This document shows positions 1 to 64,000 of a stretch of 64,000 nucleotides of DNA, in pieces. The stretch comes from Pseudomonadota bacterium (lineage in GTDB: Bacteria; Chloroflexota; UBA5177), in assembly GCA_021324655.1 (NCBI GenBank), contig JAJPIP010000017.1:1-64000 (forward strand), in the 5' to 3' direction. A model generated the notes under the pieces. It did not search any database and was not told the DNA's origin. It worked only from the letters and a program-made list of their open reading frames with translations. Made by a program: the position numbers and the translations under genes. How positions within the stretch are numbered: position 1 is the first letter of the stretch; every line of letters begins with the position of its first letter.

Positions 1-246
1 AGTGCCCCGGCCAGTGCCCCCATCGACGTCAAGTTCGCCATTGCCCTCAAGGGCAAGGTCTTGGGCGGCAATGAGGAGCAAGGGACCCTCGATGCCCAGA
101 CCCCGGACGGTGTCTATCCGGTGGTCTTCAAGTACACCCCCAAGAAGAGTGGGAAGTACATCCTGGCCGCCCAGGTGACCATCGGCAACGCCCAGCCGCA
201 AGATGCCGGCGCCTCGTTGACCGTCAAGAAGAAAAAGAAGCACTAA
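1..246 (+). CDS. C-terminal fragment of hypothetical protein (left edge partial), lysine-rich C-terminus KKKKKH
   Basis: Frame 1 open from base 1 (SAPASAPIDVKFAIALKGKVLGGNEEQ...) to TAA at 244-246; followed by a strong hairpin. Confidence 0.6.
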   Translation, partial: SAPASAPIDVKFAIALKGKVLGGNEEQGTLDAQTPDGVYPVVFKYTPKKSGKYILAAQVTIGNAQPQDAGASLTVKKKKKH

Positions 247-265
247 CGCTCGACCCGCGAACTGC

Positions 266-295
266 CACGAGGGCCGGAGTCATCCGGCCCTCGTG
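266..295. terminator. Hairpin, 13-bp perfect stem, 4-nt loop, between convergent genes
   Basis: cacgagggccgga-gtca-tccggccctcgtg. Confidence 0.65.
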
Positions 296-348
296 CTCGT
301 TGAGGACAACGCTCGCGGTGAACGCGGACGCGCTCACCGGCCCTTTGA

Positions 349-711
349 CTACGACGCGACCGGCAGGAAACGCTCGATGGACGACATGAGGTCGGCCGTT
401 TCGAACGGCTTGCTAATCGACCCATCGAAGTCGCCCAGCCGGTTGGCCATCTCCAGCGTGCTATCCGACGCCGACATCGCGATGAGCGGGATCATCCGCG
501 TGCCGAGCGTGTGACGGAGTGTCATCGCCAGGCTGAGCCCGTCGATGGCGGGCATCATGAGATCGAGCAGGATCAGCGACGGCGGGTGCAGGGCGAGCAG
601 ATCCAGAGCCTCCTGCGCGTCGTGAGCAACCATGACGGGATAGCCGTGATACTCGAGAATGTCGCGCAAGAGCTCGGTGATGGCCGGCTCGTCATCGATC
701 ACCAGGATCAT
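349..711 (-). CDS. Stand-alone response regulator receiver domain protein
   Basis: MILVIDDEPAITELLRDIL...LILLDLMMPAIDGL...SKPFE: receiver-domain DD, D and K residues. Confidence 0.9.
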   Translation of the reverse strand: MILVIDDEPAITELLRDILEYHGYPVMVAHDAQEALDLLALHPPSLILLDLMMPAIDGLSLAMTLRHTLGTRMIPLIAMSASDSTLEMANRLGDFDGSISKPFETADLMSSIERFLPVAS

Positions 712-800
712 TCTGCCCTCCTCGCGGTGGCCCCGGGGCCTGTAGACCCATCCTAGGGGCGAATCGGCAAACCGTCAAGGTGCAATGTGCACCATGCTGT

Positions 801-1301
801 CTAGGTCCTCGGTACTGGACCCGCAGAAAGTGTGCCGTCCCCGACGCCGCTGTTCTCTGACTCACCCAGGCGCTGCAGCGCCGTTTCCACCGCGCGCAGT
901 CCGCGCCGCACATCCTCCAGCTCGCCTTCGGTCAGGACGCTGAGGAGCCGCCGCAGGCCGTCCTGTTTCATGCCGGCCATCTCGATCACCACGCTCTGTC
1001 CGCGCTCTGTGATCTCGACATGGACCACTCGCCGGTCGAGCGCGTCTCGTCGCCGGCGCACCAGGTCGCGCTCTTCCATGCGGTCGATGATGGCGCTGGC
1101 TGACGGCGCGGTGACGCCGACCAGATCGGCCAGCTCGGAGATGGTCATGGCCCCACGGACCTCGAGGGCGGCCAGCACATAGTGCTGCGAGAGGCTGATA
1201 TCGCGTTGCAGCGGCCGGGCGAGGTACGCCCGCCGCTGCAAAGTCAAGAGATCCGCTACTTCGTTGACGATCTCGTTGAGACGGGACGCGCGGTCGCTCA
1301 C
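801..1301 (-). CDS. MarR family transcriptional regulator
   Basis: Within ORF 801..1940; GTG start at 1301 overlaps the MFS stop (1298-1300). wHTH sequence LEVRGAMTISELADLVGVTAPSASAIIDRMEERDLVRRRRDALDRRVVHVEIT. Confidence 0.85.
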   Translation of the reverse strand: MSDRASRLNEIVNEVADLLTLQRRAYLARPLQRDISLSQHYVLAALEVRGAMTISELADLVGVTAPSASAIIDRMEERDLVRRRRDALDRRVVHVEITERGQSVVIEMAGMKQDGLRRLLSVLTEGELEDVRRGLRAVETALQRLGESENSGVGDGTLSAGPVPRT

Positions 1302-2995
1302 CGGAGAGCGGCTCCCTCGGCCGGCTGCGCCGGCGCCTCCGCCCCCGGGATGACGTCCGCTGCCGTCGCGGCCCCATGCACGCGACCCCGAAGCGGCAGA
1401 TCGGGCAGGACAAGCATGGCGAGGAAGGCGGCCACTCCCGCTCCCACCGTCAGCCAGAAGACCTGGCCGATGGCCAGGGCAAAAGCGTCGTAGACACCGG
1501 CCACGATGTGCGGGATGAGTGAGTGCAGCGGCGCCGGCAGGACATGCGCAAGCTGCGCGCGCAGACCGACGCCCGTCAGCTGACCCGTCGCGGAGCCGTG
1601 CGCGCTGAATTTCTTGATGACCGCCGGCGGGACCCCGTTCGCTGCCAGCTCGACCGGCAGCTTCTTGGCAAACTGCTCGCTGAAGAACTCTCCGGCAATG
1701 GCCAGTCCGATCGTGCCACCCATCTGCCGCAGGAAGGTCATGGTGCTGGTCGCGACACCCAGCTGCGCCGGCTGGGCACTGCTCTGGATGACGACGGTCG
1801 ACACCGACATCGTCGGACCGATGCCGATGCCCATGATGAACATCCAGAGCCAGAGCATGGGGTCCGACGTGCTCGTCTGAATGTGCGTCATCAGGAAGGA
1901 GCCGAGGACGAAGAACACCATGGCGCCGACCATGAGCCATTTGTAGCGCCCCACCTTACTTACCAGCATACCGGCGCCGATGCTGGTACCCATCAGTCCT
2001 ACCAGCAGCGGCCAGACCATGTAGCCGGACTGTGTGGCGCTGATGCCCCGGATTGCCTGGTAGTACCTCGGCAGGAAGATGATGGCGGAGAACATGCCGA
2101 GCGAGATCATGAAGACCGCGACGTTGGTCACCGTGAAGCTGCGGTTGCGGAAGAGACCGAGCGGAATGATCGGCTGCGCGGCCCGGGCCTCGACGGCGAT
2201 GAAGACGGCGATCAGGACAGCGCCCAGCAGGATGAGGCCACCCACGTTGAGGTCGGTCCAGGCATACAGCTGCCCGTGAGAATTCGTCAGCCCCTTATTG
2301 GTGAGGCCAAGCAGGATCGGGACGACGGCCGCCGTGAAGACGACGATGCCGACGTAGTCGAGGCTGCGGATGCTGGTCCGCACCGGCGGGTGGAAGTTCG
2401 GCAGGACAGCAGCGATGACGGCCAGAGCGATGAGGCCAACCGGCATGTTGACGTAGAAGACCCACCGCCAGCTGATGTTGTCGGTAATCCAGCCGCCGAT
2501 AAAGGGGCCGACGAGGAAGCTCAGGCCGAAGACGGCGCCAAAGAAGCCCTGATACCGCCCGCGTTCACGCGGCGTGAAGATGTCGCCGATGATGGCAAGG
2601 GAGATCGGGAAGAGCGCTCCCGCGCCGAGGCCCTGCAAGCCGCGGAAGACGATGAGCTGCGTCATGTTCTGCGACAGGCCGGACAGCCACGAGCCGGCAA
2701 GGAAGAGCGCGATGCCGATCAGCAGCATCACCTTGCGGCCGTACACATCGGAGAACTTGCCGTAGATGGGGACCGTGACGGTACTCGTCAGCAGGTACGA
2801 GGTGACAACCCAGGTGTAGTAGCCGTTGCCGCTCAGATCGGTGACGATACGTGGCAGGGCGGTGCCCACTACTGTCTGATCGAGGGCACTCAGAAAGAGG
2901 CCCAGGAGGACGGCACCGAGGACCGCGTTGCGCTTGCCGGCAGGTAATTGCACCAGAGGTAGGCCGGTATCAACTGGTTGCGCCGCGTTTTGCAT
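1298..2995 (-). CDS. MFS transporter, DHA2 (EmrB/QacA-like) drug efflux family
   Basis: 565 aa, 14-TM-like; LGLFLSALDQTVVGTALPRIVTDL, GRYQGFFGAVFGLSFLVGPFIGGWI. Confidence 0.9.
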   Translation of the reverse strand: MQNAAQPVDTGLPLVQLPAGKRNAVLGAVLLGLFLSALDQTVVGTALPRIVTDLSGNGYYTWVVTSYLLTSTVTVPIYGKFSDVYGRKVMLLIGIALFLAGSWLSGLSQNMTQLIVFRGLQGLGAGALFPISLAIIGDIFTPRERGRYQGFFGAVFGLSFLVGPFIGGWITDNISWRWVFYVNMPVGLIALAVIAAVLPNFHPPVRTSIRSLDYVGIVVFTAAVVPILLGLTNKGLTNSHGQLYAWTDLNVGGLILLGAVLIAVFIAVEARAAQPIIPLGLFRNRSFTVTNVAVFMISLGMFSAIIFLPRYYQAIRGISATQSGYMVWPLLVGLMGTSIGAGMLVSKVGRYKWLMVGAMVFFVLGSFLMTHIQTSTSDPMLWLWMFIMGIGIGPTMSVSTVVIQSSAQPAQLGVATSTMTFLRQMGGTIGLAIAGEFFSEQFAKKLPVELAANGVPPAVIKKFSAHGSATGQLTGVGLRAQLAHVLPAPLHSLIPHIVAGVYDAFALAIGQVFWLTVGAGVAAFLAMLVLPDLPLRGRVHGAATAADVIPGAEAPAQPAEGAALR

Positions 2996-3026
2996 GGTGG
3001 TCTCCTGGTGCCCCGGTTGGGTTTAC

Positions 3027-3041
3027 TTAGGATAAAACTAA
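3027..3041. promoter_or_regulatory. Candidate MarR-type operator in divergent MFS/MFS promoter region
   Basis: TTAG-gataaaa-CTAA inverted half-sites in an AT-rich island between divergent genes. Confidence 0.3.
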
Positions 3042-3097
3042 TTATTCATCAGAGTCAAAATAACGGCCCGTCCCGGCGCCTGGCAGAATCGGCCAGA

Positions 3098-4351
3098 ATG
3101 TCGACGTCTACTCCGCAGGATTCGCTCCATGCCGGGACCGTTCCCGGATATCGGGACTTGCTCGGTGTGCCGTCCTTTCCGACGCTGGCCGTCACGAACT
3201 TGCTGGCCCAGCTCGGCGGCAACGCCTGGGAGCTCGTGCTGATCCTCTTCGTGCTGGAACGCTTCCACTCTCCCGCGTTGGCCGGCCTGGCCGCGTTCTG
3301 CGGGCTGGCGCCGGGGCTCGCCATCAGCCCGCTGGCGGGCGCCCTGCTCGATCGTTTCCCGCGCGGACGGCTCATCGCCTTCGACCTCGGCGTGGGAGCC
3401 GTTACCGCTGGGCTCCTGGTGGTGCTGGCCGCCGGAGGCCGCCTGTCGCCTTTCATCCTGCTGGCGGTCATCTCGGTCAGCTCACTGGCGGTTCCGTTGA
3501 GTTCCGGCGGATTCCGGACCCTTGTCCCGGTTCTGGTGCCGCGCCCGCTCTGGGATCGTGCCAACGCACTCATCGTGTCGATGGGCAATGTGGCCCTGCT
3601 GATCGGCCCGGCTCTGGCCGGTGTGCTTGTGGCCACGATGGGGGGACTGGTTGCCTTGCTCGCCATCGGCTGGATCTGGCTGGCAGGGGCGATCCTCGCG
3701 CTCTTGATTCGCGAGCCGGCGCCGGCCGAACCGGCGAGCGCGCACATCATGCGCTCGGCGTGGCAGGGCGTGCGCTACCTGCTAAGCAATCCCACGCTGC
3801 GGGGACTGTCGATCATACTGCCGACGACCAATATCGGGTATGGAGCCTTTGTGGTTGCCCTGCCGGTGCTCGTGCTCCGCCTGCACGCCGGCGCAGCCCA
3901 GGTCGGGCTCCTGTGGTCCGTCTTCGCTGCCGCCGCGCTGATTGCCGGTCTCCTCTTTGGCCATATCCGAAGCGAGGGACGGGAGCGCAGCATCATGGCG
4001 GCGACCCTCGCCCTCTATGCGGGCGCCTTCTTCGTCGCCGCCATGGCGGCCCGGACGCCGTTTCCCCTTGCGCTTCTCGCGGTAGCCATGGCGCTGGCGG
4101 GATGCGCCGACGGGCCGCTCTTCGTGACGATGATCTCCTACCGGCAGCGCGCCACCGATCCCGAGCAACTGGGGCGAGCTCTCTCGATCTCGGGCAGCAT
4201 CAGTTATCTCGGGGTGCCGATGGGGTCCGCCCTGGCCGGCGCCAGTATCGGGTTGTCACTTACCGGAACGATGGTCGGTGCCGCTCTCCTGGCGGCGGTT
4301 TGCGTGCCGCTGACGTTCGTTCTGCTACCGGCGTCGTCTCCCCAGACATAG
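3098..4351 (+). CDS. MFS transporter
   Basis: ORF 2978..4351; likely start MSTSTPQDS at 3098; multiple TM segments, ALLDRFPRGRLI MFS loop. Confidence 0.85.
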   Translation: MSTSTPQDSLHAGTVPGYRDLLGVPSFPTLAVTNLLAQLGGNAWELVLILFVLERFHSPALAGLAAFCGLAPGLAISPLAGALLDRFPRGRLIAFDLGVGAVTAGLLVVLAAGGRLSPFILLAVISVSSLAVPLSSGGFRTLVPVLVPRPLWDRANALIVSMGNVALLIGPALAGVLVATMGGLVALLAIGWIWLAGAILALLIREPAPAEPASAHIMRSAWQGVRYLLSNPTLRGLSIILPTTNIGYGAFVVALPVLVLRLHAGAAQVGLLWSVFAAAALIAGLLFGHIRSEGRERSIMAATLALYAGAFFVAAMAARTPFPLALLAVAMALAGCADGPLFVTMISYRQRATDPEQLGRALSISGSISYLGVPMGSALAGASIGLSLTGTMVGAALLAAVCVPLTFVLLPASSPQT

Positions 4352-4356
4352 AGAAA

Positions 4357-4383
4357 ATCCCCCGGAGCGCGGCCCCGGGGGAT
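4357..4383. terminator. Hairpin between convergent MFS and HdeD-like genes
   Basis: atcccccgg-agcgcggcc-ccgggggat, 9-bp stem. Confidence 0.55.
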
Positions 4384-4396
4384 GAGGATTATCGTG

Positions 4397-4981
4397 CTAG
4401 CCGGCGCGCGAGTGCGGCATCGGGAAAGGACGATCGTGCGGCGCCCGCAGGGCGGCAATCCCACCCATGATGGCGGTGATGCCGCCCAGGATGGCGTAGA
4501 CGCCGAAGATGATCGCGAGCGAGAGCGCCGCGATGCCCGGGTACGCGACGGCGACGATCGCACCGATGATGGCGATCACGCCCCAGACCAGCAGCCAGCC
4601 GTGCAGATGGCCGCGGAAGGCCGCGATGATGTCGAAGACACCGGTGACGAAGAGGAAGGCGGCCAGCAGCAGGACGAACGCCCCCAGAGTGATGCCGGGC
4701 ATCAATAGGGCGACGATTCCCAGGGCCAGCGCGATCAGGCCGCGCACCGCCAGGAGCACGCGGCCCTCCGCCGTGCGATCGCCCGTGAAGGCATGGACGA
4801 TCTGCAGGATGCCGGTGAAGATCGCATACCAGCCGAAGATCAGGATCAGGTTGAGAAGCGTGATGCCGGGAAAGACCAGGGCGATGACGCCGGCAATCAC
4901 GGCAAGCGCGCCGACGACGATGAGCAGCCACGCCGTCCCGCGCGACGGCGTGTAGGTCGGTGCCGTCATCCAGGGAGTCAT
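4397..4981 (-). CDS. HdeD family (DUF308) membrane protein
   Basis: Repeated DUF308-like TM hairpins (TAWLLIVVGALAVIAGVIALVFPGITLL...); start at 4981 with SD GGAGGTG upstream. Confidence 0.8.
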   Translation of the reverse strand: MTPWMTAPTYTPSRGTAWLLIVVGALAVIAGVIALVFPGITLLNLILIFGWYAIFTGILQIVHAFTGDRTAEGRVLLAVRGLIALALGIVALLMPGITLGAFVLLLAAFLFVTGVFDIIAAFRGHLHGWLLVWGVIAIIGAIVAVAYPGIAALSLAIIFGVYAILGGITAIMGGIAALRAPHDRPFPMPHSRAG

Positions 4982-5006
4982 GAAACACCTCCGAATACAG
5001 AAAACC

Positions 5007-5036
5007 ATATAACGTGTCTATAGATTGACCATGCAA
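5007..5036 (-). promoter_or_regulatory. Candidate sigma70-like promoter of HdeD-like gene
   Basis: On minus strand TTGCAT-N18-TTATAT, 26-55 bp upstream of ATG at 4981. Confidence 0.4.
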
Positions 5037-5102
5037 ACAACGTGCCATCCGGCGGCGACGTGGAGAGGGCCGTGACGAACCTGGCGGCGCCCCGGGCAGG
5101 CG

Positions 5103-6482
5103 TCATCGGCGCGTGGCAACGCTCCCTACCACCAGCAGGACCCCGACGACCGCAACGATGAGGGCCAGGACGTGGAGGCCGCTGCTCGCGCCGCGTGCGG
5201 CGAAGATGATCCCGATCAAGGCGGTGGAGAGGATCGCTCCGGTGTAGCGAGCAGTCTGGAACAGGCCGCTGGCGACGCCGATCTGTTCGGGTGGCGCCGC
5301 TTCGTAGAGGATGGTTTGCAGGCCGAGGTTATTGAAGCCGTTGGGAACGCCGAGCACGGCCCCGATACCCAGGATGAGGGGGACCGGGGTGGTGTCGGAG
5401 ACGGGGAGTAGCAAGAGGGCGCCGGCCAGGAGCAGGACCGACCCGATGATCAGCGAGAGCCGGGCACCGCGGCGATTGATGAGGCGTGCGGCCAGCGGCG
5501 TGATCAGAATCCCCACGCTCGCCACCGGCAGGAGTAGTAACCCGGTCGTGTCGGGGGCGAAGTGTCGGGCATCCTCCAGCCAGAGAGGCAGCCCGAAGAA
5601 GACGGCGTAGAAGGCGAGATTGACCGCGGCGAACTGGGCATAGACGCCGAGCAGGGCATGGTTAGCCGCGAGGAGCCGGATGTCGAGAAACGGGGAGTCG
5701 AAGCGCCGCTCGCGGTAGAGGAAGAGAACTGCGGCCAGGACGGCGGCCGGTAAGAGGAGCCACTCCGGTCCACTCGCCAGAGAGAGAAGGAACCCAAGGA
5801 TAGCGGCCAGCATGCCGCTAAAGAGGAGAACGCCCGGGAGATCCAGCCGGCGCACGGTGGTGAACCAATCCGGAGCACTGGCGATAGCGGCGCCGTCAGG
5901 CGGCAACCAGAGCCGCGCCGGCACGAGTCCCACCAGAATGACGGGAACATTGACGAGAAAGATCGCCTGCCAGCCGGCCAGAGCGACGAGGCCGCCGCCG
6001 AGCACCGGACCGAGCGCGGCACTGACCGAGGAGGCAACGGTGACGGCGCCGAGGGCGGCAGCCGGGGCCCGTCCCGAGCGGTCGGCGGCCCGCATGACGG
6101 CCAGTCCGGCCGGATACGCCGTGGCCGTCCCGAAGGCCTGCACGATCCGGATCACCAGCAGCCAGCCGAACGCGGGGGCGAAGGGGGCGAGAACGCCGGT
6201 GAGTCCGACCAGAAGCAGCCCCGCCGTGAAGACGCGGCGCGGACCAAAGCGGTCCGCCAGCCGTCCCATCAACGGCATCCCCACCGCGCCCGCCAGATAG
6301 AAGCCGGAGACGAGCCAGGTGACGGTGGCGATGCTGACGTGGAAATCGGCGCGCAGCGTGAGGAGAGCCACGGCGATCATGGAGGAATTGAGGGGATTGA
6401 GGAGCGTCCCGGCCATGACGGCCCCTACCAACCGCCAGGGGAGGGATTCCGGTTTCGGATTCTGTCTCGCCGCTGTCGCCAC
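5103..6482 (-). CDS. MFS transporter (DHA2-like)
   Basis: 459 aa; LNSSMIAVALLTLRADFHVSIATVTWLVSGFYLAGAVGMPLMGRLADRFGPRRV. Confidence 0.88.
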   Translation of the reverse strand: MATAARQNPKPESLPWRLVGAVMAGTLLNPLNSSMIAVALLTLRADFHVSIATVTWLVSGFYLAGAVGMPLMGRLADRFGPRRVFTAGLLLVGLTGVLAPFAPAFGWLLVIRIVQAFGTATAYPAGLAVMRAADRSGRAPAAALGAVTVASSVSAALGPVLGGGLVALAGWQAIFLVNVPVILVGLVPARLWLPPDGAAIASAPDWFTTVRRLDLPGVLLFSGMLAAILGFLLSLASGPEWLLLPAAVLAAVLFLYRERRFDSPFLDIRLLAANHALLGVYAQFAAVNLAFYAVFFGLPLWLEDARHFAPDTTGLLLLPVASVGILITPLAARLINRRGARLSLIIGSVLLLAGALLLLPVSDTTPVPLILGIGAVLGVPNGFNNLGLQTILYEAAPPEQIGVASGLFQTARYTGAILSTALIGIIFAARGASSGLHVLALIVAVVGVLLVVGSVATRR

Positions 6483-6580
6483 TGTCTTCCTGCCTACCAG
6501 GCCGCCCGGTGCCGGGCAAGGCGCAGGCGGCCCAATGAAAATCCCACATCCGTTCTCAGTGACTCGTCTCGTAACCGCAG

Positions 6581-7270
6581 CTATGGAAGCGAGGTGTTCT
6601 TGCGGAGCGACGAGTCGGGCCGGATTCTGTCCAGGGCGTCCGTGATCGTGCGGTGTACCGAGGGTACGTCATCCCACTGTTCCTGCGCGGCGCCGAGATA
6701 TTGCTCGGCATGGTCATACTCCCCCAGGCTCAGGGCCAGAAAACCGGCGACATAGTTCCGGACGGGCGATCCCATGCGGCCAGAGCCCATAACGACCTCC
6801 GCGGTGTTCTCGTGAAGCATCAGGTGAAGGACGTCATGCGCCGAGGCAAAGCGTTCGAACCAGGCGAGCCCCTCCGACAGCAGTAAGCGTTGCATCTCGG
6901 CTATGACCAAGGACAGGTTCGAGTGGTTGCTCCCGACGTGCCAGATGTCGGCCATCCGAAGGCGCTCAGAATCGATGCGATCCAACCTACTGCGGATATG
7001 ACAGGCCGGTGTACCGGGAGATTCCTCGTCTCCTTCCGGTCCCGGCAAGGAAGGGATAGCCCGGAACACAACACCGACCTCAATCGCACACCCCATTGCC
7101 CGACGCAGCTCGGGATAGAGGGCACCCAGACGGATGGGAACGATCTGGATCACGTCCCGTCGGTCCAGCTTCTCCCGCCAGACCCGGTCGCGCAACCCTG
7201 ACGTGAATCCGGCGCCCTGGAGGGCGGGCCATAGGTCCGCGCCCACCGCTCGCCAGAACGTTTGGTCCAT
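6581..7270 (-). CDS. DUF4304-like hypothetical protein
   Basis: Start MDQTFWRAVGADLWPALQGAGFTSGLRDRVWREKLDRRDVIQIVP at 7270; upstream part of the called ORF looks spurious. Confidence 0.55.
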   Translation of the reverse strand: MDQTFWRAVGADLWPALQGAGFTSGLRDRVWREKLDRRDVIQIVPIRLGALYPELRRAMGCAIEVGVVFRAIPSLPGPEGDEESPGTPACHIRSRLDRIDSERLRMADIWHVGSNHSNLSLVIAEMQRLLLSEGLAWFERFASAHDVLHLMLHENTAEVVMGSGRMGSPVRNYVAGFLALSLGEYDHAEQYLGAAQEQWDDVPSVHRTITDALDRIRPDSSLRKNTSLP

Positions 7271-7320
7271 GACGACATGGTACGGGACATACCGACATCG
7301 GCGACCATTGAACCGACGCA

Positions 7321-8016
7321 GTGAACGACGACGAACTGATTCGCCTCCACGCGGATGTCCTCTACATTTACGACGAACATGGGCGCATGGTGCGCAGCAA
7401 CGAGCCGGACGGGAAGCCGGCACCCCGTGTCCATCTGTGTCAGACGCGGGACAGCTACCTCCTCCGCTTCGGGCAGACTTTGCCGGCCGACGTCGCGGAG
7501 CGTGTCTCCGAACGCGTCCAGACTCACTGGTCCCGTGGCCCACTTCGTCCTCTGGAGACGGTGCGAGAGGAGATCCGGCTGATCCTGGAGCAACAATCCC
7601 CAACCTCCCGTGTGTCTGCCGGCCCGATCTACCGATTTCCCGCTGCCGTCCCGGTGCCGGGTGACGTCGTTCAGGTGACAGGCGAGAACCTCGAGATTAC
7701 CCGCGACACCTATCCGTGGCTGCTTGACGAACTCCCCGCTTGGTGGCCCTGTTTCGCCGTGGTGCGTGACGGCGCCGCCGTCTCCCTGTGCTTCAGCTCA
7801 CGCATCGGGTCGTCTGCCTGTGAGGCCGGCGTCCATACCCTCCGCGCGTTCCGCGGCCGGGGCTTCGCCGCCTCCGTCACCGCCGCCTGGGCGGTTGCCG
7901 TTCGGGCCGGGAACCGCATCCCTCTCTACAGCACCTCGTGGGAGAACCTCGCGTCCCAGGCGGTGGCGCGTCGTCTCGGACTGACGGTGATCGGCAGCGA
8001 GATGATCTGGACGTAG
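7321..8016 (+). CDS. GNAT family N-acetyltransferase
   Basis: VHTLRAFRGRGFAASVTAAWAVAVRAGNRIPLYSTSWENLASQAVARRLGL: acetyl-CoA binding motif and C-terminal GNAT fold. Confidence 0.8.
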   Translation: MNDDELIRLHADVLYIYDEHGRMVRSNEPDGKPAPRVHLCQTRDSYLLRFGQTLPADVAERVSERVQTHWSRGPLRPLETVREEIRLILEQQSPTSRVSAGPIYRFPAAVPVPGDVVQVTGENLEITRDTYPWLLDELPAWWPCFAVVRDGAAVSLCFSSRIGSSACEAGVHTLRAFRGRGFAASVTAAWAVAVRAGNRIPLYSTSWENLASQAVARRLGLTVIGSEMIWT

Positions 8017-8190
8017 CGCCCGAACACGCAGAATCGCCCGCAACGACTCTCCCATCTCAAAAGGGGGGAGGGTGGAAGGAGGCAGTCGCCCGCCCCCTTC
8101 CACGGTGGTCGCGATTGGCGATCACCTGTTGGACGCACAACCCGCCGGAATCTTGCGGTCGGATTTTTGACGAATTTGCGGTGGGATCGG

Positions 8191-8967
8191 TCAGGTTCCG
8201 GATTGCGATACTTCCACGTCGTCCAGGAGGGCCAGGAGATCGTCGACACTGGCGACGCGATGCGCCACCTGCCGCTCGATCTTCTCGTCGGCAAAACGCT
8301 CCCGGCCCACATGAATGAACACCATGCCCGCGCCGAAGGCGGCGATGGCGTCGCTGATGGAATCGCCCACATAGGCGGGGTGGGCCGCCGCAACCCGCCG
8401 CGCGACTTCGAGCAGTGGTGCAGGATGCGGCTTCTCGTGGGGTGCATCCTCCACGGCGACGACGGCATCGGGCGCGATGAAGCGATCGAGGCCGAAGCGC
8501 TGTAGCGCCATTAGCGCCTCCGCCCGAGGGCGCGAGGTGGCGATGCCGAGCCGGTAACGCCGGAGACGCTCCAGTGTGTCGAGCGCCATGAGCAGCGTCT
8601 CCCGCAGCATGAGCGGCTCCGTCCACGCAAAGGGGGGCTCTTCCCCCGAGAGCTCCTGCCAGAGGCGATCGCCCAGGTAGAAGGTCTGGAACACGTTGCG
8701 GAGACGCCGAAAGGCGTAGGAGCCGCGATCGGCGGCGTCCGGGGCACGGATGGTTCCATGCATCCGGCGGCCGACCAACGCCCAGACGGTGTCGAGATCG
8801 TTATTGAAGCCGGGGAGCGCCTTGATCTGAGCCACCTCATCCAGCTCCACCGGTTGTGTCAGCAGAAAGGAGGCGGTGCGCCGGATGGCCTCCCAGTACG
8901 AAACCCTGTCGTCGACCAGCGTCCCGTCCATATCGAACAGCACGGCATCAACCTGCAAGCGCGGCAT
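8191..8967 (-). CDS. HAD superfamily hydrolase/phosphatase, operon with hisC-hisD
   Basis: DAVLFDMDGTLVDD; ATSRPR; KPHPAPL; VGDSISDAIAA (HAD motifs I-IV). Confidence 0.88.
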   Translation of the reverse strand: MPRLQVDAVLFDMDGTLVDDRVSYWEAIRRTASFLLTQPVELDEVAQIKALPGFNNDLDTVWALVGRRMHGTIRAPDAADRGSYAFRRLRNVFQTFYLGDRLWQELSGEEPPFAWTEPLMLRETLLMALDTLERLRRYRLGIATSRPRAEALMALQRFGLDRFIAPDAVVAVEDAPHEKPHPAPLLEVARRVAAAHPAYVGDSISDAIAAFGAGMVFIHVGRERFADEKIERQVAHRVASVDDLLALLDDVEVSQSGT

Positions 8968-9997
8968 ACGCCTCCTCCAGTGCGGCCATCAAGGCAGCGG
9001 ATTGCTGTGGGGTGCCGGCCGTTATGCGCAGCGCCGGCCTGGGGTACGCGAACGCACGCACCAGCACACCCGAGCGCGCCAGCCGTTCCTGCAGTGCCCC
9101 CGCGTCATCCGTCTCCCAGTAGAGAAAGTTGGTGTGGGAGGGGTAGACGTGCCCGCGTCCCAGTGCCTCGAGCCGCGCCCGCAGCCGCTCGCGCTCCTCG
9201 ACGATCAGGGTCACGTTCCGCATCAGATACTCTCGATCCTCCAGGGCAGCCATGCCGGCGGCCTCGGAAGCGACGCCCACATTGAACGGCGCCTTCGCCT
9301 TCATCATCTGTTCTGCGACGGAGGGATGGACCACCGCGTAGCCGAGACGCAGCCCGGCCAGCGCCGCCCACTTACTCATAGTGCGGAGGATGATGAGGTT
9401 GGGGCTGGCGGCGGCGAGGTCCACGACCGACGTACCGGCAAACTCCGCGTAGGCTTCATCCACGACCACCATCTTTTGCGTCGCCAGCAGGCGTTCAACC
9501 GCGTCCCGGCCGGCAAGATTTCCGGTCGGATTGTTCGGATTGCAGAGAAAGATGACCTTGGTCCGGTCCGTGACGGCTCGTCCCACCGCCGCGACGTCAA
9601 CCGTGAAGCTCTCTCCGCGCGGTACCTCGACGACGCGGCCGTGATTGTAGAGAGTGACGTGCCGGTACATCACGAAGGTCGGCGGCAGGGTGATGACCTC
9701 GTCGCCGGGTGCGAGAAAGAGCCGCAGAATGATCTCCAGCATCTCGTCGGCGCCGGCGCTACAGATGATTTGTTCGGCAGAGACCGACAGGTAACCGGCG
9801 AGGGCGCGCCGCAGGCGGGTATATCCGGGATCCGGATAGTACTCCGGCCGGATGCCGGTCAGAGCGGCGAAGACGCCGGGGCTCGGGCCGTACGGATTCT
9901 CATTGGCATCCAGCCTGACAGCCTCAAGGGCAGACGGCGGTGGCGCTACGTCGTCGAGGCGCACGATGTCCGGGCGCATCAAAGACCGGGGATTCAT
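8948..9997 (-). CDS. hisC: Histidinol-phosphate aminotransferase
   Basis: RLDANENPYGPSP, FLCNPNNPTGN, VVDEAYAEFAG, RTMSKWAALAGLRLGYAV; next to hisD. Confidence 0.93.
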   Translation of the reverse strand: MNPRSLMRPDIVRLDDVAPPPSALEAVRLDANENPYGPSPGVFAALTGIRPEYYPDPGYTRLRRALAGYLSVSAEQIICSAGADEMLEIILRLFLAPGDEVITLPPTFVMYRHVTLYNHGRVVEVPRGESFTVDVAAVGRAVTDRTKVIFLCNPNNPTGNLAGRDAVERLLATQKMVVVDEAYAEFAGTSVVDLAAASPNLIILRTMSKWAALAGLRLGYAVVHPSVAEQMMKAKAPFNVGVASEAAGMAALEDREYLMRNVTLIVEERERLRARLEALGRGHVYPSHTNFLYWETDDAGALQERLARSGVLVRAFAYPRPALRITAGTPQQSAALMAALEEAYAALAG

Positions 9998-11286
9998 GCC
10001 GTTGTCTCCCGTATCTGTGCCGCGCGCGCGTGCCCTTCCAGTCCCTCGGCCTGCGCCAGCGCCTCGATCGTCGGACGCAGGCCCGCGATCCCTTCCGCCG
10101 TCACTTCCTGGACCTGAACCAGCCGCCCGAAGCTCTCCACGGAGACGGCGCCGTGGGTGCGGGCGAAGCCGGCGGTCGGCAGGACGTGATTGGTGCCGGT
10201 GGCGAAGTCGCCGGCCGCGTTCGGAGCGTACGGGCCCAGGAAGATCGAGCCGGCATTGGTGATGCGCGGCAGCAGGGAACGCGGCTCGGCTACCACGATC
10301 TCGAGATGCTCAGGTGCGTACTCGTTCGTGAGACGGACTGCCTCTTCCAGGCCCTCGGTGACCACGATCAGCCCCACGTCCCGCAGCGCTCGCTCGGCGA
10401 TGGTCCGGCGCGGCAGCGTGGCAAGCTGTGCCGTCACCTCGTCGCGCACCGCTTTCGCCAGGAGGCACGAGTCGGTGAAGAGGACCGACGCCGAATCCGG
10501 GCCGTGCTCGGCGTTGGAGAGGAGATCGGCGGCCAGCCAGGCCGGCGGCGCCGTCTCGTCGCCAATGATCACCAACTCCGAGGGACCCGCCGGAAGATCG
10601 ATGTCGCAGGCAGGGAAGGCGAGAAGCTTGGCAGCGGTCACGTAGCGGTTCCCGGCGCCAAAAACCTTCTGGACCGGCGGGATGGTTTCCGTGCCGTACG
10701 CCATGGCGGCGATGGCCTGCGCGCCTCCCACTTTGAAGATCTGGTGGATGCCGGCCATCTCAGCGGCGGCGAGTGTCGCGGCAGGCACGCTCCCGTCCGG
10801 ACCGGGCGGCGTACAGAGGATGACGTCCCGGCAGCCGGCGATGGCCGCCGGCACGCCCAGCATCAGGACGGAGGACGCGAGTGGCGCCCGCCCACCGGGA
10901 ATGTAAAGGCCGACGCGCTCGAGGGGGCGCCACTCGCGCCAGGCGATCACGCCAGGGGCCGTTCTGACGGCCCCTTCCCGTGGCAGCTGGCGGCGATGGA
11001 AGGCGCGTATCGCCGTCACGGCGTCTTCCAGCGCGCGCATCGTCTCGTCGCTGAGCGTCATGATCGCTTCGCGCCGTTCCGCGTCCGTCACCGCCAGCCG
11101 GGCCGGCCGCACGCCGTCGAACCTCTCGGTTAACTCCAGCAGGGCGGCATCGCCTCCCGCTCGAACCTCATCCATGATCTCCCGCGTCGGCGGCATGAAG
11201 TCGTCGAGTGAGCGGCCACGCGCGAACAGCCTGCTGCGCTCCTCTGCCGTAAGTGCCGGTGCCGTGACGATGCGGAGAGGCGGCAT
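9994..11286 (-). CDS. hisD: Histidinol dehydrogenase
   Basis: VGLYIPGGRAPLASSVLMLGVPA, GAGNRYVTAAKLLA, DLPAGPSELVIIGDE, DLLSNAEHGPDSASVLFT. Confidence 0.97.
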   Translation of the reverse strand: MPPLRIVTAPALTAEERSRLFARGRSLDDFMPPTREIMDEVRAGGDAALLELTERFDGVRPARLAVTDAERREAIMTLSDETMRALEDAVTAIRAFHRRQLPREGAVRTAPGVIAWREWRPLERVGLYIPGGRAPLASSVLMLGVPAAIAGCRDVILCTPPGPDGSVPAATLAAAEMAGIHQIFKVGGAQAIAAMAYGTETIPPVQKVFGAGNRYVTAAKLLAFPACDIDLPAGPSELVIIGDETAPPAWLAADLLSNAEHGPDSASVLFTDSCLLAKAVRDEVTAQLATLPRRTIAERALRDVGLIVVTEGLEEAVRLTNEYAPEHLEIVVAEPRSLLPRITNAGSIFLGPYAPNAAGDFATGTNHVLPTAGFARTHGAVSVESFGRLVQVQEVTAEGIAGLRPTIEALAQAEGLEGHARAAQIRETTA

Positions 11287-11450
11287 GCCGCATTATCGGC
11301 GACGGCGCCGTGGCGGGACTTCTGTCCACCTCAGACGCAGGGTCATTTGTCCCTTGTAGGCCGCCAGAGGCCGTCCTAGACCAAAAATAGGGCGCTGACC
11401 CTATAGGCAGCGGTGGATGGAGCGACTAGAGTGCGCGCAGGAGACAAAGG

Positions 11451-11627
11451 ATGAATGAAATACACCTGCCTCACCATGCCGCCTCGGCGCTGTATGTCGT
11501 GCTTGTCATCGTTTTGACCGGGATCCTCGTTCGTACCGCGGGCGCCGGTGACCAGACCGCGCCCCTGGCGGCCGGTGTCGTCGCCTTGCTCTCCGTGCTC
11601 ATCGTGCTCTGGGTCAGGGAGCCGTAG
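11451..11627 (+). CDS. Small (58 aa) putative two-TM membrane protein
   Basis: ATG at 11451 to TAG 11625: MNEIHLPHHAASALYVVLVIVLTGILVRTAGAGDQTAPLAAGVVALLSVLIVLWVREP. Confidence 0.45.
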   Translation: MNEIHLPHHAASALYVVLVIVLTGILVRTAGAGDQTAPLAAGVVALLSVLIVLWVREP

Positions 11628-11756
11628 GCTTCTCATCCGCCCGCCGGACCCTGCGGGCAACGATCTGGGCGCGTCCCGGTGGATCATGCCGAGTGCGCGC
11701 CGGGCGAATGGCATGTATTGTGCAGCCCGGTGCTGCAGACGGACGTGGAGGCAATC

Positions 11757-12209
11757 ATGCCGGAGAACAGCGATCTGGCCGATGAGAATGACGCGATGGG
11801 CCTGGGGATCGGCTCTTCGGGTGCCGGCACCGGGACCGGTGGACTGGGAACCGGCGCCGGGGCGACGGAGTCGGGAGTCGGCGGCATCGGGAGTGACATG
11901 ACCGCCGAGCCCGGCACGGGCGGGCTCGGCCACCCCGACAGGAGCGACATGCCGGTCGCCGGTCCGGGGGTGAACGATGCCGGTGCCGGCAACGGGGCGG
12001 GCGTTGGGCTAACCCCCGGGACAGGCGCCGCCCCTGGGCGCGAGATCAACGATGAGGGCGTGGGGCCGGTACCCGGCACGGCTCCGTCGGATGACGCGCT
12101 CGACCAGGGCGGTGCGGACCAGGGGCCGGGTGGCGCCGGGGGAGGGAACCCGCCGCAGCCGACCGGTCCCGGCGGCAACACGGAATTGGGAGGGCCCACC
12201 GAGACATAG
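11757..12209 (+). CDS. Gly-rich, acidic, probably disordered hypothetical protein
   Basis: ATG at 11757; MPENSDLADENDAMGLGIGSSGAGTGTGGLGTG..., low complexity, plus strand, just upstream of the FRG gene. Confidence 0.5.
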   Translation: MPENSDLADENDAMGLGIGSSGAGTGTGGLGTGAGATESGVGGIGSDMTAEPGTGGLGHPDRSDMPVAGPGVNDAGAGNGAGVGLTPGTGAAPGREINDEGVGPVPGTAPSDDALDQGGADQGPGGAGGGNPPQPTGPGGNTELGGPTET

Positions 12210-12232
12210 TTCCCCGGCATGCGGCCGGCCGC

Positions 12233-13099
12233 ATGCGAGAATGCGCCGTGGACGGGGGACTGAAGGAGATACGTGCCTCCAACTGGACCGAAGTGATGTC
12301 GGCCCTGTTCGCCGACTCCTGGCAGCCCCAGATTGGGCGCTTCCGCAGTGCGGCCGTCTATCGCGGTCTCAGCAATGCCTCGTACGGCCTCAGCACCAGC
12401 CTGGCGCGGCTGGGCGGCCGTGATCTGGAGGCGCCCATGCTGCGCGCCTTCCGCAAGTACGCCTACAACCCCATGCATGCCGACCATTCCATCTGGAATT
12501 GGTTGGCGCTGGCCCAGCACCATGGCCTGAGCACCCGTCTTATGGACTGGAGCTACTCGCCGCTGGTCGCCCTGTACTTCGCCACGCGGGCCGTCGAAGC
12601 GTACGACCAGGATGCCGTGATCTGGGCGGTCAATCCCGAGGCGACGAACCGATTTCTCCCGTCGTCCCTGCAGTGCATTCTCCAGGACGAAGGGTCCGAG
12701 GTCTTTACCGCCGACATGCTGGAGCGGGCGGCGCACGACCTGCGCACCTTTGACGCGCTGAGCCGCGAGCCGTTCGTGGCCTTCTTTGAGCCTCCCTCCC
12801 TCGACGAGCGCATCATCAACCAGTACGCGCTCTTCTCCCTCGTCTCCGATCCGAACATCCACCTCGATGCCTGGTTGGGTGCGCACCCCGAGACATACCG
12901 CAAGGTCATCATCCCGGCGGCTCTCAAGCCGGAGGTGCGGGATAAGCTCGACACGGCGAATGTGACGGAGCGTGTGCTCTTCCCCGGTCTGGACGGGCTC
13001 TCGCGCTGGCTTAACCGGTACTACACGCCGAATCCGGCATCCGGCGTGGCGTTACATAGCGATCAGGGAGCGCAAGATATTCCCCTCCGAGATCAGTGA
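12233..13099 (+). CDS. FRG domain-containing protein
   Basis: VYRGLSNASYGLSTSLARLG ... WNWLALAQHHGLSTRLMDWSYSPLVALYFAT matches FRG-domain motifs. Confidence 0.88.
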   Translation: MRECAVDGGLKEIRASNWTEVMSALFADSWQPQIGRFRSAAVYRGLSNASYGLSTSLARLGGRDLEAPMLRAFRKYAYNPMHADHSIWNWLALAQHHGLSTRLMDWSYSPLVALYFATRAVEAYDQDAVIWAVNPEATNRFLPSSLQCILQDEGSEVFTADMLERAAHDLRTFDALSREPFVAFFEPPSLDERIINQYALFSLVSDPNIHLDAWLGAHPETYRKVIIPAALKPEVRDKLDTANVTERVLFPGLDGLSRWLNRYYTPNPASGVALHSDQGAQDIPLRDQ

Positions 13100-13123
13100 A
13101 CTCCCTTGCTATCGTGGTCCGTC

Positions 13124-13624
13124 ATGCCTCGGTGGGTTCCGGCCGTCTTGCTGCTCGTGCTGATCGCCGCCTTTGGCGGCGTCGTCCTGGCCCACCGCAC
13201 GGCCCACGCCACGGACGGCATCGGCTGCGGCGGCAACGTGTCCTACCATGTGCATGCCTATCTCAGCATCGTGGTCCGTGGCCGGATCTCCCATCCTCCT
13301 GCCGGCGTTGGATTCGACTATCTTCACCTCTGCCTCTACTGGCTCCATACGCACGACGCCAGCGGGGTCATCCACATCGAGGCGCCGCATCCCATCACTC
13401 CAACGCTCGGGCAGTTCTTTGCCGTGTGGCACCAGCCCCTCACCCACTCGCGCGTCGCCCAATGGCGCGTCTCACGGTCTGAGCAGCTTCGCGCCTACGT
13501 CGGCCGGAACCTTGTCCCGGGCGATCCTGCCGCCATTGCCCTCCACGATCACACGGTGGTGACCCTCGAGATCGGCCCACCCTTTATCCCGCCGATTCCC
13601 GGCACGTTTCACGGACTACCATGA
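13124..13624 (+). CDS. Secreted/membrane-anchored His-rich hypothetical protein
   Basis: N-terminal TM/signal MPRWVPAVLLLVLIAAFGGVVLA; HVHAYLSIVV ... HLCLYWLHTHDASGVIHIEAPHP. Confidence 0.7.
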   Translation: MPRWVPAVLLLVLIAAFGGVVLAHRTAHATDGIGCGGNVSYHVHAYLSIVVRGRISHPPAGVGFDYLHLCLYWLHTHDASGVIHIEAPHPITPTLGQFFAVWHQPLTHSRVAQWRVSRSEQLRAYVGRNLVPGDPAAIALHDHTVVTLEIGPPFIPPIPGTFHGLP

Positions 13625-14001
13625 CCTTCACCATTCGTTCGCTTCCGGACAGCGACGCCCTCCTGGCAGGACGCGCTCCCCGCGACACGGACGGCTTCAA
13701 GTCCGAGCACCTGCAGATCCTCTACCGGAATACCGATGAGCCCTGGAGTGATCCCGCTGAGCACCGGCACGAGGAAAGCGATGAGTGCTTCCTGGTCCTA
13801 CAGGGCACGCTCGTCGTCGAGGTGGAGGGCGTCCGTCACCAGGTTGGTCCCCGTGCCGTCTGCTTCTTCGGCCGCGGCACGATCCATCGCCTGATCGAAG
13901 CCCACGGACACGTCGAGTGTCTGATCATCCGGGCTCCGTCGCTCGACGACAAACACTACAGCAGCATCGAGGACTGGCAGTGGCCCAATTTTCTGCTGTA
14001 G
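13621..14001 (+). CDS. Cupin domain-containing protein
   Basis: EHRHEESDECFLVLQGTLVVEVEGVRHQVGPRAVCFFGRGTIHRL; ATGA overlap with previous gene. Confidence 0.85.
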   Translation: MTFTIRSLPDSDALLAGRAPRDTDGFKSEHLQILYRNTDEPWSDPAEHRHEESDECFLVLQGTLVVEVEGVRHQVGPRAVCFFGRGTIHRLIEAHGHVECLIIRAPSLDDKHYSSIEDWQWPNFLL

Positions 14002-14012
14002 ACGAGGTGCGC

Positions 14013-15464
14013 CTATCGCCGGAATAGGCTGGGCGCGATGGTGGCCGTGCGGATCTGCTGGCTGCGCCCGTTCTGGGTGTCGTTCCACAGCGGGTGGGCC
14101 GCGTGGTTGGTCACGGCCAGCGCCTGATAGTCGCCGATAAACGTATTGGAGGACTTGCCCTCGGGTTGGGGTGCGTCGATTGCCGGGTTCCAGGAATGCG
14201 CCGTGACTCGGAGCGCGCGCCCGAAGGTTCGCCCGTCGTTGCTGCTCTGGGCAATAGCCACGTCGATGAATCGGTTGCCGGGCGACCAGCGCCGGTCAAA
14301 CCACATGCAGGTATAGACGCCGCCCGGCGCGACGGCGATCTCCGGCTCGAACTGATCGATGCCGTTTCCGATGCGATCATGATTGACACGGACCGGAGCC
14401 GACCAGTTATGTCCGCCATCGGTCGAGGTGGAGGCCATGATATCGGCATCGCCGTACCGGTAATCAGCCCAGGTAAGGACCATGGAGCCGTCGGCCGGAG
14501 AGACGGCAAAGGAGGGCATGCTGGTATTGCGGAAGGTGCCGTGGGGCAGATGGTTGGGAATCGGCACCACATCGGACACGGCGCTGGCCGGGGCGGAGAA
14601 CGTCTTCCCCCCGTCGCGGGAGGTCACCGTGACCATGGCGTCGATCTTCCCCGTCCCGTCAAAGGCGGCGAACGCGACGTGGAGGGTTCCATTGGGAGCG
14701 ACGGCGGGAATCGCTCCCAGGTAGAAATGCTGCTGATCAAACGGGGCGACGATTTGATACGGCGCGAAGCTCTTCCCACCATCGGTGGAGCGCGCCACGG
14801 CGATGCCGGAGTCTGCCGAGGTCCTGGCACGCAGACCTGCGGCGGCTTGAGGGTGGAGCGCGTCGCCGTCCATGGCGTCCGGACCATCCATGTTCCAGGC
14901 GACGTAAATGGTGCCGCGGTTGGGATCATTGCCGTCGTCGACGGCGATCCAGGGCTTGTCGTTGAAGACGGCCCCGGTCGTGTCGACAGACACCGGAACC
15001 GGGTCCGAGAAGGTCTTGCCGCCGTCCGTGGAGCGTGAGACGAAGATACCGGATGCCTTCTTTCCATCCCAGGCCAGAACGCAAACATAGGCGGTGCCGT
15101 CCGGACCAAAGGCGATGCTCACATCGGAGACGATGGCGTACGAGTCAAACCCGGGGAGAACGCCCGAGTCGTGCCAGTGACGCCCCCCATCCAACGAGTA
15201 GTAGGTTCCGATCTTGAACTGGTAATGGGCGGGATCGGTGAACAACTTGGACCCGGCGAGCAGGTTCGACGGGTTGGTCGGGTTCACGGCGAGCGCTGGT
15301 TCGCTGTGGGCCAGGTAGCGGTCGTGACTGACCTGGATGTTGGAAAGAGCCGGCGCCGGGACGTGACCGGCACGGGCGATACCCGGAACGGCCAGCATCA
15401 GGAGCGCGAGCAGTGAGAGGAGGCGGGTAGAAATCTCGAATCTCCAGGCGGGTGATGGCGCCAA
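14013..15464 (-). CDS. Secreted sialidase/BNR-repeat protein
   Basis: Signal peptide and several Asp-box repeats (SRSTDGGKTFSDP, ARSTDGGKSFAPY, SRDGGKTFSAP, STDGGHNWSAP). Confidence 0.85.
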   Translation of the reverse strand: MAPSPAWRFEISTRLLSLLALLMLAVPGIARAGHVPAPALSNIQVSHDRYLAHSEPALAVNPTNPSNLLAGSKLFTDPAHYQFKIGTYYSLDGGRHWHDSGVLPGFDSYAIVSDVSIAFGPDGTAYVCVLAWDGKKASGIFVSRSTDGGKTFSDPVPVSVDTTGAVFNDKPWIAVDDGNDPNRGTIYVAWNMDGPDAMDGDALHPQAAAGLRARTSADSGIAVARSTDGGKSFAPYQIVAPFDQQHFYLGAIPAVAPNGTLHVAFAAFDGTGKIDAMVTVTSRDGGKTFSAPASAVSDVVPIPNHLPHGTFRNTSMPSFAVSPADGSMVLTWADYRYGDADIMASTSTDGGHNWSAPVRVNHDRIGNGIDQFEPEIAVAPGGVYTCMWFDRRWSPGNRFIDVAIAQSSNDGRTFGRALRVTAHSWNPAIDAPQPEGKSSNTFIGDYQALAVTNHAAHPLWNDTQNGRSQQIRTATIAPSLFRR

Positions 15465-16237
15465 AGAGTACCAAATCGGGCATGCTCTTAGGTGTGGAGT
15501 ACACGCCGGCAGAGTTGATGGTCGCGGCAGCGGCGCGGGAGATTCGAGACGGCGAGGTCGTCTTCGTGGGCATGCGCCTCCCGCTCATCGCGTTCGCCGT
15601 GGCGAAGCGAACGCATGCGCCTCGTGCCGTCGGGCTCTTTGAGTCGGGCCTCCTCCGCGATGTGCCCGCCACTGACCTTCTGTACACCATGGCCGACGGC
15701 CCCAACGTGGCGGGTGCTACCTGGGCCACCGGGCTGTGGGAAGTCATGAGCACGTTGCAGCGGGGCGAAGTGGATCTGGGATTCATCGGTGGTGCCGAGG
15801 TCGACATGCACGGGAACCTCAATACCTCGCGTATTGGGCCGCGCGATCAGCCGGCGGTGCAGCTGCCGGGGAGTGGCGGAGCCGCCGACATTGCCGGGTT
15901 GGCGCGGCGGGCCGTGATCATCATGCCCCATGAGAAACGTCGTCTCCGGCCGGCTGTGGACTACATCACGTCTCTTGGCCATGGGGCGGGGAGCGGACGC
16001 GGAGGGGCGCCGGGTGGTGGTCCGGACGCGCTGATCACGACGCTCGGCGTCTTCGGCTTCGAAGCCGGCCGCGCTGTGCTGCGTTCCTATCATCCCTCCA
16101 CCTCAGTCGAGGAGATCCGGCATAAGACGGGCTGGGAGATTGTCACCGCGCCCAACCTGGCCTCGACAACCCCGCCGTCGCCGGACGAGCTGGCGGCGAT
16201 TCGCTCCTACGATCCCACGGGGTTCTGGACCGCATGA
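15452..16237 (+). CDS. CoA-transferase beta-subunit-like protein (GctB/IpdB-like); start may be 15482-15485
   Basis: MLLGVEYTPAELMVAAAAREIRDGEVVFVGM...GLFESGLL...GFIGGAEVDMHGNLNTSRIG. Confidence 0.78.
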   Translation: MMAPKSTKSGMLLGVEYTPAELMVAAAAREIRDGEVVFVGMRLPLIAFAVAKRTHAPRAVGLFESGLLRDVPATDLLYTMADGPNVAGATWATGLWEVMSTLQRGEVDLGFIGGAEVDMHGNLNTSRIGPRDQPAVQLPGSGGAADIAGLARRAVIIMPHEKRRLRPAVDYITSLGHGAGSGRGGAPGGGPDALITTLGVFGFEAGRAVLRSYHPSTSVEEIRHKTGWEIVTAPNLASTTPPSPDELAAIRSYDPTGFWTA

Positions 16238-17007
16238 GTGTCGGGACGCCGCGTGTCCCCCGCTACCGTCCCTCCCTGCTGACCGCCCTCCGGGCCATCG
16301 TGTACGTCGCGCGCGGCCGGCCCCGCTCTCTGGGCCACGACGCCTATTACGCCGTGGCCGCGATGCCCTGTCCGCCGCTCGTCCGGGGTGTGGAACACCT
16401 GCCCGACAGCGGACCCTACTGCGTGGTCGCCAACCATTACGAGCGGCCCGGCCTCTGGATGGCGTGGCCCGGGCTTCTGCTGGCGCAGGCCGTGATGGAG
16501 AAGAGCGGGAGCGACCTGCACTGGGTCGCCATCGAGGAGTGGGATTCTTTCCGGATAAGAGGAATCCAGATTCCACCGGTGCTGACACGACTCGTGTTCG
16601 ATCGGACGTATCAGGTGTACGGCATCATCGCCATGCCGCCTCCCTATGCGTCGGCCAAGGAACGGGCGGGCGCTATCCGTGACACGGCCCATCAGGTCCG
16701 GAACGGTGCGATCGTCGGTCTCATGCCGGAAGGGACGGTCGGTGAGACGCCAGAGCTGCTTCCGGCACGTGAGGGTGTCGGCACCTTCTTGGCTCTCCTG
16801 GCCGCGGCCGGTGCGCCCATCTGCCCTGCGGGCATCCATGAGGAGGAGGGGAAGCTGATCGTGCGCTTCGGCCCGCCGTTCAAGCCCGAAGTTCCACGCG
16901 GTGTCTCGCGTGAGGACGCCGACCGTCGGGTACGGGACCAGGTGATGACGTCCATCCGCGATCTCCTGCCTCCGTCTCTGTGGGGCGCCTACCGTCCCAG
17001 CGACTAG
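16234..17007 (+). CDS. Lysophospholipid (1-acylglycerol-3-phosphate) acyltransferase-like protein
   Basis: YCVVANHYERPGLW ... VGLMPEGTVGETP ... APICPAGI: PlsC-like topology; ATGA overlap with CoA-transferase ORF. Confidence 0.75.
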   Translation: MSVGTPRVPRYRPSLLTALRAIVYVARGRPRSLGHDAYYAVAAMPCPPLVRGVEHLPDSGPYCVVANHYERPGLWMAWPGLLLAQAVMEKSGSDLHWVAIEEWDSFRIRGIQIPPVLTRLVFDRTYQVYGIIAMPPPYASAKERAGAIRDTAHQVRNGAIVGLMPEGTVGETPELLPAREGVGTFLALLAAAGAPICPAGIHEEEGKLIVRFGPPFKPEVPRGVSREDADRRVRDQVMTSIRDLLPPSLWGAYRPSD

Positions 17008-17066
17008 GGCCGCCAGCCCCAACCCCGCATGGCCGCCAGCCCCAACCCCGCATGGCCGCCGGCCTC

Positions 17067-17119
17067 GTGCCCGTTTGCAACCGCACAGGGCTGGCCGGCA
17101 CTCGGGCCGGCCACTACGG
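17067..17119. repeat. Interspersed repeat family A, copy 1 (53 bp, contains 8-bp palindrome arms)
   Basis: gtgcccgtttgcaaccgcacagggctggccggcactcgggccggccactacgg; 49/53 identical to 19324-19376. Confidence 0.85.
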
Positions 17120-17215
17120 CCATGACGGGGGAACGGCATTTGGGCCGGCCGGCCACGACATGGGCCGGCTACGACGGCTGTGAGGAGACCGGTAACATCG
17201 CTCGGGACACGTGAA

Positions 17216-17245
17216 GGGGCGGCCCTCCGCTCGGAGGGCCGCCCC
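17216..17245 (-). terminator. Hairpin downstream of the small gene 17269-17493
   Basis: ggggcggccctcc-gctc-ggagggccgcccc, 13-bp perfect stem. Confidence 0.6.
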
Positions 17246-17268
17246 CTGCGCGGCTTGCAAACGAAAAG

Positions 17269-17493
17269 CTACGGACCGGGGAACGGCCCGCAGAGAGCCG
17301 AGATCAGCTCCTCCCACTTCTCCTCTTCAATGAGGTGGCGCAGGAGATCATCTCCCGTCTTGATGGCGCGTACCTCGTCGTCGTCCAGATGGTATGCGCC
17401 CAACGTCGCGTCAGGATCCTGGCAGTACTTCACACGGAAGGCGCGATCCGTTGCCAATCGGTCGATCACGGCTTCGATCTGTGGCGTAGCGAT
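17269..17493 (-). CDS. Small LigA/NHLP-leader-like protein; probable ATC start at 17493 (GTG at 17469 is the annotated alternative)
   Basis: [M]ATPQIEAVIDRLATDRAFRVKYCQDPDATLGAYHLDDDEVRAIKTGDD...; AGGAGG at 17505-17500 lies 6 nt before ATC. Confidence 0.55.
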   Translation of the reverse strand: MATPQIEAVIDRLATDRAFRVKYCQDPDATLGAYHLDDDEVRAIKTGDDLLRHLIEEEKWEELISALCGPFPGP

Positions 17494-17545
17494 AGGACAC
17501 CTCCTCGGGTACGACCCTTACCCTCATCGTAAAGTCGGTGAGTGG

Positions 17546-17583
17546 ATAAGTCCAATATGAGTTTCATTATTTACATATAAGTC
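17546..17583. promoter_or_regulatory. Candidate regulatory region between the small gene and LysR gene
   Basis: Two ATAAGTC direct repeats 31 bp apart flanking ATGA-GTT-TCAT, in an AT-rich island. Confidence 0.35.
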
Positions 17584-17688
17584 AAGCTGATGAGTGCAGA
17601 GGGTAGATCCCCGACTCGGAGCGCTTTCTGCTTCTGTACAAGTCGTAGTGCTCTGAAATCACCTTTGTCATCCTGATAAAATTGGCTG

Positions 17689-18609
17689 ATGCTGTCCCAG
17701 CGCATCCGGGTCTTTCAGGCGGTGGCCGCTCATCTCAGCTACTCGCGGGCGGCCGAGGAGCTTGCGATCAGCCAGCCGGGGGTGACCTTTCACATCAAGG
17801 CGCTGGAGCGCGAGTACGGTCTGCCGCTTTTCGAGCGCGTGGGGCGTCGCCTCTATCTGACGGATGCCGGCACGCGCCTGGCGGCCTACGTCCACCGCAT
17901 GACGCTCTGGGAGGAAGAGGCCCGGGTCGAGCTGCAGGAGCTGAAAGGGCTTGACAGTGGCACGCTGGTGATCGGTGCCAGCGCCACCATCGGCATCTAT
18001 CTCCTGCCGGAGGTGGTCGGAGAGTTCCGTAAGCGCCACCCGGGCATCAAAGTGAGCCTCCGCGTCGGCAACAAGCGGCACACGGTCGAGCGGCTGCTCG
18101 CGAACGAGCTGGACTTCGGACTGGTCGCGGGACCGGTGGAAGACGCCACGCTCGTGGCCGAGCCCTATCTCGACGATGAGCTTATCGTGATCGTGGCGCC
18201 GACACATCGCTTCGCCCGGGAGAAGGTCGTCTACCCGGGTGAGCTGCGGCGGGAGACATTTCTCGTCCGCGAGGCGGGATCCGGCACGCAGGAGCGCATG
18301 GAAGAGCGGATGAGCGCGCTGGGGATCGAGCCGGCCGACACCATGCAGCTCGGCAGCACCGAGGCCATCAAGCAGGCGGTGGCGGCCGATCTTGGCATCT
18401 CCATCGCCTCGCGCTACAGCGTCCAGGCGGAGCTACAGGGCGGCCGCCTCTGTGCCGCCGCCGTTCCCGCCCTCCAGATGCAGCGTCAGCTGCTCCTGCT
18501 CCATCACAAGGACAAGCGTCTTTCCAAGACCGCCGTCGCCTTTCGGCTGCTTCTCCAGGAGATGTCGATCCGGCAGGCGCAGGGCGTCGGGCTGCGCGCT
18601 GGAACATGA
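17689..18609 (+). CDS. LysR family transcriptional regulator
   Basis: MLSQRIRVFQAVAAHLSYSRAAEELAISQPGVTFHIKALEREYGLPLFERVGRRLYLTDAG. Confidence 0.95.
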   Translation: MLSQRIRVFQAVAAHLSYSRAAEELAISQPGVTFHIKALEREYGLPLFERVGRRLYLTDAGTRLAAYVHRMTLWEEEARVELQELKGLDSGTLVIGASATIGIYLLPEVVGEFRKRHPGIKVSLRVGNKRHTVERLLANELDFGLVAGPVEDATLVAEPYLDDELIVIVAPTHRFAREKVVYPGELRRETFLVREAGSGTQERMEERMSALGIEPADTMQLGSTEAIKQAVAADLGISIASRYSVQAELQGGRLCAAAVPALQMQRQLLLLHHKDKRLSKTAVAFRLLLQEMSIRQAQGVGLRAGT

Positions 18610-18655
18610 CTTGCACCCGATGCCGGTAGCCTATCCGAGACACCAGGAGAGAGTG

Positions 18656-19159
18656 ATGACAGCACCGGCTCACCCGCTGACCATTGGCAGCCACGTTCCC
18701 CCGTTCTCCCTGCCCGACAGCAGTGGACAGACGCACAGCCTCCAGTCGTTCTACGGCAAGAAGGCACTGGCCGTGCTCTTCCTCGCCGCGAATTGCCGTT
18801 ACGTCGATGCCTGGCACGATCGCATCGTGGCCATCGCCGGCGACTACCCCAATCTCGCCACCATCGGCATCGCGGTCACCGGCGATCCGAGCAACCTCGC
18901 CAACCAGTATCCTTTCCCGGTGCTGGCCGATGCCGGCGGCTCGGTGGCGCGCAGCTTCGGCGCCTCCCACACGCCCGAGGTCTTCCTCTTCGACGAGGCG
19001 CACACCCTGCGCTACCACGGCGCTGTCGACAGCGACCCGGACGAATCGGCGGCGACGGCCTTTTATCTGCGTGACGCTCTGGATCGCCTCCTCAACACCG
19101 GCCTCGATATTTACCTTCCGGAGACCGCCGTCGTCGGCTGCCCCATCAAGCTCACTTAG
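18656..19159 (+). CDS. Peroxiredoxin/thioredoxin-like redoxin (AhpC/TSA fold)
   Basis: ATG at 18656; HPLTIGSHVPPFSLPDSSGQTHSLQSFYGKKALAVLFLAANCRYVDAW. Confidence 0.8.
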   Translation: MTAPAHPLTIGSHVPPFSLPDSSGQTHSLQSFYGKKALAVLFLAANCRYVDAWHDRIVAIAGDYPNLATIGIAVTGDPSNLANQYPFPVLADAGGSVARSFGASHTPEVFLFDEAHTLRYHGAVDSDPDESAATAFYLRDALDRLLNTGLDIYLPETAVVGCPIKLT

Positions 19160-19214
19160 AGTCCGGCCGTCCCGCGGCGCGTCCCGGCCACCTGGCTGCA
19201 TCACCATGGTGACC

Positions 19215-19320
19215 TCCCGGTAATGGCGTCCCCGTAGTAATGGCGTCCCCGTAACGGCGATCCCGTAATGGCGATCCCGTAGTGGCGGCCCCGTAGTGGC
19301 GGCCCCGAGTGGCCGCCAGC
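19215..19320. repeat. Degenerate tandem array, about 6-7 copies of a ~14-bp unit (CCCGTARTGGCGRY)
   Basis: tcccggtaatggcg/tccccgtagtaatggcg/tccccgtaacggcga/tcccgtaatggcga/tcccgtagtggcggc/cccgtagtggcggc/cccgagtggccgcc. Confidence 0.75.
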
Positions 19321-19323
19321 CCC

Positions 19324-19376
19324 GTGCCACTGTGCAACCGGACAGGGCTGGCCGGCACTCGGGCCGGCCACTACGG
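19324..19376. repeat. Interspersed repeat family A, copy 2
   Basis: gtgccactgtgcaaccggacagggctggccggcactcgggccggccactacgg; same orientation as copy 1. Confidence 0.85.
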
Positions 19377-19532
19377 TCGGACATGACGGTCGGACACGAC
19401 GGTCGGACACAACGTGAGCCGGCCACCGTAGTGATGCAGGCAGGTGGACCAGACTCCGCGATTGCTCGCCCCGATGCTCTCGCGGCGCTACACTACGTCG
19501 TAAGGGATACAAACCCTGTCAAGGGGAAACCA

Positions 19533-20216
19533 ATGGCCGCCGAACACGCGGAAGGACGCAGACTGGGCCGAGCCGCCTTTCTGGGACTGAGTGCGGCGAC
19601 GGTCGGCGCGCTCTTCCTCGGCAAGGAAGCGATTCCCCGCATCGATCTCGCGCCCTCGCTGGACTCGGTGAACGGGTTCACCATCTACACGGTGATCAAC
19701 GGCTATCCGTCGTTCCATCCCGCGACCTTTCGCCTCGAGGTCGACGGACTGGTGGAGAAGCCTCTCAGCCTCTCTCTGCCGGAGATCCTGCACCATCCCG
19801 CTACCGTCGAAGTGCGCAACTACCAGTGCGTCACCGGTTGGTCGGTGCCGAATTGCCGCTGGCAGGGTATCCGGCTGTCCGCTCTGCTCGACCGCGTCGT
19901 GCCCCATCCCGACGCGCACGCCCTCCTCTTCTCCTCATTCGACGGCGTGTATACCGAGAGTCTGACGATGCGGCAGGCGCTCACCTCGGATGTCATGGTG
20001 GCCTATGCCCTGAACGGGAAGCCTCTGTCGCGGGCGCAGGGGGCGCCACTTCGCCTGGTGGTGCCCGAGATGTACGGCTACAAGTACATCAAGTGGCTGA
20101 ATCGGATCCAGCTGGTGCGTCAGCCCCAGGACGGCTTCTGGGAAGTGCGCGGCTACGATCGCGATGCCTACATCGGACACAGCAACGGGTACGGACCGCC
20201 TCTCGCCAAGACGTGA
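19533..20216 (+). CDS. Tat-exported molybdopterin-dependent oxidoreductase (sulfite oxidase/MsrP-like catalytic domain)
   Basis: RRLGRAAFLGLSAAT Tat-like signal; VEVRNYQCVTGWSVPNCRWQGIRLSALLDRV with conserved Mo-ligand Cys region; PLRLVVPEMYGYKYIKWL. Confidence 0.85.
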   Translation: MAAEHAEGRRLGRAAFLGLSAATVGALFLGKEAIPRIDLAPSLDSVNGFTIYTVINGYPSFHPATFRLEVDGLVEKPLSLSLPEILHHPATVEVRNYQCVTGWSVPNCRWQGIRLSALLDRVVPHPDAHALLFSSFDGVYTESLTMRQALTSDVMVAYALNGKPLSRAQGAPLRLVVPEMYGYKYIKWLNRIQLVRQPQDGFWEVRGYDRDAYIGHSNGYGPPLAKT

Positions 20217-20301
20217 TCCTTCGTCTCCGCCTGCGTCCTGTCGGACCGCGCGGATCTCGTCTTCGACGCGACGCGCTGCCTGACGTCCGCTGAGTTGCCG
20301 G

Positions 20302-20826
20302 CTACGCCTCGGTGACCAGCCGGCCGGAGACTGCCAGCGGCTCGTCCTCGATCACCGCCTCCCACGCCTCGCGGCAGAGGATCATAGCGACCACCACCTG
20401 CCCGGACTGCCCGGAGGCCACGCCGATGCCGCAGCTGATCCACTCATGGTCGCGGATGTCACGCTGCCTGGCCATGCGCTCGATGACCTGATCCAGCGGG
20501 CCGGTAAAAAGCGTCTCCATCAGAAGGCTGCGTCCCAGGAGATCGGCGTGTGAGAGCGGGTAGTCCCAGCCGTCCTCGTCGCGTCCGGTCAGCAATTGAT
20601 GGGTCGCCTTGTTCTCCGCGACGGCGGCCAGATCGTCGTCCCACTCCAGGAGTGGCAGTCCCAACTCCTGCCGGCGCGCATTGAGCGCCCCCAGCACGCC
20701 ATCGGCCAGGCCCGGCCGCAGCATCGAATTCTTCTTGCGCTCGGGCAGCACTTGCGTGACGGCCCAGTACAGCATGATGCCGAAGAGGACGACGAAAAGG
20801 AGGGACAGCGACATGAGAGACTCCAC
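20302..20826 (-). CDS. Membrane-anchored CAP/SCP-like protein
   Basis: N-terminal TM; LNARRQELGLPLLEWDDDLAAVAENKATHQ resembles CAP-domain start. Confidence 0.6.
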   Translation of the reverse strand: MESLMSLSLLFVVLFGIMLYWAVTQVLPERKKNSMLRPGLADGVLGALNARRQELGLPLLEWDDDLAAVAENKATHQLLTGRDEDGWDYPLSHADLLGRSLLMETLFTGPLDQVIERMARQRDIRDHEWISCGIGVASGQSGQVVVAMILCREAWEAVIEDEPLAVSGRLVTEA

Positions 20827-20909
20827 AGGCGTGATGACAGACCGCCCGCGGAGGCGGGGGAACGAGGATTATTGTGCCGCGGGACAGGTGCCGGCCGCAA
20901 GTCGAAATA

Positions 20910-21596
20910 TTAGGGAGTGCGCCGATTGATAGAGAGGCGCCAGTCGCCCTCGGTGACCAGACCCATTTGCAGAGCGTAGACGGCCGCCTCCGTGCGGTCG
21001 CGGACGTTCAGCTTGCTGAGGATATCGCTGACGTAATTCTTGACGGTCTTTTCCGACAGGCCGAGCTGATGAGCAATCTCGCGGTTGCTGTCGCCGCGCA
21101 CAATCGCGTTGAGGATGTCGCGCTCGCGGCCGGTCAGCCCCGTTTGCTCGAAGCTGAGCCGGGCAAACTCGTCGAGCAATTGGACGGCCAGCTCCGGGCT
21201 AATGAGCGCCTCGCCGTAGGCCACGGCCCGCACGGCGTCGAGCACCTCGTCGATATCGGCGCTCTTGGGCAGATAGCCGCGGGCGCCGGCCCGCACCGCC
21301 GCGAAGAGCTGCTGCTCTTGCTGGTTGGCGGTCAGGACGACGGCATGGGTATTGGGTGCCGCGCTCGGGATGAGGCGTACCAGTTCCATGCCCAACGGTG
21401 ACAACCCGATGGGATCGAGCAGCACCACATCAGCCGGCTTCTCCGCCAGCGCGGAGAGGAGACTATCCCCATCCGTATAGATTCCTGTTACCTTCAGGTC
21501 CGGTTCGGCGTCGATGAGCCGCGCCAGCGCCTGCACCAGGACATGCTCGCGATCCCCCAGAGCTACCTGAATCACCGCTTTTCCTCCGTGGTGCAT
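20910..21596 (-). CDS. LuxR/NarL family response regulator
   Basis: Receiver-like N-terminus and C-terminal HTH LTGRERDILNAIVRGDSNREIAHQLGLSEKTVKNYVSDILSKLNVRDRTEAAVYA. Confidence 0.92.
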   Translation of the reverse strand: MHHGGKAVIQVALGDREHVLVQALARLIDAEPDLKVTGIYTDGDSLLSALAEKPADVVLLDPIGLSPLGMELVRLIPSAAPNTHAVVLTANQQEQQLFAAVRAGARGYLPKSADIDEVLDAVRAVAYGEALISPELAVQLLDEFARLSFEQTGLTGRERDILNAIVRGDSNREIAHQLGLSEKTVKNYVSDILSKLNVRDRTEAAVYALQMGLVTEGDWRLSINRRTP

Positions 21597-21718
21597 GATA
21601 CACCGCTCCTGAGTCTTTGTGCCTGAAATCTGAGTGACTGACGGCCCAAAGTGTCATCCTGTCGGCCAAGGCGACGTGCCGTGTATGGTCGAGGGAGAGA
21701 CCTGAGAAGGAGATCGCC

Positions 21719-22681
21719 GTGGACTATCGCAACCTGGGACGCACCGGCCTCAAGGTATCTGAGCTCTGCATGGGCACGATGCAGTTCGGCTGGACGTCGA
21801 CCGAAGAGGAGGCGTTTGCCGTCCTGGACGCCTTTGTCGAATCCGGTGGCAATTTTCTGGATACCGCGGATGTCTATACGCGCTGGGTGGAGGGAAACCC
21901 CGGTGGCGTCGCCGAGCAGATCATCGGGCGCTGGATGCAGAGTCGCGGGAACCGGCAGCAGATCGTGCTGGCGACCAAGGTGCGTGGGCAGATGGGGCCC
22001 GGCCCCAACGACGTGGGCCTCTCCCGGAAGCACATTCTCGAGGCCGTGGAAGCCTCGCTGCGCCGGTTGCAGACCGACTATATCGACCTCTACCAGTCGC
22101 ACTCCGACGACCAGGATGTGCCGCTCGACGAGACGATGGAGGCCTTCGACAATCTGGTGCAGCGCGGCCTGGTCCGCTACGTCGGCGCCTCGAACTACGC
22201 CGCCTGGCGGCTGATGAAGGCGCTCTGTGTGAGCGAGGTCAACGGCTATGCGCGGTACGACAGCCTGCAGCCGGTCTATTCGCTGGCGCGCCGCAGCGTG
22301 TTCGAGCAGGATCTTGGCCCGCTCTGCCTCGAGGAAGGCCTCGGCGTCATCCCGTACTCGCCGCTGGCCAACGGCTTCCTCACCGGCAAGTATCGCCGCG
22401 GGCAGCCGCTCCCGGAGTCCGGCCGCGCCGAGAACGTCAAGAACCGGTACATGCACGAGAACGGCTTCCGCCTCCTCGACTGCGTCGACGAGGTGGCAGC
22501 GCGCCACAACGCCATGCCCGCCCAGATCGCCCTGGCCTGGCTGCTGGCTCGCCCCGGCATCACCGCGCCGATCACGTCCGCCAATACACCGGAACAGTGG
22601 CAGGAGCTGGCCACGTCCACCGAGGTCGACCTGACGCCGCAGGACATCGAGCAATTGGACGAAGCGAGCGCCTGGTCATAA
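21719..22681 (+). CDS. Aldo/keto reductase
   Basis: MDYRNLGRTGLKVSELCMGTMQFGW...FLDTADVYTRW...DYIDLYQSH; GTG start at 21719. Confidence 0.95.
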   Translation: MDYRNLGRTGLKVSELCMGTMQFGWTSTEEEAFAVLDAFVESGGNFLDTADVYTRWVEGNPGGVAEQIIGRWMQSRGNRQQIVLATKVRGQMGPGPNDVGLSRKHILEAVEASLRRLQTDYIDLYQSHSDDQDVPLDETMEAFDNLVQRGLVRYVGASNYAAWRLMKALCVSEVNGYARYDSLQPVYSLARRSVFEQDLGPLCLEEGLGVIPYSPLANGFLTGKYRRGQPLPESGRAENVKNRYMHENGFRLLDCVDEVAARHNAMPAQIALAWLLARPGITAPITSANTPEQWQELATSTEVDLTPQDIEQLDEASAWS

Positions 22682-22715
22682 ATAGAGGAGCGTGTTCCCG
22701 CAGACCAGCCAAGTT

Positions 22716-22869
22716 GTAGGCGCAGGGCTTGTCCCTGCCCGAGATGTCGGCGCCACACGGCTCGCGCCAACGCTGAACGATCAGGACCGGACGCACGCAG
22801 GGACAAGCCCTGCGCCTACAGGGAGCTGCCGGTCAGGGATGCGTTCGGGGGATCGACCCTGCGCCTACA
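22716..22869. repeat. Interspersed palindromic repeat family B: two inverted 24-bp arms plus a third 13-bp fragment
   Basis: tgtaggcgcagggcttgtccctgc (22716-22739), gcagggacaagccctgcgcctaca (22797-22820), ccctgcgcctaca (22857-22869). Confidence 0.92.
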
Positions 22870-24847
22870 GGCGCTCCCTGAACCAGTTCAGCACGTAGCC
22901 GAGCCGCTCGACGCGACGGGAGGGTTTGCCGGAGCGGGTCAGTTCGTGGCACTCCTCGGGGAACATGATGAATTTCGTGTCCTTGCCCAGGCGGCGCAGC
23001 GCGTTGAACATCTGCTCGCCCTGTTCCACGGGACAGCGGTCGTCGCGCTCGGAGTGCATGACGAGCAGCGGGGTGGTCACGGCGTTGACGTACTTGATGG
23101 GGCTCATATCCCATAGTTTCTGCACGTCCTCTTCAGGGAACGCACCCCACGACTGGCGCCACCACCAGCAGTGATCCGACGTGCCGGCAAAGCTCACCAT
23201 GTTCGAGATGCAGCGCTCGGTGAGGGCGGCCTTGAAGCGGCCGGTATGTGTTACCGCCCAGTTCGTCATGTAGCCCCCGTAGCTTCCGCCCGCGATGCCC
23301 ACGCGCTCCTTGTCGACCCACGGCTGGGAGGCCGCCGCCTCGGTCCCCGCCATCACGTCCTGAAAATCGAGGTTGCCCCAGTCGTAGCGAATGCTGGTTT
23401 CGTACTCGTGTCCATAGCTGGATGAACCGTGGATGTTCGGGAAGAAGATCCCGATGCCGTTGCCGGCCAGGAACTGATACTCGAAGAAGAACGCCTCGCC
23501 GTGTGCTGTCTGTGGCCCGCCGTGGATGTAGACGAGGAGGGGATGGCTTCCCTCCTCATGGCCGCGCGGCGCTAAAACCCAGCCTTCGCTCTCCTCGCCG
23601 CATGCTCCGGTGAATGTCATCCGCTTCGGGGTCGCGATGTGTACCTCTTGCAGGAACTCCTCGTTCTCGTGTGTGAGCTGTCTGACCTCTCCATGGCAGA
23701 GCACGAACAGTTCCGTCGGGTGGGTCGCATCGCTGCGGGTCAAGGCGATGGTGCCGTTGCCGGCGATCGAGAAGTCGGCGACGGCATGACGGCCCTCCGT
23801 CACCGACGTGACCGCGCCGTTCTCGGAGCGGAAGACGTTGGACGTTCCCCGGACATTGCCCACGAAGTAGAGCCCATCCTCACGCCAGGTCAGGTCAATG
23901 CCGTTCGCTGAGCCCGCGACGTCGCTGGCAACGTAATTGCCGATCGAGCCGGGCCAGTCTCCGATTTCGTCGCGGAGATCCTCCCCGCCCAGCGTCGTGC
24001 TCCACATCCCGATGGGCCCGTATGCGTCCTCCGGATCGAGATACCCGAGAAAGGCCACGCGCTGTCCGTCCGGACTGACGACCGGATTATCCAGTGATCC
24101 GCCGGTGATGCGCCGCGCCTCACCACCCTCTCTCGGGATGAGGAAGATGGAGGACTCGGTCGAGACATCCCACCGCGGCTCCCGGCTCGAAGTAAACACG
24201 AGATACTTGCCGTCCGGAGTCCAGGCGGGATCGTTATCGTGCTGGTCACCGTCGGTGATCTGCTGCACCTTTTCCGCGGCAACATCAACGACAAACAGGT
24301 GCTTCCGGCGGTCCCAGAGAAAGCCGGCGGAATCGAGCTTGTAGGAGGCCCGCTCGATGATGCGGGTTGGAGCCTTCTCTTTCTTCTCTTTGTCTTTCTC
24401 GTTCTTCTCGGTCTCGTCGTCGGGACGCGTTGAGACCATGGCCGCGAAGGCGATCGCCGTGCTGTCCGGTGACCAGACGGGCGTGCCGGCGCCCAGTTTG
24501 ATGTCGGTCACGGGGCGTGCTTCGCCGCCGTCGCTCGGCATCAGATGGATTTGTGCCTCGTCCGTGCGGCCGGAGAGAAAGGCGAGACAGCGACCATCAG
24601 GTGACCAGCGCGGCGCGGAGTCCTTGCCGCCGGCGGTGAATTGGCGAAGCCGGCCTTCCTGGTCGGCGACGAAGATGTTGCTGTCGTACTCGTCACGCTC
24701 TTCGTTCAGATGGCGAACGACCACCGCGATGCGGCTCCCGTCGGGAGAGATCTGCGGGTCGGAGAGCAGGGCGAGGCGGTAGAGATCGGTGGGCTGGAGG
24801 GGGCGTCTTTCCGTCACGGCCCACTCTAGCAAAGCACCGGCAAGCAT
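22865..24847 (-). CDS. S9 family peptidase (prolyl oligopeptidase/acylaminoacyl peptidase type)
   Basis: TolB-like N-terminal beta-propeller (RWSPDGRCLAFLS, VVSPDGQRVAFLG) and catalytic VGIAGGSYGGYMTNW; TAG stop at 22865-22867. Confidence 0.93.
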   Translation of the reverse strand: MLAGALLEWAVTERRPLQPTDLYRLALLSDPQISPDGSRIAVVVRHLNEERDEYDSNIFVADQEGRLRQFTAGGKDSAPRWSPDGRCLAFLSGRTDEAQIHLMPSDGGEARPVTDIKLGAGTPVWSPDSTAIAFAAMVSTRPDDETEKNEKDKEKKEKAPTRIIERASYKLDSAGFLWDRRKHLFVVDVAAEKVQQITDGDQHDNDPAWTPDGKYLVFTSSREPRWDVSTESSIFLIPREGGEARRITGGSLDNPVVSPDGQRVAFLGYLDPEDAYGPIGMWSTTLGGEDLRDEIGDWPGSIGNYVASDVAGSANGIDLTWREDGLYFVGNVRGTSNVFRSENGAVTSVTEGRHAVADFSIAGNGTIALTRSDATHPTELFVLCHGEVRQLTHENEEFLQEVHIATPKRMTFTGACGEESEGWVLAPRGHEEGSHPLLVYIHGGPQTAHGEAFFFEYQFLAGNGIGIFFPNIHGSSSYGHEYETSIRYDWGNLDFQDVMAGTEAAASQPWVDKERVGIAGGSYGGYMTNWAVTHTGRFKAALTERCISNMVSFAGTSDHCWWWRQSWGAFPEEDVQKLWDMSPIKYVNAVTTPLLVMHSERDDRCPVEQGEQMFNALRRLGKDTKFIMFPEECHELTRSGKPSRRVERLGYVLNWFRERL

Positions 24848-24925
24848 CCGACGGAGGTCACGCGCCGCGGGTGACTTCCGCCCCTCCCTGGCGCGCCTGG
24901 CGATTGGTACAGTGTCGCCACGACT

Positions 24926-24956
24926 AATAGTGACTTAACTTGCCCCTATTACTATT
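24926..24956. promoter_or_regulatory. Inverted repeat in the promoter region of the S53-CAP gene
   Basis: AATAGT-N19-ACTATT in an AT-rich patch 60-95 bp upstream of the ORF. Confidence 0.25.
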
Positions 24957-25018
24957 GGTCTGTTTGCCGGGCAGACCCCCGTGGTCATGCTCGTGGGGAA
25001 GGTCTCAGGAGAAGGTTT

Positions 25019-27949
25019 TTGTCTGTGAATCGACGCGCGCTTGGAATAGTAACGACGATTATCGGGTTTACCGCGCTGGTATTCCCGCAGCGGCCGGTAG
25101 CCGGAGCTCTAGCCTCCGGCCCTCCACCCAAAACCATCAACGTCACACCGGGCCCGGTCCGCTCGGCCACGCCGGTGGCGCCGCTGCCCGATCGAACGAT
25201 GACGATCGCGGTCGCGCTCACGCTGCGTGACGCGTCGGCTCTTCAGTCGTACGTCCAGCAGATCAGTGATCCGTCGAGTCCGCTGTATGGTCAGCATCTC
25301 AGCCTGGCTGAGGCGAATCAAGAATTCAATCCGACGCAGCAAGAGGAAGATCAGGTCGTGACCTGGCTGCGGGCGAATGGGTTGCAGATCACGCACACCT
25401 ATCCGAATCACCTGCTGGTCGACGCGAGCGGCAGCTCACAGCGCATCGCGGCGATGCTCAATATGTCGCTCTACACATACCGTGGCACGGTGCACGGACG
25501 CTCGGCGACGTTTTTTGCACCAACCTCAGATATCACCGTCCCGGGTTCTGTCGCCGACGCCGTGAAGACGATCGTCGGGCTCGACGACGTCCCGCGCTTC
25601 TTCGAAGCGTCCAACGGCGTTGCCGATGGCGGCACTCCGTACTTCCCACAGGACTTCGCCAATCTCTACGATGTCAATCCCCTCTGGACTGCGGGGGACA
25701 CGGGCTCCGGCCAGAAGATCGGCATCACCATGTGGAGCGTTCCTCCCGCCGACAGCACGCTGACCAGTTGGGCCAATGTCACGCACGCCTCGGTGCCTAC
25801 CACTGCCAACGGCCGCCTGCACGTCATTCCGGTCGATGGCGGAACGACGGCGGCGGAGAGCCCCGATGATGGTGAAGTCGGCATGGACATCGAGTACTCG
25901 AGCGGCATGGCGCCCGGCGCCACCGTGGACTACTACGAGGCCCAGACCGACACCAGCGGCAATCCCACCGGCCAGGGCTTGATCGACGCTCTCAATGCGG
26001 CCGCCTCCGGCGGGAACATGCAGATCTCGAGTAGCTGGGGCGAGTGCGAGGTTTCAAACGACTCCTGGACGAACGCCGTCCAGAATGTTCTGTCGTCGAA
26101 CACGGCAACCGGTCACAGCTACTTCTTCTCAACCGGTGACAGCGGCTCAACCTGCTCCGGCTCGGGGAATCCCTGGCCGGACTATCCGGCCAGTAGCCAG
26201 TACGCGACCGCCGTCGGCGGGACGCGCATCTCGGGAGTGCCGAACGGAACGACGTATCCCGGTGAGACCGCCTGGGCCTACTGCGCGTCGTGTGGCCCGG
26301 AGGGCTCGGGTGGCGGCTACAGCAAGATCTTCGCCCGCCCTTCCTGGCAGATCGCCTCGGGTCTCGCGACCGGCTCCTATCGCGCCTACCCCGACGTGTC
26401 GGCCGACGCCGATCCCAATAGCGGCGCGTACGTCTGTTACGGCAGCAGCGCGTCCTGCGGGCAGTTCGGCGGAACGAGCCTGGCAAGCCCGCTGTGGGCC
26501 GGCATGACGGCCGTCCTCAACCAGTACCTGGCCGCCCACGGCACGTCCGTCGGCTTCTTCGATCCCAAGCTGTACAACCTGGCCAACCACACGCAGGCGT
26601 ATGCCCCATTCCACGACATCACCTCCGGCACCAACGGCGCGTACAACGCCGGGACCGGCTGGGATGCCGTGACCGGCCTGGGCAGCCCTGATCTGTACAA
26701 TGTCGCCCGCGACCTGGCCGGCGGCACGGCGAGTCCCACGGCCACCCCGGTACCGCCGACCGCAACTCCGACGCGCACGCCGGCGCCAACTGCCACCTCG
26801 ACGCCGACCACCCCTGTCCCCACCGCGACCCGCACGCCGACGACACCGGTCCCGACGGCCACCGCCACCCCGGTCCCGGGCGGCACCCAACTCCTCACCA
26901 ACGGCAACTTCGAATCGTCCACCTCACCCTGGTCTCTGACGTCCGCCCAGGCCCACACCATCATTCAGACCACGGTGTCCCATTCACCGTCCCATGCCGC
27001 CCGCCTGTGCGGCTCGACCGTATGCACCGACACTGTCTCGCAGACGGTGACTCTCCCGTCGTCCTTGACCAGCGCGACGCTCTCCTACTGGGAGGAGATC
27101 ACGACGAACGAGACGAGCCTGAGTTGCTACGATATCCTCGCGGTTCAGATTCTCCATGCCGGGACGCTGGTGAATACGCCGCAGCAACTGTGCAATGGGA
27201 ATGCAAGTCCCTGGCAGCAGTGGACTCTCAACCTCACCTCGATCCTGCAGCCCTATGCCGGTCAGCAGGTCACACTGCGCTTCCAGGGCACGGTACGCGG
27301 CCCGTTCGCCACGACCTTCTTCGTCGATGATGCAAGCCTGACGACGCAAAGCGGCACGTCTGCCCCCACGGCAACGCCGGTGCCGACCCACACGGCTCCC
27401 GCGCCGACCGCGACTCCCACCAAGACGGCGGTACCGACGGCGACACCTACCAGGACACCGGCGCCGACCTCGACGCCCACCTCTACTCCGGTGTCCACCG
27501 CCTGCCCCGGCTCAGGCTGCGTCCAGGCCATGCTCACCATTCTGAACACGGACCGTGCCCAAAATGGCGCGGCGGCCCTGACCCTGAGCATGACGCAAAC
27601 CAACGGCACCGGCAGTTGCATCGGCTCCATTGGTCACTCTCGGGACATGCAGCAGAGCGGAAGTATCTGGCATACCAATCCCAGCTACCCGGCGGCCTCC
27701 TTCCCCAACGATATCTGCCTGTCGTACTACACAGCGGGCGAGAACGTGGGAGAGGCCGGCTACGGCAACGAGCTGACCGATCTGCAGCAACTCAATCAGA
27801 TGATGATATCGGAGACCCACAGCGCCACCTACTGCGCCGTGTTCAACAACCATGCCTGCAACATCATCAACCCCAACTTCCATCAGGTCGGCATCGGCAT
27901 CGTCAATGTGAACGGCGGCACCTGGCTGACCGAGGACTTCACCAACTAA
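25019..27949 (+). CDS. Secreted multidomain S53 (sedolisin/kumamolisin-like) protease with PT-rich linkers and C-terminal CAP domain
   Basis: Pro-domain (LTLRDASALQSYVQQISDPSSPLYGQHLSLAE); DDGEVGMDIEYSSGMAPGA; GGTSLASPLWAG; PTATPVPPTATPT linkers; C-terminal MLTILNTDRAQNGAAALTLS...AGENVGEAGYG CAP-like module. Confidence 0.9.
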   Translation: MSVNRRALGIVTTIIGFTALVFPQRPVAGALASGPPPKTINVTPGPVRSATPVAPLPDRTMTIAVALTLRDASALQSYVQQISDPSSPLYGQHLSLAEANQEFNPTQQEEDQVVTWLRANGLQITHTYPNHLLVDASGSSQRIAAMLNMSLYTYRGTVHGRSATFFAPTSDITVPGSVADAVKTIVGLDDVPRFFEASNGVADGGTPYFPQDFANLYDVNPLWTAGDTGSGQKIGITMWSVPPADSTLTSWANVTHASVPTTANGRLHVIPVDGGTTAAESPDDGEVGMDIEYSSGMAPGATVDYYEAQTDTSGNPTGQGLIDALNAAASGGNMQISSSWGECEVSNDSWTNAVQNVLSSNTATGHSYFFSTGDSGSTCSGSGNPWPDYPASSQYATAVGGTRISGVPNGTTYPGETAWAYCASCGPEGSGGGYSKIFARPSWQIASGLATGSYRAYPDVSADADPNSGAYVCYGSSASCGQFGGTSLASPLWAGMTAVLNQYLAAHGTSVGFFDPKLYNLANHTQAYAPFHDITSGTNGAYNAGTGWDAVTGLGSPDLYNVARDLAGGTASPTATPVPPTATPTRTPAPTATSTPTTPVPTATRTPTTPVPTATATPVPGGTQLLTNGNFESSTSPWSLTSAQAHTIIQTTVSHSPSHAARLCGSTVCTDTVSQTVTLPSSLTSATLSYWEEITTNETSLSCYDILAVQILHAGTLVNTPQQLCNGNASPWQQWTLNLTSILQPYAGQQVTLRFQGTVRGPFATTFFVDDASLTTQSGTSAPTATPVPTHTAPAPTATPTKTAVPTATPTRTPAPTSTPTSTPVSTACPGSGCVQAMLTILNTDRAQNGAAALTLSMTQTNGTGSCIGSIGHSRDMQQSGSIWHTNPSYPAASFPNDICLSYYTAGENVGEAGYGNELTDLQQLNQMMISETHSATYCAVFNNHACNIINPNFHQVGIGIVNVNGGTWLTEDFTN

Positions 27950-27957
27950 AGCCGGCA

Positions 27958-27984
27958 AGAGCGGGCGGCTTGACCGCCCGCTCT
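27958..27984 (+). terminator. Hairpin downstream of S53-CAP gene
   Basis: agagcgggcgg-cttga-ccgcccgctct, 11-bp stem. Confidence 0.65.
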
Positions 27985-28048
27985 CGCGGCCTGTCCTCTC
28001 AACCTCCCCGCTCGCTATACTCGCGGGTCTGTGCCAGGAAGGGGTGTT

Positions 28049-29050
28049 ATGTTTCGCGCTCTGTCTGTTTTTGCCGTCCTCGCTGCTTTACCGCTCGGTG
28101 CCGCTTCCGCCGCCGGGCGGATCCAATTTCTCAAGATGGAAAAATCTCCCGTCGTCTATGACGTCCTGTATCGCTGGGGTCAGGTCACCCCCGGACCCGG
28201 CGGCGCGTACGGTCCCAACATCAGCGATTCCCGCTCCGGTTGGCTGCTGGAGGAGCAGCGTTACGGGGATACCGACGTGATCGACGGCACGTTGCGCCGG
28301 CAGCCGGGACTGATCGCCGAGGGGCTCAGCATGTTCCATTTTGGTCTGGCGCGCGAAGCCTCGAACGGCTCCTTCCCCGGAGCAGCGTGGCCCTTTCACG
28401 GCGCTGCCATGTTCATGTCGCAGGCGGCACCGGCTCTAATCGTGCTCTCGGCGTCGCGGTATCGCGCTCGCTTCGAGAGCGAGATTCGCTGGGAGATCGC
28501 CCGCATGGTGCGTGCCTCCTACTACATGGTCCGATCGGTCGGTGGGGCTCCCCGTCTTGACGATCCCGCCAAGAATCACCGCTACTACGAAGCGGCGCTG
28601 GCGCTCGGCGCCGTCTCCCTTCTGGGCAAAGACCGCACGCTGCGATCATGGTCTGAGCGCTACGCCCGGCGCGGCATCGAAATGGAGCGGCCGGATGGCA
28701 TCATGCCGGAAAATGGCGGCCACGACTCCGGCTACCAGGCCCTGGGCATGATCAGCGCCGCTCGCTACCTGACGCTCGTCGCCAGGGGCGGTCTGGCGCG
28801 GACGCTCCATACGGCGCTCGCTCGTGGCGAGGCCTGGGAGCTGTCACGGGTGCGTCCCGACGGATCGATCGACCAGGCAGGTGATACCCGGAGTGCCGGC
28901 TGCGCCGAACGAGGTCCGGACGGCGCCTGCAAGACAGTGATGTACGCGCCGATCTACGGCGCCCTGGCACGGTGGTCCGCCATCAGCGGCGACCCACGCT
29001 ACGCGCAGGCCGCGGAGCAGGTCTGGCGCCGCAGCGGCTACAGCGGATAG
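28049..29050 (+). CDS. Secreted hypothetical protein
   Basis: Signal peptide MFRALSVFAVLAALPLGAASAAG at 28049; no family recognised with confidence. Confidence 0.7.
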   Translation: MFRALSVFAVLAALPLGAASAAGRIQFLKMEKSPVVYDVLYRWGQVTPGPGGAYGPNISDSRSGWLLEEQRYGDTDVIDGTLRRQPGLIAEGLSMFHFGLAREASNGSFPGAAWPFHGAAMFMSQAAPALIVLSASRYRARFESEIRWEIARMVRASYYMVRSVGGAPRLDDPAKNHRYYEAALALGAVSLLGKDRTLRSWSERYARRGIEMERPDGIMPENGGHDSGYQALGMISAARYLTLVARGGLARTLHTALARGEAWELSRVRPDGSIDQAGDTRSAGCAERGPDGACKTVMYAPIYGALARWSAISGDPRYAQAAEQVWRRSGYSG

Positions 29051-29246
29051 CGGAAGGAGGGGCGCCCGACCGTGGGAGAGAGACCGGGACTCGCGGCCGG
29101 GCGCCTGGCAGAGGAGAAGGCTAGTTCGTAGCGCCAACCGCTTCGCCAACCATATGATAGAGGCGTAAACGACAGGCCGCACCACGGCGTGGCAAGAAGC
29201 GTGCCATCTTTTCGCCGCACGGTTCGGCGGAGTACTATAGGCGTAC

Positions 29247-29711
29247 ATGCGAAAGACCGACGAGATCGCGGCAGACAGCGACGTTCCTGAGGGCGAGTGG
29301 TCGCAGCGGGACTATCAGGATCAGGCGGATTTTCGCTGCGCGGTGCGGCGGTTCGTGCGTTTCGCTGAAGAGCAGGCCCGGGAGAAGGGCATAACGCCGC
29401 AGCAGCACGTGTTGCTGGTCGTCGTGCGCGGCCATGCGTCCTATCCACGCGTGGGGATCGGTGAAATTGCGCGTGCCCTCCAGGTGCGTCAGTCGAGCGC
29501 GTCGCTGCTCGTCGATCGCTGCGTGCGGCGCGGTCTGCTCTCCCGCCGAGAGGATGTCCAGGATCGGCGGCGCGCCGTCGTCTCTCTCACGGAGGAGGGA
29601 CAGCGCATCCTGGACGAGATTATGGCAGCCAACCGGAGAGAACTGGGCGCGCTGCGTGAGGCGCTGTTCCGGGAATCGTTCCTCTCCGCGATTCGCACGA
29701 TACCCGACTGA
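29247..29711 (+). CDS. MarR family transcriptional regulator
   Basis: IGEIARALQVRQSSASLLVDRCVRRGLLSRREDVQDRRRAVVSLTEEGQRIL. Confidence 0.9.
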   Translation: MRKTDEIAADSDVPEGEWSQRDYQDQADFRCAVRRFVRFAEEQAREKGITPQQHVLLVVVRGHASYPRVGIGEIARALQVRQSSASLLVDRCVRRGLLSRREDVQDRRRAVVSLTEEGQRILDEIMAANRRELGALREALFRESFLSAIRTIPD

Positions 29712-29870
29712 TTACTGCTCCGGGCCACTGCGCAGACCGAGATAGAGAAACGCCGCGAGCAGGACCAAGCTGAGAGCGATGATCAGCACGATGGGTGGAG
29801 TCAGCGCGGACACCAGGAAGAGGGCCACCATGAGCAAGACACCGAGCGGGAGAACCACGGCGGGTTTCAC
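29712..29870 (-). CDS. Small (52 aa) putative membrane protein
   Basis: GTG at 29870: MKPAVVLPLGVLLMVALFLVSALTPPIVLIIALSLVLLAAFLYLGLRSGPEQ, TAA 29712-29714. Confidence 0.4.
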   Translation of the reverse strand: MKPAVVLPLGVLLMVALFLVSALTPPIVLIIALSLVLLAAFLYLGLRSGPEQ

Positions 29871-29897
29871 GACCGATCCTAGCAGCATGGCAGAATC

Positions 29898-31436
29898 ATG
29901 CCGATTCAGCTAACGCCGGCTCGTCGCGGCACCGCGGCGATCGCGGAAGTGGCCGTTCACCTTCATCCCGGGGATGAGGTTGCCATCGCCAAGGCCGATC
30001 TGGCTCCCGGTCTCCTGGTGCACGCCGCGAGCGGTGACGTTCGCGTGGCGCGCCTCGTCCCGGCCGGTCACAAGATTGCGTTGCGTCCGGTCATCGTGGG
30101 CGACCCGGTTCACCGTTACGGCCAGGTCATTGGATATGCAACGGCCCCGATTGCGCCCGGCGATCACGTCCATTCCCACAATCTCGCCGTTGGTGAGGTC
30201 CACCACGACTACACCTTTGCTCAGGACCTCCGGTTTGTGGAGCCGGCGGAGCCACGGTCGTTTCAGGGCTACCGGCGTGGTGAGCGTGCCGGTACCCGGA
30301 ATTATCTTGCTGTGATCTCCTCGGTCAATTGCAGCGCGAGTGTCTCGCGTGCCGTGGCCGACCGGTTCCGTGACCTGCGTGCCTTTCCGCACGTGGACGG
30401 CGTCATCGCCCTGACGCACAAGGGAGGGTGCGGAGCCCATTACGGCGGCGCCGAGGTCGACCTGCTCCAGCGGACACTGGCCGGTTTCTGCCGCCATCCC
30501 AATATCGCCGGGTATGTGCTTATCGGACTGGGCTGCGAGGTGAATCAGATACCCGATCTGGTCGAGAACCAGGGGTTGGGCGAGCCCACCTCCCTGATCA
30601 TCCAGGACGAGGGAGGACTGGTCGATACGGTGGAGGCCGGCGTGCGTGCCGTCGAGCGCCTCCTGCCGGGGGCCGAAGCGGAGCGCCGCGTGCCGCTTCC
30701 GGCGTCCGGACTGATGCTCGCCCTCCAGTGTGGCGGCAGTGACGCCTGGTCAGGGATCACCGCCAACCCGGCGCTTGGATATGCCGCCGACCTGTTAGTG
30801 GCGCAAGGTGGCACGGTCGTCCTTGGAGAGACGCCGGAGGTGTACGGGGCCGAGCATCTGCTGACGCGACGTGCGGTCTCGGAGGCAGTGGGCCGAAAGC
30901 TCCTGGAGCGCATTGCCTGGTGGGAACACTATACAGCCGTCAACGGCGCCGAGATCGACAACAATCCGACACCGGGCAATAAACTCGGCGGACTGACCAC
31001 GATTTACGAGAAGTCGTTGGGCGCGGTCGCCAAGAGCGGGACGACGCCGTTGGTGGACGTCGCCGGCTATGCGGAGCCGATTGGGGCCCGCGGCTTCGTC
31101 CATATGGATACTCCCGGCTACGATCCCGTCTCCGTGACCGGCCAGGTCGCCGGCGGCTGCAATCTGGTGGCCTTCACCACGGGACGCGGCTCGGTATTCG
31201 GCTGCCGACCCGCCCCAACGATCAAGATCGCCTCGAATACTGCTCTTTACCGGACGATGCAGGGCGACATGGACGTGAACGCGGGGCGCGTGCTCGAGGG
31301 GGCCGCGGTGCGCGAGGTCGGCGAAGAGATCTTTGACCTGTTGCTGCGGGTCGCATCCGGTGAAGAGACACACAGTGAGCGTCACGGCATCGGGGAGGAA
31401 GAGTTCAACCCCTGGATTCTGGGAGCCACCCTGTAG
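29898..31436 (+). CDS. UxaA family hydrolase / altronate dehydratase-like, SAF-domain N-terminus fused
   Basis: GHKIALRPVIVGDPVHRYGQVIGYA...GYRRGERAGTRNYLAVISSVNCSASVSRAVADRF...LALQCGGSDAWSGITANPALGYA. Confidence 0.9.
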   Translation: MPIQLTPARRGTAAIAEVAVHLHPGDEVAIAKADLAPGLLVHAASGDVRVARLVPAGHKIALRPVIVGDPVHRYGQVIGYATAPIAPGDHVHSHNLAVGEVHHDYTFAQDLRFVEPAEPRSFQGYRRGERAGTRNYLAVISSVNCSASVSRAVADRFRDLRAFPHVDGVIALTHKGGCGAHYGGAEVDLLQRTLAGFCRHPNIAGYVLIGLGCEVNQIPDLVENQGLGEPTSLIIQDEGGLVDTVEAGVRAVERLLPGAEAERRVPLPASGLMLALQCGGSDAWSGITANPALGYAADLLVAQGGTVVLGETPEVYGAEHLLTRRAVSEAVGRKLLERIAWWEHYTAVNGAEIDNNPTPGNKLGGLTTIYEKSLGAVAKSGTTPLVDVAGYAEPIGARGFVHMDTPGYDPVSVTGQVAGGCNLVAFTTGRGSVFGCRPAPTIKIASNTALYRTMQGDMDVNAGRVLEGAAVREVGEEIFDLLLRVASGEETHSERHGIGEEEFNPWILGATL

Positions 31437-32207
31437 ATGTCAGAGGGGAGGCTGACCTACGGCGACTACCTGGCCGTACCGCAACTCCTCGCCTTGCAAC
31501 ATCCGCTCAGCGAGCCGCCCGTTCATGGCGAGATGCTGTTCATCGTGGTGCAGCAAGCGCAGGAACTATGGTTCAAGCAGCTTCTCCACGAGCTGCATCT
31601 CATCGTGCGGCGGCTGACGTCCGGAGCCCTGGAAGAAGCCGCTCACGTTCTCGATCGTGTCAACCGCATTCTCGGTATGCTGGCCGAAGGCGTCGAGATC
31701 CTGGAAGCTCTGCCGCCGAGTGAGTTTCAACAATTTCGGCCGCTGCTCGAAACCGCCAGCGGTTTCGAATCTCAGCAATTCCGTGAGCTGGAAGTCGCGT
31801 CGGGCCTCGAGGACCGAGACTACCTCCGCATGGCGGGGCGCATCGCCGATGTACCTGCTATTCGTCGTCGCTGGCCCGTCACTCTGCGAGATGCCTTTCT
31901 CTCTCGTGTCCGTGCCGTCGCCCCCGATCCCGTCACGGCTCTCGTCGAGATCTACGCACATCCCAGCAGCTATCCCGATCTCTACCGTCTCTGTGAGTCG
32001 GTCAGCGACTACGAGCTTCGCTTCCGTCAGTGGCGGTTCCATCATGCCCAATTGGTCATGCGCGTCATCGGTGACCGGTCACCCGGTACGACGGGAACGC
32101 CGGGCAGCGCGTATCTCGACCGCACCCTCCAGTACCGCTTCTTCCCCGAGTTGTGGGAAGCACGCAACAAACTCGTGAGTGCTGCCGAATCCGCCCACGG
32201 CGGGTAG
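31437..32207 (+). CDS. kynA: Tryptophan 2,3-dioxygenase
   Basis: LTYGDYLAVPQLLALQHPLSEPPVHGEMLFIVVQQAQELWFKQLLHELHLIVRRL...FQQFRPLLETASGFESQQFRELE. Confidence 0.94.
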   Translation: MSEGRLTYGDYLAVPQLLALQHPLSEPPVHGEMLFIVVQQAQELWFKQLLHELHLIVRRLTSGALEEAAHVLDRVNRILGMLAEGVEILEALPPSEFQQFRPLLETASGFESQQFRELEVASGLEDRDYLRMAGRIADVPAIRRRWPVTLRDAFLSRVRAVAPDPVTALVEIYAHPSSYPDLYRLCESVSDYELRFRQWRFHHAQLVMRVIGDRSPGTTGTPGSAYLDRTLQYRFFPELWEARNKLVSAAESAHGG

Positions 32208-32283
32208 AGGCTCGCGGTCGAGTTGGTCGGGAGAGCCCGCGACCCGTATTTAAGAAGGGGACACCCCACAAAGGAGAGCTGAC

Positions 32284-32904
32284 ATGGCATTCGAAGTCGA
32301 ACCCCTGCCCTACGACTACAACGCACTGGAGCCGTACATCGACGAAGAGACGATGCATCTCCACCACGACAAGCACTATGCAGCCTACGTCAACAATCTG
32401 AACGCGGCCATCGAGAAGCATCCGGAGTTGGGGAATCAGAGCGCAGAGGATCTTCTCCGAAATATCAATCAGGTGCCGGAGGATATCCGTCAGACCGTCA
32501 TCAACAACGGCGGTGGTGCCGTCAACCACGGCATGTTCTGGAAGATTATGGGCCCCAATGCCGGGGGGGAACCGACCGGAGCCATTGCCGATGTGATCAA
32601 CCAGAATTTCGGCGGATTCGAGAACTTCAAGCAGCAGTTCAACGCCGCCGGGGCGGCGCGCTTTGGGAGCGGGTGGGTCTGGCTCATTCGCAGTCCGAAC
32701 GGAACCTACGAGATCACCTCGACACAAAACCAGAACAGCCCGCTCATGGAAGGCAATTTCCCGATCTTCGGCAATGACGTCTGGGAGCATGCCTACTATC
32801 TCAAGTACCAGAATCGGCGTCCCGAGTACCTGTCCAACTGGTGGAATGTCGTCAACTGGAACGAGATCAACAACCGTCTGCAGCAGGCGAACAGCCAGGG
32901 CTAG
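32284..32904 (+). CDS. Fe/Mn superoxide dismutase
   Basis: [35 protein letters not shown]...[29 protein letters not shown]. Confidence 0.97.
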
Positions 32905-32931
32905 CCTTTACAATAGGCGACGAAGCGGGCC

Positions 32932-32959
32932 GGTAGCCGCCCCGGATGGGGCGGCTACC
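32932..32959 (+). terminator. Hairpin between SOD and recJ
   Basis: ggtagccgcccc-ggat-ggggcggctacc, 12-bp perfect stem. Confidence 0.6.
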
Positions 32960-32984
32960 TGTGTCCCGGGGATGAGGAGTCGGC

Positions 32985-34751
32985 GTGACAGAGACGAGTG
33001 TGCTGCAGGGGCAGGCGGCGCTCTGGAAGATTGAAGACCCGCTGCCCGACGAACTGCGTGCGCAGCTCGCGGGAGAGAGTGTCATGCTGGCGCATCTCCT
33101 CTACTGCCGCGGGTATCACACGCCGGACGAGATTGCCTCGGTCCTTGCCGGGACACTGGTGTCGCATGACCCGTTTTCGCTCCCCGATATGACCGCCGCC
33201 GTCGACCGCCTCGAACGGGCCGCCGCTGCCGGCGAGACGGTCGCCGTGTACGGCGATTTCGACTGTGACGGAGTCACGTCGGCAGCCGTCCTGCAGGACG
33301 TTCTTATCCGTCTCGGACTCCAGCCCATCACCGTGGTGCCGACCCGCCGCGACGGTCATGGACTGCACCCGGAGATCATTGCGGCGCTGGCGGACCAGGG
33401 TGTCACGCTGGTCGTGACCGCCGATTGCGGCGTGACGGCGATAGAGGAGGTGCGGGTGGCGCAGGGCATGGGCATGGAGGTGATCGTCACCGACCACCAC
33501 GAGCCGCGCTCCGACGGCCGTCTTCCCGCGTGCCTGGTCGTCGCCCCCACCCGGCACGATGCCACCTATCCCTTCCGCTCCCTCTGTGGCGTCGGCGTCG
33601 CCTTCAAACTGGCTGAGGCGCTGGCCGCCCGCGGACTGATCCCGGTGCCCGATGACCTGCTCGATCTGGTGGCGCTCGGCACGATTGCCGATATCGTTCC
33701 CTTGCGGGACGAGAACCGATCCCTTGTTCTGCGGGGCCTACACCGGCTGCACTGCACCGTTCGTCCCGGCCTGCTGGCGCTCTTCGCCGAGGCGGGTGTC
33801 CGGGCGGCAGACATCGATCCCGGTAGCGTTGCCTACTATCTGGCGCCGCGGATCAACGCGGCCAACCGGCTTGCCTCCCCGCAGTTGGCCTTCGATCTGC
33901 TGACGACAGCCGATCCCGCGGTGGCCCGCGATCTTGCTGCCCAGTTGTCGCGCTACAACGTGCAGCGCCAGCGCCTGGTGGAGGAGCACCTGAATACCGT
34001 CACCGCCTCGCTGGGTGCACCCGCCGACGTCGCCGCAGCCGTGCAGAGCGGAGAACGTCCTCCGCTCCTCGCCGTCATCGGATCCTGGCCGCCGGGCATC
34101 TCCGGTCTGCTCGCCTCCAAGCTGGTTGAGATCTACGGCCTGCCGGCGTTCGTCGGGACCGGGGAGGAGATCGTGTCGGTCTCGGGACGGGGGGTGCCGA
34201 GCAGCCGGATCGACGATCTGCTCGAGCGCTGCGAGGCGGCGCTCCCGGGCGGGATCTTCCTCGGTTACGGCGGCCATGCCGGGGCCGGGGGGTTCAGTGT
34301 CCGCCGGGATCAGCTTGAGGTCGCCCTGGGGCTGCTCGACGAGGCGGCAGCCGAGCTGCCGATCGCGACGGTCGGCGCGGTGCTGACCATCGATGCCGAG
34401 GTACGCCTCGGCACCCTGGACCTCCACGCCGCCCAGCAGGTCCAGCGCCTCGCGCCCTTCGGCGTCGGGTTTCCCGAGCCCCTCTTCTTGGTGCGTGACG
34501 TCGCCGTCCGCGGCATCAAACCACTTCGTGGCGGGCATGCTCGCCTCACCCTGTCTCAGAACGGTACCACTCGGGACGCGGTCTTCTTCGGGGCCGACGA
34601 GGCCATCCTGTCGCTGCGCCCCAATACCGTCATCGATGCCGTTGGTCATATTCAGATCAATGAGTGGAATGGCCGCTCGAAGCCCGAGCTGCGCGTCCGT
34701 GATTGGCGGCCTGTGCCTGTCCCACGATCTCGGATTGGTACGTCCGCCTGA
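32985..34751 (+). CDS. recJ: Single-stranded-DNA-specific exonuclease RecJ
   Basis: VYGDFDCDGVTSAAVL, VVTADCGVTA, VIVTDHHEP, DLVALGTIADIVPL, GGHAGAGGFSV. Confidence 0.95.
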   Translation: MTETSVLQGQAALWKIEDPLPDELRAQLAGESVMLAHLLYCRGYHTPDEIASVLAGTLVSHDPFSLPDMTAAVDRLERAAAAGETVAVYGDFDCDGVTSAAVLQDVLIRLGLQPITVVPTRRDGHGLHPEIIAALADQGVTLVVTADCGVTAIEEVRVAQGMGMEVIVTDHHEPRSDGRLPACLVVAPTRHDATYPFRSLCGVGVAFKLAEALAARGLIPVPDDLLDLVALGTIADIVPLRDENRSLVLRGLHRLHCTVRPGLLALFAEAGVRAADIDPGSVAYYLAPRINAANRLASPQLAFDLLTTADPAVARDLAAQLSRYNVQRQRLVEEHLNTVTASLGAPADVAAAVQSGERPPLLAVIGSWPPGISGLLASKLVEIYGLPAFVGTGEEIVSVSGRGVPSSRIDDLLERCEAALPGGIFLGYGGHAGAGGFSVRRDQLEVALGLLDEAAAELPIATVGAVLTIDAEVRLGTLDLHAAQQVQRLAPFGVGFPEPLFLVRDVAVRGIKPLRGGHARLTLSQNGTTRDAVFFGADEAILSLRPNTVIDAVGHIQINEWNGRSKPELRVRDWRPVPVPRSRIGTSA

Positions 34752-34898
34752 CTCCGTCGTGCTCGGTGAGCGGAGTTCGGCGCATCTCGGCGACCAGGGT
34801 CCGACGCCGCGTCATGATGATGAGAGAACGACGAATGACCGGAGTCCGGCCCTCAGCGTGGATCGGCTCCGAGTCACTGCTGGTGACGGGTCACCGCA

Positions 34899-36374
34899 TC
34901 ACGTCTCTCGTCCTGAGTAGCGGTGAACACCAACCTGCTGCGCGACGGCATGACGGTATCCCGCCGCGACGCTGGGGAAGAGGTCGCGCGCCGCGCTGAA
35001 CGCCGGTTCACTCCCGTCCACATAGGCACGGCCCAGCTCGCGGCCTTCGGCCAGCAGCGCGTCCTCATTGACGCGGGTCAGCTTCCCGCCGCGCACCACG
35101 ACCTCGCCCTCCACCAGGACCGTGTGTACGACGTGGCTGGGGAGACAGTACACCAGCTGGTGCAGCGGATTGTTGAGCGGCGTGAACGGCACGGAGTTGA
35201 GATCGAACAGCACGAGATCGGCGCGCTCTCCCACCGCAATGTGTCCCAGATTCTCGCTCATCCCCAGCGATCGCGCCCCGAACTCCGTCGCCATCCGCCA
35301 CGCGTCCGGCGCTCCCAGCCAGCGCTCGAATTCCGGCTGCTGCGTCTTGTGCAGCAGCGCTACCGCCTTCAGGACCTCGTACATATCCTGCGAATCATTG
35401 CTGCTCTTCCCGTCCGTCCCCAGGCTGACCGGGATGCCCCTGGCCAGCATCTCGGGCACCGGCGAGATGCCGCTCCCCAGCTTGAAGTTGGAGAGCAGAT
35501 TGTGGGTCGTTCCGGCGCCGGATTGAGCCAGCAGGTCGATGTCGCGCTCGGTCAGCCAGACAGCGTGATTGAGAGAGACGCGTGGGGAGAGGAAATCGAG
35601 ATCGTGTAGGTGCTCGATGATCGTCTTGCCGTAGTACAGGTGGCCGGTGTAGGCCTGCATCTTGGTCTCGAGCGTGTGGATGTGGATTTGCAGGTCGTGC
35701 TCGGCCGCGTAGTCGGCGCTGAGTTCCAGTTGCCGGTCACTGCAACGCTGCGGTCCCGACGGGCCGAGGCCGATGGCGATGCGCTCGCCCACGCCGTGCC
35801 AGCGGCGCCGTACCTCATCGACGAGAGCGATATTCTCATCCGGCGAGTTCAGCGGCGTGTCGTCAATGCGCCGCTTGAGCTGCGGCGTGAGCAGATCCAT
35901 GGACAGCGGCGTCGTCTCGTAGTACACCTTGTCGGCATAGCCGATGGTGAGCAGGACCCGCATTCCACAATCCTGGTACGCCTGGAGAGCGGCGGCAACA
36001 CTGTCCGGCGTTGTGTCCGGCATCTCGTACAGGAAATCGACCACCGCCGTACAGCCTGTCTTGAGCATCTCGATACAGCCCAGCATGGTGCGGACATAGA
36101 TCTCGCGCGGGGTCTGCTGGGGTGCCGCCAGGATTGGATACGAGAAAAGGAGCCACAGCTCGAGCGGCAGGTTATCGAAGAGACCCTTGAAGTAGTTCTC
36201 GTTGGAGTGGCAATGCGTATTGATCAACCCGGGTGCGACGAGACGGTCGGTCGCGTCGAGGGTCTCGTCGCCTTCAATGGTGCCGAGATCGGCAATGCGC
36301 CCGTCCTCGATCCGGATGTCCTGACGGCGCGCCGTCCCATCGGGCTGCAGCACAAGCCCGTTCTTGATGATCAT
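34899..36374 (-). CDS. Amidohydrolase family protein (cytosine deaminase/chlorohydrolase-like)
   Basis: MIIKNGLVLQPDGTARRQDIRIEDGRIADLG...APGLINTHCHSNENYFKG...IHIHTLETKMQ...GTDGKSSNDSQDM; start at 36374. Confidence 0.9.
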   Translation of the reverse strand: MIIKNGLVLQPDGTARRQDIRIEDGRIADLGTIEGDETLDATDRLVAPGLINTHCHSNENYFKGLFDNLPLELWLLFSYPILAAPQQTPREIYVRTMLGCIEMLKTGCTAVVDFLYEMPDTTPDSVAAALQAYQDCGMRVLLTIGYADKVYYETTPLSMDLLTPQLKRRIDDTPLNSPDENIALVDEVRRRWHGVGERIAIGLGPSGPQRCSDRQLELSADYAAEHDLQIHIHTLETKMQAYTGHLYYGKTIIEHLHDLDFLSPRVSLNHAVWLTERDIDLLAQSGAGTTHNLLSNFKLGSGISPVPEMLARGIPVSLGTDGKSSNDSQDMYEVLKAVALLHKTQQPEFERWLGAPDAWRMATEFGARSLGMSENLGHIAVGERADLVLFDLNSVPFTPLNNPLHQLVYCLPSHVVHTVLVEGEVVVRGGKLTRVNEDALLAEGRELGRAYVDGSEPAFSAARDLFPSVAAGYRHAVAQQVGVHRYSGRET

Positions 36375-36469
36375 GTTTTTCCCGCCCACGGTCGGTATGC
36401 CTGAGCATACGGGAAAGCCGCCGGGCGGGTCTGTAAAGTTCCCCACAAAGGAGAGGCGCCCGATTTCCG

Positions 36470-37942
36470 TTAGGCACCGAAGACGGCACGGTCGACCTCC
36501 GACAGGTACCCGGCAAAGGTGATCGGCTTGCCGAGGGCGGCTTCCAGCTCGGCCGGCGTCATCCCGTCGATCGTTCGGCTGCCGGTCTTGTCCAGCATCA
36601 CCGTGGGCAGGACGACAAGATCACCGCGGTAGCGATCCGCATTGGCGATGATGTCTCGTCCCGTCAACAGGCCGGAGACACGCACGCGCGGACCAAAGAA
36701 GCTGTTGGAGAGGACGGTGAGGTCCACATCGGCACCGGTGAGAGCGGCCCAGTTCGCGACGAGCCTTTGCAGGCAATCGCCGATCATCTCGGCGCAGACC
36801 AGGGTGGCGCTGCGTCCGGTGCGGGGCGGATTCTCCCGCCGGCGGAGTCGCCGGTGCAGACGATGGGCGTCGTCGATGAGGTCCCGCACCATGCCGATGC
36901 CGTTTTCGTACTGGGGGTAGCCGTCATAGGCGGTGGCCGGCGGAACCCGCTCGTCACAGAGGAGATAGAACTCGTCGGAGGCATAGACTAGACTGCAACC
37001 GTAACCACGGCGGAAGTGCCGTTGCCAGCGGCGTGTCTGACGCACCACGGCTCGCGCCTCTTCCGGTTTAAAAGTCCGCAGCGGAAGATCGGCGGCGCTC
37101 GGCAGGATGCGGCTGCACGACGGCTCGGGGCCGGCGAGGATCTCCTGCGGGGTCCGGGTCAGTCCGACCGGCACGACCCCGATCGATAGCACAGACGGCA
37201 CATATGCCGAGAGGTCGGCAATCGTGCGCTCCAGGATCTCCCCGTCGTTCATGCCCGGGCAGGTAACGACCTGGGTGTGGACGCGGATTCCCAGGGCAAA
37301 AAGACGCTCAAACTGCGCCAGAATATCGGGTGCTTTGGGGTTCCCCAGCAGTGTCCTTCGCATCTCCAGATCTGTGGCATGGACGGAGACATACAGAGGG
37401 CTGAGGCGCTGCTCTTCCAGTCGCTCCCAATCGCGCTCATTGAGATTGGTGAGAGTGACGAAGTTCCCGAAGAGGAACGAGTAGCGGTAGTCGTCGTCAC
37501 GGATGTAGAGGCTGCTCCGCATCTCGGCCGGCAGCTGATCGATGAAGCAGAACGGGCAGTGGTTGTTGCACTCGCGGATCGGCGTAAAAGTCGGCTCAGT
37601 GAAGGAGACACCGAGAACCTCGTCAGGATCGCGTTCGATCCTGACGCTCTCGCGCAGATGCCCGTTCGCCGGGCGCATGACTTCGACATCGACCACCGGC
37701 TCGTCGGCGGTAAAGAATTGGAAGTCCACGGCGTCGCGGAGACGCCTGCCATTGACGGCGCTGATCACATCGCCGGGCCGGATCCCCGCCAGTGCGCCCG
37801 GAGAGCCGACGTCCACCGCGTCCACGACGCCACCACGAACGGCGCGCCGCTTTCCCAACTGGCGAGCCCCGGCCACGCCCAGTTCGATCCCTTCGACGAG
37901 ATCACCGGGAGCACCGATCGGTTGGAGGCGGGAGACGGACAT
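36470..37942 (-). CDS. DUF512 domain radical SAM protein with N-terminal PDZ-like domain
   Basis: DVGSPGALAGIRPGDVISAVNGRRL (PDZ); FTPIRECNNHCPFCFIDQLPAEMRSSLYIRDDDYRYSFLFGNFVTLTNL; VPVGLTR. Confidence 0.93.
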   Translation of the reverse strand: MSVSRLQPIGAPGDLVEGIELGVAGARQLGKRRAVRGGVVDAVDVGSPGALAGIRPGDVISAVNGRRLRDAVDFQFFTADEPVVDVEVMRPANGHLRESVRIERDPDEVLGVSFTEPTFTPIRECNNHCPFCFIDQLPAEMRSSLYIRDDDYRYSFLFGNFVTLTNLNERDWERLEEQRLSPLYVSVHATDLEMRRTLLGNPKAPDILAQFERLFALGIRVHTQVVTCPGMNDGEILERTIADLSAYVPSVLSIGVVPVGLTRTPQEILAGPEPSCSRILPSAADLPLRTFKPEEARAVVRQTRRWQRHFRRGYGCSLVYASDEFYLLCDERVPPATAYDGYPQYENGIGMVRDLIDDAHRLHRRLRRRENPPRTGRSATLVCAEMIGDCLQRLVANWAALTGADVDLTVLSNSFFGPRVRVSGLLTGRDIIANADRYRGDLVVLPTVMLDKTGSRTIDGMTPAELEAALGKPITFAGYLSEVDRAVFGA

Positions 37943-38021
37943 AAGTGATCAGATTCCGGTACGTGATGCGGAGAGCGCGACACAGATCATGCCGGTCGTG
38001 GTGATAACGACGCACCGCCGT

Positions 38022-38078
38022 TGTAGGCGCAGGGCTTGTCCCTGCGCGTTTCAGGCAGGGACAAGCCCTGCGCCTACA
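38022..38078. repeat. Interspersed palindromic repeat family B, compact copy (24-bp arms, 9-nt spacer)
   Basis: tgtaggcgcagggcttgtccctgc-gcgtttcag-gcagggacaagccctgcgcctaca; arms identical to 22716-22820. Confidence 0.95.
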
Positions 38079-38158
38079 CCACGATCATGGCAGAGGGCAA
38101 CGCAAACATGCCGCGGGCCATCGGAGTGTAGGGCTATTTCCCATCGCCCGTCAAGCGA

Positions 38159-39703
38159 TTACCTCTGGATCTCCTGCCAGGTCCGCCCGCCGTCCGTGGT
38201 CCGGAACAACCGGTGCGGAAAAGACGCGACCCACCCATCGATAGGGTTGATGAAGTCGAGCGGTCCGAGCGATCCGTCGCTCGGGTTGACCACACTCAGG
38301 GGGAGGGCGGGTGACCAAGTGCTTCCGGCGTTCACGGTCTTCAGGAAGTTCCCGCGGGTTTCCGTGGCGAACGCGGTGGATGGCCCAGTCACTGCCAGAT
38401 CGGAAATGTATCCACCCGCACCAAGGCCGCCGACTCGCTGCCACCGCGTCCCGCCGCTTGTTGTCCGAAACACCTGCTTTAACTGCTGGCCAGTGCCGGG
38501 TTGTCCGGCGCAGATCAGGTATAGATCCTGGTCGTTGTGCGCGGCCAGTCTGATGTCGTCGTTGAACTCCCGCGTGCAGGGATCGGGCAGGGCGCGCCAA
38601 TGAACACCCCCGTCCGAGGTCATGATGAGGTGCGAGACGCCCGACGCCAAGCGGCCCTGTTTGTAGAGGAACCAGGCATGACTCGCATCTACCCGGTCCA
38701 GCGTAAACGGAGGTGACACCCCGTGCAATGACGGCTGCGGCAAGGCATGCCAATCGTTGCTGCCGGCAGAGGAGGCTATGATGGCGGCGGAACAGAGCGA
38801 GCCCCGGCAGCGGCTGTTGATGGCCCACACCGATTGACCCACCGGAATGACGTCGCTGACCATCCCCGACAGACTCACTCGCGTCCAGGCGGCTGAGCCG
38901 TCATGGGTGGCATAGAGGGCAGGATCGAAGGCCCATCCGTTTCGTGCGTCGGCAAAGCGGATTTCACCGACCATGTTGCCCGCTTCGATAGTGAAGTCGC
39001 TGGTAAAGCCGACATGTGCAGGCGGGGCATTGACGCCCCGCCAGGTGGTGCCGCCGTCCATCGTCTTTGCCACCGCGACGTGGATACATCGCTCCGACTG
39101 ACCGCCGTCGAAGTTGCACGGGATGCCGAGAGCGTAACCGAGTGAGGGATTCACAAAACTGAGCCAATAGGTCTGTGGTGGCAGGCCGGTTGATCGAGTC
39201 CGAATGAGGGCTAAGCAGGCGGCGCGGCTGGGAGCAGTCGAGCTGCCTCCCTCCGACAGCCGACTTCCGGCGAGCACGATTCGCCAGCGGCCTCCCGTAT
39301 AGACCATCAGGTACGTGCCTCCATATCGAATCGCGCGTGCCGCGTTGTGATTCAACGCCGCTATCTCAATGCCGACACAGGTATACGGCGAACCGGCGTG
39401 TTGAATGCGAAACGATCCGGCGTGCACCGCCTCCACGTGGACAGATTGGGTGAGCATGTACCCTGCCTTCCACCGGGCGTACGCCGGCCGGCCGTCCGGC
39501 GCCAGATCGGCATACGCCTCGCGGAATCGGTGCGCGTTGATCAACGAATAGAACAACCTCAACGTCGTTGCCGGTGAGGAGGCGCGGTGTGCGACGGTGT
39601 CTTGAGACGTGTTTCCCTGAACCGGCGGATTACCCGATCCGGCCATACCCGGGGCGCATCCGCCGAGACAAACGATGAGGATGGCCGCCGGCAGCACTCG
39701 CAT
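38159..39703 (-). CDS. Putative lipoprotein with BNR/YCF48-like repeats
   Basis: Lipobox ILIVCLGGC; TMDGGTTWRG, TSDGGVHWRAL, RTTSGGTRWQRV, RTTDGGRTWQEI. Confidence 0.78.
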   Translation of the reverse strand: MRVLPAAILIVCLGGCAPGMAGSGNPPVQGNTSQDTVAHRASSPATTLRLFYSLINAHRFREAYADLAPDGRPAYARWKAGYMLTQSVHVEAVHAGSFRIQHAGSPYTCVGIEIAALNHNAARAIRYGGTYLMVYTGGRWRIVLAGSRLSEGGSSTAPSRAACLALIRTRSTGLPPQTYWLSFVNPSLGYALGIPCNFDGGQSERCIHVAVAKTMDGGTTWRGVNAPPAHVGFTSDFTIEAGNMVGEIRFADARNGWAFDPALYATHDGSAAWTRVSLSGMVSDVIPVGQSVWAINSRCRGSLCSAAIIASSAGSNDWHALPQPSLHGVSPPFTLDRVDASHAWFLYKQGRLASGVSHLIMTSDGGVHWRALPDPCTREFNDDIRLAAHNDQDLYLICAGQPGTGQQLKQVFRTTSGGTRWQRVGGLGAGGYISDLAVTGPSTAFATETRGNFLKTVNAGSTWSPALPLSVVNPSDGSLGPLDFINPIDGWVASFPHRLFRTTDGGRTWQEIQR

Positions 39704-39782
39704 TATTCCCTCCGCATGGTTCTACCCATAGAACGCCGGCGAAACGAGATTGTTACACGGATCGTGCAGCCCTAGGGAGACT

Positions 39783-41258
39783 TCAACCGCTGGGCTCCCG
39801 TAACAACGGCTGGAGAGCAGTGACCAGCGATCGATGATAGTGACGCCAATCGGGCGTCATCAGCGCGTAGTAGTTGGGCACGTTCGGCTTGAAGGGGCCC
39901 ATCGGATTGAGCGCCCAGTAGGCCCATCCCACCTGCGGATGGGCGCGCATGTAGCGCACGAACGCAGTGAACCAGAAGCCCTGCTTGAGCGGATTCCGGC
40001 TCACGGTGCAGGAGTAGTAGTTGTTGCACGTCCCGAACTCGCCGACGAAGATCGGCGCCTGCATCCAGGGCGGCGCGGTGAGGAGATATCCCCAGTGCTT
40101 TGTCCAGTGTCGCATCAGCGACGCAAAGGTCGTGCTGCTATTGAACCAGTGGGCCAGGTACATTTGTGGACCGTATTCATGGACTGAGTACACCAACTGT
40201 CCGGGCCGGTCCAGGGTGATGGGATCGAATTGCACGCCCACCAGATTGCTGCCCCACAGGCCGCCCGTGAACTTACCCGTGTAGGGGTTGAAGTACATCT
40301 GGACCCCCTCCACCACAATCAGCAGGTGCGGGTTGACGGCCAGGAGGCGATTCCCGAGCGTCTGTGCGGCATAGTGCCAATCACGTGAGTAGTAATACGT
40401 TCCCTGGTAGGCACCCCAGAGCGGACCCTGGTTCACGTAGTTCTGGATGGTGGGATGACCCGAGGTCAGATGCGGCTCGTTGCGCAGATCAGCGCCGACA
40501 AAGGCCGAATCGTGCCGGAAGAGGTGTGCGAGTTCGAGCCAGTCCGCTTCCCACACCGACTCCGGATACTGCGCGGTATACCACAGGCCGGTGCTGTACT
40601 CCGGTCCCATCCCGGCCTCGGAACGGCTGTTGCAGAGAATGACACGCAATCGGAACCGGTGGGCCCGCTTCAGCAGGACGCCCATGATCTGGAGGGCGTG
40701 CATGCCGCGAAGCCGCGGATTCGCGTCGAGACCGGTGGTGACCACCGGGTTCGCACGCACCGTCGCATCGGCATACATGATGCGCAGGGCATTGAAACCC
40801 AGCCGGTGGATCGTGCGCAGGATGCTGTCGAGTGGCGCTCGGTCAAGTCCCGCCGGCACGAACGGAGCGTATTCGAAGCCGTACCAGTTGACCGCTTTCA
40901 GAGTGACCTTTGTGCCCCAGGCGGTGTAGAGCTGAGTTCCCTGGGCGTGCAGCCACAGGTCCCGATGCAGAGCGCGGAGAGCACGTGCCGACCCGGCCGC
41001 CGGGCCCTCGGGAGGCTGCGAGACGATCGATGCCGGAAGCGGTGTTCCGGTCGCGGGGGGCGTGCCGGTCGGCGCCGGATGGGAGCGGACGGGAGGCCGG
41101 GTGGATCGGACCGAGCGATGCTTCTGGGGCACGGCGACGCGAAACGCATGCTCCGCGTGACGGACTGGAGACGGCATCTGAGCGCGGAGGCCCAGGACGG
41201 TACCGAGGAGCAGGGGAACCGCTGCCAGCGTGGCGCCGGCCTGAGCGATACGACGCAT
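39783..41258 (-). CDS. GH5-like cellulase family glycoside hydrolase, secreted
   Basis: GADLRNEPHLTSG (acid/base NEP) and IFVGEFGTCNNYY (nucleophile GEFG); N-terminal signal. Confidence 0.88.
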   Translation of the reverse strand: MRRIAQAGATLAAVPLLLGTVLGLRAQMPSPVRHAEHAFRVAVPQKHRSVRSTRPPVRSHPAPTGTPPATGTPLPASIVSQPPEGPAAGSARALRALHRDLWLHAQGTQLYTAWGTKVTLKAVNWYGFEYAPFVPAGLDRAPLDSILRTIHRLGFNALRIMYADATVRANPVVTTGLDANPRLRGMHALQIMGVLLKRAHRFRLRVILCNSRSEAGMGPEYSTGLWYTAQYPESVWEADWLELAHLFRHDSAFVGADLRNEPHLTSGHPTIQNYVNQGPLWGAYQGTYYYSRDWHYAAQTLGNRLLAVNPHLLIVVEGVQMYFNPYTGKFTGGLWGSNLVGVQFDPITLDRPGQLVYSVHEYGPQMYLAHWFNSSTTFASLMRHWTKHWGYLLTAPPWMQAPIFVGEFGTCNNYYSCTVSRNPLKQGFWFTAFVRYMRAHPQVGWAYWALNPMGPFKPNVPNYYALMTPDWRHYHRSLVTALQPLLREPSG

Positions 41259-41267
41259 GGACTCACT

Positions 41268-41783
41268 CTACGGCATCAGGGCCAGATGCGGCAGGAGCGG
41301 ATGAATGGCTGGTAAAGACTGGAGCAGGACGTGCGCCGCGCTGGAGTGAGCGACCGCCGCGCGAACGGTGCGATTGGGCGCATGGCGGGCGAGGGCGAGG
41401 AGCATGGCGAGTACCAGGGCGGTCTGGATGAGGGCCAGGGCCGCACCAGCCAGACTATCGAGTGGCCCGAGCAGCGCCAGTCGCGCGATGCGGCGCACAC
41501 CGCGTGCCAGGATCAAAATCGCCGCCCAGATGATGGCAAAGGTGACCAGGTAGGAGGTCGCCGCGAGCCAGTGACTGTGACCCATAATCCCGGCGAGCGC
41601 GCTCCGCGCCGTTCCGTCGGCAGCACGTGCCAGCACCAGAGCAATCACGACGCCTGCCGTCAAGGCGACTTCCACGATCAGACCTCGCCGCAGTCCCGAT
41701 AGCGCGCCCATCACCAGCGCCGCGATGACCACGATCGTCACAATCAGGCCATTCGAGATGCCGGCCGGCGCGAGTACGCTCAT
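41268..41783 (-). CDS. CvpA family protein
   Basis: GLIVTIVVIAALVMGALSGLRRGLIVEVALTAGVVIALVLA; ATGA overlap with nfi. Confidence 0.8.
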   Translation of the reverse strand: MSVLAPAGISNGLIVTIVVIAALVMGALSGLRRGLIVEVALTAGVVIALVLARAADGTARSALAGIMGHSHWLAATSYLVTFAIIWAAILILARGVRRIARLALLGPLDSLAGAALALIQTALVLAMLLALARHAPNRTVRAAVAHSSAAHVLLQSLPAIHPLLPHLALMP

Positions 41784-42499
41784 CGCAACGCTCCGGCCTG
41801 GTCCGCCTTCACACGTGCCTTGTACTCCGCCACCATCCGGTGAGCGAGACCGGTCGGCTCCGGCAGGAAGGTATTGGGCCGCGTACAGGCGAGGACGATC
41901 TGGAGAGCCGGCTCCAACGTGATGAGGTGGCCGGGGGAGACGAAGAGCGGAGAATGGCCGACTTTGGTACGCACAGCCGCTCCCACTACCTCTCCCCGGT
42001 CGCTAACCGGCGTCCAGGCGCCGAATTCCTGCGCCGGTTCGTCATAGCGGCCGACCAGCCTGGATTTCGCCACGCCGATGGACGGCTTACCGAACAGGAC
42101 GCCGAGATGTGAGGCGATGCCGATGCGCCGGGGGTGAGCATAGCCCTGGCCGTCGAACATGATGACATCCGGATTGGCATCGAGATCGCGATAGGCCGCG
42201 ACGATGGCCGGCGCTTCCCGAAAGGTAAGCAGACCCGGGATGTAAGGAAAGGTCACCGGAACGGCGGCGTAGCTCTCGGCCGATACCGTCAGGTCGGGGA
42301 GGGTGACGACCACCACGGCAGCATAGGCGATCCAGGCGTCGCCCTCTCGTGAGTATCCATTGTCGATTCCAGCCACCTGCCGGATGCCGCCGACCGATAC
42401 GACATCCCGCAGATCGACCAGAGCGCGCATCTCATCCTGGATGTGGCGCGCCTCCGTGCCCGAGACGTTCCAGCCGTGTCTCTCGCGAACCTGGGGCAT
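41780..42499 (-). CDS. nfi: Endonuclease V (deoxyinosine 3'-endonuclease)
   Basis: VAGIDNGYSREGDAWIAYAAVVVV, FPYIPGLLTFREAPAIVAAYRDL, VIMFDGQGYAHPRRIGIASHLGVLFGKPSIGVAKSRLVG. Confidence 0.95.
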   Translation of the reverse strand: MPQVRERHGWNVSGTEARHIQDEMRALVDLRDVVSVGGIRQVAGIDNGYSREGDAWIAYAAVVVVTLPDLTVSAESYAAVPVTFPYIPGLLTFREAPAIVAAYRDLDANPDVIMFDGQGYAHPRRIGIASHLGVLFGKPSIGVAKSRLVGRYDEPAQEFGAWTPVSDRGEVVGAAVRTKVGHSPLFVSPGHLITLEPALQIVLACTRPNTFLPEPTGLAHRMVAEYKARVKADQAGALR

Positions 42500-42507
42500 A
42501 GCCCATC

Positions 42508-43233
42508 CTAGCGAGTGGTTGCTTCACGCCATAGGTTGCGCACCCAACCCGGGCGCGTCATCGAGCGGCGCCGCGTAAAGGAGCGGGCGTGCGGCGGGAG
42601 AACGGGGCGAGAGACCAGTACCGCGGTCGTGGTACCCCCCTGAAGGGCGGCCAGGAAATCGGCCGTCCCGCTGCCGGGGTACCGAGTAAAGGCGGACCCA
42701 ACCGCCGACCGGTCGTGCGCGTCACTCCCGGCGACGCGCGCGAGGCGTGCGTCCAGCGCTGCGATACCCGCGCTTAGCCGCTCCTGGGCGGCGGCGCTGA
42801 TGCCGGCGTTGATTGCCTCGATCCCGTCGAGGCGCCGCCCTCGCGCCAATCCCCGGCGAATGGTCGGGACGAGCCACGGCGGGTAGACAGGGTGAGCGGG
42901 AAGAGCAATGGCGCCATGCCGATGCGCGAAGTCGACGGTCCACCAGAATGGGCGCAACGAAGGGATATCGACGATACTGCCACCCGGAAAGTACACCAGG
43001 AGGTGGCCGGCGCCGTTGGTGACTTCCACGCCGGGCAGGAAGTCGAAGCGATAGCGTCCGCGCCGGTAGATCTCCCAGGCGGCCCGCGCCGTATCCGCAT
43101 TGTCATGATCGGTGAGTCCGAAGAGATCGAGGTCGGTTTCCTCCTCGACGTGCCGGAACATCTCCTCGATTGACTGATTGCCGTCACACCACCCGTCGTG
43201 ACAGGTGTGGGCATGGAGGTCTGCCTTGCCCAT
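42508..43233 (-). CDS. PHP domain metal-dependent phosphohydrolase-like protein
   Basis: KADLHAHTCHDGW, DLFGLTDHDNADTARAAW, LPGVEVTNGAGHLLVYF, IALPAHP. Confidence 0.9.
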   Translation of the reverse strand: MGKADLHAHTCHDGWCDGNQSIEEMFRHVEEETDLDLFGLTDHDNADTARAAWEIYRRGRYRFDFLPGVEVTNGAGHLLVYFPGGSIVDIPSLRPFWWTVDFAHRHGAIALPAHPVYPPWLVPTIRRGLARGRRLDGIEAINAGISAAAQERLSAGIAALDARLARVAGSDAHDRSAVGSAFTRYPGSGTADFLAALQGGTTTAVLVSRPVLPPHARSFTRRRSMTRPGWVRNLWREATTR

Positions 43234-43237
43234 GACG

Positions 43238-45121
43238 CTACGGTGTGACGGACAGCGTGTACGCCGAGCGCGCTGTGGTTTTGGGAGCGGAGGAGAAGGC
43301 GACGACCACCAACTTGGTGAGCCCTGCCGTGTTCAGCGTCATCGAGCCGCGGGCACCCGCCACGGGCATCGGGACCACGTGTGGGCCGCGGGCCCCGTAT
43401 TCCACGAGCTGGACGTCCCAACGCAAGGGGACGCGGCCGGACAGCGTCGGGACGAAGCCGTTGGCCTGCCAGCCGCTGCCGTCGTCCGACCAGTGAATCT
43501 CCGGGATGGTGATGTTCTTGATCACCATGCCCTGGCCGTTGTACTCGTCGTCGGTAACGTACTGGAAGCGCAGGAGGACAGACCGGCCCGCATATCGCGT
43601 GAGGCTGACCGTCTCGTTCCGCCAGCGCTTGCTCTGGCCGGTGTAGCCGTTCCCGAAGTTCTCACCGTTGGGGTTCGATGTTGTCGTCTCGGTGCCGCGC
43701 AGCGTCGTCCAGGTCTTTCCGCCGTCACGTGAGACCTCGACATAGGCGTAGTCGTAGTTGGTTTCGATGTCGTACATGGTGCGGAAGTGGAGGGTGGCGT
43801 GACGCACATGCCGTAGGTCGACCGTCCGCTGCAGGCTGGTCTGAATCATGTCACCGCGGTTCGTCCACCAGCCGCCGTCCTCCCCGGGAAACGTCACGAT
43901 CGGCACCGTGACCGGCGCGGAAAAACGAAGATGCACGATTCCTCCCAGATGCTTGACGACGGTATATTGCGCCGCCCAGGACGGGATCGACTGGGTCTCG
44001 GAGAACGGGACCTCTCGCGACACATGCTGGCTGACGGTACTGGGGAGCCCCGCGTAGGCGTAGATCCCGTGGGCGAGGCCGCGGTCGTCGATCTCATTGG
44101 CAACGGCCCAGTGGGCGAAGATCTGACGCGCTGTGATCGGCAGATGATGCCGCCGCAGCACGTCGTTGATGAGCTCGAAATCGGTGTACTTGTGGTCGGC
44201 GACGATGTCGTGAATCACCGCGCGGCCAAAGTGCTGATAGACGTACATCAGATAGAGGTACGCCCCGCCGTAGTGCGGAATCGTCGACGCGTCATTCAGG
44301 CTCCAGGAATTCAGCTGCGTCGTCGGTGCTGCCAGGAAGGACTGCGCCTCGTAATCGGCCGGGTAGTGATTGAGATACTCAGCCAGCATGGACATGCCCT
44401 CATTGAGCCAGGCATTGTCACGTGAGTGCATGTGCCAGTGGATCATGTGCTGAAACTCGTGGGCCATGATCTGGTTGAAGTCGCTGTTGCCCGGCATGGT
44501 GGCGGCCGAATTCATATAGATCATCTCGTGCTGATTGCTGTACGGATTCACCACTCGCGGATACTCATCCTCCGATGAGAAGAAACCGGCGGCCGAGGAG
44601 CTGCGCAGATTCCCGATGAGGCAGACGATGTGGACGTCATCGTCGACGCCGGGGCGCCACTCGCTGCCGAAGAACGACCGGTCGGTCGGGTAGGTCGATC
44701 GCTCGAAATGTTGCGCTGCCGCCAGCAACGCGGAGGGGTTGTACGAGAGGCCGTTCTGGACGTACATGACGAGATGCGGGGTCCTGGCCCGAATCGTCGC
44801 GTTCATCTTGAAATAGGTGTTCTGGTCGTCACTCAACACCCAGAAGGTTTCCTGCGCGCCGATAGCATCGTTGGGTGGCGTGCGGCGCACGACGTGCGGA
44901 ATCGGGCGTGGCGGACGCAGCTTGAGCTGATCGGTCAGCTGATACAGATTGCGCGGCGTCAGCGGCTGTGTCACGTAAAAGGACAGGCCGTGCCGAAACG
45001 GGGACGCCGCGGAGAGCGGGTGCAGAATGGCGAGCGCAAGGCAGCCGGCCAGGAGGGGTGCGAGGAGGTGGGGGCGCACGCAGCGGGCTCGGCTAGTCGC
45101 GCGCTGCCCGCGGATGGGCAC
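43238..45121 (-). CDS. Secreted zinc metallopeptidase (immune inhibitor A/M6-like)
   Basis: QIMAHEFQHMIHWHMHSRDNAWLNEGMSMLAEYL (HExxH plus downstream E); C-terminal jelly-roll-like region. Confidence 0.82.
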   Translation of the reverse strand: MPIRGQRATSRARCVRPHLLAPLLAGCLALAILHPLSAASPFRHGLSFYVTQPLTPRNLYQLTDQLKLRPPRPIPHVVRRTPPNDAIGAQETFWVLSDDQNTYFKMNATIRARTPHLVMYVQNGLSYNPSALLAAAQHFERSTYPTDRSFFGSEWRPGVDDDVHIVCLIGNLRSSSAAGFFSSEDEYPRVVNPYSNQHEMIYMNSAATMPGNSDFNQIMAHEFQHMIHWHMHSRDNAWLNEGMSMLAEYLNHYPADYEAQSFLAAPTTQLNSWSLNDASTIPHYGGAYLYLMYVYQHFGRAVIHDIVADHKYTDFELINDVLRRHHLPITARQIFAHWAVANEIDDRGLAHGIYAYAGLPSTVSQHVSREVPFSETQSIPSWAAQYTVVKHLGGIVHLRFSAPVTVPIVTFPGEDGGWWTNRGDMIQTSLQRTVDLRHVRHATLHFRTMYDIETNYDYAYVEVSRDGGKTWTTLRGTETTTSNPNGENFGNGYTGQSKRWRNETVSLTRYAGRSVLLRFQYVTDDEYNGQGMVIKNITIPEIHWSDDGSGWQANGFVPTLSGRVPLRWDVQLVEYGARGPHVVPMPVAGARGSMTLNTAGLTKLVVVAFSSAPKTTARSAYTLSVTP

Positions 45122-46013
45122 GGTCCCACTGCTCGCGTAGCCGGTCGGGCGTCACGTGGGTGTAGATCTGGGTCGTGGAAATGTTGGAGTGGCCCAGCAG
45201 CTCTTTGAGCGAGTACAGGCCGTCCTGGCCGTCCTTCCACAACTCGCTGAGATGGTGCGTGGCGAAGCTGTGCCGCAGCGTGTGCGGTGAGATGTCGTCG
45301 ATCCCGGCACGCCGCCCGTATTCCTTGAGGATCAGCCAGAATCCCTGCCGCGTCAGCTTCTTCCCGTGGTGATTGAGAAAGAGGCCCTTCTCGCTGGCAA
45401 AGCGCAGGAGAGCGGGACGCCCGTCCTCCAGGTACTGGACGAGAGCCGCCCGCGCATTGGCGCCGAACGGGATGCGACGTTCTTTATTGCCTTTTCCCAG
45501 GCAGCGGACGTGATCGATCGTCATGTCCACGTCACCGATCTCGAGCTGAACCAACTCGCTGACGCGCATTCCGGTGGCCCACAGCATACGGAGCATGGCA
45601 CGATCGCGCAGTCCCGCCGGGTTGTCGGTAGCAGGAAGTGCCAGCAGAAACTCGACGTCATCCTCGTGCAGGTAGTGCGGAAGATACTTCTTGATGCGCG
45701 GCGAGGCCAGTTGATCGGCCAGGCCGGAGCTCACCAGCCCCTCTCCCTCCAGGAAGTGGAGGAAAGAGCGGACCGCCGCGATCTTGCGGGCGCGCGTCGT
45801 GTCGGCGCTGTAGCGGCCGCGCAGGTACAGCGGATAGCGCTGCAGAACCTCACCGTCGATCGCGCCGTCGGCGTGTCCCTCATCCTCGAGGAAGGCGGCG
45901 AACTGACTGAGGTCATTGCGGTAGGCAGCCGCCGTATTGGGGGAGAAGCCCCGCTCGGCCGCGATGTACTGCAGGAAGTTATCGATCTGAGTATGAAAAG
46001 TATCTGTTGTCAT
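45093..46013 (-). CDS. Site-specific tyrosine recombinase XerC/XerD
   Basis: FLQYIAAERGFSPNTAAAYRNDLSQFAAFL...LWATGMRVSELVQL...ISPHTLRHSFATHHL...ELLGHSNISTTQIYTHVT. Confidence 0.93.
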   Translation of the reverse strand: MTTDTFHTQIDNFLQYIAAERGFSPNTAAAYRNDLSQFAAFLEDEGHADGAIDGEVLQRYPLYLRGRYSADTTRARKIAAVRSFLHFLEGEGLVSSGLADQLASPRIKKYLPHYLHEDDVEFLLALPATDNPAGLRDRAMLRMLWATGMRVSELVQLEIGDVDMTIDHVRCLGKGNKERRIPFGANARAALVQYLEDGRPALLRFASEKGLFLNHHGKKLTRQGFWLILKEYGRRAGIDDISPHTLRHSFATHHLSELWKDGQDGLYSLKELLGHSNISTTQIYTHVTPDRLREQWDRAHPRAARD

Positions 46014-47227
46014 GCACCTGTTCTCCCCGGGTAGACGCGCAGCGCCTCCCGCAGAATCGTCATGGCACGCTCCAGCGCCGGCTCTTCGAGCACGTAGGCG
46101 AAGCGAACCTCCTGTGTCCCCCTGCCGGGGGTCAAATAGAAACCGTCTCCCGGCGAGATCATCAACGTCTCACCGTCGAGCCGGAAGTCGGTGAGCAGCC
46201 AGGAGGCGAAGCGCTCACCATCGTCAATTGGGAGGACTGCAAAGATGTAGAAAGCGCCTTCCGGACGGCGTACCTGCACGCCCTCTATGTCCCGGAGGTG
46301 GGCGTACACGACATCGCGCCGCGAGCGATAGATCTCCGCCAGAGGATCCGTGTACGGACGAGGATCATGGAGGAGGGGAATCACGGCTCGCTGCTCAACC
46401 GTCGGCGCGGAGAGCCGGGCCTGGGCGAAGCGCAAGACTCCTTCCATCACGCCCGGATGCCGGCTCGCCAGACAGCCGATGCGTGCTCCCGTCGCGCCGA
46501 AACGCTTGGAGACGCTGTCGACCACGATCGTCCGGCCGGCCGTCCTCGCGAGCTTGAGCATGCTGGTGTCGCGCGGTCCCTCGAAAACGATCTCTCGGTA
46601 GGTCTCGTCGGAGATAAGGAAGAGAGAATGCCGCTCCGCAATGTCGCTCAGCATCTCAAGTTCGGATGGGGTGTAGACGGTCCCGGTCGGATTGCCCGGT
46701 GTGCAGAAGAGGATGGCCCGTGTCCGCGGTGTGATCCGGCTCTCGATCTCTTCCGGCGCCGGCAGATGGTAGCCGTCCTCCGACCGCAGCGCAATAGGGG
46801 CGATGCCGACCGAGCTCATGACGGCGAAGCCGAAGTAATTGGCATAGGTCGGCTCGAAAACGATGACCTCATCGCCGGGATCGGCGATCGCCATGAGGGC
46901 AAAGAGCACGGCCTCACTCCCGCCAAGGGTCACCAACAGCTCCGATCGGTCGAGATCGAGGCCGATCTGCTCGTAGTATGCTTGCCAGGCGGCGACGGTA
47001 TCGTCAAGACCGGCTGACGGCGCGTAGGGCAGTAGACCGCTGCGGTAGTCCCGGATCCCCGCCATCAGCGCCTCGGGGGCCAGAAGGTCCGGTTGACCGA
47101 TATTCAGGTGGTAAATGTGCACGCCCTCGTCGCGCGCACGGTCGGCCAGAGGGGTGAGCTTGCGGATCGGGGAGGGGAGCGCATGTTGCGCTCGGGATGA
47201 GGCTCGCACCTCGTTTCCCGTGAGCAT
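46010..47227 (-). CDS. PLP-dependent class I/II aminotransferase
   Basis: IYHLNIGQPD, VTLGGSEAVLFALMAIADPGDEVIVFEPTYANY, AILFCTPGNPTGTVY, LISDETYREIVF, DSVSKRFGATGARIG; start MLTGNEVRASS at 47227. Confidence 0.93.
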   Translation of the reverse strand: MLTGNEVRASSRAQHALPSPIRKLTPLADRARDEGVHIYHLNIGQPDLLAPEALMAGIRDYRSGLLPYAPSAGLDDTVAAWQAYYEQIGLDLDRSELLVTLGGSEAVLFALMAIADPGDEVIVFEPTYANYFGFAVMSSVGIAPIALRSEDGYHLPAPEEIESRITPRTRAILFCTPGNPTGTVYTPSELEMLSDIAERHSLFLISDETYREIVFEGPRDTSMLKLARTAGRTIVVDSVSKRFGATGARIGCLASRHPGVMEGVLRFAQARLSAPTVEQRAVIPLLHDPRPYTDPLAEIYRSRRDVVYAHLRDIEGVQVRRPEGAFYIFAVLPIDDGERFASWLLTDFRLDGETLMISPGDGFYLTPGRGTQEVRFAYVLEEPALERAMTILREALRVYPGRTGA

Positions 47228-47353
47228 AAACCCCTGTACCTCCGTCCTTCCTGGCAGCCGTGACTTGGGAGGGGACAAGTGGGCCAGGGACGTTATGTTC
47301 AGCGTGACCGGCCATTCTAGCAAGTCTGTCTGGGGGATGAGGGCCGGACCTTC

Positions 47354-47824
47354 CTACCCGATGGGCCGGACCAGGAGCGCGGCAACCGGTGCGTGATCCA
47401 CCAGGAACCGCGCCGTCTTGCCCAGAGAGTGCGGGCCTGGCCTCTCGTTGTGCCGCGCTCCGACGACGATCAGTTCTGCTGCCAGCTCCACGGCCAGATC
47501 CCGAATCACCTCGTTGGGGCGTCCACGCCGGACTACGTCGCGCATGGTCCCCTCCGGTATGCCGGCTGCCACCAGGGCCTGTCGCGCTCCGGTAAGAACC
47601 TGGTGCGCTCGCTCCTGTTCGGCGCTCTCTATATCGGCCGATCGCTGCGGCGGCAGGGGGAGCGTGCCTCCAGGACGGTGCCGGCCGATCGCCAGACCGT
47701 CGCGGCGGCGCTCGTCGATCACATGGACCAGCAGCACCTCCGCTTGGACGAGCGGCGCCAGCTCCGCGACGCGCCTGAAGTATGCGATTCCCTCATCGCC
47801 ACCCACCGCGATGAGCACTCTCAT
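47354..47824 (-). CDS. Universal stress protein (UspA family)
   Basis: MRVLIAVGGDEG... LAAELIVVGARHNERPGPHSLGKTARFLVDHAPVAALLV. Confidence 0.85.
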   Translation of the reverse strand: MRVLIAVGGDEGIAYFRRVAELAPLVQAEVLLVHVIDERRRDGLAIGRHRPGGTLPLPPQRSADIESAEQERAHQVLTGARQALVAAGIPEGTMRDVVRRGRPNEVIRDLAVELAAELIVVGARHNERPGPHSLGKTARFLVDHAPVAALLVRPIG

Positions 47825-47841
47825 GGCCCCAGCCTACTCCT

Positions 47842-49134
47842 TCACCGGCCCGTCAACCAGAGGCCGAGGACGGCGGTCACCAGCATGGGCGGGGTGACGA
47901 TCGCACCAATGCGCAGGTAGTCCAGGGCCGAGATATTAAGTCCCTTGCGGCGCAGGAAGAGAAGCCAGATCAGCGTCGCCAGTGAGCCCAGGTGGGTCAG
48001 GTTGGGGCCGAGATCGCAGCCGAGAATCGACCCGAAGATGAGATCCGATCGGATGATACCGGTCACGCCCAGCGAGTGAATCGTCGAGACCATGACCAGC
48101 GCCATCGGCAGGTTATTGATGACATTGGAGCCGGCGGCCGACCCGACCACGCCCGCGGCGATCGCCGCGGGGGGTGAGGTGGTGCCGGCGACGACCAGCG
48201 CCCGTCCCAGCAGGGCCGTGATCCCGCTGTCGTGCAGCCCTTGCACGACGATCAGCATGCCCGCGATGAAACCGAAGATCGGCCAGCTGATCTCTGTGAC
48301 AAGAAGGCGGGGGCGTAGCAGGCGCAGGGTGGCCAGATTGAGAGCCAGCGCGCCCGCTCCCACCACGGCCACCACTCCCAGAGGGAATCGCAGAGCGGCG
48401 CCGGCGAGGTAGGCAGCCGCCAGCGCGGCGAGGAGGCCGAGCGTGCGCCCAAAGCCCGGCACGGCGACACGGGGGCTGATGTCCGCGAAACGTCCCCGCA
48501 GGCTACGCCGAAACAGGACGAGAAAGACGGTCAGGTTGACGAGGATAACGAGAATCGCGGGTAACCAGAGCCGGCTCACGTACGCGCCGAGTGTCAGGTG
48601 AAAGCGGTCCACCATGATGACGTTGAGAGGATTGCTGACGGGAAAGCCGATCGACGCGGTATCGGCGATGAAGGTGGTGGCATACACAAAAGGGAGCGGA
48701 TCGAGGGCGAGGCGAAGCACGAGCGCGTACACGATCGGGGTCAGGACGAGGGCGGCGGAGTCGTTGGCAAAGAGGAGGGAGATACCGGCGCCGATCACGA
48801 AGACGCCCAGGTAGAGGACGACCACGCGTCCACCCGCGACTCGGGCGACCCCGTCCGCGACCCGATCGAAGACGCCGGATTGGTCGGACAAGGCGGCGAT
48901 CGCCATCATGCCGAGAAAGAAGAGGAAGATGTTCCAGGTCTGGACCTCGACGGCGAGCGCCTGCCGCACCGGAACCAGGCCCAGGACGAGCATGGCCAGC
49001 GCCCCGATCACCGCCGTGATTCCCTCATTCAGGCCCGCCGGCCGGGTGACGATGAGTGCCAGGGTGATCACCGCGACCAGCGCGGCAAGCGCAACGTGCA
49101 ACCCCCTTACCTCTGAACGCCGTCCCGCCAACAC
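47842..49134 (-). CDS. SLC13/ArsB-NhaD-type anion transporter
   Basis: LLFANDSAALVLTPIVYAL, ADTASIGFPVSNPLNVIMVDRF, GSAAGSNVINNLPMALVM, GCDLGPNLTHLGSLATLIWL. Confidence 0.88.
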   Translation of the reverse strand: MLAGRRSEVRGLHVALAALVAVITLALIVTRPAGLNEGITAVIGALAMLVLGLVPVRQALAVEVQTWNIFLFFLGMMAIAALSDQSGVFDRVADGVARVAGGRVVVLYLGVFVIGAGISLLFANDSAALVLTPIVYALVLRLALDPLPFVYATTFIADTASIGFPVSNPLNVIMVDRFHLTLGAYVSRLWLPAILVILVNLTVFLVLFRRSLRGRFADISPRVAVPGFGRTLGLLAALAAAYLAGAALRFPLGVVAVVGAGALALNLATLRLLRPRLLVTEISWPIFGFIAGMLIVVQGLHDSGITALLGRALVVAGTTSPPAAIAAGVVGSAAGSNVINNLPMALVMVSTIHSLGVTGIIRSDLIFGSILGCDLGPNLTHLGSLATLIWLLFLRRKGLNISALDYLRIGAIVTPPMLVTAVLGLWLTGR

Positions 49135-49244
49135 ATCAGGGGAGATCGCCGTCTAGGGGATGCCGCGTGTGGCGGATCGTCCTCGTCACGGCACGCGGCA
49201 GAGGGCGCGGGCAGGGCCGACCCGCACGCGCGCCACAACCGGCT

Positions 49245-50876
49245 TTACGCGCGCGGCCCGGCGGCAGTCACGCTCTCCGGCACCTGATCGGCAAAGTTCT
49301 TGCTGAAGTTCTCGCGGAACATGCCGGCGAGCTTGGCCGCTTGCCGGTCATACGCCGCAGGGTCATCCCACGTCTCCCTGGGATGGAGGATCTCGCCCGG
49401 AACGCCCGGGACGTGCTCCGGAACCGAGAGGCCGAAATGCTCGTCCCGGTACGTCGGGACGTTCTGCAAGGAACCGTCCAGCGCGGCACGCACCATGGCC
49501 CGCGTCGCGGCAATATCGATGCGCCGTCCTTCGCCGTACGGTCCCCCTGTCCACCCTGTATTGATCAGCCACACGGTGCTGCGGTAGCGGCGCAGTCGCT
49601 CGCCGAGCATGGATGAATAGGTGACGGGCGGAAGGGGCAGGAAGGGTGCGGCAAAGCAGGTGCTGAAATTGGGCTGGGGCTCCGTCACGCCCTTTTCCGT
49701 TCCCGCCACTTTCGCTGTGTAGCCGGAGAGGAAGTAGTACCGCGCTTGATCGTCGTTGAGACGGGCAATTGGCGGCAAGACGCCGAAGGCATCTGCCGTC
49801 AAGAAGACGATGTTGTCCGGATGGGGCGCGACGCCGCGCGGCTCGACCCGCGGGATGAAGGAGAGCGGGAAGGCGGCACGCGTATTCTCCGTCAACTCGG
49901 CGCTGTCCAGGTCGAGCTGACGCGTCACCGGATCGACGGCGACATTCTCCAGGACGGTACCGAAGCGGTGCACCGCGGCCCAGATGAGCGGCTCGGCATC
50001 GGGAGAGATACGGATCGTCTTGGCGTATGATCCTCCCTCGAAGTTGAAGATGCCGTCCTCGCTCCAACCATGCTCGTCATCGCCCACCAGAATGCGCTCG
50101 GGATCGGTCGAGAGGGTGGTCTTGCCGGTGCCGGAGAGGCCGAAGAAGAGGGCGACATCACCCCGCGGGCCGTAGTTGGCCGAGCAGTGCATGGAGAGGA
50201 CGCCCTGCTTCGGTAGCAGGTAATTGAGGACGGTAAAGATGGACTTCTTGATCTCACCGGCATAGCTGGTACCGCCGATGAGGACGAGCCGCTCCTCGAA
50301 GTTGAGGATGATGAAGGTCTCGGAGCGGGTTCCGTCGATAGCGGGGTCGGCCTTGAAACCGGGCATGTCGATGACGGTGAACTGCGGATCCTGACCGGTG
50401 TCGACGCCCTCGGGCGCGCCGATGAACATGTTGCGCGAGAACAGACTGTGATACGCGGTCTCGGTGATGACCCGGATGGGGAGCCGGTAGCGTGGGTCGG
50501 CGACGGCGTACGGGTTCTGGACGTACAGATCCTTGCCCTGCAGATACTGGCGCACGCGCCGGTAGAGGCGGTCGAACCGATCCGGATCAAAGGGCTGGTT
50601 GACGCTTCCCCACCAGATGTCATTTTCGCTCTGGGGGTCGCGCACGACGTACTTGTCCCGGGGAGAACGGCCGGTATGCTGGCCCGTCTCGAAATTGATC
50701 GGTCCGTCCTGGGCGATCAGCCCCTCTCCACGGCGGACGGCATGCTCGTACAGCGTCGGGACCGGCAGGTTCCAGTACACCCGCCCTGGATTCTCAATGC
50801 CATGCCTCTCAAGCCCATGCGGAGTACGAAGCTGTACCATACCGATTCCTCCCGACGTGCCATTCGGCACCCTCAT
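49245..50876 (-). CDS. pckA: Phosphoenolpyruvate carboxykinase (ATP)
   Basis: [76 protein letters not shown]. Confidence 0.97.
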
Positions 50877-50927
50877 ATTGCCATAGAGAATTACCGGAAA
50901 TAGTCCCGGCAGCGCGGACCAGTCCCC

Positions 50928-51419
50928 TTAGCGGTAATTGACGAACTGTAGCGGGAGGTCGTAATCCTGCGCGCGAACGATCTGCTGCACCCGCTGGAGC
51001 TCGTCCCGGCTCTTGCCACTCACCCGCACCGCGTCTCCTTGAATCTGCGCTTTGGCCTTGGGCGCCTGATCGCGGATCAGTTTCACGACCGAGCGCGCCA
51101 GTTCGGGCGATAGACCATGCTTGAGGGTGATCCGTTGCCGCACAGTTCCACCCGACGCCGCCTCGAGCGAACCGAAACTGAGAATCTTGAGATCGAGCCC
51201 GCGCCGGACCATCTTCGACTCGAGGACATCGACGATCGAGCGCAGCGTCATATCAGACGGCGCCTCAACGGTCAGCACATCCTTGTCCAGAGTGATGTGT
51301 GATCCGCTGTCCTTCAGATCGTAGCGCTGCCGCATCTCGCGCTGTGTCTGATCGATGGCATTGACCATCTCCTGATGGTCGTACTCAGACACGATGTCGA
51401 ATGAGTTATCGCCTGCCAT
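50928..51419 (-). CDS. YajQ family nucleotide-binding protein
   Basis: MAGDNSFDIVSEYDHQEMVNAIDQTQREMRQRYDLKDSGSHITL...AKAQIQGDAVRVSGKSRDELQRVQQIVRAQDYDLPLQFVNYR. Confidence 0.95.
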   Translation of the reverse strand: MAGDNSFDIVSEYDHQEMVNAIDQTQREMRQRYDLKDSGSHITLDKDVLTVEAPSDMTLRSIVDVLESKMVRRGLDLKILSFGSLEAASGGTVRQRITLKHGLSPELARSVVKLIRDQAPKAKAQIQGDAVRVSGKSRDELQRVQQIVRAQDYDLPLQFVNYR

Positions 51420-51518
51420 GGCCCATTATGCCGTTCGCACATAGGGGAACCGGCGTGCCGCGGCACACTCTGTGCTGCGACAGAAAGTGGGTGCTTAAAT
51501 TGCCGCTAGGAGGCACGG

Positions 51519-51848
51519 ATGACTTCACGCGAGGCGATGCTGGAGATTGCACGGAGGTTGGAGGAAGAACTCGCCGGCCATCCGCTCGACAATCACCGCC
51601 TTCGCGAGATCGAGACCATCGTACGGTTGCTTATTCCTCATCTCACGCGTGCCGTCGTCGGCGCGCTCCAGAGGGATGGAGAAACGCCGGATCTCCATGC
51701 GGCCCGCGCCGCCTTACAGGCAGCACGCGATCAATTGGGCTGGACCGCGCGCCGGCCCGAGGCTGACACCACGCACTACGTGCAGAGTCGTCTACTGCAG
51801 ACGGTACGCCTGGCCTGCCGCGGTCTCGAGGTGCTCCACGTGACCTAG
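51519..51848 (+). CDS. Hypothetical protein (109 aa)
   Basis: ORF with SD-like tagGAGGcacgg upstream; tail overlaps convergent response regulator stop by 4 bp. Confidence 0.55.
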   Translation: MTSREAMLEIARRLEEELAGHPLDNHRLREIETIVRLLIPHLTRAVVGALQRDGETPDLHAARAALQAARDQLGWTARRPEADTTHYVQSRLLQTVRLACRGLEVLHVT

Positions 51849-52261
51849 CCGCGCCGATAATCGTTGTTGACCGTGTGCGGCGGGTCTCCATTCAGTCCCA
51901 GCCTGTGTTGGATCATTGTCAAGAGATCATCAATATCGAAAGGCTTGACCAGATAGTGGATGCCGTGCACGCCCATCCATCCTGCCCGTTGCCGCAGATC
52001 ATCGACCGCGGCCGAGCAGACAATCACCGGCACCTGCCGCAGGGCGGGTTCCGCGTCCAACCGCTTGAGGATGTGCCATCCGCTCTCGCGCGTCCGCATT
52101 CGGACGTCGAGGATGATCAGATCCGGCTTTGCTTCCGCCACGCAGCGCACCGCATCATCCTCCTCCGAGCAGACAGTCACGTGCCAGCCGTGCTCGCTGA
52201 GCAGCTCAGACACCAGAGAGGTAAAGTCGCGGTCGTCGTCGATCAGGACGATAGTGGGCAT
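51845..52261 (-). CDS. Stand-alone response regulator receiver protein
   Basis: MPTIVLIDDDRDFTSLVSELLSEHGW...DLIILDVRMRTRESGW...YLVKPFDIDDLL. Confidence 0.9.
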   Translation of the reverse strand: MPTIVLIDDDRDFTSLVSELLSEHGWHVTVCSEEDDAVRCVAEAKPDLIILDVRMRTRESGWHILKRLDAEPALRQVPVIVCSAAVDDLRQRAGWMGVHGIHYLVKPFDIDDLLTMIQHRLGLNGDPPHTVNNDYRRG

Positions 52262-52389
52262 CGCGACAGTGCATCGCTTTCAATGCGTGGTTGGCGCCAG
52301 TATGACACAGACGTAGCGTATTGGCGAGAGGGAGACGAAACGGCGGCGCTGCCACGGGGACGACTCTCTGTGATTTGGGCTCTTCCCCG

Positions 52390-53748
52390 TCAAAGGATGG
52401 TGTACAGCAGACCGGCGGCGGCCGCCGTCATGATGAGCGTCGTGGCCCACAGCACGACGTTCAGTCCCAGTCCGTTCGTGTACTCTCCCATCACGTCTTT
52501 CCGGTTGGCCACCAGGATGAGCAAGACGAGGAGCGGCGGCGTAATGAAGCCGTTGACCGCCGCCGAGATCACGAGGGCGTAGAGAGGACTGATGCCGAGG
52601 AAGTTGATACCGAGGCCAACTAGAGTGGCGACGGTCAGGACGCCATAGAAACGCCTGGCTTTGTCGGGAGCCTGGTTGAGACCGCGGCCCCACCCGAACA
52701 AGGAGGCGGTGGCGTCGGCAATGGATCCGGTTAGTGCGGGCACCGCCAGAATCCCGGCTCCCAGCATGCCGATGGCCCACATGATGGTTGCTCCGGAACC
52801 CAGCAGCGGCCGCAATGCCTCGGCTGCCTGGACGGCCGTCGTGATGTGGTGCTTGCCGTGCGTGAACAGCGTTTCGGCGCTGGACACTTCGATGAAGAAG
52901 ATGATGATGTTCGAGAAGATCATCCCGACGTTCGTGTCCCAGGCCGTCTCTTTGAGTTGCCGCGGATTGACTTTCATGCGCAGATACTTGCCGAGCCGGA
53001 CGTCCTGGGCGACGCGGCTGGTGGTCACCACGGTATCGGGTGCGCGGTTGTCGTCATCCTCCAGGTCCGCCTGCCAGAACATCAGATAAGGGGAGACGTT
53101 GCCTCCCAACGTGGTGACCAGCAACGTCAGGAACGCCCTGCTCAGACCGATCTGCGGCACCAAGGTCCCGTGGATGATCGCTCCCACGTTCGGCCTGGCT
53201 ATGAAGGAGGTCACGACGTAGCCGAGGAGGGCCAGGGTGAGCCACTTGAAGGTGTTCTCGATGACATGGAAGTTCCCAAAAACGAGGAACAGCAGAATGA
53301 GCAGGGCGATGGGCACGACCAGAATCTTGACGGAGAGGGGAACGAACATCCCGATCGCGGCGCCCATGGCCCCGATGTCCGCGCCCGCGTTGATGACGTT
53401 GGCGACGATCAGGCCCAGCACGGCGGCATAGACGAGCGGCTGAGGATACTGCTCCTTGAGAATCGCGGCGAGACCCTGCTGCCGGACAATTGCGACCTTG
53501 GAGGCCATGTACTGGACGGAAGCCAGCATGGGCAGCGTCAGAAGGGTGGTCCAGAGCAGCCCGTACCCGGCTTGCGCGCCCGCCTGGGCATAGGTGGCAA
53601 TCCCGGTCGGGCAGTCGTCCGCTGCGCCGGAGATGAGTCCGGGACCGAGGATAGACAGAAGTCGCGCCGCCGGCCGGCGGTGGACCGGTTCCGGCTCGGG
53701 AGCAGACACGGCTCTCGAGTCGTCAGGCGGCGACTGCGGCACATGCAT
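52390..53748 (-). CDS. Nramp-like divalent metal transporter with divergent metal-binding motifs
   Basis: LGPGLISGAADDCPTGIATYAQAGAQAGYGLLWTTLLTLPML; LGGNVSPYLMFWQADLEDDD; start MHVPQSPPDDSRAV at 53748. Confidence 0.87.
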   Translation of the reverse strand: MHVPQSPPDDSRAVSAPEPEPVHRRPAARLLSILGPGLISGAADDCPTGIATYAQAGAQAGYGLLWTTLLTLPMLASVQYMASKVAIVRQQGLAAILKEQYPQPLVYAAVLGLIVANVINAGADIGAMGAAIGMFVPLSVKILVVPIALLILLFLVFGNFHVIENTFKWLTLALLGYVVTSFIARPNVGAIIHGTLVPQIGLSRAFLTLLVTTLGGNVSPYLMFWQADLEDDDNRAPDTVVTTSRVAQDVRLGKYLRMKVNPRQLKETAWDTNVGMIFSNIIIFFIEVSSAETLFTHGKHHITTAVQAAEALRPLLGSGATIMWAIGMLGAGILAVPALTGSIADATASLFGWGRGLNQAPDKARRFYGVLTVATLVGLGINFLGISPLYALVISAAVNGFITPPLLVLLILVANRKDVMGEYTNGLGLNVVLWATTLIMTAAAAGLLYTIL

Positions 53749-53784
53749 CGTGCAAAGCAACCCTGACCTGTAACGTTGTCGGCC

Positions 53785-53821
53785 TTCATGCAGACCGCAT
53801 GAACATTGCATCTCGATGCAA
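53785..53821. promoter_or_regulatory. Two stacked perfect inverted repeats upstream of the Nramp-like gene; candidate metalloregulator operator
   Basis: TTCATGC-agacc-GCATGAA (53785-53803) and TTGCATC-tc-GATGCAA (53806-53821). Confidence 0.55.
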
Positions 53822-53919
53822 ATTCCAGACCAGAAGAACGCCGGCCGCTCCAGGAGAACCGTAGCCGCGAGGTCGCGACCCTGCTAGGCTTGGGCAGAGA
53901 CCTCCGCAAGGCGAACCAC

Positions 53920-56193
53920 ATGGCGCTTTACCGCTACTCATCCTGGGACGGCAGCCAGGAGATTCCGGATTTCACCGCCGACGATCTACTCGAATCCATG
54001 GCGGATGACTTGCTGCGTGGCGGTGATCCGCAACGTGCCCTGCAGCGGTTGTTGCGCCGCGGCTTCCAACTCCCCGACGGTCGCCGCTTCGAGGGTCTAC
54101 ACCGCCTGACGCAGGAGATGCGTCGCTACCGGCAGGATGCGCTTTCCCGCTACGACCCGAACGGGGTGATGGATCGCGTGCGCGAGCAACTGGAGAACAT
54201 CCTCCGCCTGGAGCGTGATGAGATCGAGCGGCGCGGTGAACCGAGCGGGCTGGACCGCCCGGGAGCGGCCGACAGCGGCAGTCGTCCCGACGGAGAATCG
54301 CCGCGTGGTGATGCCGGCGACGAGCAGGCGGACGAGATGGGCCGCCCGGAGCCGCGGCAGACAGACGGCGGCCAGCAAGTGGAGGGTCAATCCGGCCCCT
54401 CGGAGGCTTCCGGCGACTCTTCCGGCGGTCAGATGTCGCCATCAGCCGAGTCGCCGTCCGGCGCGGCGAGTGAGGGTGACGGGGCTGGGATGTCCGGCAG
54501 CGGACAGTCGGGTGGCGCGAGCAGCGCGCCCGATGAGCAACAGTTCCGTGACATGCTCCGGCGCATGTTGGAGCGCAAGGAGCAGTATCTCGACAGTCTG
54601 CCCCGTGACAATGCGGGGCGGATCCACGGCTTGCGCGAGTACGATTTCCTCTCCCCGGAAGCTCGCGAGGAGTTCGAGCGCCTGGTTGGGGGCATGCAGC
54701 GCGAGCTGATGGAGCAATACTTCCAGGGCCTGAAGCAGGGAATCGGCAGCCTCACACCGGAGCAGATGGATGCCATCCGTCAGATGGTGCGCGACCTCAA
54801 CGAGATGATGGAAGCGGCCGCGGCCGGTGACATGAACGCGTTCGATCGTTTCATGGAGCAGTACCGCGACTACTTCCCGCCGGGTATCGAGAGCCTGGAC
54901 GATTTGCTGCAGCACCTGCAGCGACAGGCGTCCGCCATGCAGTCCCTGCTGGACAGCATGGATCCGGAACAGCGCGCCGAGCTGCAGGCGATGATGGATG
55001 AGCTGTTGCGCGATGACCGCTTGCGCCTCGATCTCGCGCGGCTTGGCGCGAACCTGGCACAGATGGGATATGCTCCGAACCCAACCGCGTATCCTTTCCG
55101 TGGCAGCGAGTCCCCGGGTTTCGGGCAGTCGCTGGAGATGATGCGCCGTCTCCAGGCCATGGAAGATCTGGAGAACGCCCTGCGCGGCGGTGACCCGCTC
55201 GACGCACTCTCCCAGGCTGGGCAGCAGGATGCGTCCGGCCTCTTCGGACCACAGTTGGGCGGACAGATCGAGGCGGTCAAAGACATGGCCCAGGCGCTCC
55301 TCGAGGCCGGGTACCTCCAGCGCGATGGCGATGCGCTCACTCTGACGGCGCGGGCCATTCGCAAGCTGGGTGATGCCTCGCTGCGCGAAATCTTTCAGCG
55401 TCTCCGCGCCGACCGTCAGGGTGGGCATACGACGCCGCGTAAAGGCATGGGCGGGGATCTGACGCAAGAGAGCCGGCCCTACCAGTTCGGCGACTCCTTC
55501 CAGGTCGACATCAAGGCGACGGTGATGAACGGTGTCTCCCGTGTCGGGCCCGGCTCTCCGGTGCATCTCCACGCTGACGACTTTGCCATCTACGAGACGG
55601 AGCGGTCCGTGCAGCATGCCACCGTACTGGCTCTGGACATGTCCCACTCCATGTACCTTTCAGGGCTCTTCCTCGAGGCCAAGAAAACGGCTCTGGCGCT
55701 CGACAGTCTGATTCGCGGACAGTTCCCGCGGGACGCTCTCTACCTCATCGGTTTCGCCGATGTGGCATTCGAGATGACGCAGGACCAGTTGCCAGGGCTG
55801 CAGGAAAACGACTACGTGCAGGGCACGAACTACGAGATGGCGCTCTCGCTGGCCCGGCGTCTGCTGGCCCGTCATCGTGGCGGCAACCGCCAGATCCTCT
55901 TCGTGACCGATGGTGAGCCAACTGCCTGTACACTGCCCAGCGGCGCCGTCTTCTTCAACTGGCCGCCCCATCCCTTTGTCCTGGAGTCGGCGCTCTCCGA
56001 GGCCGCCCAGTGCGCTCGCGACGGCATCACCATCAATACCTTCCTGCTCGATCCGTCGCCGCGCCTCATCGCCTTCGGCGAAGAGTTCACCGCGATAAAC
56101 CGCGGCCGCATGTTCCTGACCGGGCCGTATCATCTGGGTGATCAGGTGGTGCTGGACTATCTGCAGGGACGGTCCGTCAAAAAACTGCGCTGA
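53920..56193 (+). CDS. VWA domain-containing protein with long Gly/Ser/Asp-rich insert
   Basis: C-terminal VWA: LALDMSHSMYLSGLFLEAKK (MIDAS DxSxS), ILFVTDGEPTA; likely start MALYRYSSWDGSQEIPDF at 53920. Confidence 0.85.
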   Translation: MALYRYSSWDGSQEIPDFTADDLLESMADDLLRGGDPQRALQRLLRRGFQLPDGRRFEGLHRLTQEMRRYRQDALSRYDPNGVMDRVREQLENILRLERDEIERRGEPSGLDRPGAADSGSRPDGESPRGDAGDEQADEMGRPEPRQTDGGQQVEGQSGPSEASGDSSGGQMSPSAESPSGAASEGDGAGMSGSGQSGGASSAPDEQQFRDMLRRMLERKEQYLDSLPRDNAGRIHGLREYDFLSPEAREEFERLVGGMQRELMEQYFQGLKQGIGSLTPEQMDAIRQMVRDLNEMMEAAAAGDMNAFDRFMEQYRDYFPPGIESLDDLLQHLQRQASAMQSLLDSMDPEQRAELQAMMDELLRDDRLRLDLARLGANLAQMGYAPNPTAYPFRGSESPGFGQSLEMMRRLQAMEDLENALRGGDPLDALSQAGQQDASGLFGPQLGGQIEAVKDMAQALLEAGYLQRDGDALTLTARAIRKLGDASLREIFQRLRADRQGGHTTPRKGMGGDLTQESRPYQFGDSFQVDIKATVMNGVSRVGPGSPVHLHADDFAIYETERSVQHATVLALDMSHSMYLSGLFLEAKKTALALDSLIRGQFPRDALYLIGFADVAFEMTQDQLPGLQENDYVQGTNYEMALSLARRLLARHRGGNRQILFVTDGEPTACTLPSGAVFFNWPPHPFVLESALSEAAQCARDGITINTFLLDPSPRLIAFGEEFTAINRGRMFLTGPYHLGDQVVLDYLQGRSVKKLR

Positions 56194-56201
56194 GGCGTGA
56201 G

Positions 56202-56606
56202 ATGGATGAACTCAAGCCGCGCATGCCCATTCGCCGTTTCGATGTCTTCGCCGATTACCACCGCGTCCAGAACGAAGAGCGGGGCATGCCGGAGAACCTG
56301 GCGAAGGGCCGTGCCGTCTGGGCAGCCAAGGTGGTGGCAGGACGCCGCTATGGCGGTGTGCCGTCCACCGGTCCGCACGCCGGCAAACTCGGCGGACGCG
56401 CCGCGGCGGAGCCGGAGGAGGATAACGAATTTCGCAGCATCGGCGGCGTGCCGCAGACCGACCAGACCTTTGACCGCGAGATTATCGATCGCATGGGGCC
56501 CGAGTTTTATCGGCAGGTCTTTCACCCGGCGATCGCGGAGGCGGCACGCAACGGCAAGCGGTACGAGGATATTCGCGACGAGATTCGGGCGCCATGGAAG
56601 AGGTGA
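56202..56606 (+). CDS. Hypothetical protein (134 aa)
   Basis: Same strand, 8 bp downstream of VWA gene; no family recognised. Confidence 0.65.
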   Translation: MDELKPRMPIRRFDVFADYHRVQNEERGMPENLAKGRAVWAAKVVAGRRYGGVPSTGPHAGKLGGRAAAEPEEDNEFRSIGGVPQTDQTFDREIIDRMGPEFYRQVFHPAIAEAARNGKRYEDIRDEIRAPWKR

Positions 56607-56611
56607 ACGCT

Positions 56612-57529
56612 ATGACAACTGCTGCCAGTATTCATCCCCAAACCGAGGTCGGCCTGCTCGCGCTCAGCGTGGCCGATCTCGATAGGTCCATTGACTTCTA
56701 CACGGGTGTCATTGGCCTGCAGGTGCTGGAACGCGACGAGGACGAAGCGGTCCTGGGAGCGGGCGGGCGCCCACTGCTCGTACTGGAAGAGAGATCGGGC
56801 GCCGGGGCCTGGCCGCGTGGAGGGCAGTCGTACACCGGGCTCTATCACTTCGCCCTTCTGCTCCCGACACGCGCGGATCTTGGCCGCTGGGTCGATCACT
56901 ATATCCAATTGGGGCTGCCGCTTGGTCAGGGGGATCACCTGGTCAGTGAGGCGCTCTACCTGGAAGATCCCGACGGCCACGGGATTGAGATCTACCGCGA
57001 TCGGCCGCGCTCGGAATGGACGTGGGAGAACGGCCGCGTCCGCATGGCAGCGGACCCCGTGGACATCCGCGGGATGATCGCCGAAGCGCGGGCGGAAGGG
57101 CGTCCGTTCGAGGGGTTGCCGGCCGGAACCAAGCTGGGACACATGCACCTGCAGGTGGGAGACATCGGCGACGCGGAGCGCTTCTATCACGACATCTTGG
57201 GCTTTGATGTGGTGGCGCGGATGCCCTCGGCGCTCTTCATCTCGGCCGGCGGGTATCACCATCACATCGGCGCCAATACCTGGCACAGCCGCGGGGCAGG
57301 TTCGGCCCCGGATGGGTCTGTCAATCTGCGCTTCTACACCATCGTGCTCCCGTCCGAAGAGGCACGCCGCGCGGTGCTGGATCGGGTCGAAGCGGCCGGC
57401 ATTCCCACGCGCCGCATTGGGGAGGCGGTGGCGGTGGATGACCCATGGGGCAACACCATCGTCTTCGAAGTCGGGGGCGCCGCCTCCGGTTCGGAGGCCC
57501 GCTCTCTTCACCGCGCGCTCTCCGGCTAG
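56612..57529 (+). CDS. VOC family / catechol 2,3-dioxygenase-like protein (CatE-like, two VOC modules)
   Basis: GLLALSVADLDRSIDFYTGVIGLQVLERDEDEAVLGAGGRPLLVLEE...LYLEDPDGHGIEIYRDRPRSEW...LGHMHLQVGDIGDAERFYHDILGF. Confidence 0.9.
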   Translation: MTTAASIHPQTEVGLLALSVADLDRSIDFYTGVIGLQVLERDEDEAVLGAGGRPLLVLEERSGAGAWPRGGQSYTGLYHFALLLPTRADLGRWVDHYIQLGLPLGQGDHLVSEALYLEDPDGHGIEIYRDRPRSEWTWENGRVRMAADPVDIRGMIAEARAEGRPFEGLPAGTKLGHMHLQVGDIGDAERFYHDILGFDVVARMPSALFISAGGYHHHIGANTWHSRGAGSAPDGSVNLRFYTIVLPSEEARRAVLDRVEAAGIPTRRIGEAVAVDDPWGNTIVFEVGGAASGSEARSLHRALSG

Positions 57530-57604
57530 ATCAGGACCAAAATCCTCTGGGCCGGGGGACTGTCGCTCGTTGCGGACCCGATTGCCGTCGGGTTAGATGG
57601 CAGA

Positions 57605-59464
57605 GTGACAGGGAGCATCCGTTCGCGTCTGCTCATCGGGCAGGCGATGACTATCCTGATTCTCGTGCTGTCGTGCACGGCGTCACTGGGAGTTGCCGGC
57701 AGCGTACGCGCCGGGTTTGCCGGCGTGGTGCGGCATGACGATGCGCTGATCGCGAACGTCACCCTCCGCGCCAAGCTCCTCGATGACGAGGAAACGGGCC
57801 TGCGCGGCTACCTGCTCGTCCGCCAACCTCTCTTTCTTCAGCCATACCGGGCGGCCCTTGCTCGCCTCCCCGCCGCGCGTTCTGCATCGCTCCGTCTAGC
57901 CAGAGGTGATCCCGGCGAGATTCGCTTGCTGAACGCTCTCTCGCGCGGCGCCGGGCGCTGGGAGCGCTGGGCGCGCTCGATGCTCGCGGCCCCGCCCGCA
58001 CGGGCGACCCCGGCACGGCTCGAAGCACAGATGCTGACCGGCAAGCGTCTCTTCGATGCCTATCGTCGCGCGTCCGACGCGATCTTGCAAAGGCTCTTCG
58101 CGCACCGGGTCGCCACCCTCACGGCGGCGAACTCGACCGTGCGGACGATGACCATCTTGCTCGCCGCTCTCTTCTTCCTGGCCGTGCTCGGTGCTCTGGT
58201 CGCCGGTTTGTGGACGCTCCGCAGTCTCCAGCGTCCCCTGATGCGTCTTGCCTGGCTCGCCGACCGCATCGCCGAGGGGGATTTGACCGCCGGCGCACAC
58301 GTGGATCCGATCCGAGAGTTTGGCTCGCTGGTGTCTGCCATGGAACGCATGCGGCGAGAGATCAGGGGCCAGCGCAATCTCTCCACGATGCTCGCCGCCT
58401 GTCTTCGTCCGGACGATGTCTACCGGACCTTTACGGAGGCGCTTCGCCAGCATGTCCATGCCGATCGCCTCAGCGTGAGCAAGGTTGGTCCGGGGCCGCA
58501 TGAGATGACCAGCGTGTTCGTCGCCGGTGACGGCACAGAAGGTCTCCCGGAAGGGACGACGACCTCGCTCGCCGGGTCCATCGCGTCCCGTGCCTATCAG
58601 ACGGGTCGGCCGGTGCTCCGCGCCGATCTTGCCGCTCTTCCGCCCGCCGACCTCTTCGACGATGAGAGGAAAGCCCTGGCGGCCGGCATCCGGTCGCTGG
58701 CCATCATTCCCCTCATGGTGCACGGACGCGTGCTGGCCACCCTGAATCTGGGCAGCCGCCAGGCCGCCGGCTACAGTGAGCAGGCATTGGGCCCGATCCT
58801 GACGCTGGCGCCGATGGTGGCATCGGCGATTGAAAACGCTCAGCTCTATGAGTCTCTGAGCGATGCCAAGCGCCAACTCGAGAGTCAGCGGGATCTGGAG
58901 TACGGCCGCGCGCGCCGGGACGCGCTGACCAATTTGGGGAACCGGCTGCGCCTGGAAGAGGATCTCAGCGTCCTCCATGCCCGCGCCCAGCGGTATGGGC
59001 ACACCTACAGCCTGGTCCTGTGCGACGTCGACTACTTCAAGGCGTACAACGACCACTACGGCCATCCGGCCGGCGATACGGTCCTGGCGACCGTCGCCGA
59101 GACGCTGACGACGAGCGTGCGCCGCGGCGACGCCGTCTACCGCTACGGCGGGGAGGAGTTCCTGATCCTCCTCCCGGAACAGGAGGAAGAGGAGGCGTAC
59201 GCGGCGGCGGAACGTCTTCGTGCCGCCGTCCAGGCAAGGTTGCTACCCCATGAGGCACGGCCCGATCTCGACATCGTCACGATCAGTGCCGGTGTGGCAA
59301 CTCTCCACGGGGCCAGTCTGCCGGAGATTCGAGATGTGATCGCCGAGGCGGACGCCGCTCTCTATCATGCCAAGGCGGCAGGACGGAACCTCGTCGTGGC
59401 CGGGGCCGGGGCGGGCCTCCGCGTCCTCAAAACGCGGGAGCGCGCCCGAACCAGCACCGCATAG
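57605..59464 (+). CDS. Diguanylate cyclase: CHASE3-like/TM/HAMP/GAF/GGDEF
   Basis: DDEETGLRGYLLVRQPLFLQPY; HAMP RSLQRPLMRLAWLADRIAEGDLTA; GAF; DALTNLGNRLRLEEDL...RYGGEEFLILLPEQ. Confidence 0.93.
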   Translation: MTGSIRSRLLIGQAMTILILVLSCTASLGVAGSVRAGFAGVVRHDDALIANVTLRAKLLDDEETGLRGYLLVRQPLFLQPYRAALARLPAARSASLRLARGDPGEIRLLNALSRGAGRWERWARSMLAAPPARATPARLEAQMLTGKRLFDAYRRASDAILQRLFAHRVATLTAANSTVRTMTILLAALFFLAVLGALVAGLWTLRSLQRPLMRLAWLADRIAEGDLTAGAHVDPIREFGSLVSAMERMRREIRGQRNLSTMLAACLRPDDVYRTFTEALRQHVHADRLSVSKVGPGPHEMTSVFVAGDGTEGLPEGTTTSLAGSIASRAYQTGRPVLRADLAALPPADLFDDERKALAAGIRSLAIIPLMVHGRVLATLNLGSRQAAGYSEQALGPILTLAPMVASAIENAQLYESLSDAKRQLESQRDLEYGRARRDALTNLGNRLRLEEDLSVLHARAQRYGHTYSLVLCDVDYFKAYNDHYGHPAGDTVLATVAETLTTSVRRGDAVYRYGGEEFLILLPEQEEEEAYAAAERLRAAVQARLLPHEARPDLDIVTISAGVATLHGASLPEIRDVIAEADAALYHAKAAGRNLVVAGAGAGLRVLKTRERARTSTA

Positions 59465-59477
59465 CCCGGTCACGAAA

Positions 59478-59521
59478 TTCATCTCAGATTCATCTTGCGT
59501 TCACTTGAACTTCATGATATT
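59478..59521 (+). promoter_or_regulatory. PHO-box-like array: four TTCAY units with exact 11-bp period
   Basis: TTCATctcaga TTCATcttgcg TTCACttgaac TTCATgatatt, unit starts 59478, 59489, 59500, 59511. Confidence 0.5.
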
Positions 59522-59529
59522 GTCGAGGA

Positions 59530-59610
59530 GACAAGTGAATAGCGAGGGGCCAGCACGCAATGATCCTTCGCCGCGATTATCCGCCCGGGGTATCCCGGGC
59601 GCTTCGTTTT
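59530..59610 (+). ncRNA. Hypothetical short transcript between PHO-box-like promoter and hairpin/T-run
   Basis: Possible -10 TATTGT at 59518-59523; hairpin 59582-59601 then cttcgTTTT; start coordinate is estimated. Confidence 0.2.
59582..59610 (+). terminator. Rho-independent-like terminator
   Basis: cgcccggg-gtat-cccgggcg-cttcgtttt, 8-bp stem and T-run on plus strand. Confidence 0.55.
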
Positions 59611-60620
59611 CAGGGAAAGCGCCGGAATAGGGCTCGCAGATCGTTGGAGCGGGCGGCACCGCCGAGGAACGGGCGCACGCCGAAGATCTCTTCGATCGTG
59701 CGGAGCGTGGAACTGTGCGTATACGGGACCGCGTTGTGGAAGCCGTGCCCCCGCGCTGCCGGCGAGAGAACGATCATGCCGATCGGTCCGTCACCGCTCG
59801 ACGCTTCATCCCATGTGATGAAGATAACTCCTCCGTCCCGGTACGCGCGTGAGCGCTGGATGGCGGGAATAACGCGCGAGAGCCAGATGTCACCCTGCTT
59901 GATCGGATTCGATAGGAGGGGGCAGGGGCTGTGCATGTCGTCGCACACATTCGGTGTGATGAAGTTGTAGCGCGCGACGGTGTTATGCCGCAGGTCGCTC
60001 GCCAGTTGTGTGAAGGGGCGAACATGCCGGATGCAGCGCGGGGCATGGGCATTGAGGTTATCGGTCACGTCGTCGAAGTACACGAAGGGATCGTGGCGGG
60101 GCGCGTAGAGGTCTCCCGCGAGGCCGGGAATACCCTGCTCACCGCCGATCGCCAGGATGGAGTGGGCGTCGAAAGGGCAGGTCGTGCCCGTGATGTTCTC
60201 TTCGTACGCACGCCACGAGATACCGGCGTTCTGCAGCAGATCGGCCAGATGGAGCCTGCTGTGCGTGGAATGGGTGGACGGCGACCCGTCGTTGCGGATG
60301 CACCCCGTGTCCGGAAAGCAGTTGGTGCCGGCTTCCAGCCAGAGGTAGTTGGGCAGGCTGGGATGGTTCCCCGGCGGGTTGTCGTACTGCGTGGCGTACG
60401 AGGCGCTCGGCAGGAGGCTGTGATTAATGTACGGCGCCGCCGGATTCCCCGCAATCGCCGACCAGTTGTGATTCTCCATGACGATGAGAAAGACCGTGCG
60501 CAGCGGCGGCGGGGATGGCGGGTTGGTGGCGGCAGGAGCGATATGGGCGGCGGCCCCTGCGCACCCGGCGAGCAGAGCGAGAAGCGCCGGCAGCAGAGGT
60601 CGCAGCAGGGAGTGGTCCAT
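59610..60620 (-). CDS. Acid phosphatase/phosphoesterase family lipoprotein (PF04185-like)
   Basis: Lipobox LLALLAGC; RTVFLIVMENHNWSAIAGNPAAPYINHSLLPSASYATQYDNPPGNHPSLPNYLWL; GVIFITWDEASSGDGPIGMIVLSP. Confidence 0.88.
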   Translation of the reverse strand: MDHSLLRPLLPALLALLAGCAGAAAHIAPAATNPPSPPPLRTVFLIVMENHNWSAIAGNPAAPYINHSLLPSASYATQYDNPPGNHPSLPNYLWLEAGTNCFPDTGCIRNDGSPSTHSTHSRLHLADLLQNAGISWRAYEENITGTTCPFDAHSILAIGGEQGIPGLAGDLYAPRHDPFVYFDDVTDNLNAHAPRCIRHVRPFTQLASDLRHNTVARYNFITPNVCDDMHSPCPLLSNPIKQGDIWLSRVIPAIQRSRAYRDGGVIFITWDEASSGDGPIGMIVLSPAARGHGFHNAVPYTHSSTLRTIEEIFGVRPFLGGAARSNDLRALFRRFP

Positions 60621-60651
60621 GACGTTCTTCCCGCAAGAGGTGCGCCGTGAC

Positions 60652-61602
60652 TCAGTCCAGGCCGTCCACGATCCTGGACAGATCCCGCGTGAAAAGATGT
60701 GGTGCCGACACCATGGGAAGGTGGTGAGCCCCCGGCACGGTGATCAGGAGCCGGGCGTGGAGCCACAAGCCCAATTGCCGGGCGCGCGCGAGAGTAATCG
60801 TGGGATCCTGTGTGCCCACCATCACCGCAGTCGGGACGCGAATCTGCCGGATACGAGCCGCCGGCATGCCGAGAAGCGGCGCTTGCACGATGGCGTGGAG
60901 GGCCGTTTCCGCACCCGGCACTTCCAGCGGCCTGATCCAGCCTTCCATTTCCCGCCCGGTAAAGGGCGGGCAGCGTGGCCCGCATGCCTTCTCCCAGACG
61001 CCGTCCAACAGGGAGGGGTGGCGCGTCAGTAACTGGAAGACGGCGTTGAAGTACGGATCGACGATCAGAGCGTGCACCCAGGCCGGACCTCCGCCGGAGG
61101 CGGTCCCGTCTCCGTCCAGCATGACGATGCCGCCAAGGAGGCGTGGATGGGTGAGCGCCAGACGGGCGGCGATCGCTGCCCCGGTCGAGTGCCCGACGAC
61201 GATCGGTTTGTGCAGGTGCAGACGGTGAATCAGCGCGGCCACCTGCGCCGTATCGGCAGCCAGCGTGTAGGGCGGGCGGTGTGTGCTGTAGCCGAAGCCA
61301 CGCAGGTCGGGCGCCACCACCCGAAAGCGCTGCCCCAGTGACGGTCCGACACGCGTCCACACAAAACTGGTTTCAACGAACCCGGGAATGAGCAGAACCG
61401 GCCGCCCGTGACTCCCCCATGCGCGGTAGCGGGTGACGACGTCACCGGTCCGGATGTCGTGCTGATGAGGGCCGAGCGGCGGCGCCGTCACGACGGGATC
61501 GGCTGTCGCGGCTCCATAGGCGGCGGCCACGGCCGTCAACAGCACGAGGAACGTCACCAGGAATCCGGCCAGCAGGATGAAAATCCGGCGGACAGTGCGC
61601 AT
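60652..61602 (-). CDS. Alpha/beta hydrolase
   Basis: VLLIPGFVETSFVWTRVGPSLGQRFRVVAPDLRGFGYS...PIVVGHSTGAAIAARLALTHP; catalytic GHSTG nucleophile elbow. Confidence 0.92.
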   Translation of the reverse strand: MRTVRRIFILLAGFLVTFLVLLTAVAAAYGAATADPVVTAPPLGPHQHDIRTGDVVTRYRAWGSHGRPVLLIPGFVETSFVWTRVGPSLGQRFRVVAPDLRGFGYSTHRPPYTLAADTAQVAALIHRLHLHKPIVVGHSTGAAIAARLALTHPRLLGGIVMLDGDGTASGGGPAWVHALIVDPYFNAVFQLLTRHPSLLDGVWEKACGPRCPPFTGREMEGWIRPLEVPGAETALHAIVQAPLLGMPAARIRQIRVPTAVMVGTQDPTITLARARQLGLWLHARLLITVPGAHHLPMVSAPHLFTRDLSRIVDGLD

Positions 61603-61658
61603 GCCCAGTTATCGCACGAGGCGGGTCCGGCTTCCCGGGAATAGGGAATCCTCGCGCG

Positions 61659-64000
61659 TCACCCGTCGCGGGCTGGTTCTCTCTCGCCCGCGCCGTCGGC
61701 CGGCGTCACGGGGAGACGGACGGTGAACGTGCTGCCCACGCCCTCCTTGCTCACCACCTCGATCCTGCCTCCGTGGTGCTCCACGATCTGCTTGGCCCCG
61801 GACAAGCCGATGCCGGTCCCGAGCCTATGGTGGCCGACATTATGACCGCGGCGGAAACGCTCGAAAATGTGCGCCACGTCGTCTTCCGGGATGCCGATTC
61901 CGTGGTCCTGCACCGTCAGGATCGCCCACTCCGCACCCTCGCCGGTCTCGGTGCTGACGGTCACGGTAATGGGAGTCTTGCTGCCGCTGTACTTGACGGC
62001 ATTGGAGAGCAAATTGGCGACGACCCGCTCCAGACGGTCGGTATCCCACGTGCCGACGAGTTTCGGCACCGCGCTGTGGAACGTGATCTCCCGGGATCGT
62101 GGGCCCTGCCGGTACTCAGCGACGCCTTGCGAGACAAGCGCGACCAGATCGGTGCGGTGCAGGGATAACTCTAAACCCTCCCCGGTCTGGAGGCGCGAGA
62201 GATCCAGTAGCTCGTTGATCAGGGAGGTCATCCGGTTGGCGTTTTGCTCCATGCGGGCGAGACCGTCGCGCAGCTGCTCCACCGACGCGTCCCCGTCCTG
62301 GTTCAGGCGTCGCTGTAGAAGTTGCGCCAGCCCTTTCAGACTGGTCACCGGAGTCTTGAGGTCGTGGGCGGCCGCCGCCAGGAACTCTTCCTTCTGCTGG
62401 TCGACGGCGCGCTGCGCCGTCACGTCACGCACCGTCAGCACGGCACCCAGCCGCGTTCCGTCCTCGCCGATCACCGGCGTCGCACTGCGCTGCACGATGA
62501 CCTCTCGGCCGTCTCCCAGGTGCAGACGCGCTTCCGCCCCCAGTGTCGTTTCTCCCAGCACGAGCGCGCGGTGCAGGGGTAATGCGTCGGCCAGGTACGG
62601 CTCGCCTCGCGTATCCAGCACCGATGTATCTCCCGGGTAGTCGGTGAGCGACTTGCCGACAAATTCACTTCCGTAGAGGCGGTGTGCCGCCTCATTCATG
62701 AAGGTAACGGTGCCGTCGGTGGCGCACAGGATGACGCCGTCCGTCATCTGAGAGAGAATCGCCGAGGACTCCGCCGCGATGCGGTGCGCCTCTCGGTAGA
62801 GCCTGGCGTTGTCGATGGCGAGTGCCGCGCGCCGGGCCAGATCCTCGCCCAGGACCAGATCGTCGGGGCCGTAGTGCCTTCCCGATTCCGCCGTTGCCAG
62901 CGTGATCGCACCCATTAGATGTCCCCGCGCGGCGAGGGGTACGACCATCCAGGAGGTGACCCCGATCTGTTGCAGGAGGCGGAGAAGCTCGACGTCCGAT
63001 GTGAGTGTCGCCAGGAGCTCATCCGATGCGTCCGGAACCAGCTCCGCTTGCGCGGTTCGCAGCACCTTGCCGACACCGGCCGGCGCCTCTGCGTCAACCG
63101 GGTAGCGCTGCTCGATCTCGTGGGCGAGCTCCAGCTTGGTCGGGTCGGGATGGGTGATGGTGATCTGACGGACTGTTCCGTCGTCGTCGACGAGGTGAAT
63201 CTCGCACCAGTCGGCCAGGCTGGGAACAACGGATCGCGCCAGGCTGCGCAACGTCGTCTCCTCGTCCAGTGAAGAGGCAAGCAGGGCGCTGACCTCTGAC
63301 AGCAAGGACAGCCGTCCTTGCGCGACCTCCGCGTCGACGCGTGCCTGGTGCTCTCGCGCCAGCACCTCGCGGCGCTCCTCTTCGGCCTGGCTGCGCTCGG
63401 TGATGTCGGTAAACATGCCGAGCGCCCCGATGATGGCGCCGGAGGCGTCGCGCACGGGGCTCGTGCAACAGAGGACCAGGAGCTCAGACCCGTCTTGACG
63501 GCGAAACCGCGTGTCGAACTGCGCGACGTCGCCTGCCAGGTTCTGCCGGATGCGTTCCTGATGCAGGGATTCGTCCCCGGGAAAGGCGCAGTCGGACACT
63601 GTGACTTGCCGGAAACTCTCCGGCGTGTATCCCAGCATCTCCGCCATTCGATCGTTGGCGTACACCGTCCGCGCGTTGTGGTCGATGAACCAGATGCCCT
63701 CGTTCGCCGCCGACACCATCGTGCGGAAGAGCTCCTCGCTGTGGCGCAGCGCGTCTTCTGTCTGTTTCCGGGCGGTGATGTCCATCACAACCGCGATGAG
63801 CTTCTGGACCTTCGCGGTCTCGTCCAGCACCGGCGTGCCACGCTCCTCCAACCAGACCACGGCCCCATTGTCCGGCCGCACGATGCGAAATTCCGAGCAG
63901 TAGCTCGTGCCGTCCGCCACTGCCCGATCGACGGTGGCGCGGTGGCGTGCCGCGTCGTCAGGATGGACCAGAGCGAACGCCTGCTCGGCCAGCTCGACCG
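61659..64000 (-). CDS. PAS/GAF sensor histidine kinase, N-terminus beyond right edge of window
   Basis: PAS repeats, GAF, HisKA (AAAHDLKTPVTSLKGLAQLL), HATPase (DHGIGIPEDDVAHIFERFRRG); frame stays open past 63920 to window end (VELAEQAFALVHPDDAARHRATVDRAVADGT). Confidence 0.93.
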   Translation of the reverse strand, partial: VELAEQAFALVHPDDAARHRATVDRAVADGTSYCSEFRIVRPDNGAVVWLEERGTPVLDETAKVQKLIAVVMDITARKQTEDALRHSEELFRTMVSAANEGIWFIDHNARTVYANDRMAEMLGYTPESFRQVTVSDCAFPGDESLHQERIRQNLAGDVAQFDTRFRRQDGSELLVLCCTSPVRDASGAIIGALGMFTDITERSQAEEERREVLAREHQARVDAEVAQGRLSLLSEVSALLASSLDEETTLRSLARSVVPSLADWCEIHLVDDDGTVRQITITHPDPTKLELAHEIEQRYPVDAEAPAGVGKVLRTAQAELVPDASDELLATLTSDVELLRLLQQIGVTSWMVVPLAARGHLMGAITLATAESGRHYGPDDLVLGEDLARRAALAIDNARLYREAHRIAAESSAILSQMTDGVILCATDGTVTFMNEAAHRLYGSEFVGKSLTDYPGDTSVLDTRGEPYLADALPLHRALVLGETTLGAEARLHLGDGREVIVQRSATPVIGEDGTRLGAVLTVRDVTAQRAVDQQKEEFLAAAAHDLKTPVTSLKGLAQLLQRRLNQDGDASVEQLRDGLARMEQNANRMTSLINELLDLSRLQTGEGLELSLHRTDLVALVSQGVAEYRQGPRSREITFHSAVPKLVGTWDTDRLERVVANLLSNAVKYSGSKTPITVTVSTETGEGAEWAILTVQDHGIGIPEDDVAHIFERFRRGHNVGHHRLGTGIGLSGAKQIVEHHGGRIEVVSKEGVGSTFTVRLPVTPADGAGEREPARDG

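Follow-up and report, generated by a model that had tools for sequence, protein, structure and literature searches.

A multi-copy family of candidate small RNAs in a Chloroflexi-type lineage, one paralogue of which lies downstream of an 11-bp TTCAY repeat array

Positions 59478-59610 of the window (the whole 64,000-nucleotide stretch of DNA analysed here) are best explained, and we think probably, as a stand-alone small-RNA gene that is controlled through an array of TTCAY repeats and whose product pairs with other RNAs in trans. Comparison of genomes shows a promoter region with the array ahead of a predicted RNA of ~79 nt, in which a single-stranded leader is followed by a hairpin whose loop contains CAGCACGC and by an intrinsic terminator. 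It also shows that the 3-5 diverged paralogues of each genome keep the leader and the loop, their stems and terminators being variable. Each paralogue would answer to its own promoter, that of the window copy being controlled by an OmpR/PhoB-family response regulator on the array, and the paralogues would act in trans, base-pairing by the loop and/or the leader with shared mRNA targets. The features of the region are given in Table 1.

Table 1. Predicted and observed features in and around positions 59478-59610 of the window.
Feature	Positions	Strand	Remarks
Upstream neighbour, CHASE3-HAMP-GAF-GGDEF protein	57605..59464	+	Unlinked to the RNA in other genomes
Array of four TTCAY units, 11-bp period	59478..59515	+	Sequence; conserved, with equal distance to the RNA, in G001, G002 and G004
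-35-like TTGCGT	59495..59500	+	Within the array; TTGCRT in 4 of 4 orthologues
-10-like TATTGT	59518..59523	+	17-bp spacer from the -35; TACTGT, TATGAT and TATGCT in orthologues
Predicted small RNA, ~79 nt, member of the new family	59531..59609	+	Covariance model match 59532-59608
Predicted single-stranded 5' leader, ACAAGTGAATA	59531..59541	+	Conserved; family consensus ACAAYYGAATA
Predicted hairpin 1, GCGAGGGG (59542-59549) with UCCUUCGC (59564-59571)	59542..59571	+	
Conserved CAGCACGC in the loop of hairpin 1	59551-59558	+	
Predicted terminator, hairpin 59582-59601 and T-run 59607-59610	59582..59610	+	Hairpin CGCCCGGG-GUAU-CCCGGGCG; stem sequence different in each member
Convergent neighbour, phosphoesterase family (PF04185)	59610..60620	-	Unlinked to the RNA in other genomes

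The four units (TTCAT, TTCAT, TTCAC and TTCAT) start at 59478, 59489, 59500 and 59511, with the exact 11-bp period that had been noticed in an earlier sequence-only reading of this DNA. The same reading had pointed to a -10-like TATTGT and to a hairpin with a T-run ending at 59610, and both were found, the former together with TTGCGT 17 bp upstream. Based on base composition, four-unit TTCAY arrays are expected at a frequency of 7e-8 per window and 4e-6 per genome, and no other tetramer was repeated four times at 11 bp in the window. When periods of 7-15 were considered, the sole other 4-fold regular tetramer array of the window was a tandem repeat with a 14-bp period at 19242-19310. The whole genome to which the window belongs (G000, 3.8 Mb) contained two exact 4x TTCAY arrays and a third one with 2 mismatches, and the reversed control pattern had no occurrence. 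The fuller motif of the array was TTCAY-N6-TTCAY-N-YTGC-N-TTCAY-N5-CTTCAT. Direct repeats of 11 bp are typical of response regulators of the OmpR/PhoB type, PHO boxes being the best-known case, and it is likely that the array is a binding site of such a regulator. It overlaps the -35/-10 promoter and spans about -52 to -15 relative to the sRNA start, a position that could serve either class-II activation or repression. The role of TTGCGT as a -35 element is ambiguous because other arrays, in which the TGC does not form part of a -35, also keep it. Both the promoter and the transcript are inferred from sequence.

A search of 100 relatives revealed the array in three sister genera (G001, G002 and G004), where a -10 element and the same RNA-like sequence come after it with unchanged spacing. 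The promoter part of this block reads TTCAY-N6-TTCAY-N-TTGC-R-TTCAY-N5-CTTCATG-W-TA, and the RNA part consists, in order, of ACAAYYGAATA, a stem, CAGCACGCA, the second stem arm and a terminator. Identity between genomes was 65-83% in the array region and 15-32% in the 60 bp upstream, the latter being about the level of unrelated sequences. The genes around the block were different. The window block sits after the CHASE3-HAMP-GAF-GGDEF gene, that of G001 directly follows a VWA-domain gene whose apparent counterpart in the window is 3.3 kb upstream, and that of G004 precedes another gene. Since the neighbours differ and the block is conserved, the unit of selection is the array with the RNA, and not the GGDEF or the phosphoesterase gene. 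These observations, in which both the repeat phasing and the hairpin are conserved in relatives, and the multi-copy structured family described below support a short RNA with a start near 59530 and a terminator, as the sequence-only reading had proposed on the basis of a single genome; the array, the -10 and the RNA are conserved together in three other genera. Its further suggestion, antisense control of the phosphoesterase, was not supported: the TTTT of 59607-59610 abuts the stop codon of this convergent gene (59610-59612), the RNA ends there and does not overlap the gene body, and orthologous copies are found beside unrelated genes. We also considered a chance repeat combined with an ordinary terminator of the GGDEF mRNA, to which we assign next to no probability. 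Located 3' of the GGDEF gene, the hairpin may additionally terminate transcripts of that gene, but an array of this kind is hardly expected by chance in the window, the block is conserved in three genera without an adjoining GGDEF gene and the family structure covaries. Termination of the GGDEF mRNA, which the earlier reading had raised as a simpler role of the hairpin, is excluded as the whole story, the same conserved unit occurring away from GGDEF genes.

The first covariance model, built from four copies, recovered additional members within the genomes of these copies, and the two invariant parts, searched as an exact pattern, occurred at 12 places in 4 of 399 genomes of the phylum (0 for the control). 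A second model (R2) raised the number of copies to 17, with 3-5 in each of the five family genomes and E values from 3e-14 to 3e-4. The three copies of the fifth family genome, and an additional paralogue in each of G000 and G004, were gained with this model, which also gave a marginal copy (E 0.0015) in the single order-mate. Members were mostly derived from metagenome-type draft genomes. Each of these 17-18 copies is composed of a leader with small changes (family consensus ACAAYYGAAUA at the RNA level), a hairpin with the loop and a terminator whose sequence varies. The loop is CAGCACGC in 17 of the 18 copies, and the order-mate copy reads UACGCACGC. Several other candidates were discarded. 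G185 and G352 gave matches at chance level (E about 0.01 with 399 genomes searched) that lacked the loop, and nine viral contigs that matched the RNA pattern, several of them near-identical to one another, were not members, none having the family hairpin around the loop. BLAST against plasmids gave no match. An ORF starting at 59560 of the window was dropped as a peptide candidate, its ATG not being kept in other members.

Support for the structure came from several analyses. Across the 18 sequences, 94.5% of cells pair, compared to 65.8% after shuffling. In the 18-sequence alignment, 14 of 16 base pairs were changed on both sides, and the covariation score was 0.719 as compared to 0.196 +/- 0.024 for shuffled alignments and at most 0.14 with the partners slid, values that are biased toward the structure by an alignment fitted to the model. 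RNAalifold, applied to the same alignment, predicted the same two helices on its own. Similarly, in a hand-made composite whose arms had been picked for pairing, 4 of 5 outer stem pairs were changed on both sides, and fold z-scores ranged from -2.5 to -5.8. By this comparative evidence, the copies very probably represent a genuine, conserved and previously uncatalogued sRNA gene family.

When the covariance models of Rfam 15 were used at their gathering thresholds, no family fitted the sRNA. Chloroflexi-1 (RF01698) gave one sub-threshold match (23.6 versus 80 bits), which aligned only a terminator and downstream sequence. Chloroflexi-1 (PMC2864571) is also a Chloroflexi candidate sRNA and its model has 84 positions, but the weak match misses the conserved leader and loop of the new family. 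No other Chloroflexi-specific structured RNA was found in the Rfam and literature searched, and Chloroflexi-1 is listed for one species. Besides, an element conserved in two genera, L214 (G000:C15:26950-28450) and L242 (G002:C30:19900-21400), was observed around GGTCGCACTGAGGCCC...GGGCTCAGCACGCAAA; it has a GGGCUCAGCACGC core in common with the sRNA family and a different frame around this core.

The five family genomes have 3-5 copies each, every one with a terminator and with promoters recognized by sequence alone. The TTCAY array is carried by the window-type paralogue only. A second, syntenic type follows a murA-like gene in all five genomes (the gene belongs to the EPSP_synthase family by Pfam, the name murA being given by sequence). 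An upstream element, TTTATGT..A......GTTRCAAT, is common to the murA-linked copies of four genomes, and G003 has only the GTTACA part. This element is located ~35 nt before ACAAC, and the conserved 5' end of these copies may be a processing site. The remaining paralogues are solitary and lie beside unrelated genes. Several copies are followed by a convergent gene. Such an arrangement argues against a riboswitch or cis attenuator, in which a conserved aptamer and terminator would control the gene downstream. A conserved core followed by a terminator would suit this explanation and a few copies do lie just before a co-directional gene, but convergent genes are downstream of the window copy, the G002 copy and others, and the downstream genes are unrelated between copies, with no constant co-directional gene or function. 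We regard a riboswitch as very improbable.

PHO boxes are tandem 11-bp direct-repeat units near promoters of PhoB/PhoP regulons, and the window array, also made of tandem 11-bp direct repeats, has units similar to the Streptomyces PhoP unit GTTCACC (PMC4415409). The array might then be a PHO box bound by PhoP/PhoB and the sRNA might be regulated by phosphate. However, G000 had no PhoU match, and no match to PstB exceeded the curated cut-off. This genome is 96% complete; that both PhoU and PstB are missing from the assembly alone is conceivable but improbable. G004 has the sRNA together with a complete pst operon, and the units of its pst promoter, spaced at 11 bp, are GTAAC/TTAAC/GTAAC/GAAAC, with TTCAY absent from the region. 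The lack of detectable PhoU and PstB in G000 and the GTAAC-type pst promoter in G004 suggest that TTCAY is probably the site of another regulator. Other TTCAY sites precede genes for surface or secreted proteins. In G000, G002 and G004, an array in reverse orientation is located 7 bp upstream of a TTGACA-17-TANNAT promoter, behind which is the gene for an orthologous proline-rich, LPXTG-type secreted protein; one further G000 array precedes the gene for a 1565-aa secreted-type protein near a histidine kinase gene. The TTCAY regulon seems to be very small, with 1-3 sites per genome. The array upstream of the LPXTG-type protein in three genomes suggests that the signal is more likely to come from the cell envelope than from phosphate, an envelope signal being a reasonable guess, no more. 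With regard to the PhoP/PhoB-like site that the sequence-only reading had recognized, its OmpR/PhoB-type repeat architecture was retained and phosphate control, now quite improbable, was not, no array having been found at the canonical pst genes. An 11-bp TTCAY array by itself should not be taken as a phosphate signal.

Several additional observations were made on arrays and their surroundings. The 11-bp GTAAC-type array between pstS and pstC of G004 (L167:7200-7237) is probably the true PHO box of the lineage, and a regular-expression search of the G005 pst region found neither array type. In three genera (L169, G000:C93; L171, G002:C53; L172, G004:C118), the ~250 nt that separate the LPXTG-like gene from its array-linked promoter form a long conserved 5' leader, GAAAGGGGTGATG...GAGCC...GGCTTTCC...GCGCAGCGATA...AAGGAGTCCTG; it had no Rfam match and may be another structured RNA of unknown kind. 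Exact 4x TTCAY arrays were also located, 10 bp upstream of TATAGT, in other families of the phylum (L005, G065:C4; L006, G014:C151). Their geometry is PhoB-like, and the genes behind them, for a secreted protein and an ABC transporter, are not pst. Occurrences L007-L024 at contig ends of G099 (C119 and C120) belong to a simple 11-bp satellite, TTCACGAGTAG, unrelated to the operator.

A leader and loop that stay fixed while the stems vary, the presence of several copies in each genome and the separate promoters are all features of sibling sRNAs, and the window RNA is most likely a two-component-regulated member of such a group, like LhrC of Listeria. LhrC1-5 are a multicopy sRNA family induced via the LisRK two-component system, whose loops pair with mRNAs (PMC4132741, PMC5880928). 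In both cases a genome has several related sRNAs of similar size, with a hairpin loop, a single-stranded stretch and a terminator, tied to a two-component response regulator (here by a predicted site). On the other hand, the two are unrelated in sequence, the LhrC copies are almost identical, unlike those of the new family with its highly diverged stems, and here the array is on one paralogue only. We lean toward base pairing of the paralogues in trans. The loop complement, CGTGCTGAGC, occurred 38 times in G000, compared to 9 for the reversed pattern; three of the 38 were the sRNA genes themselves and most others were in coding frames. The duplex energies of the sRNAs with array-linked leaders were mostly no better than those of shuffles, and a target search covering array-linked leaders and exact loop complements gave no convincing target.

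RNAs that titrate a regulator are known from the CsrA/RsmA sponges. If the leader and loop were a protein recognition site, the paralogues might similarly act as a sponge or decoy, which would be consistent with a leader and loop fixed in all copies, with free stems and with target pairing that is overall no better than chance. However, the loop is without a CsrA-type GGA motif and each RNA has one site, not several, and we consider this explanation unlikely. Sibling sRNAs that pair in trans remain the favoured reading. A possible, if doubtful, extension is a lineage-specific network of paralogues, each reporting a different signal and all converging on shared targets via one conserved loop; one paralogue would be reached via an envelope-type two-component system and TTCAY arrays and one would be coupled to murA, with an undescribed partner protein or pairing rule.

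The analysis adds a well-supported RNA family, counting 17-18 members. With its covariance model, its operator motif and murA as a syntenic anchor, regulatory RNA becomes testable in an uncultured Chloroflexi-type lineage.
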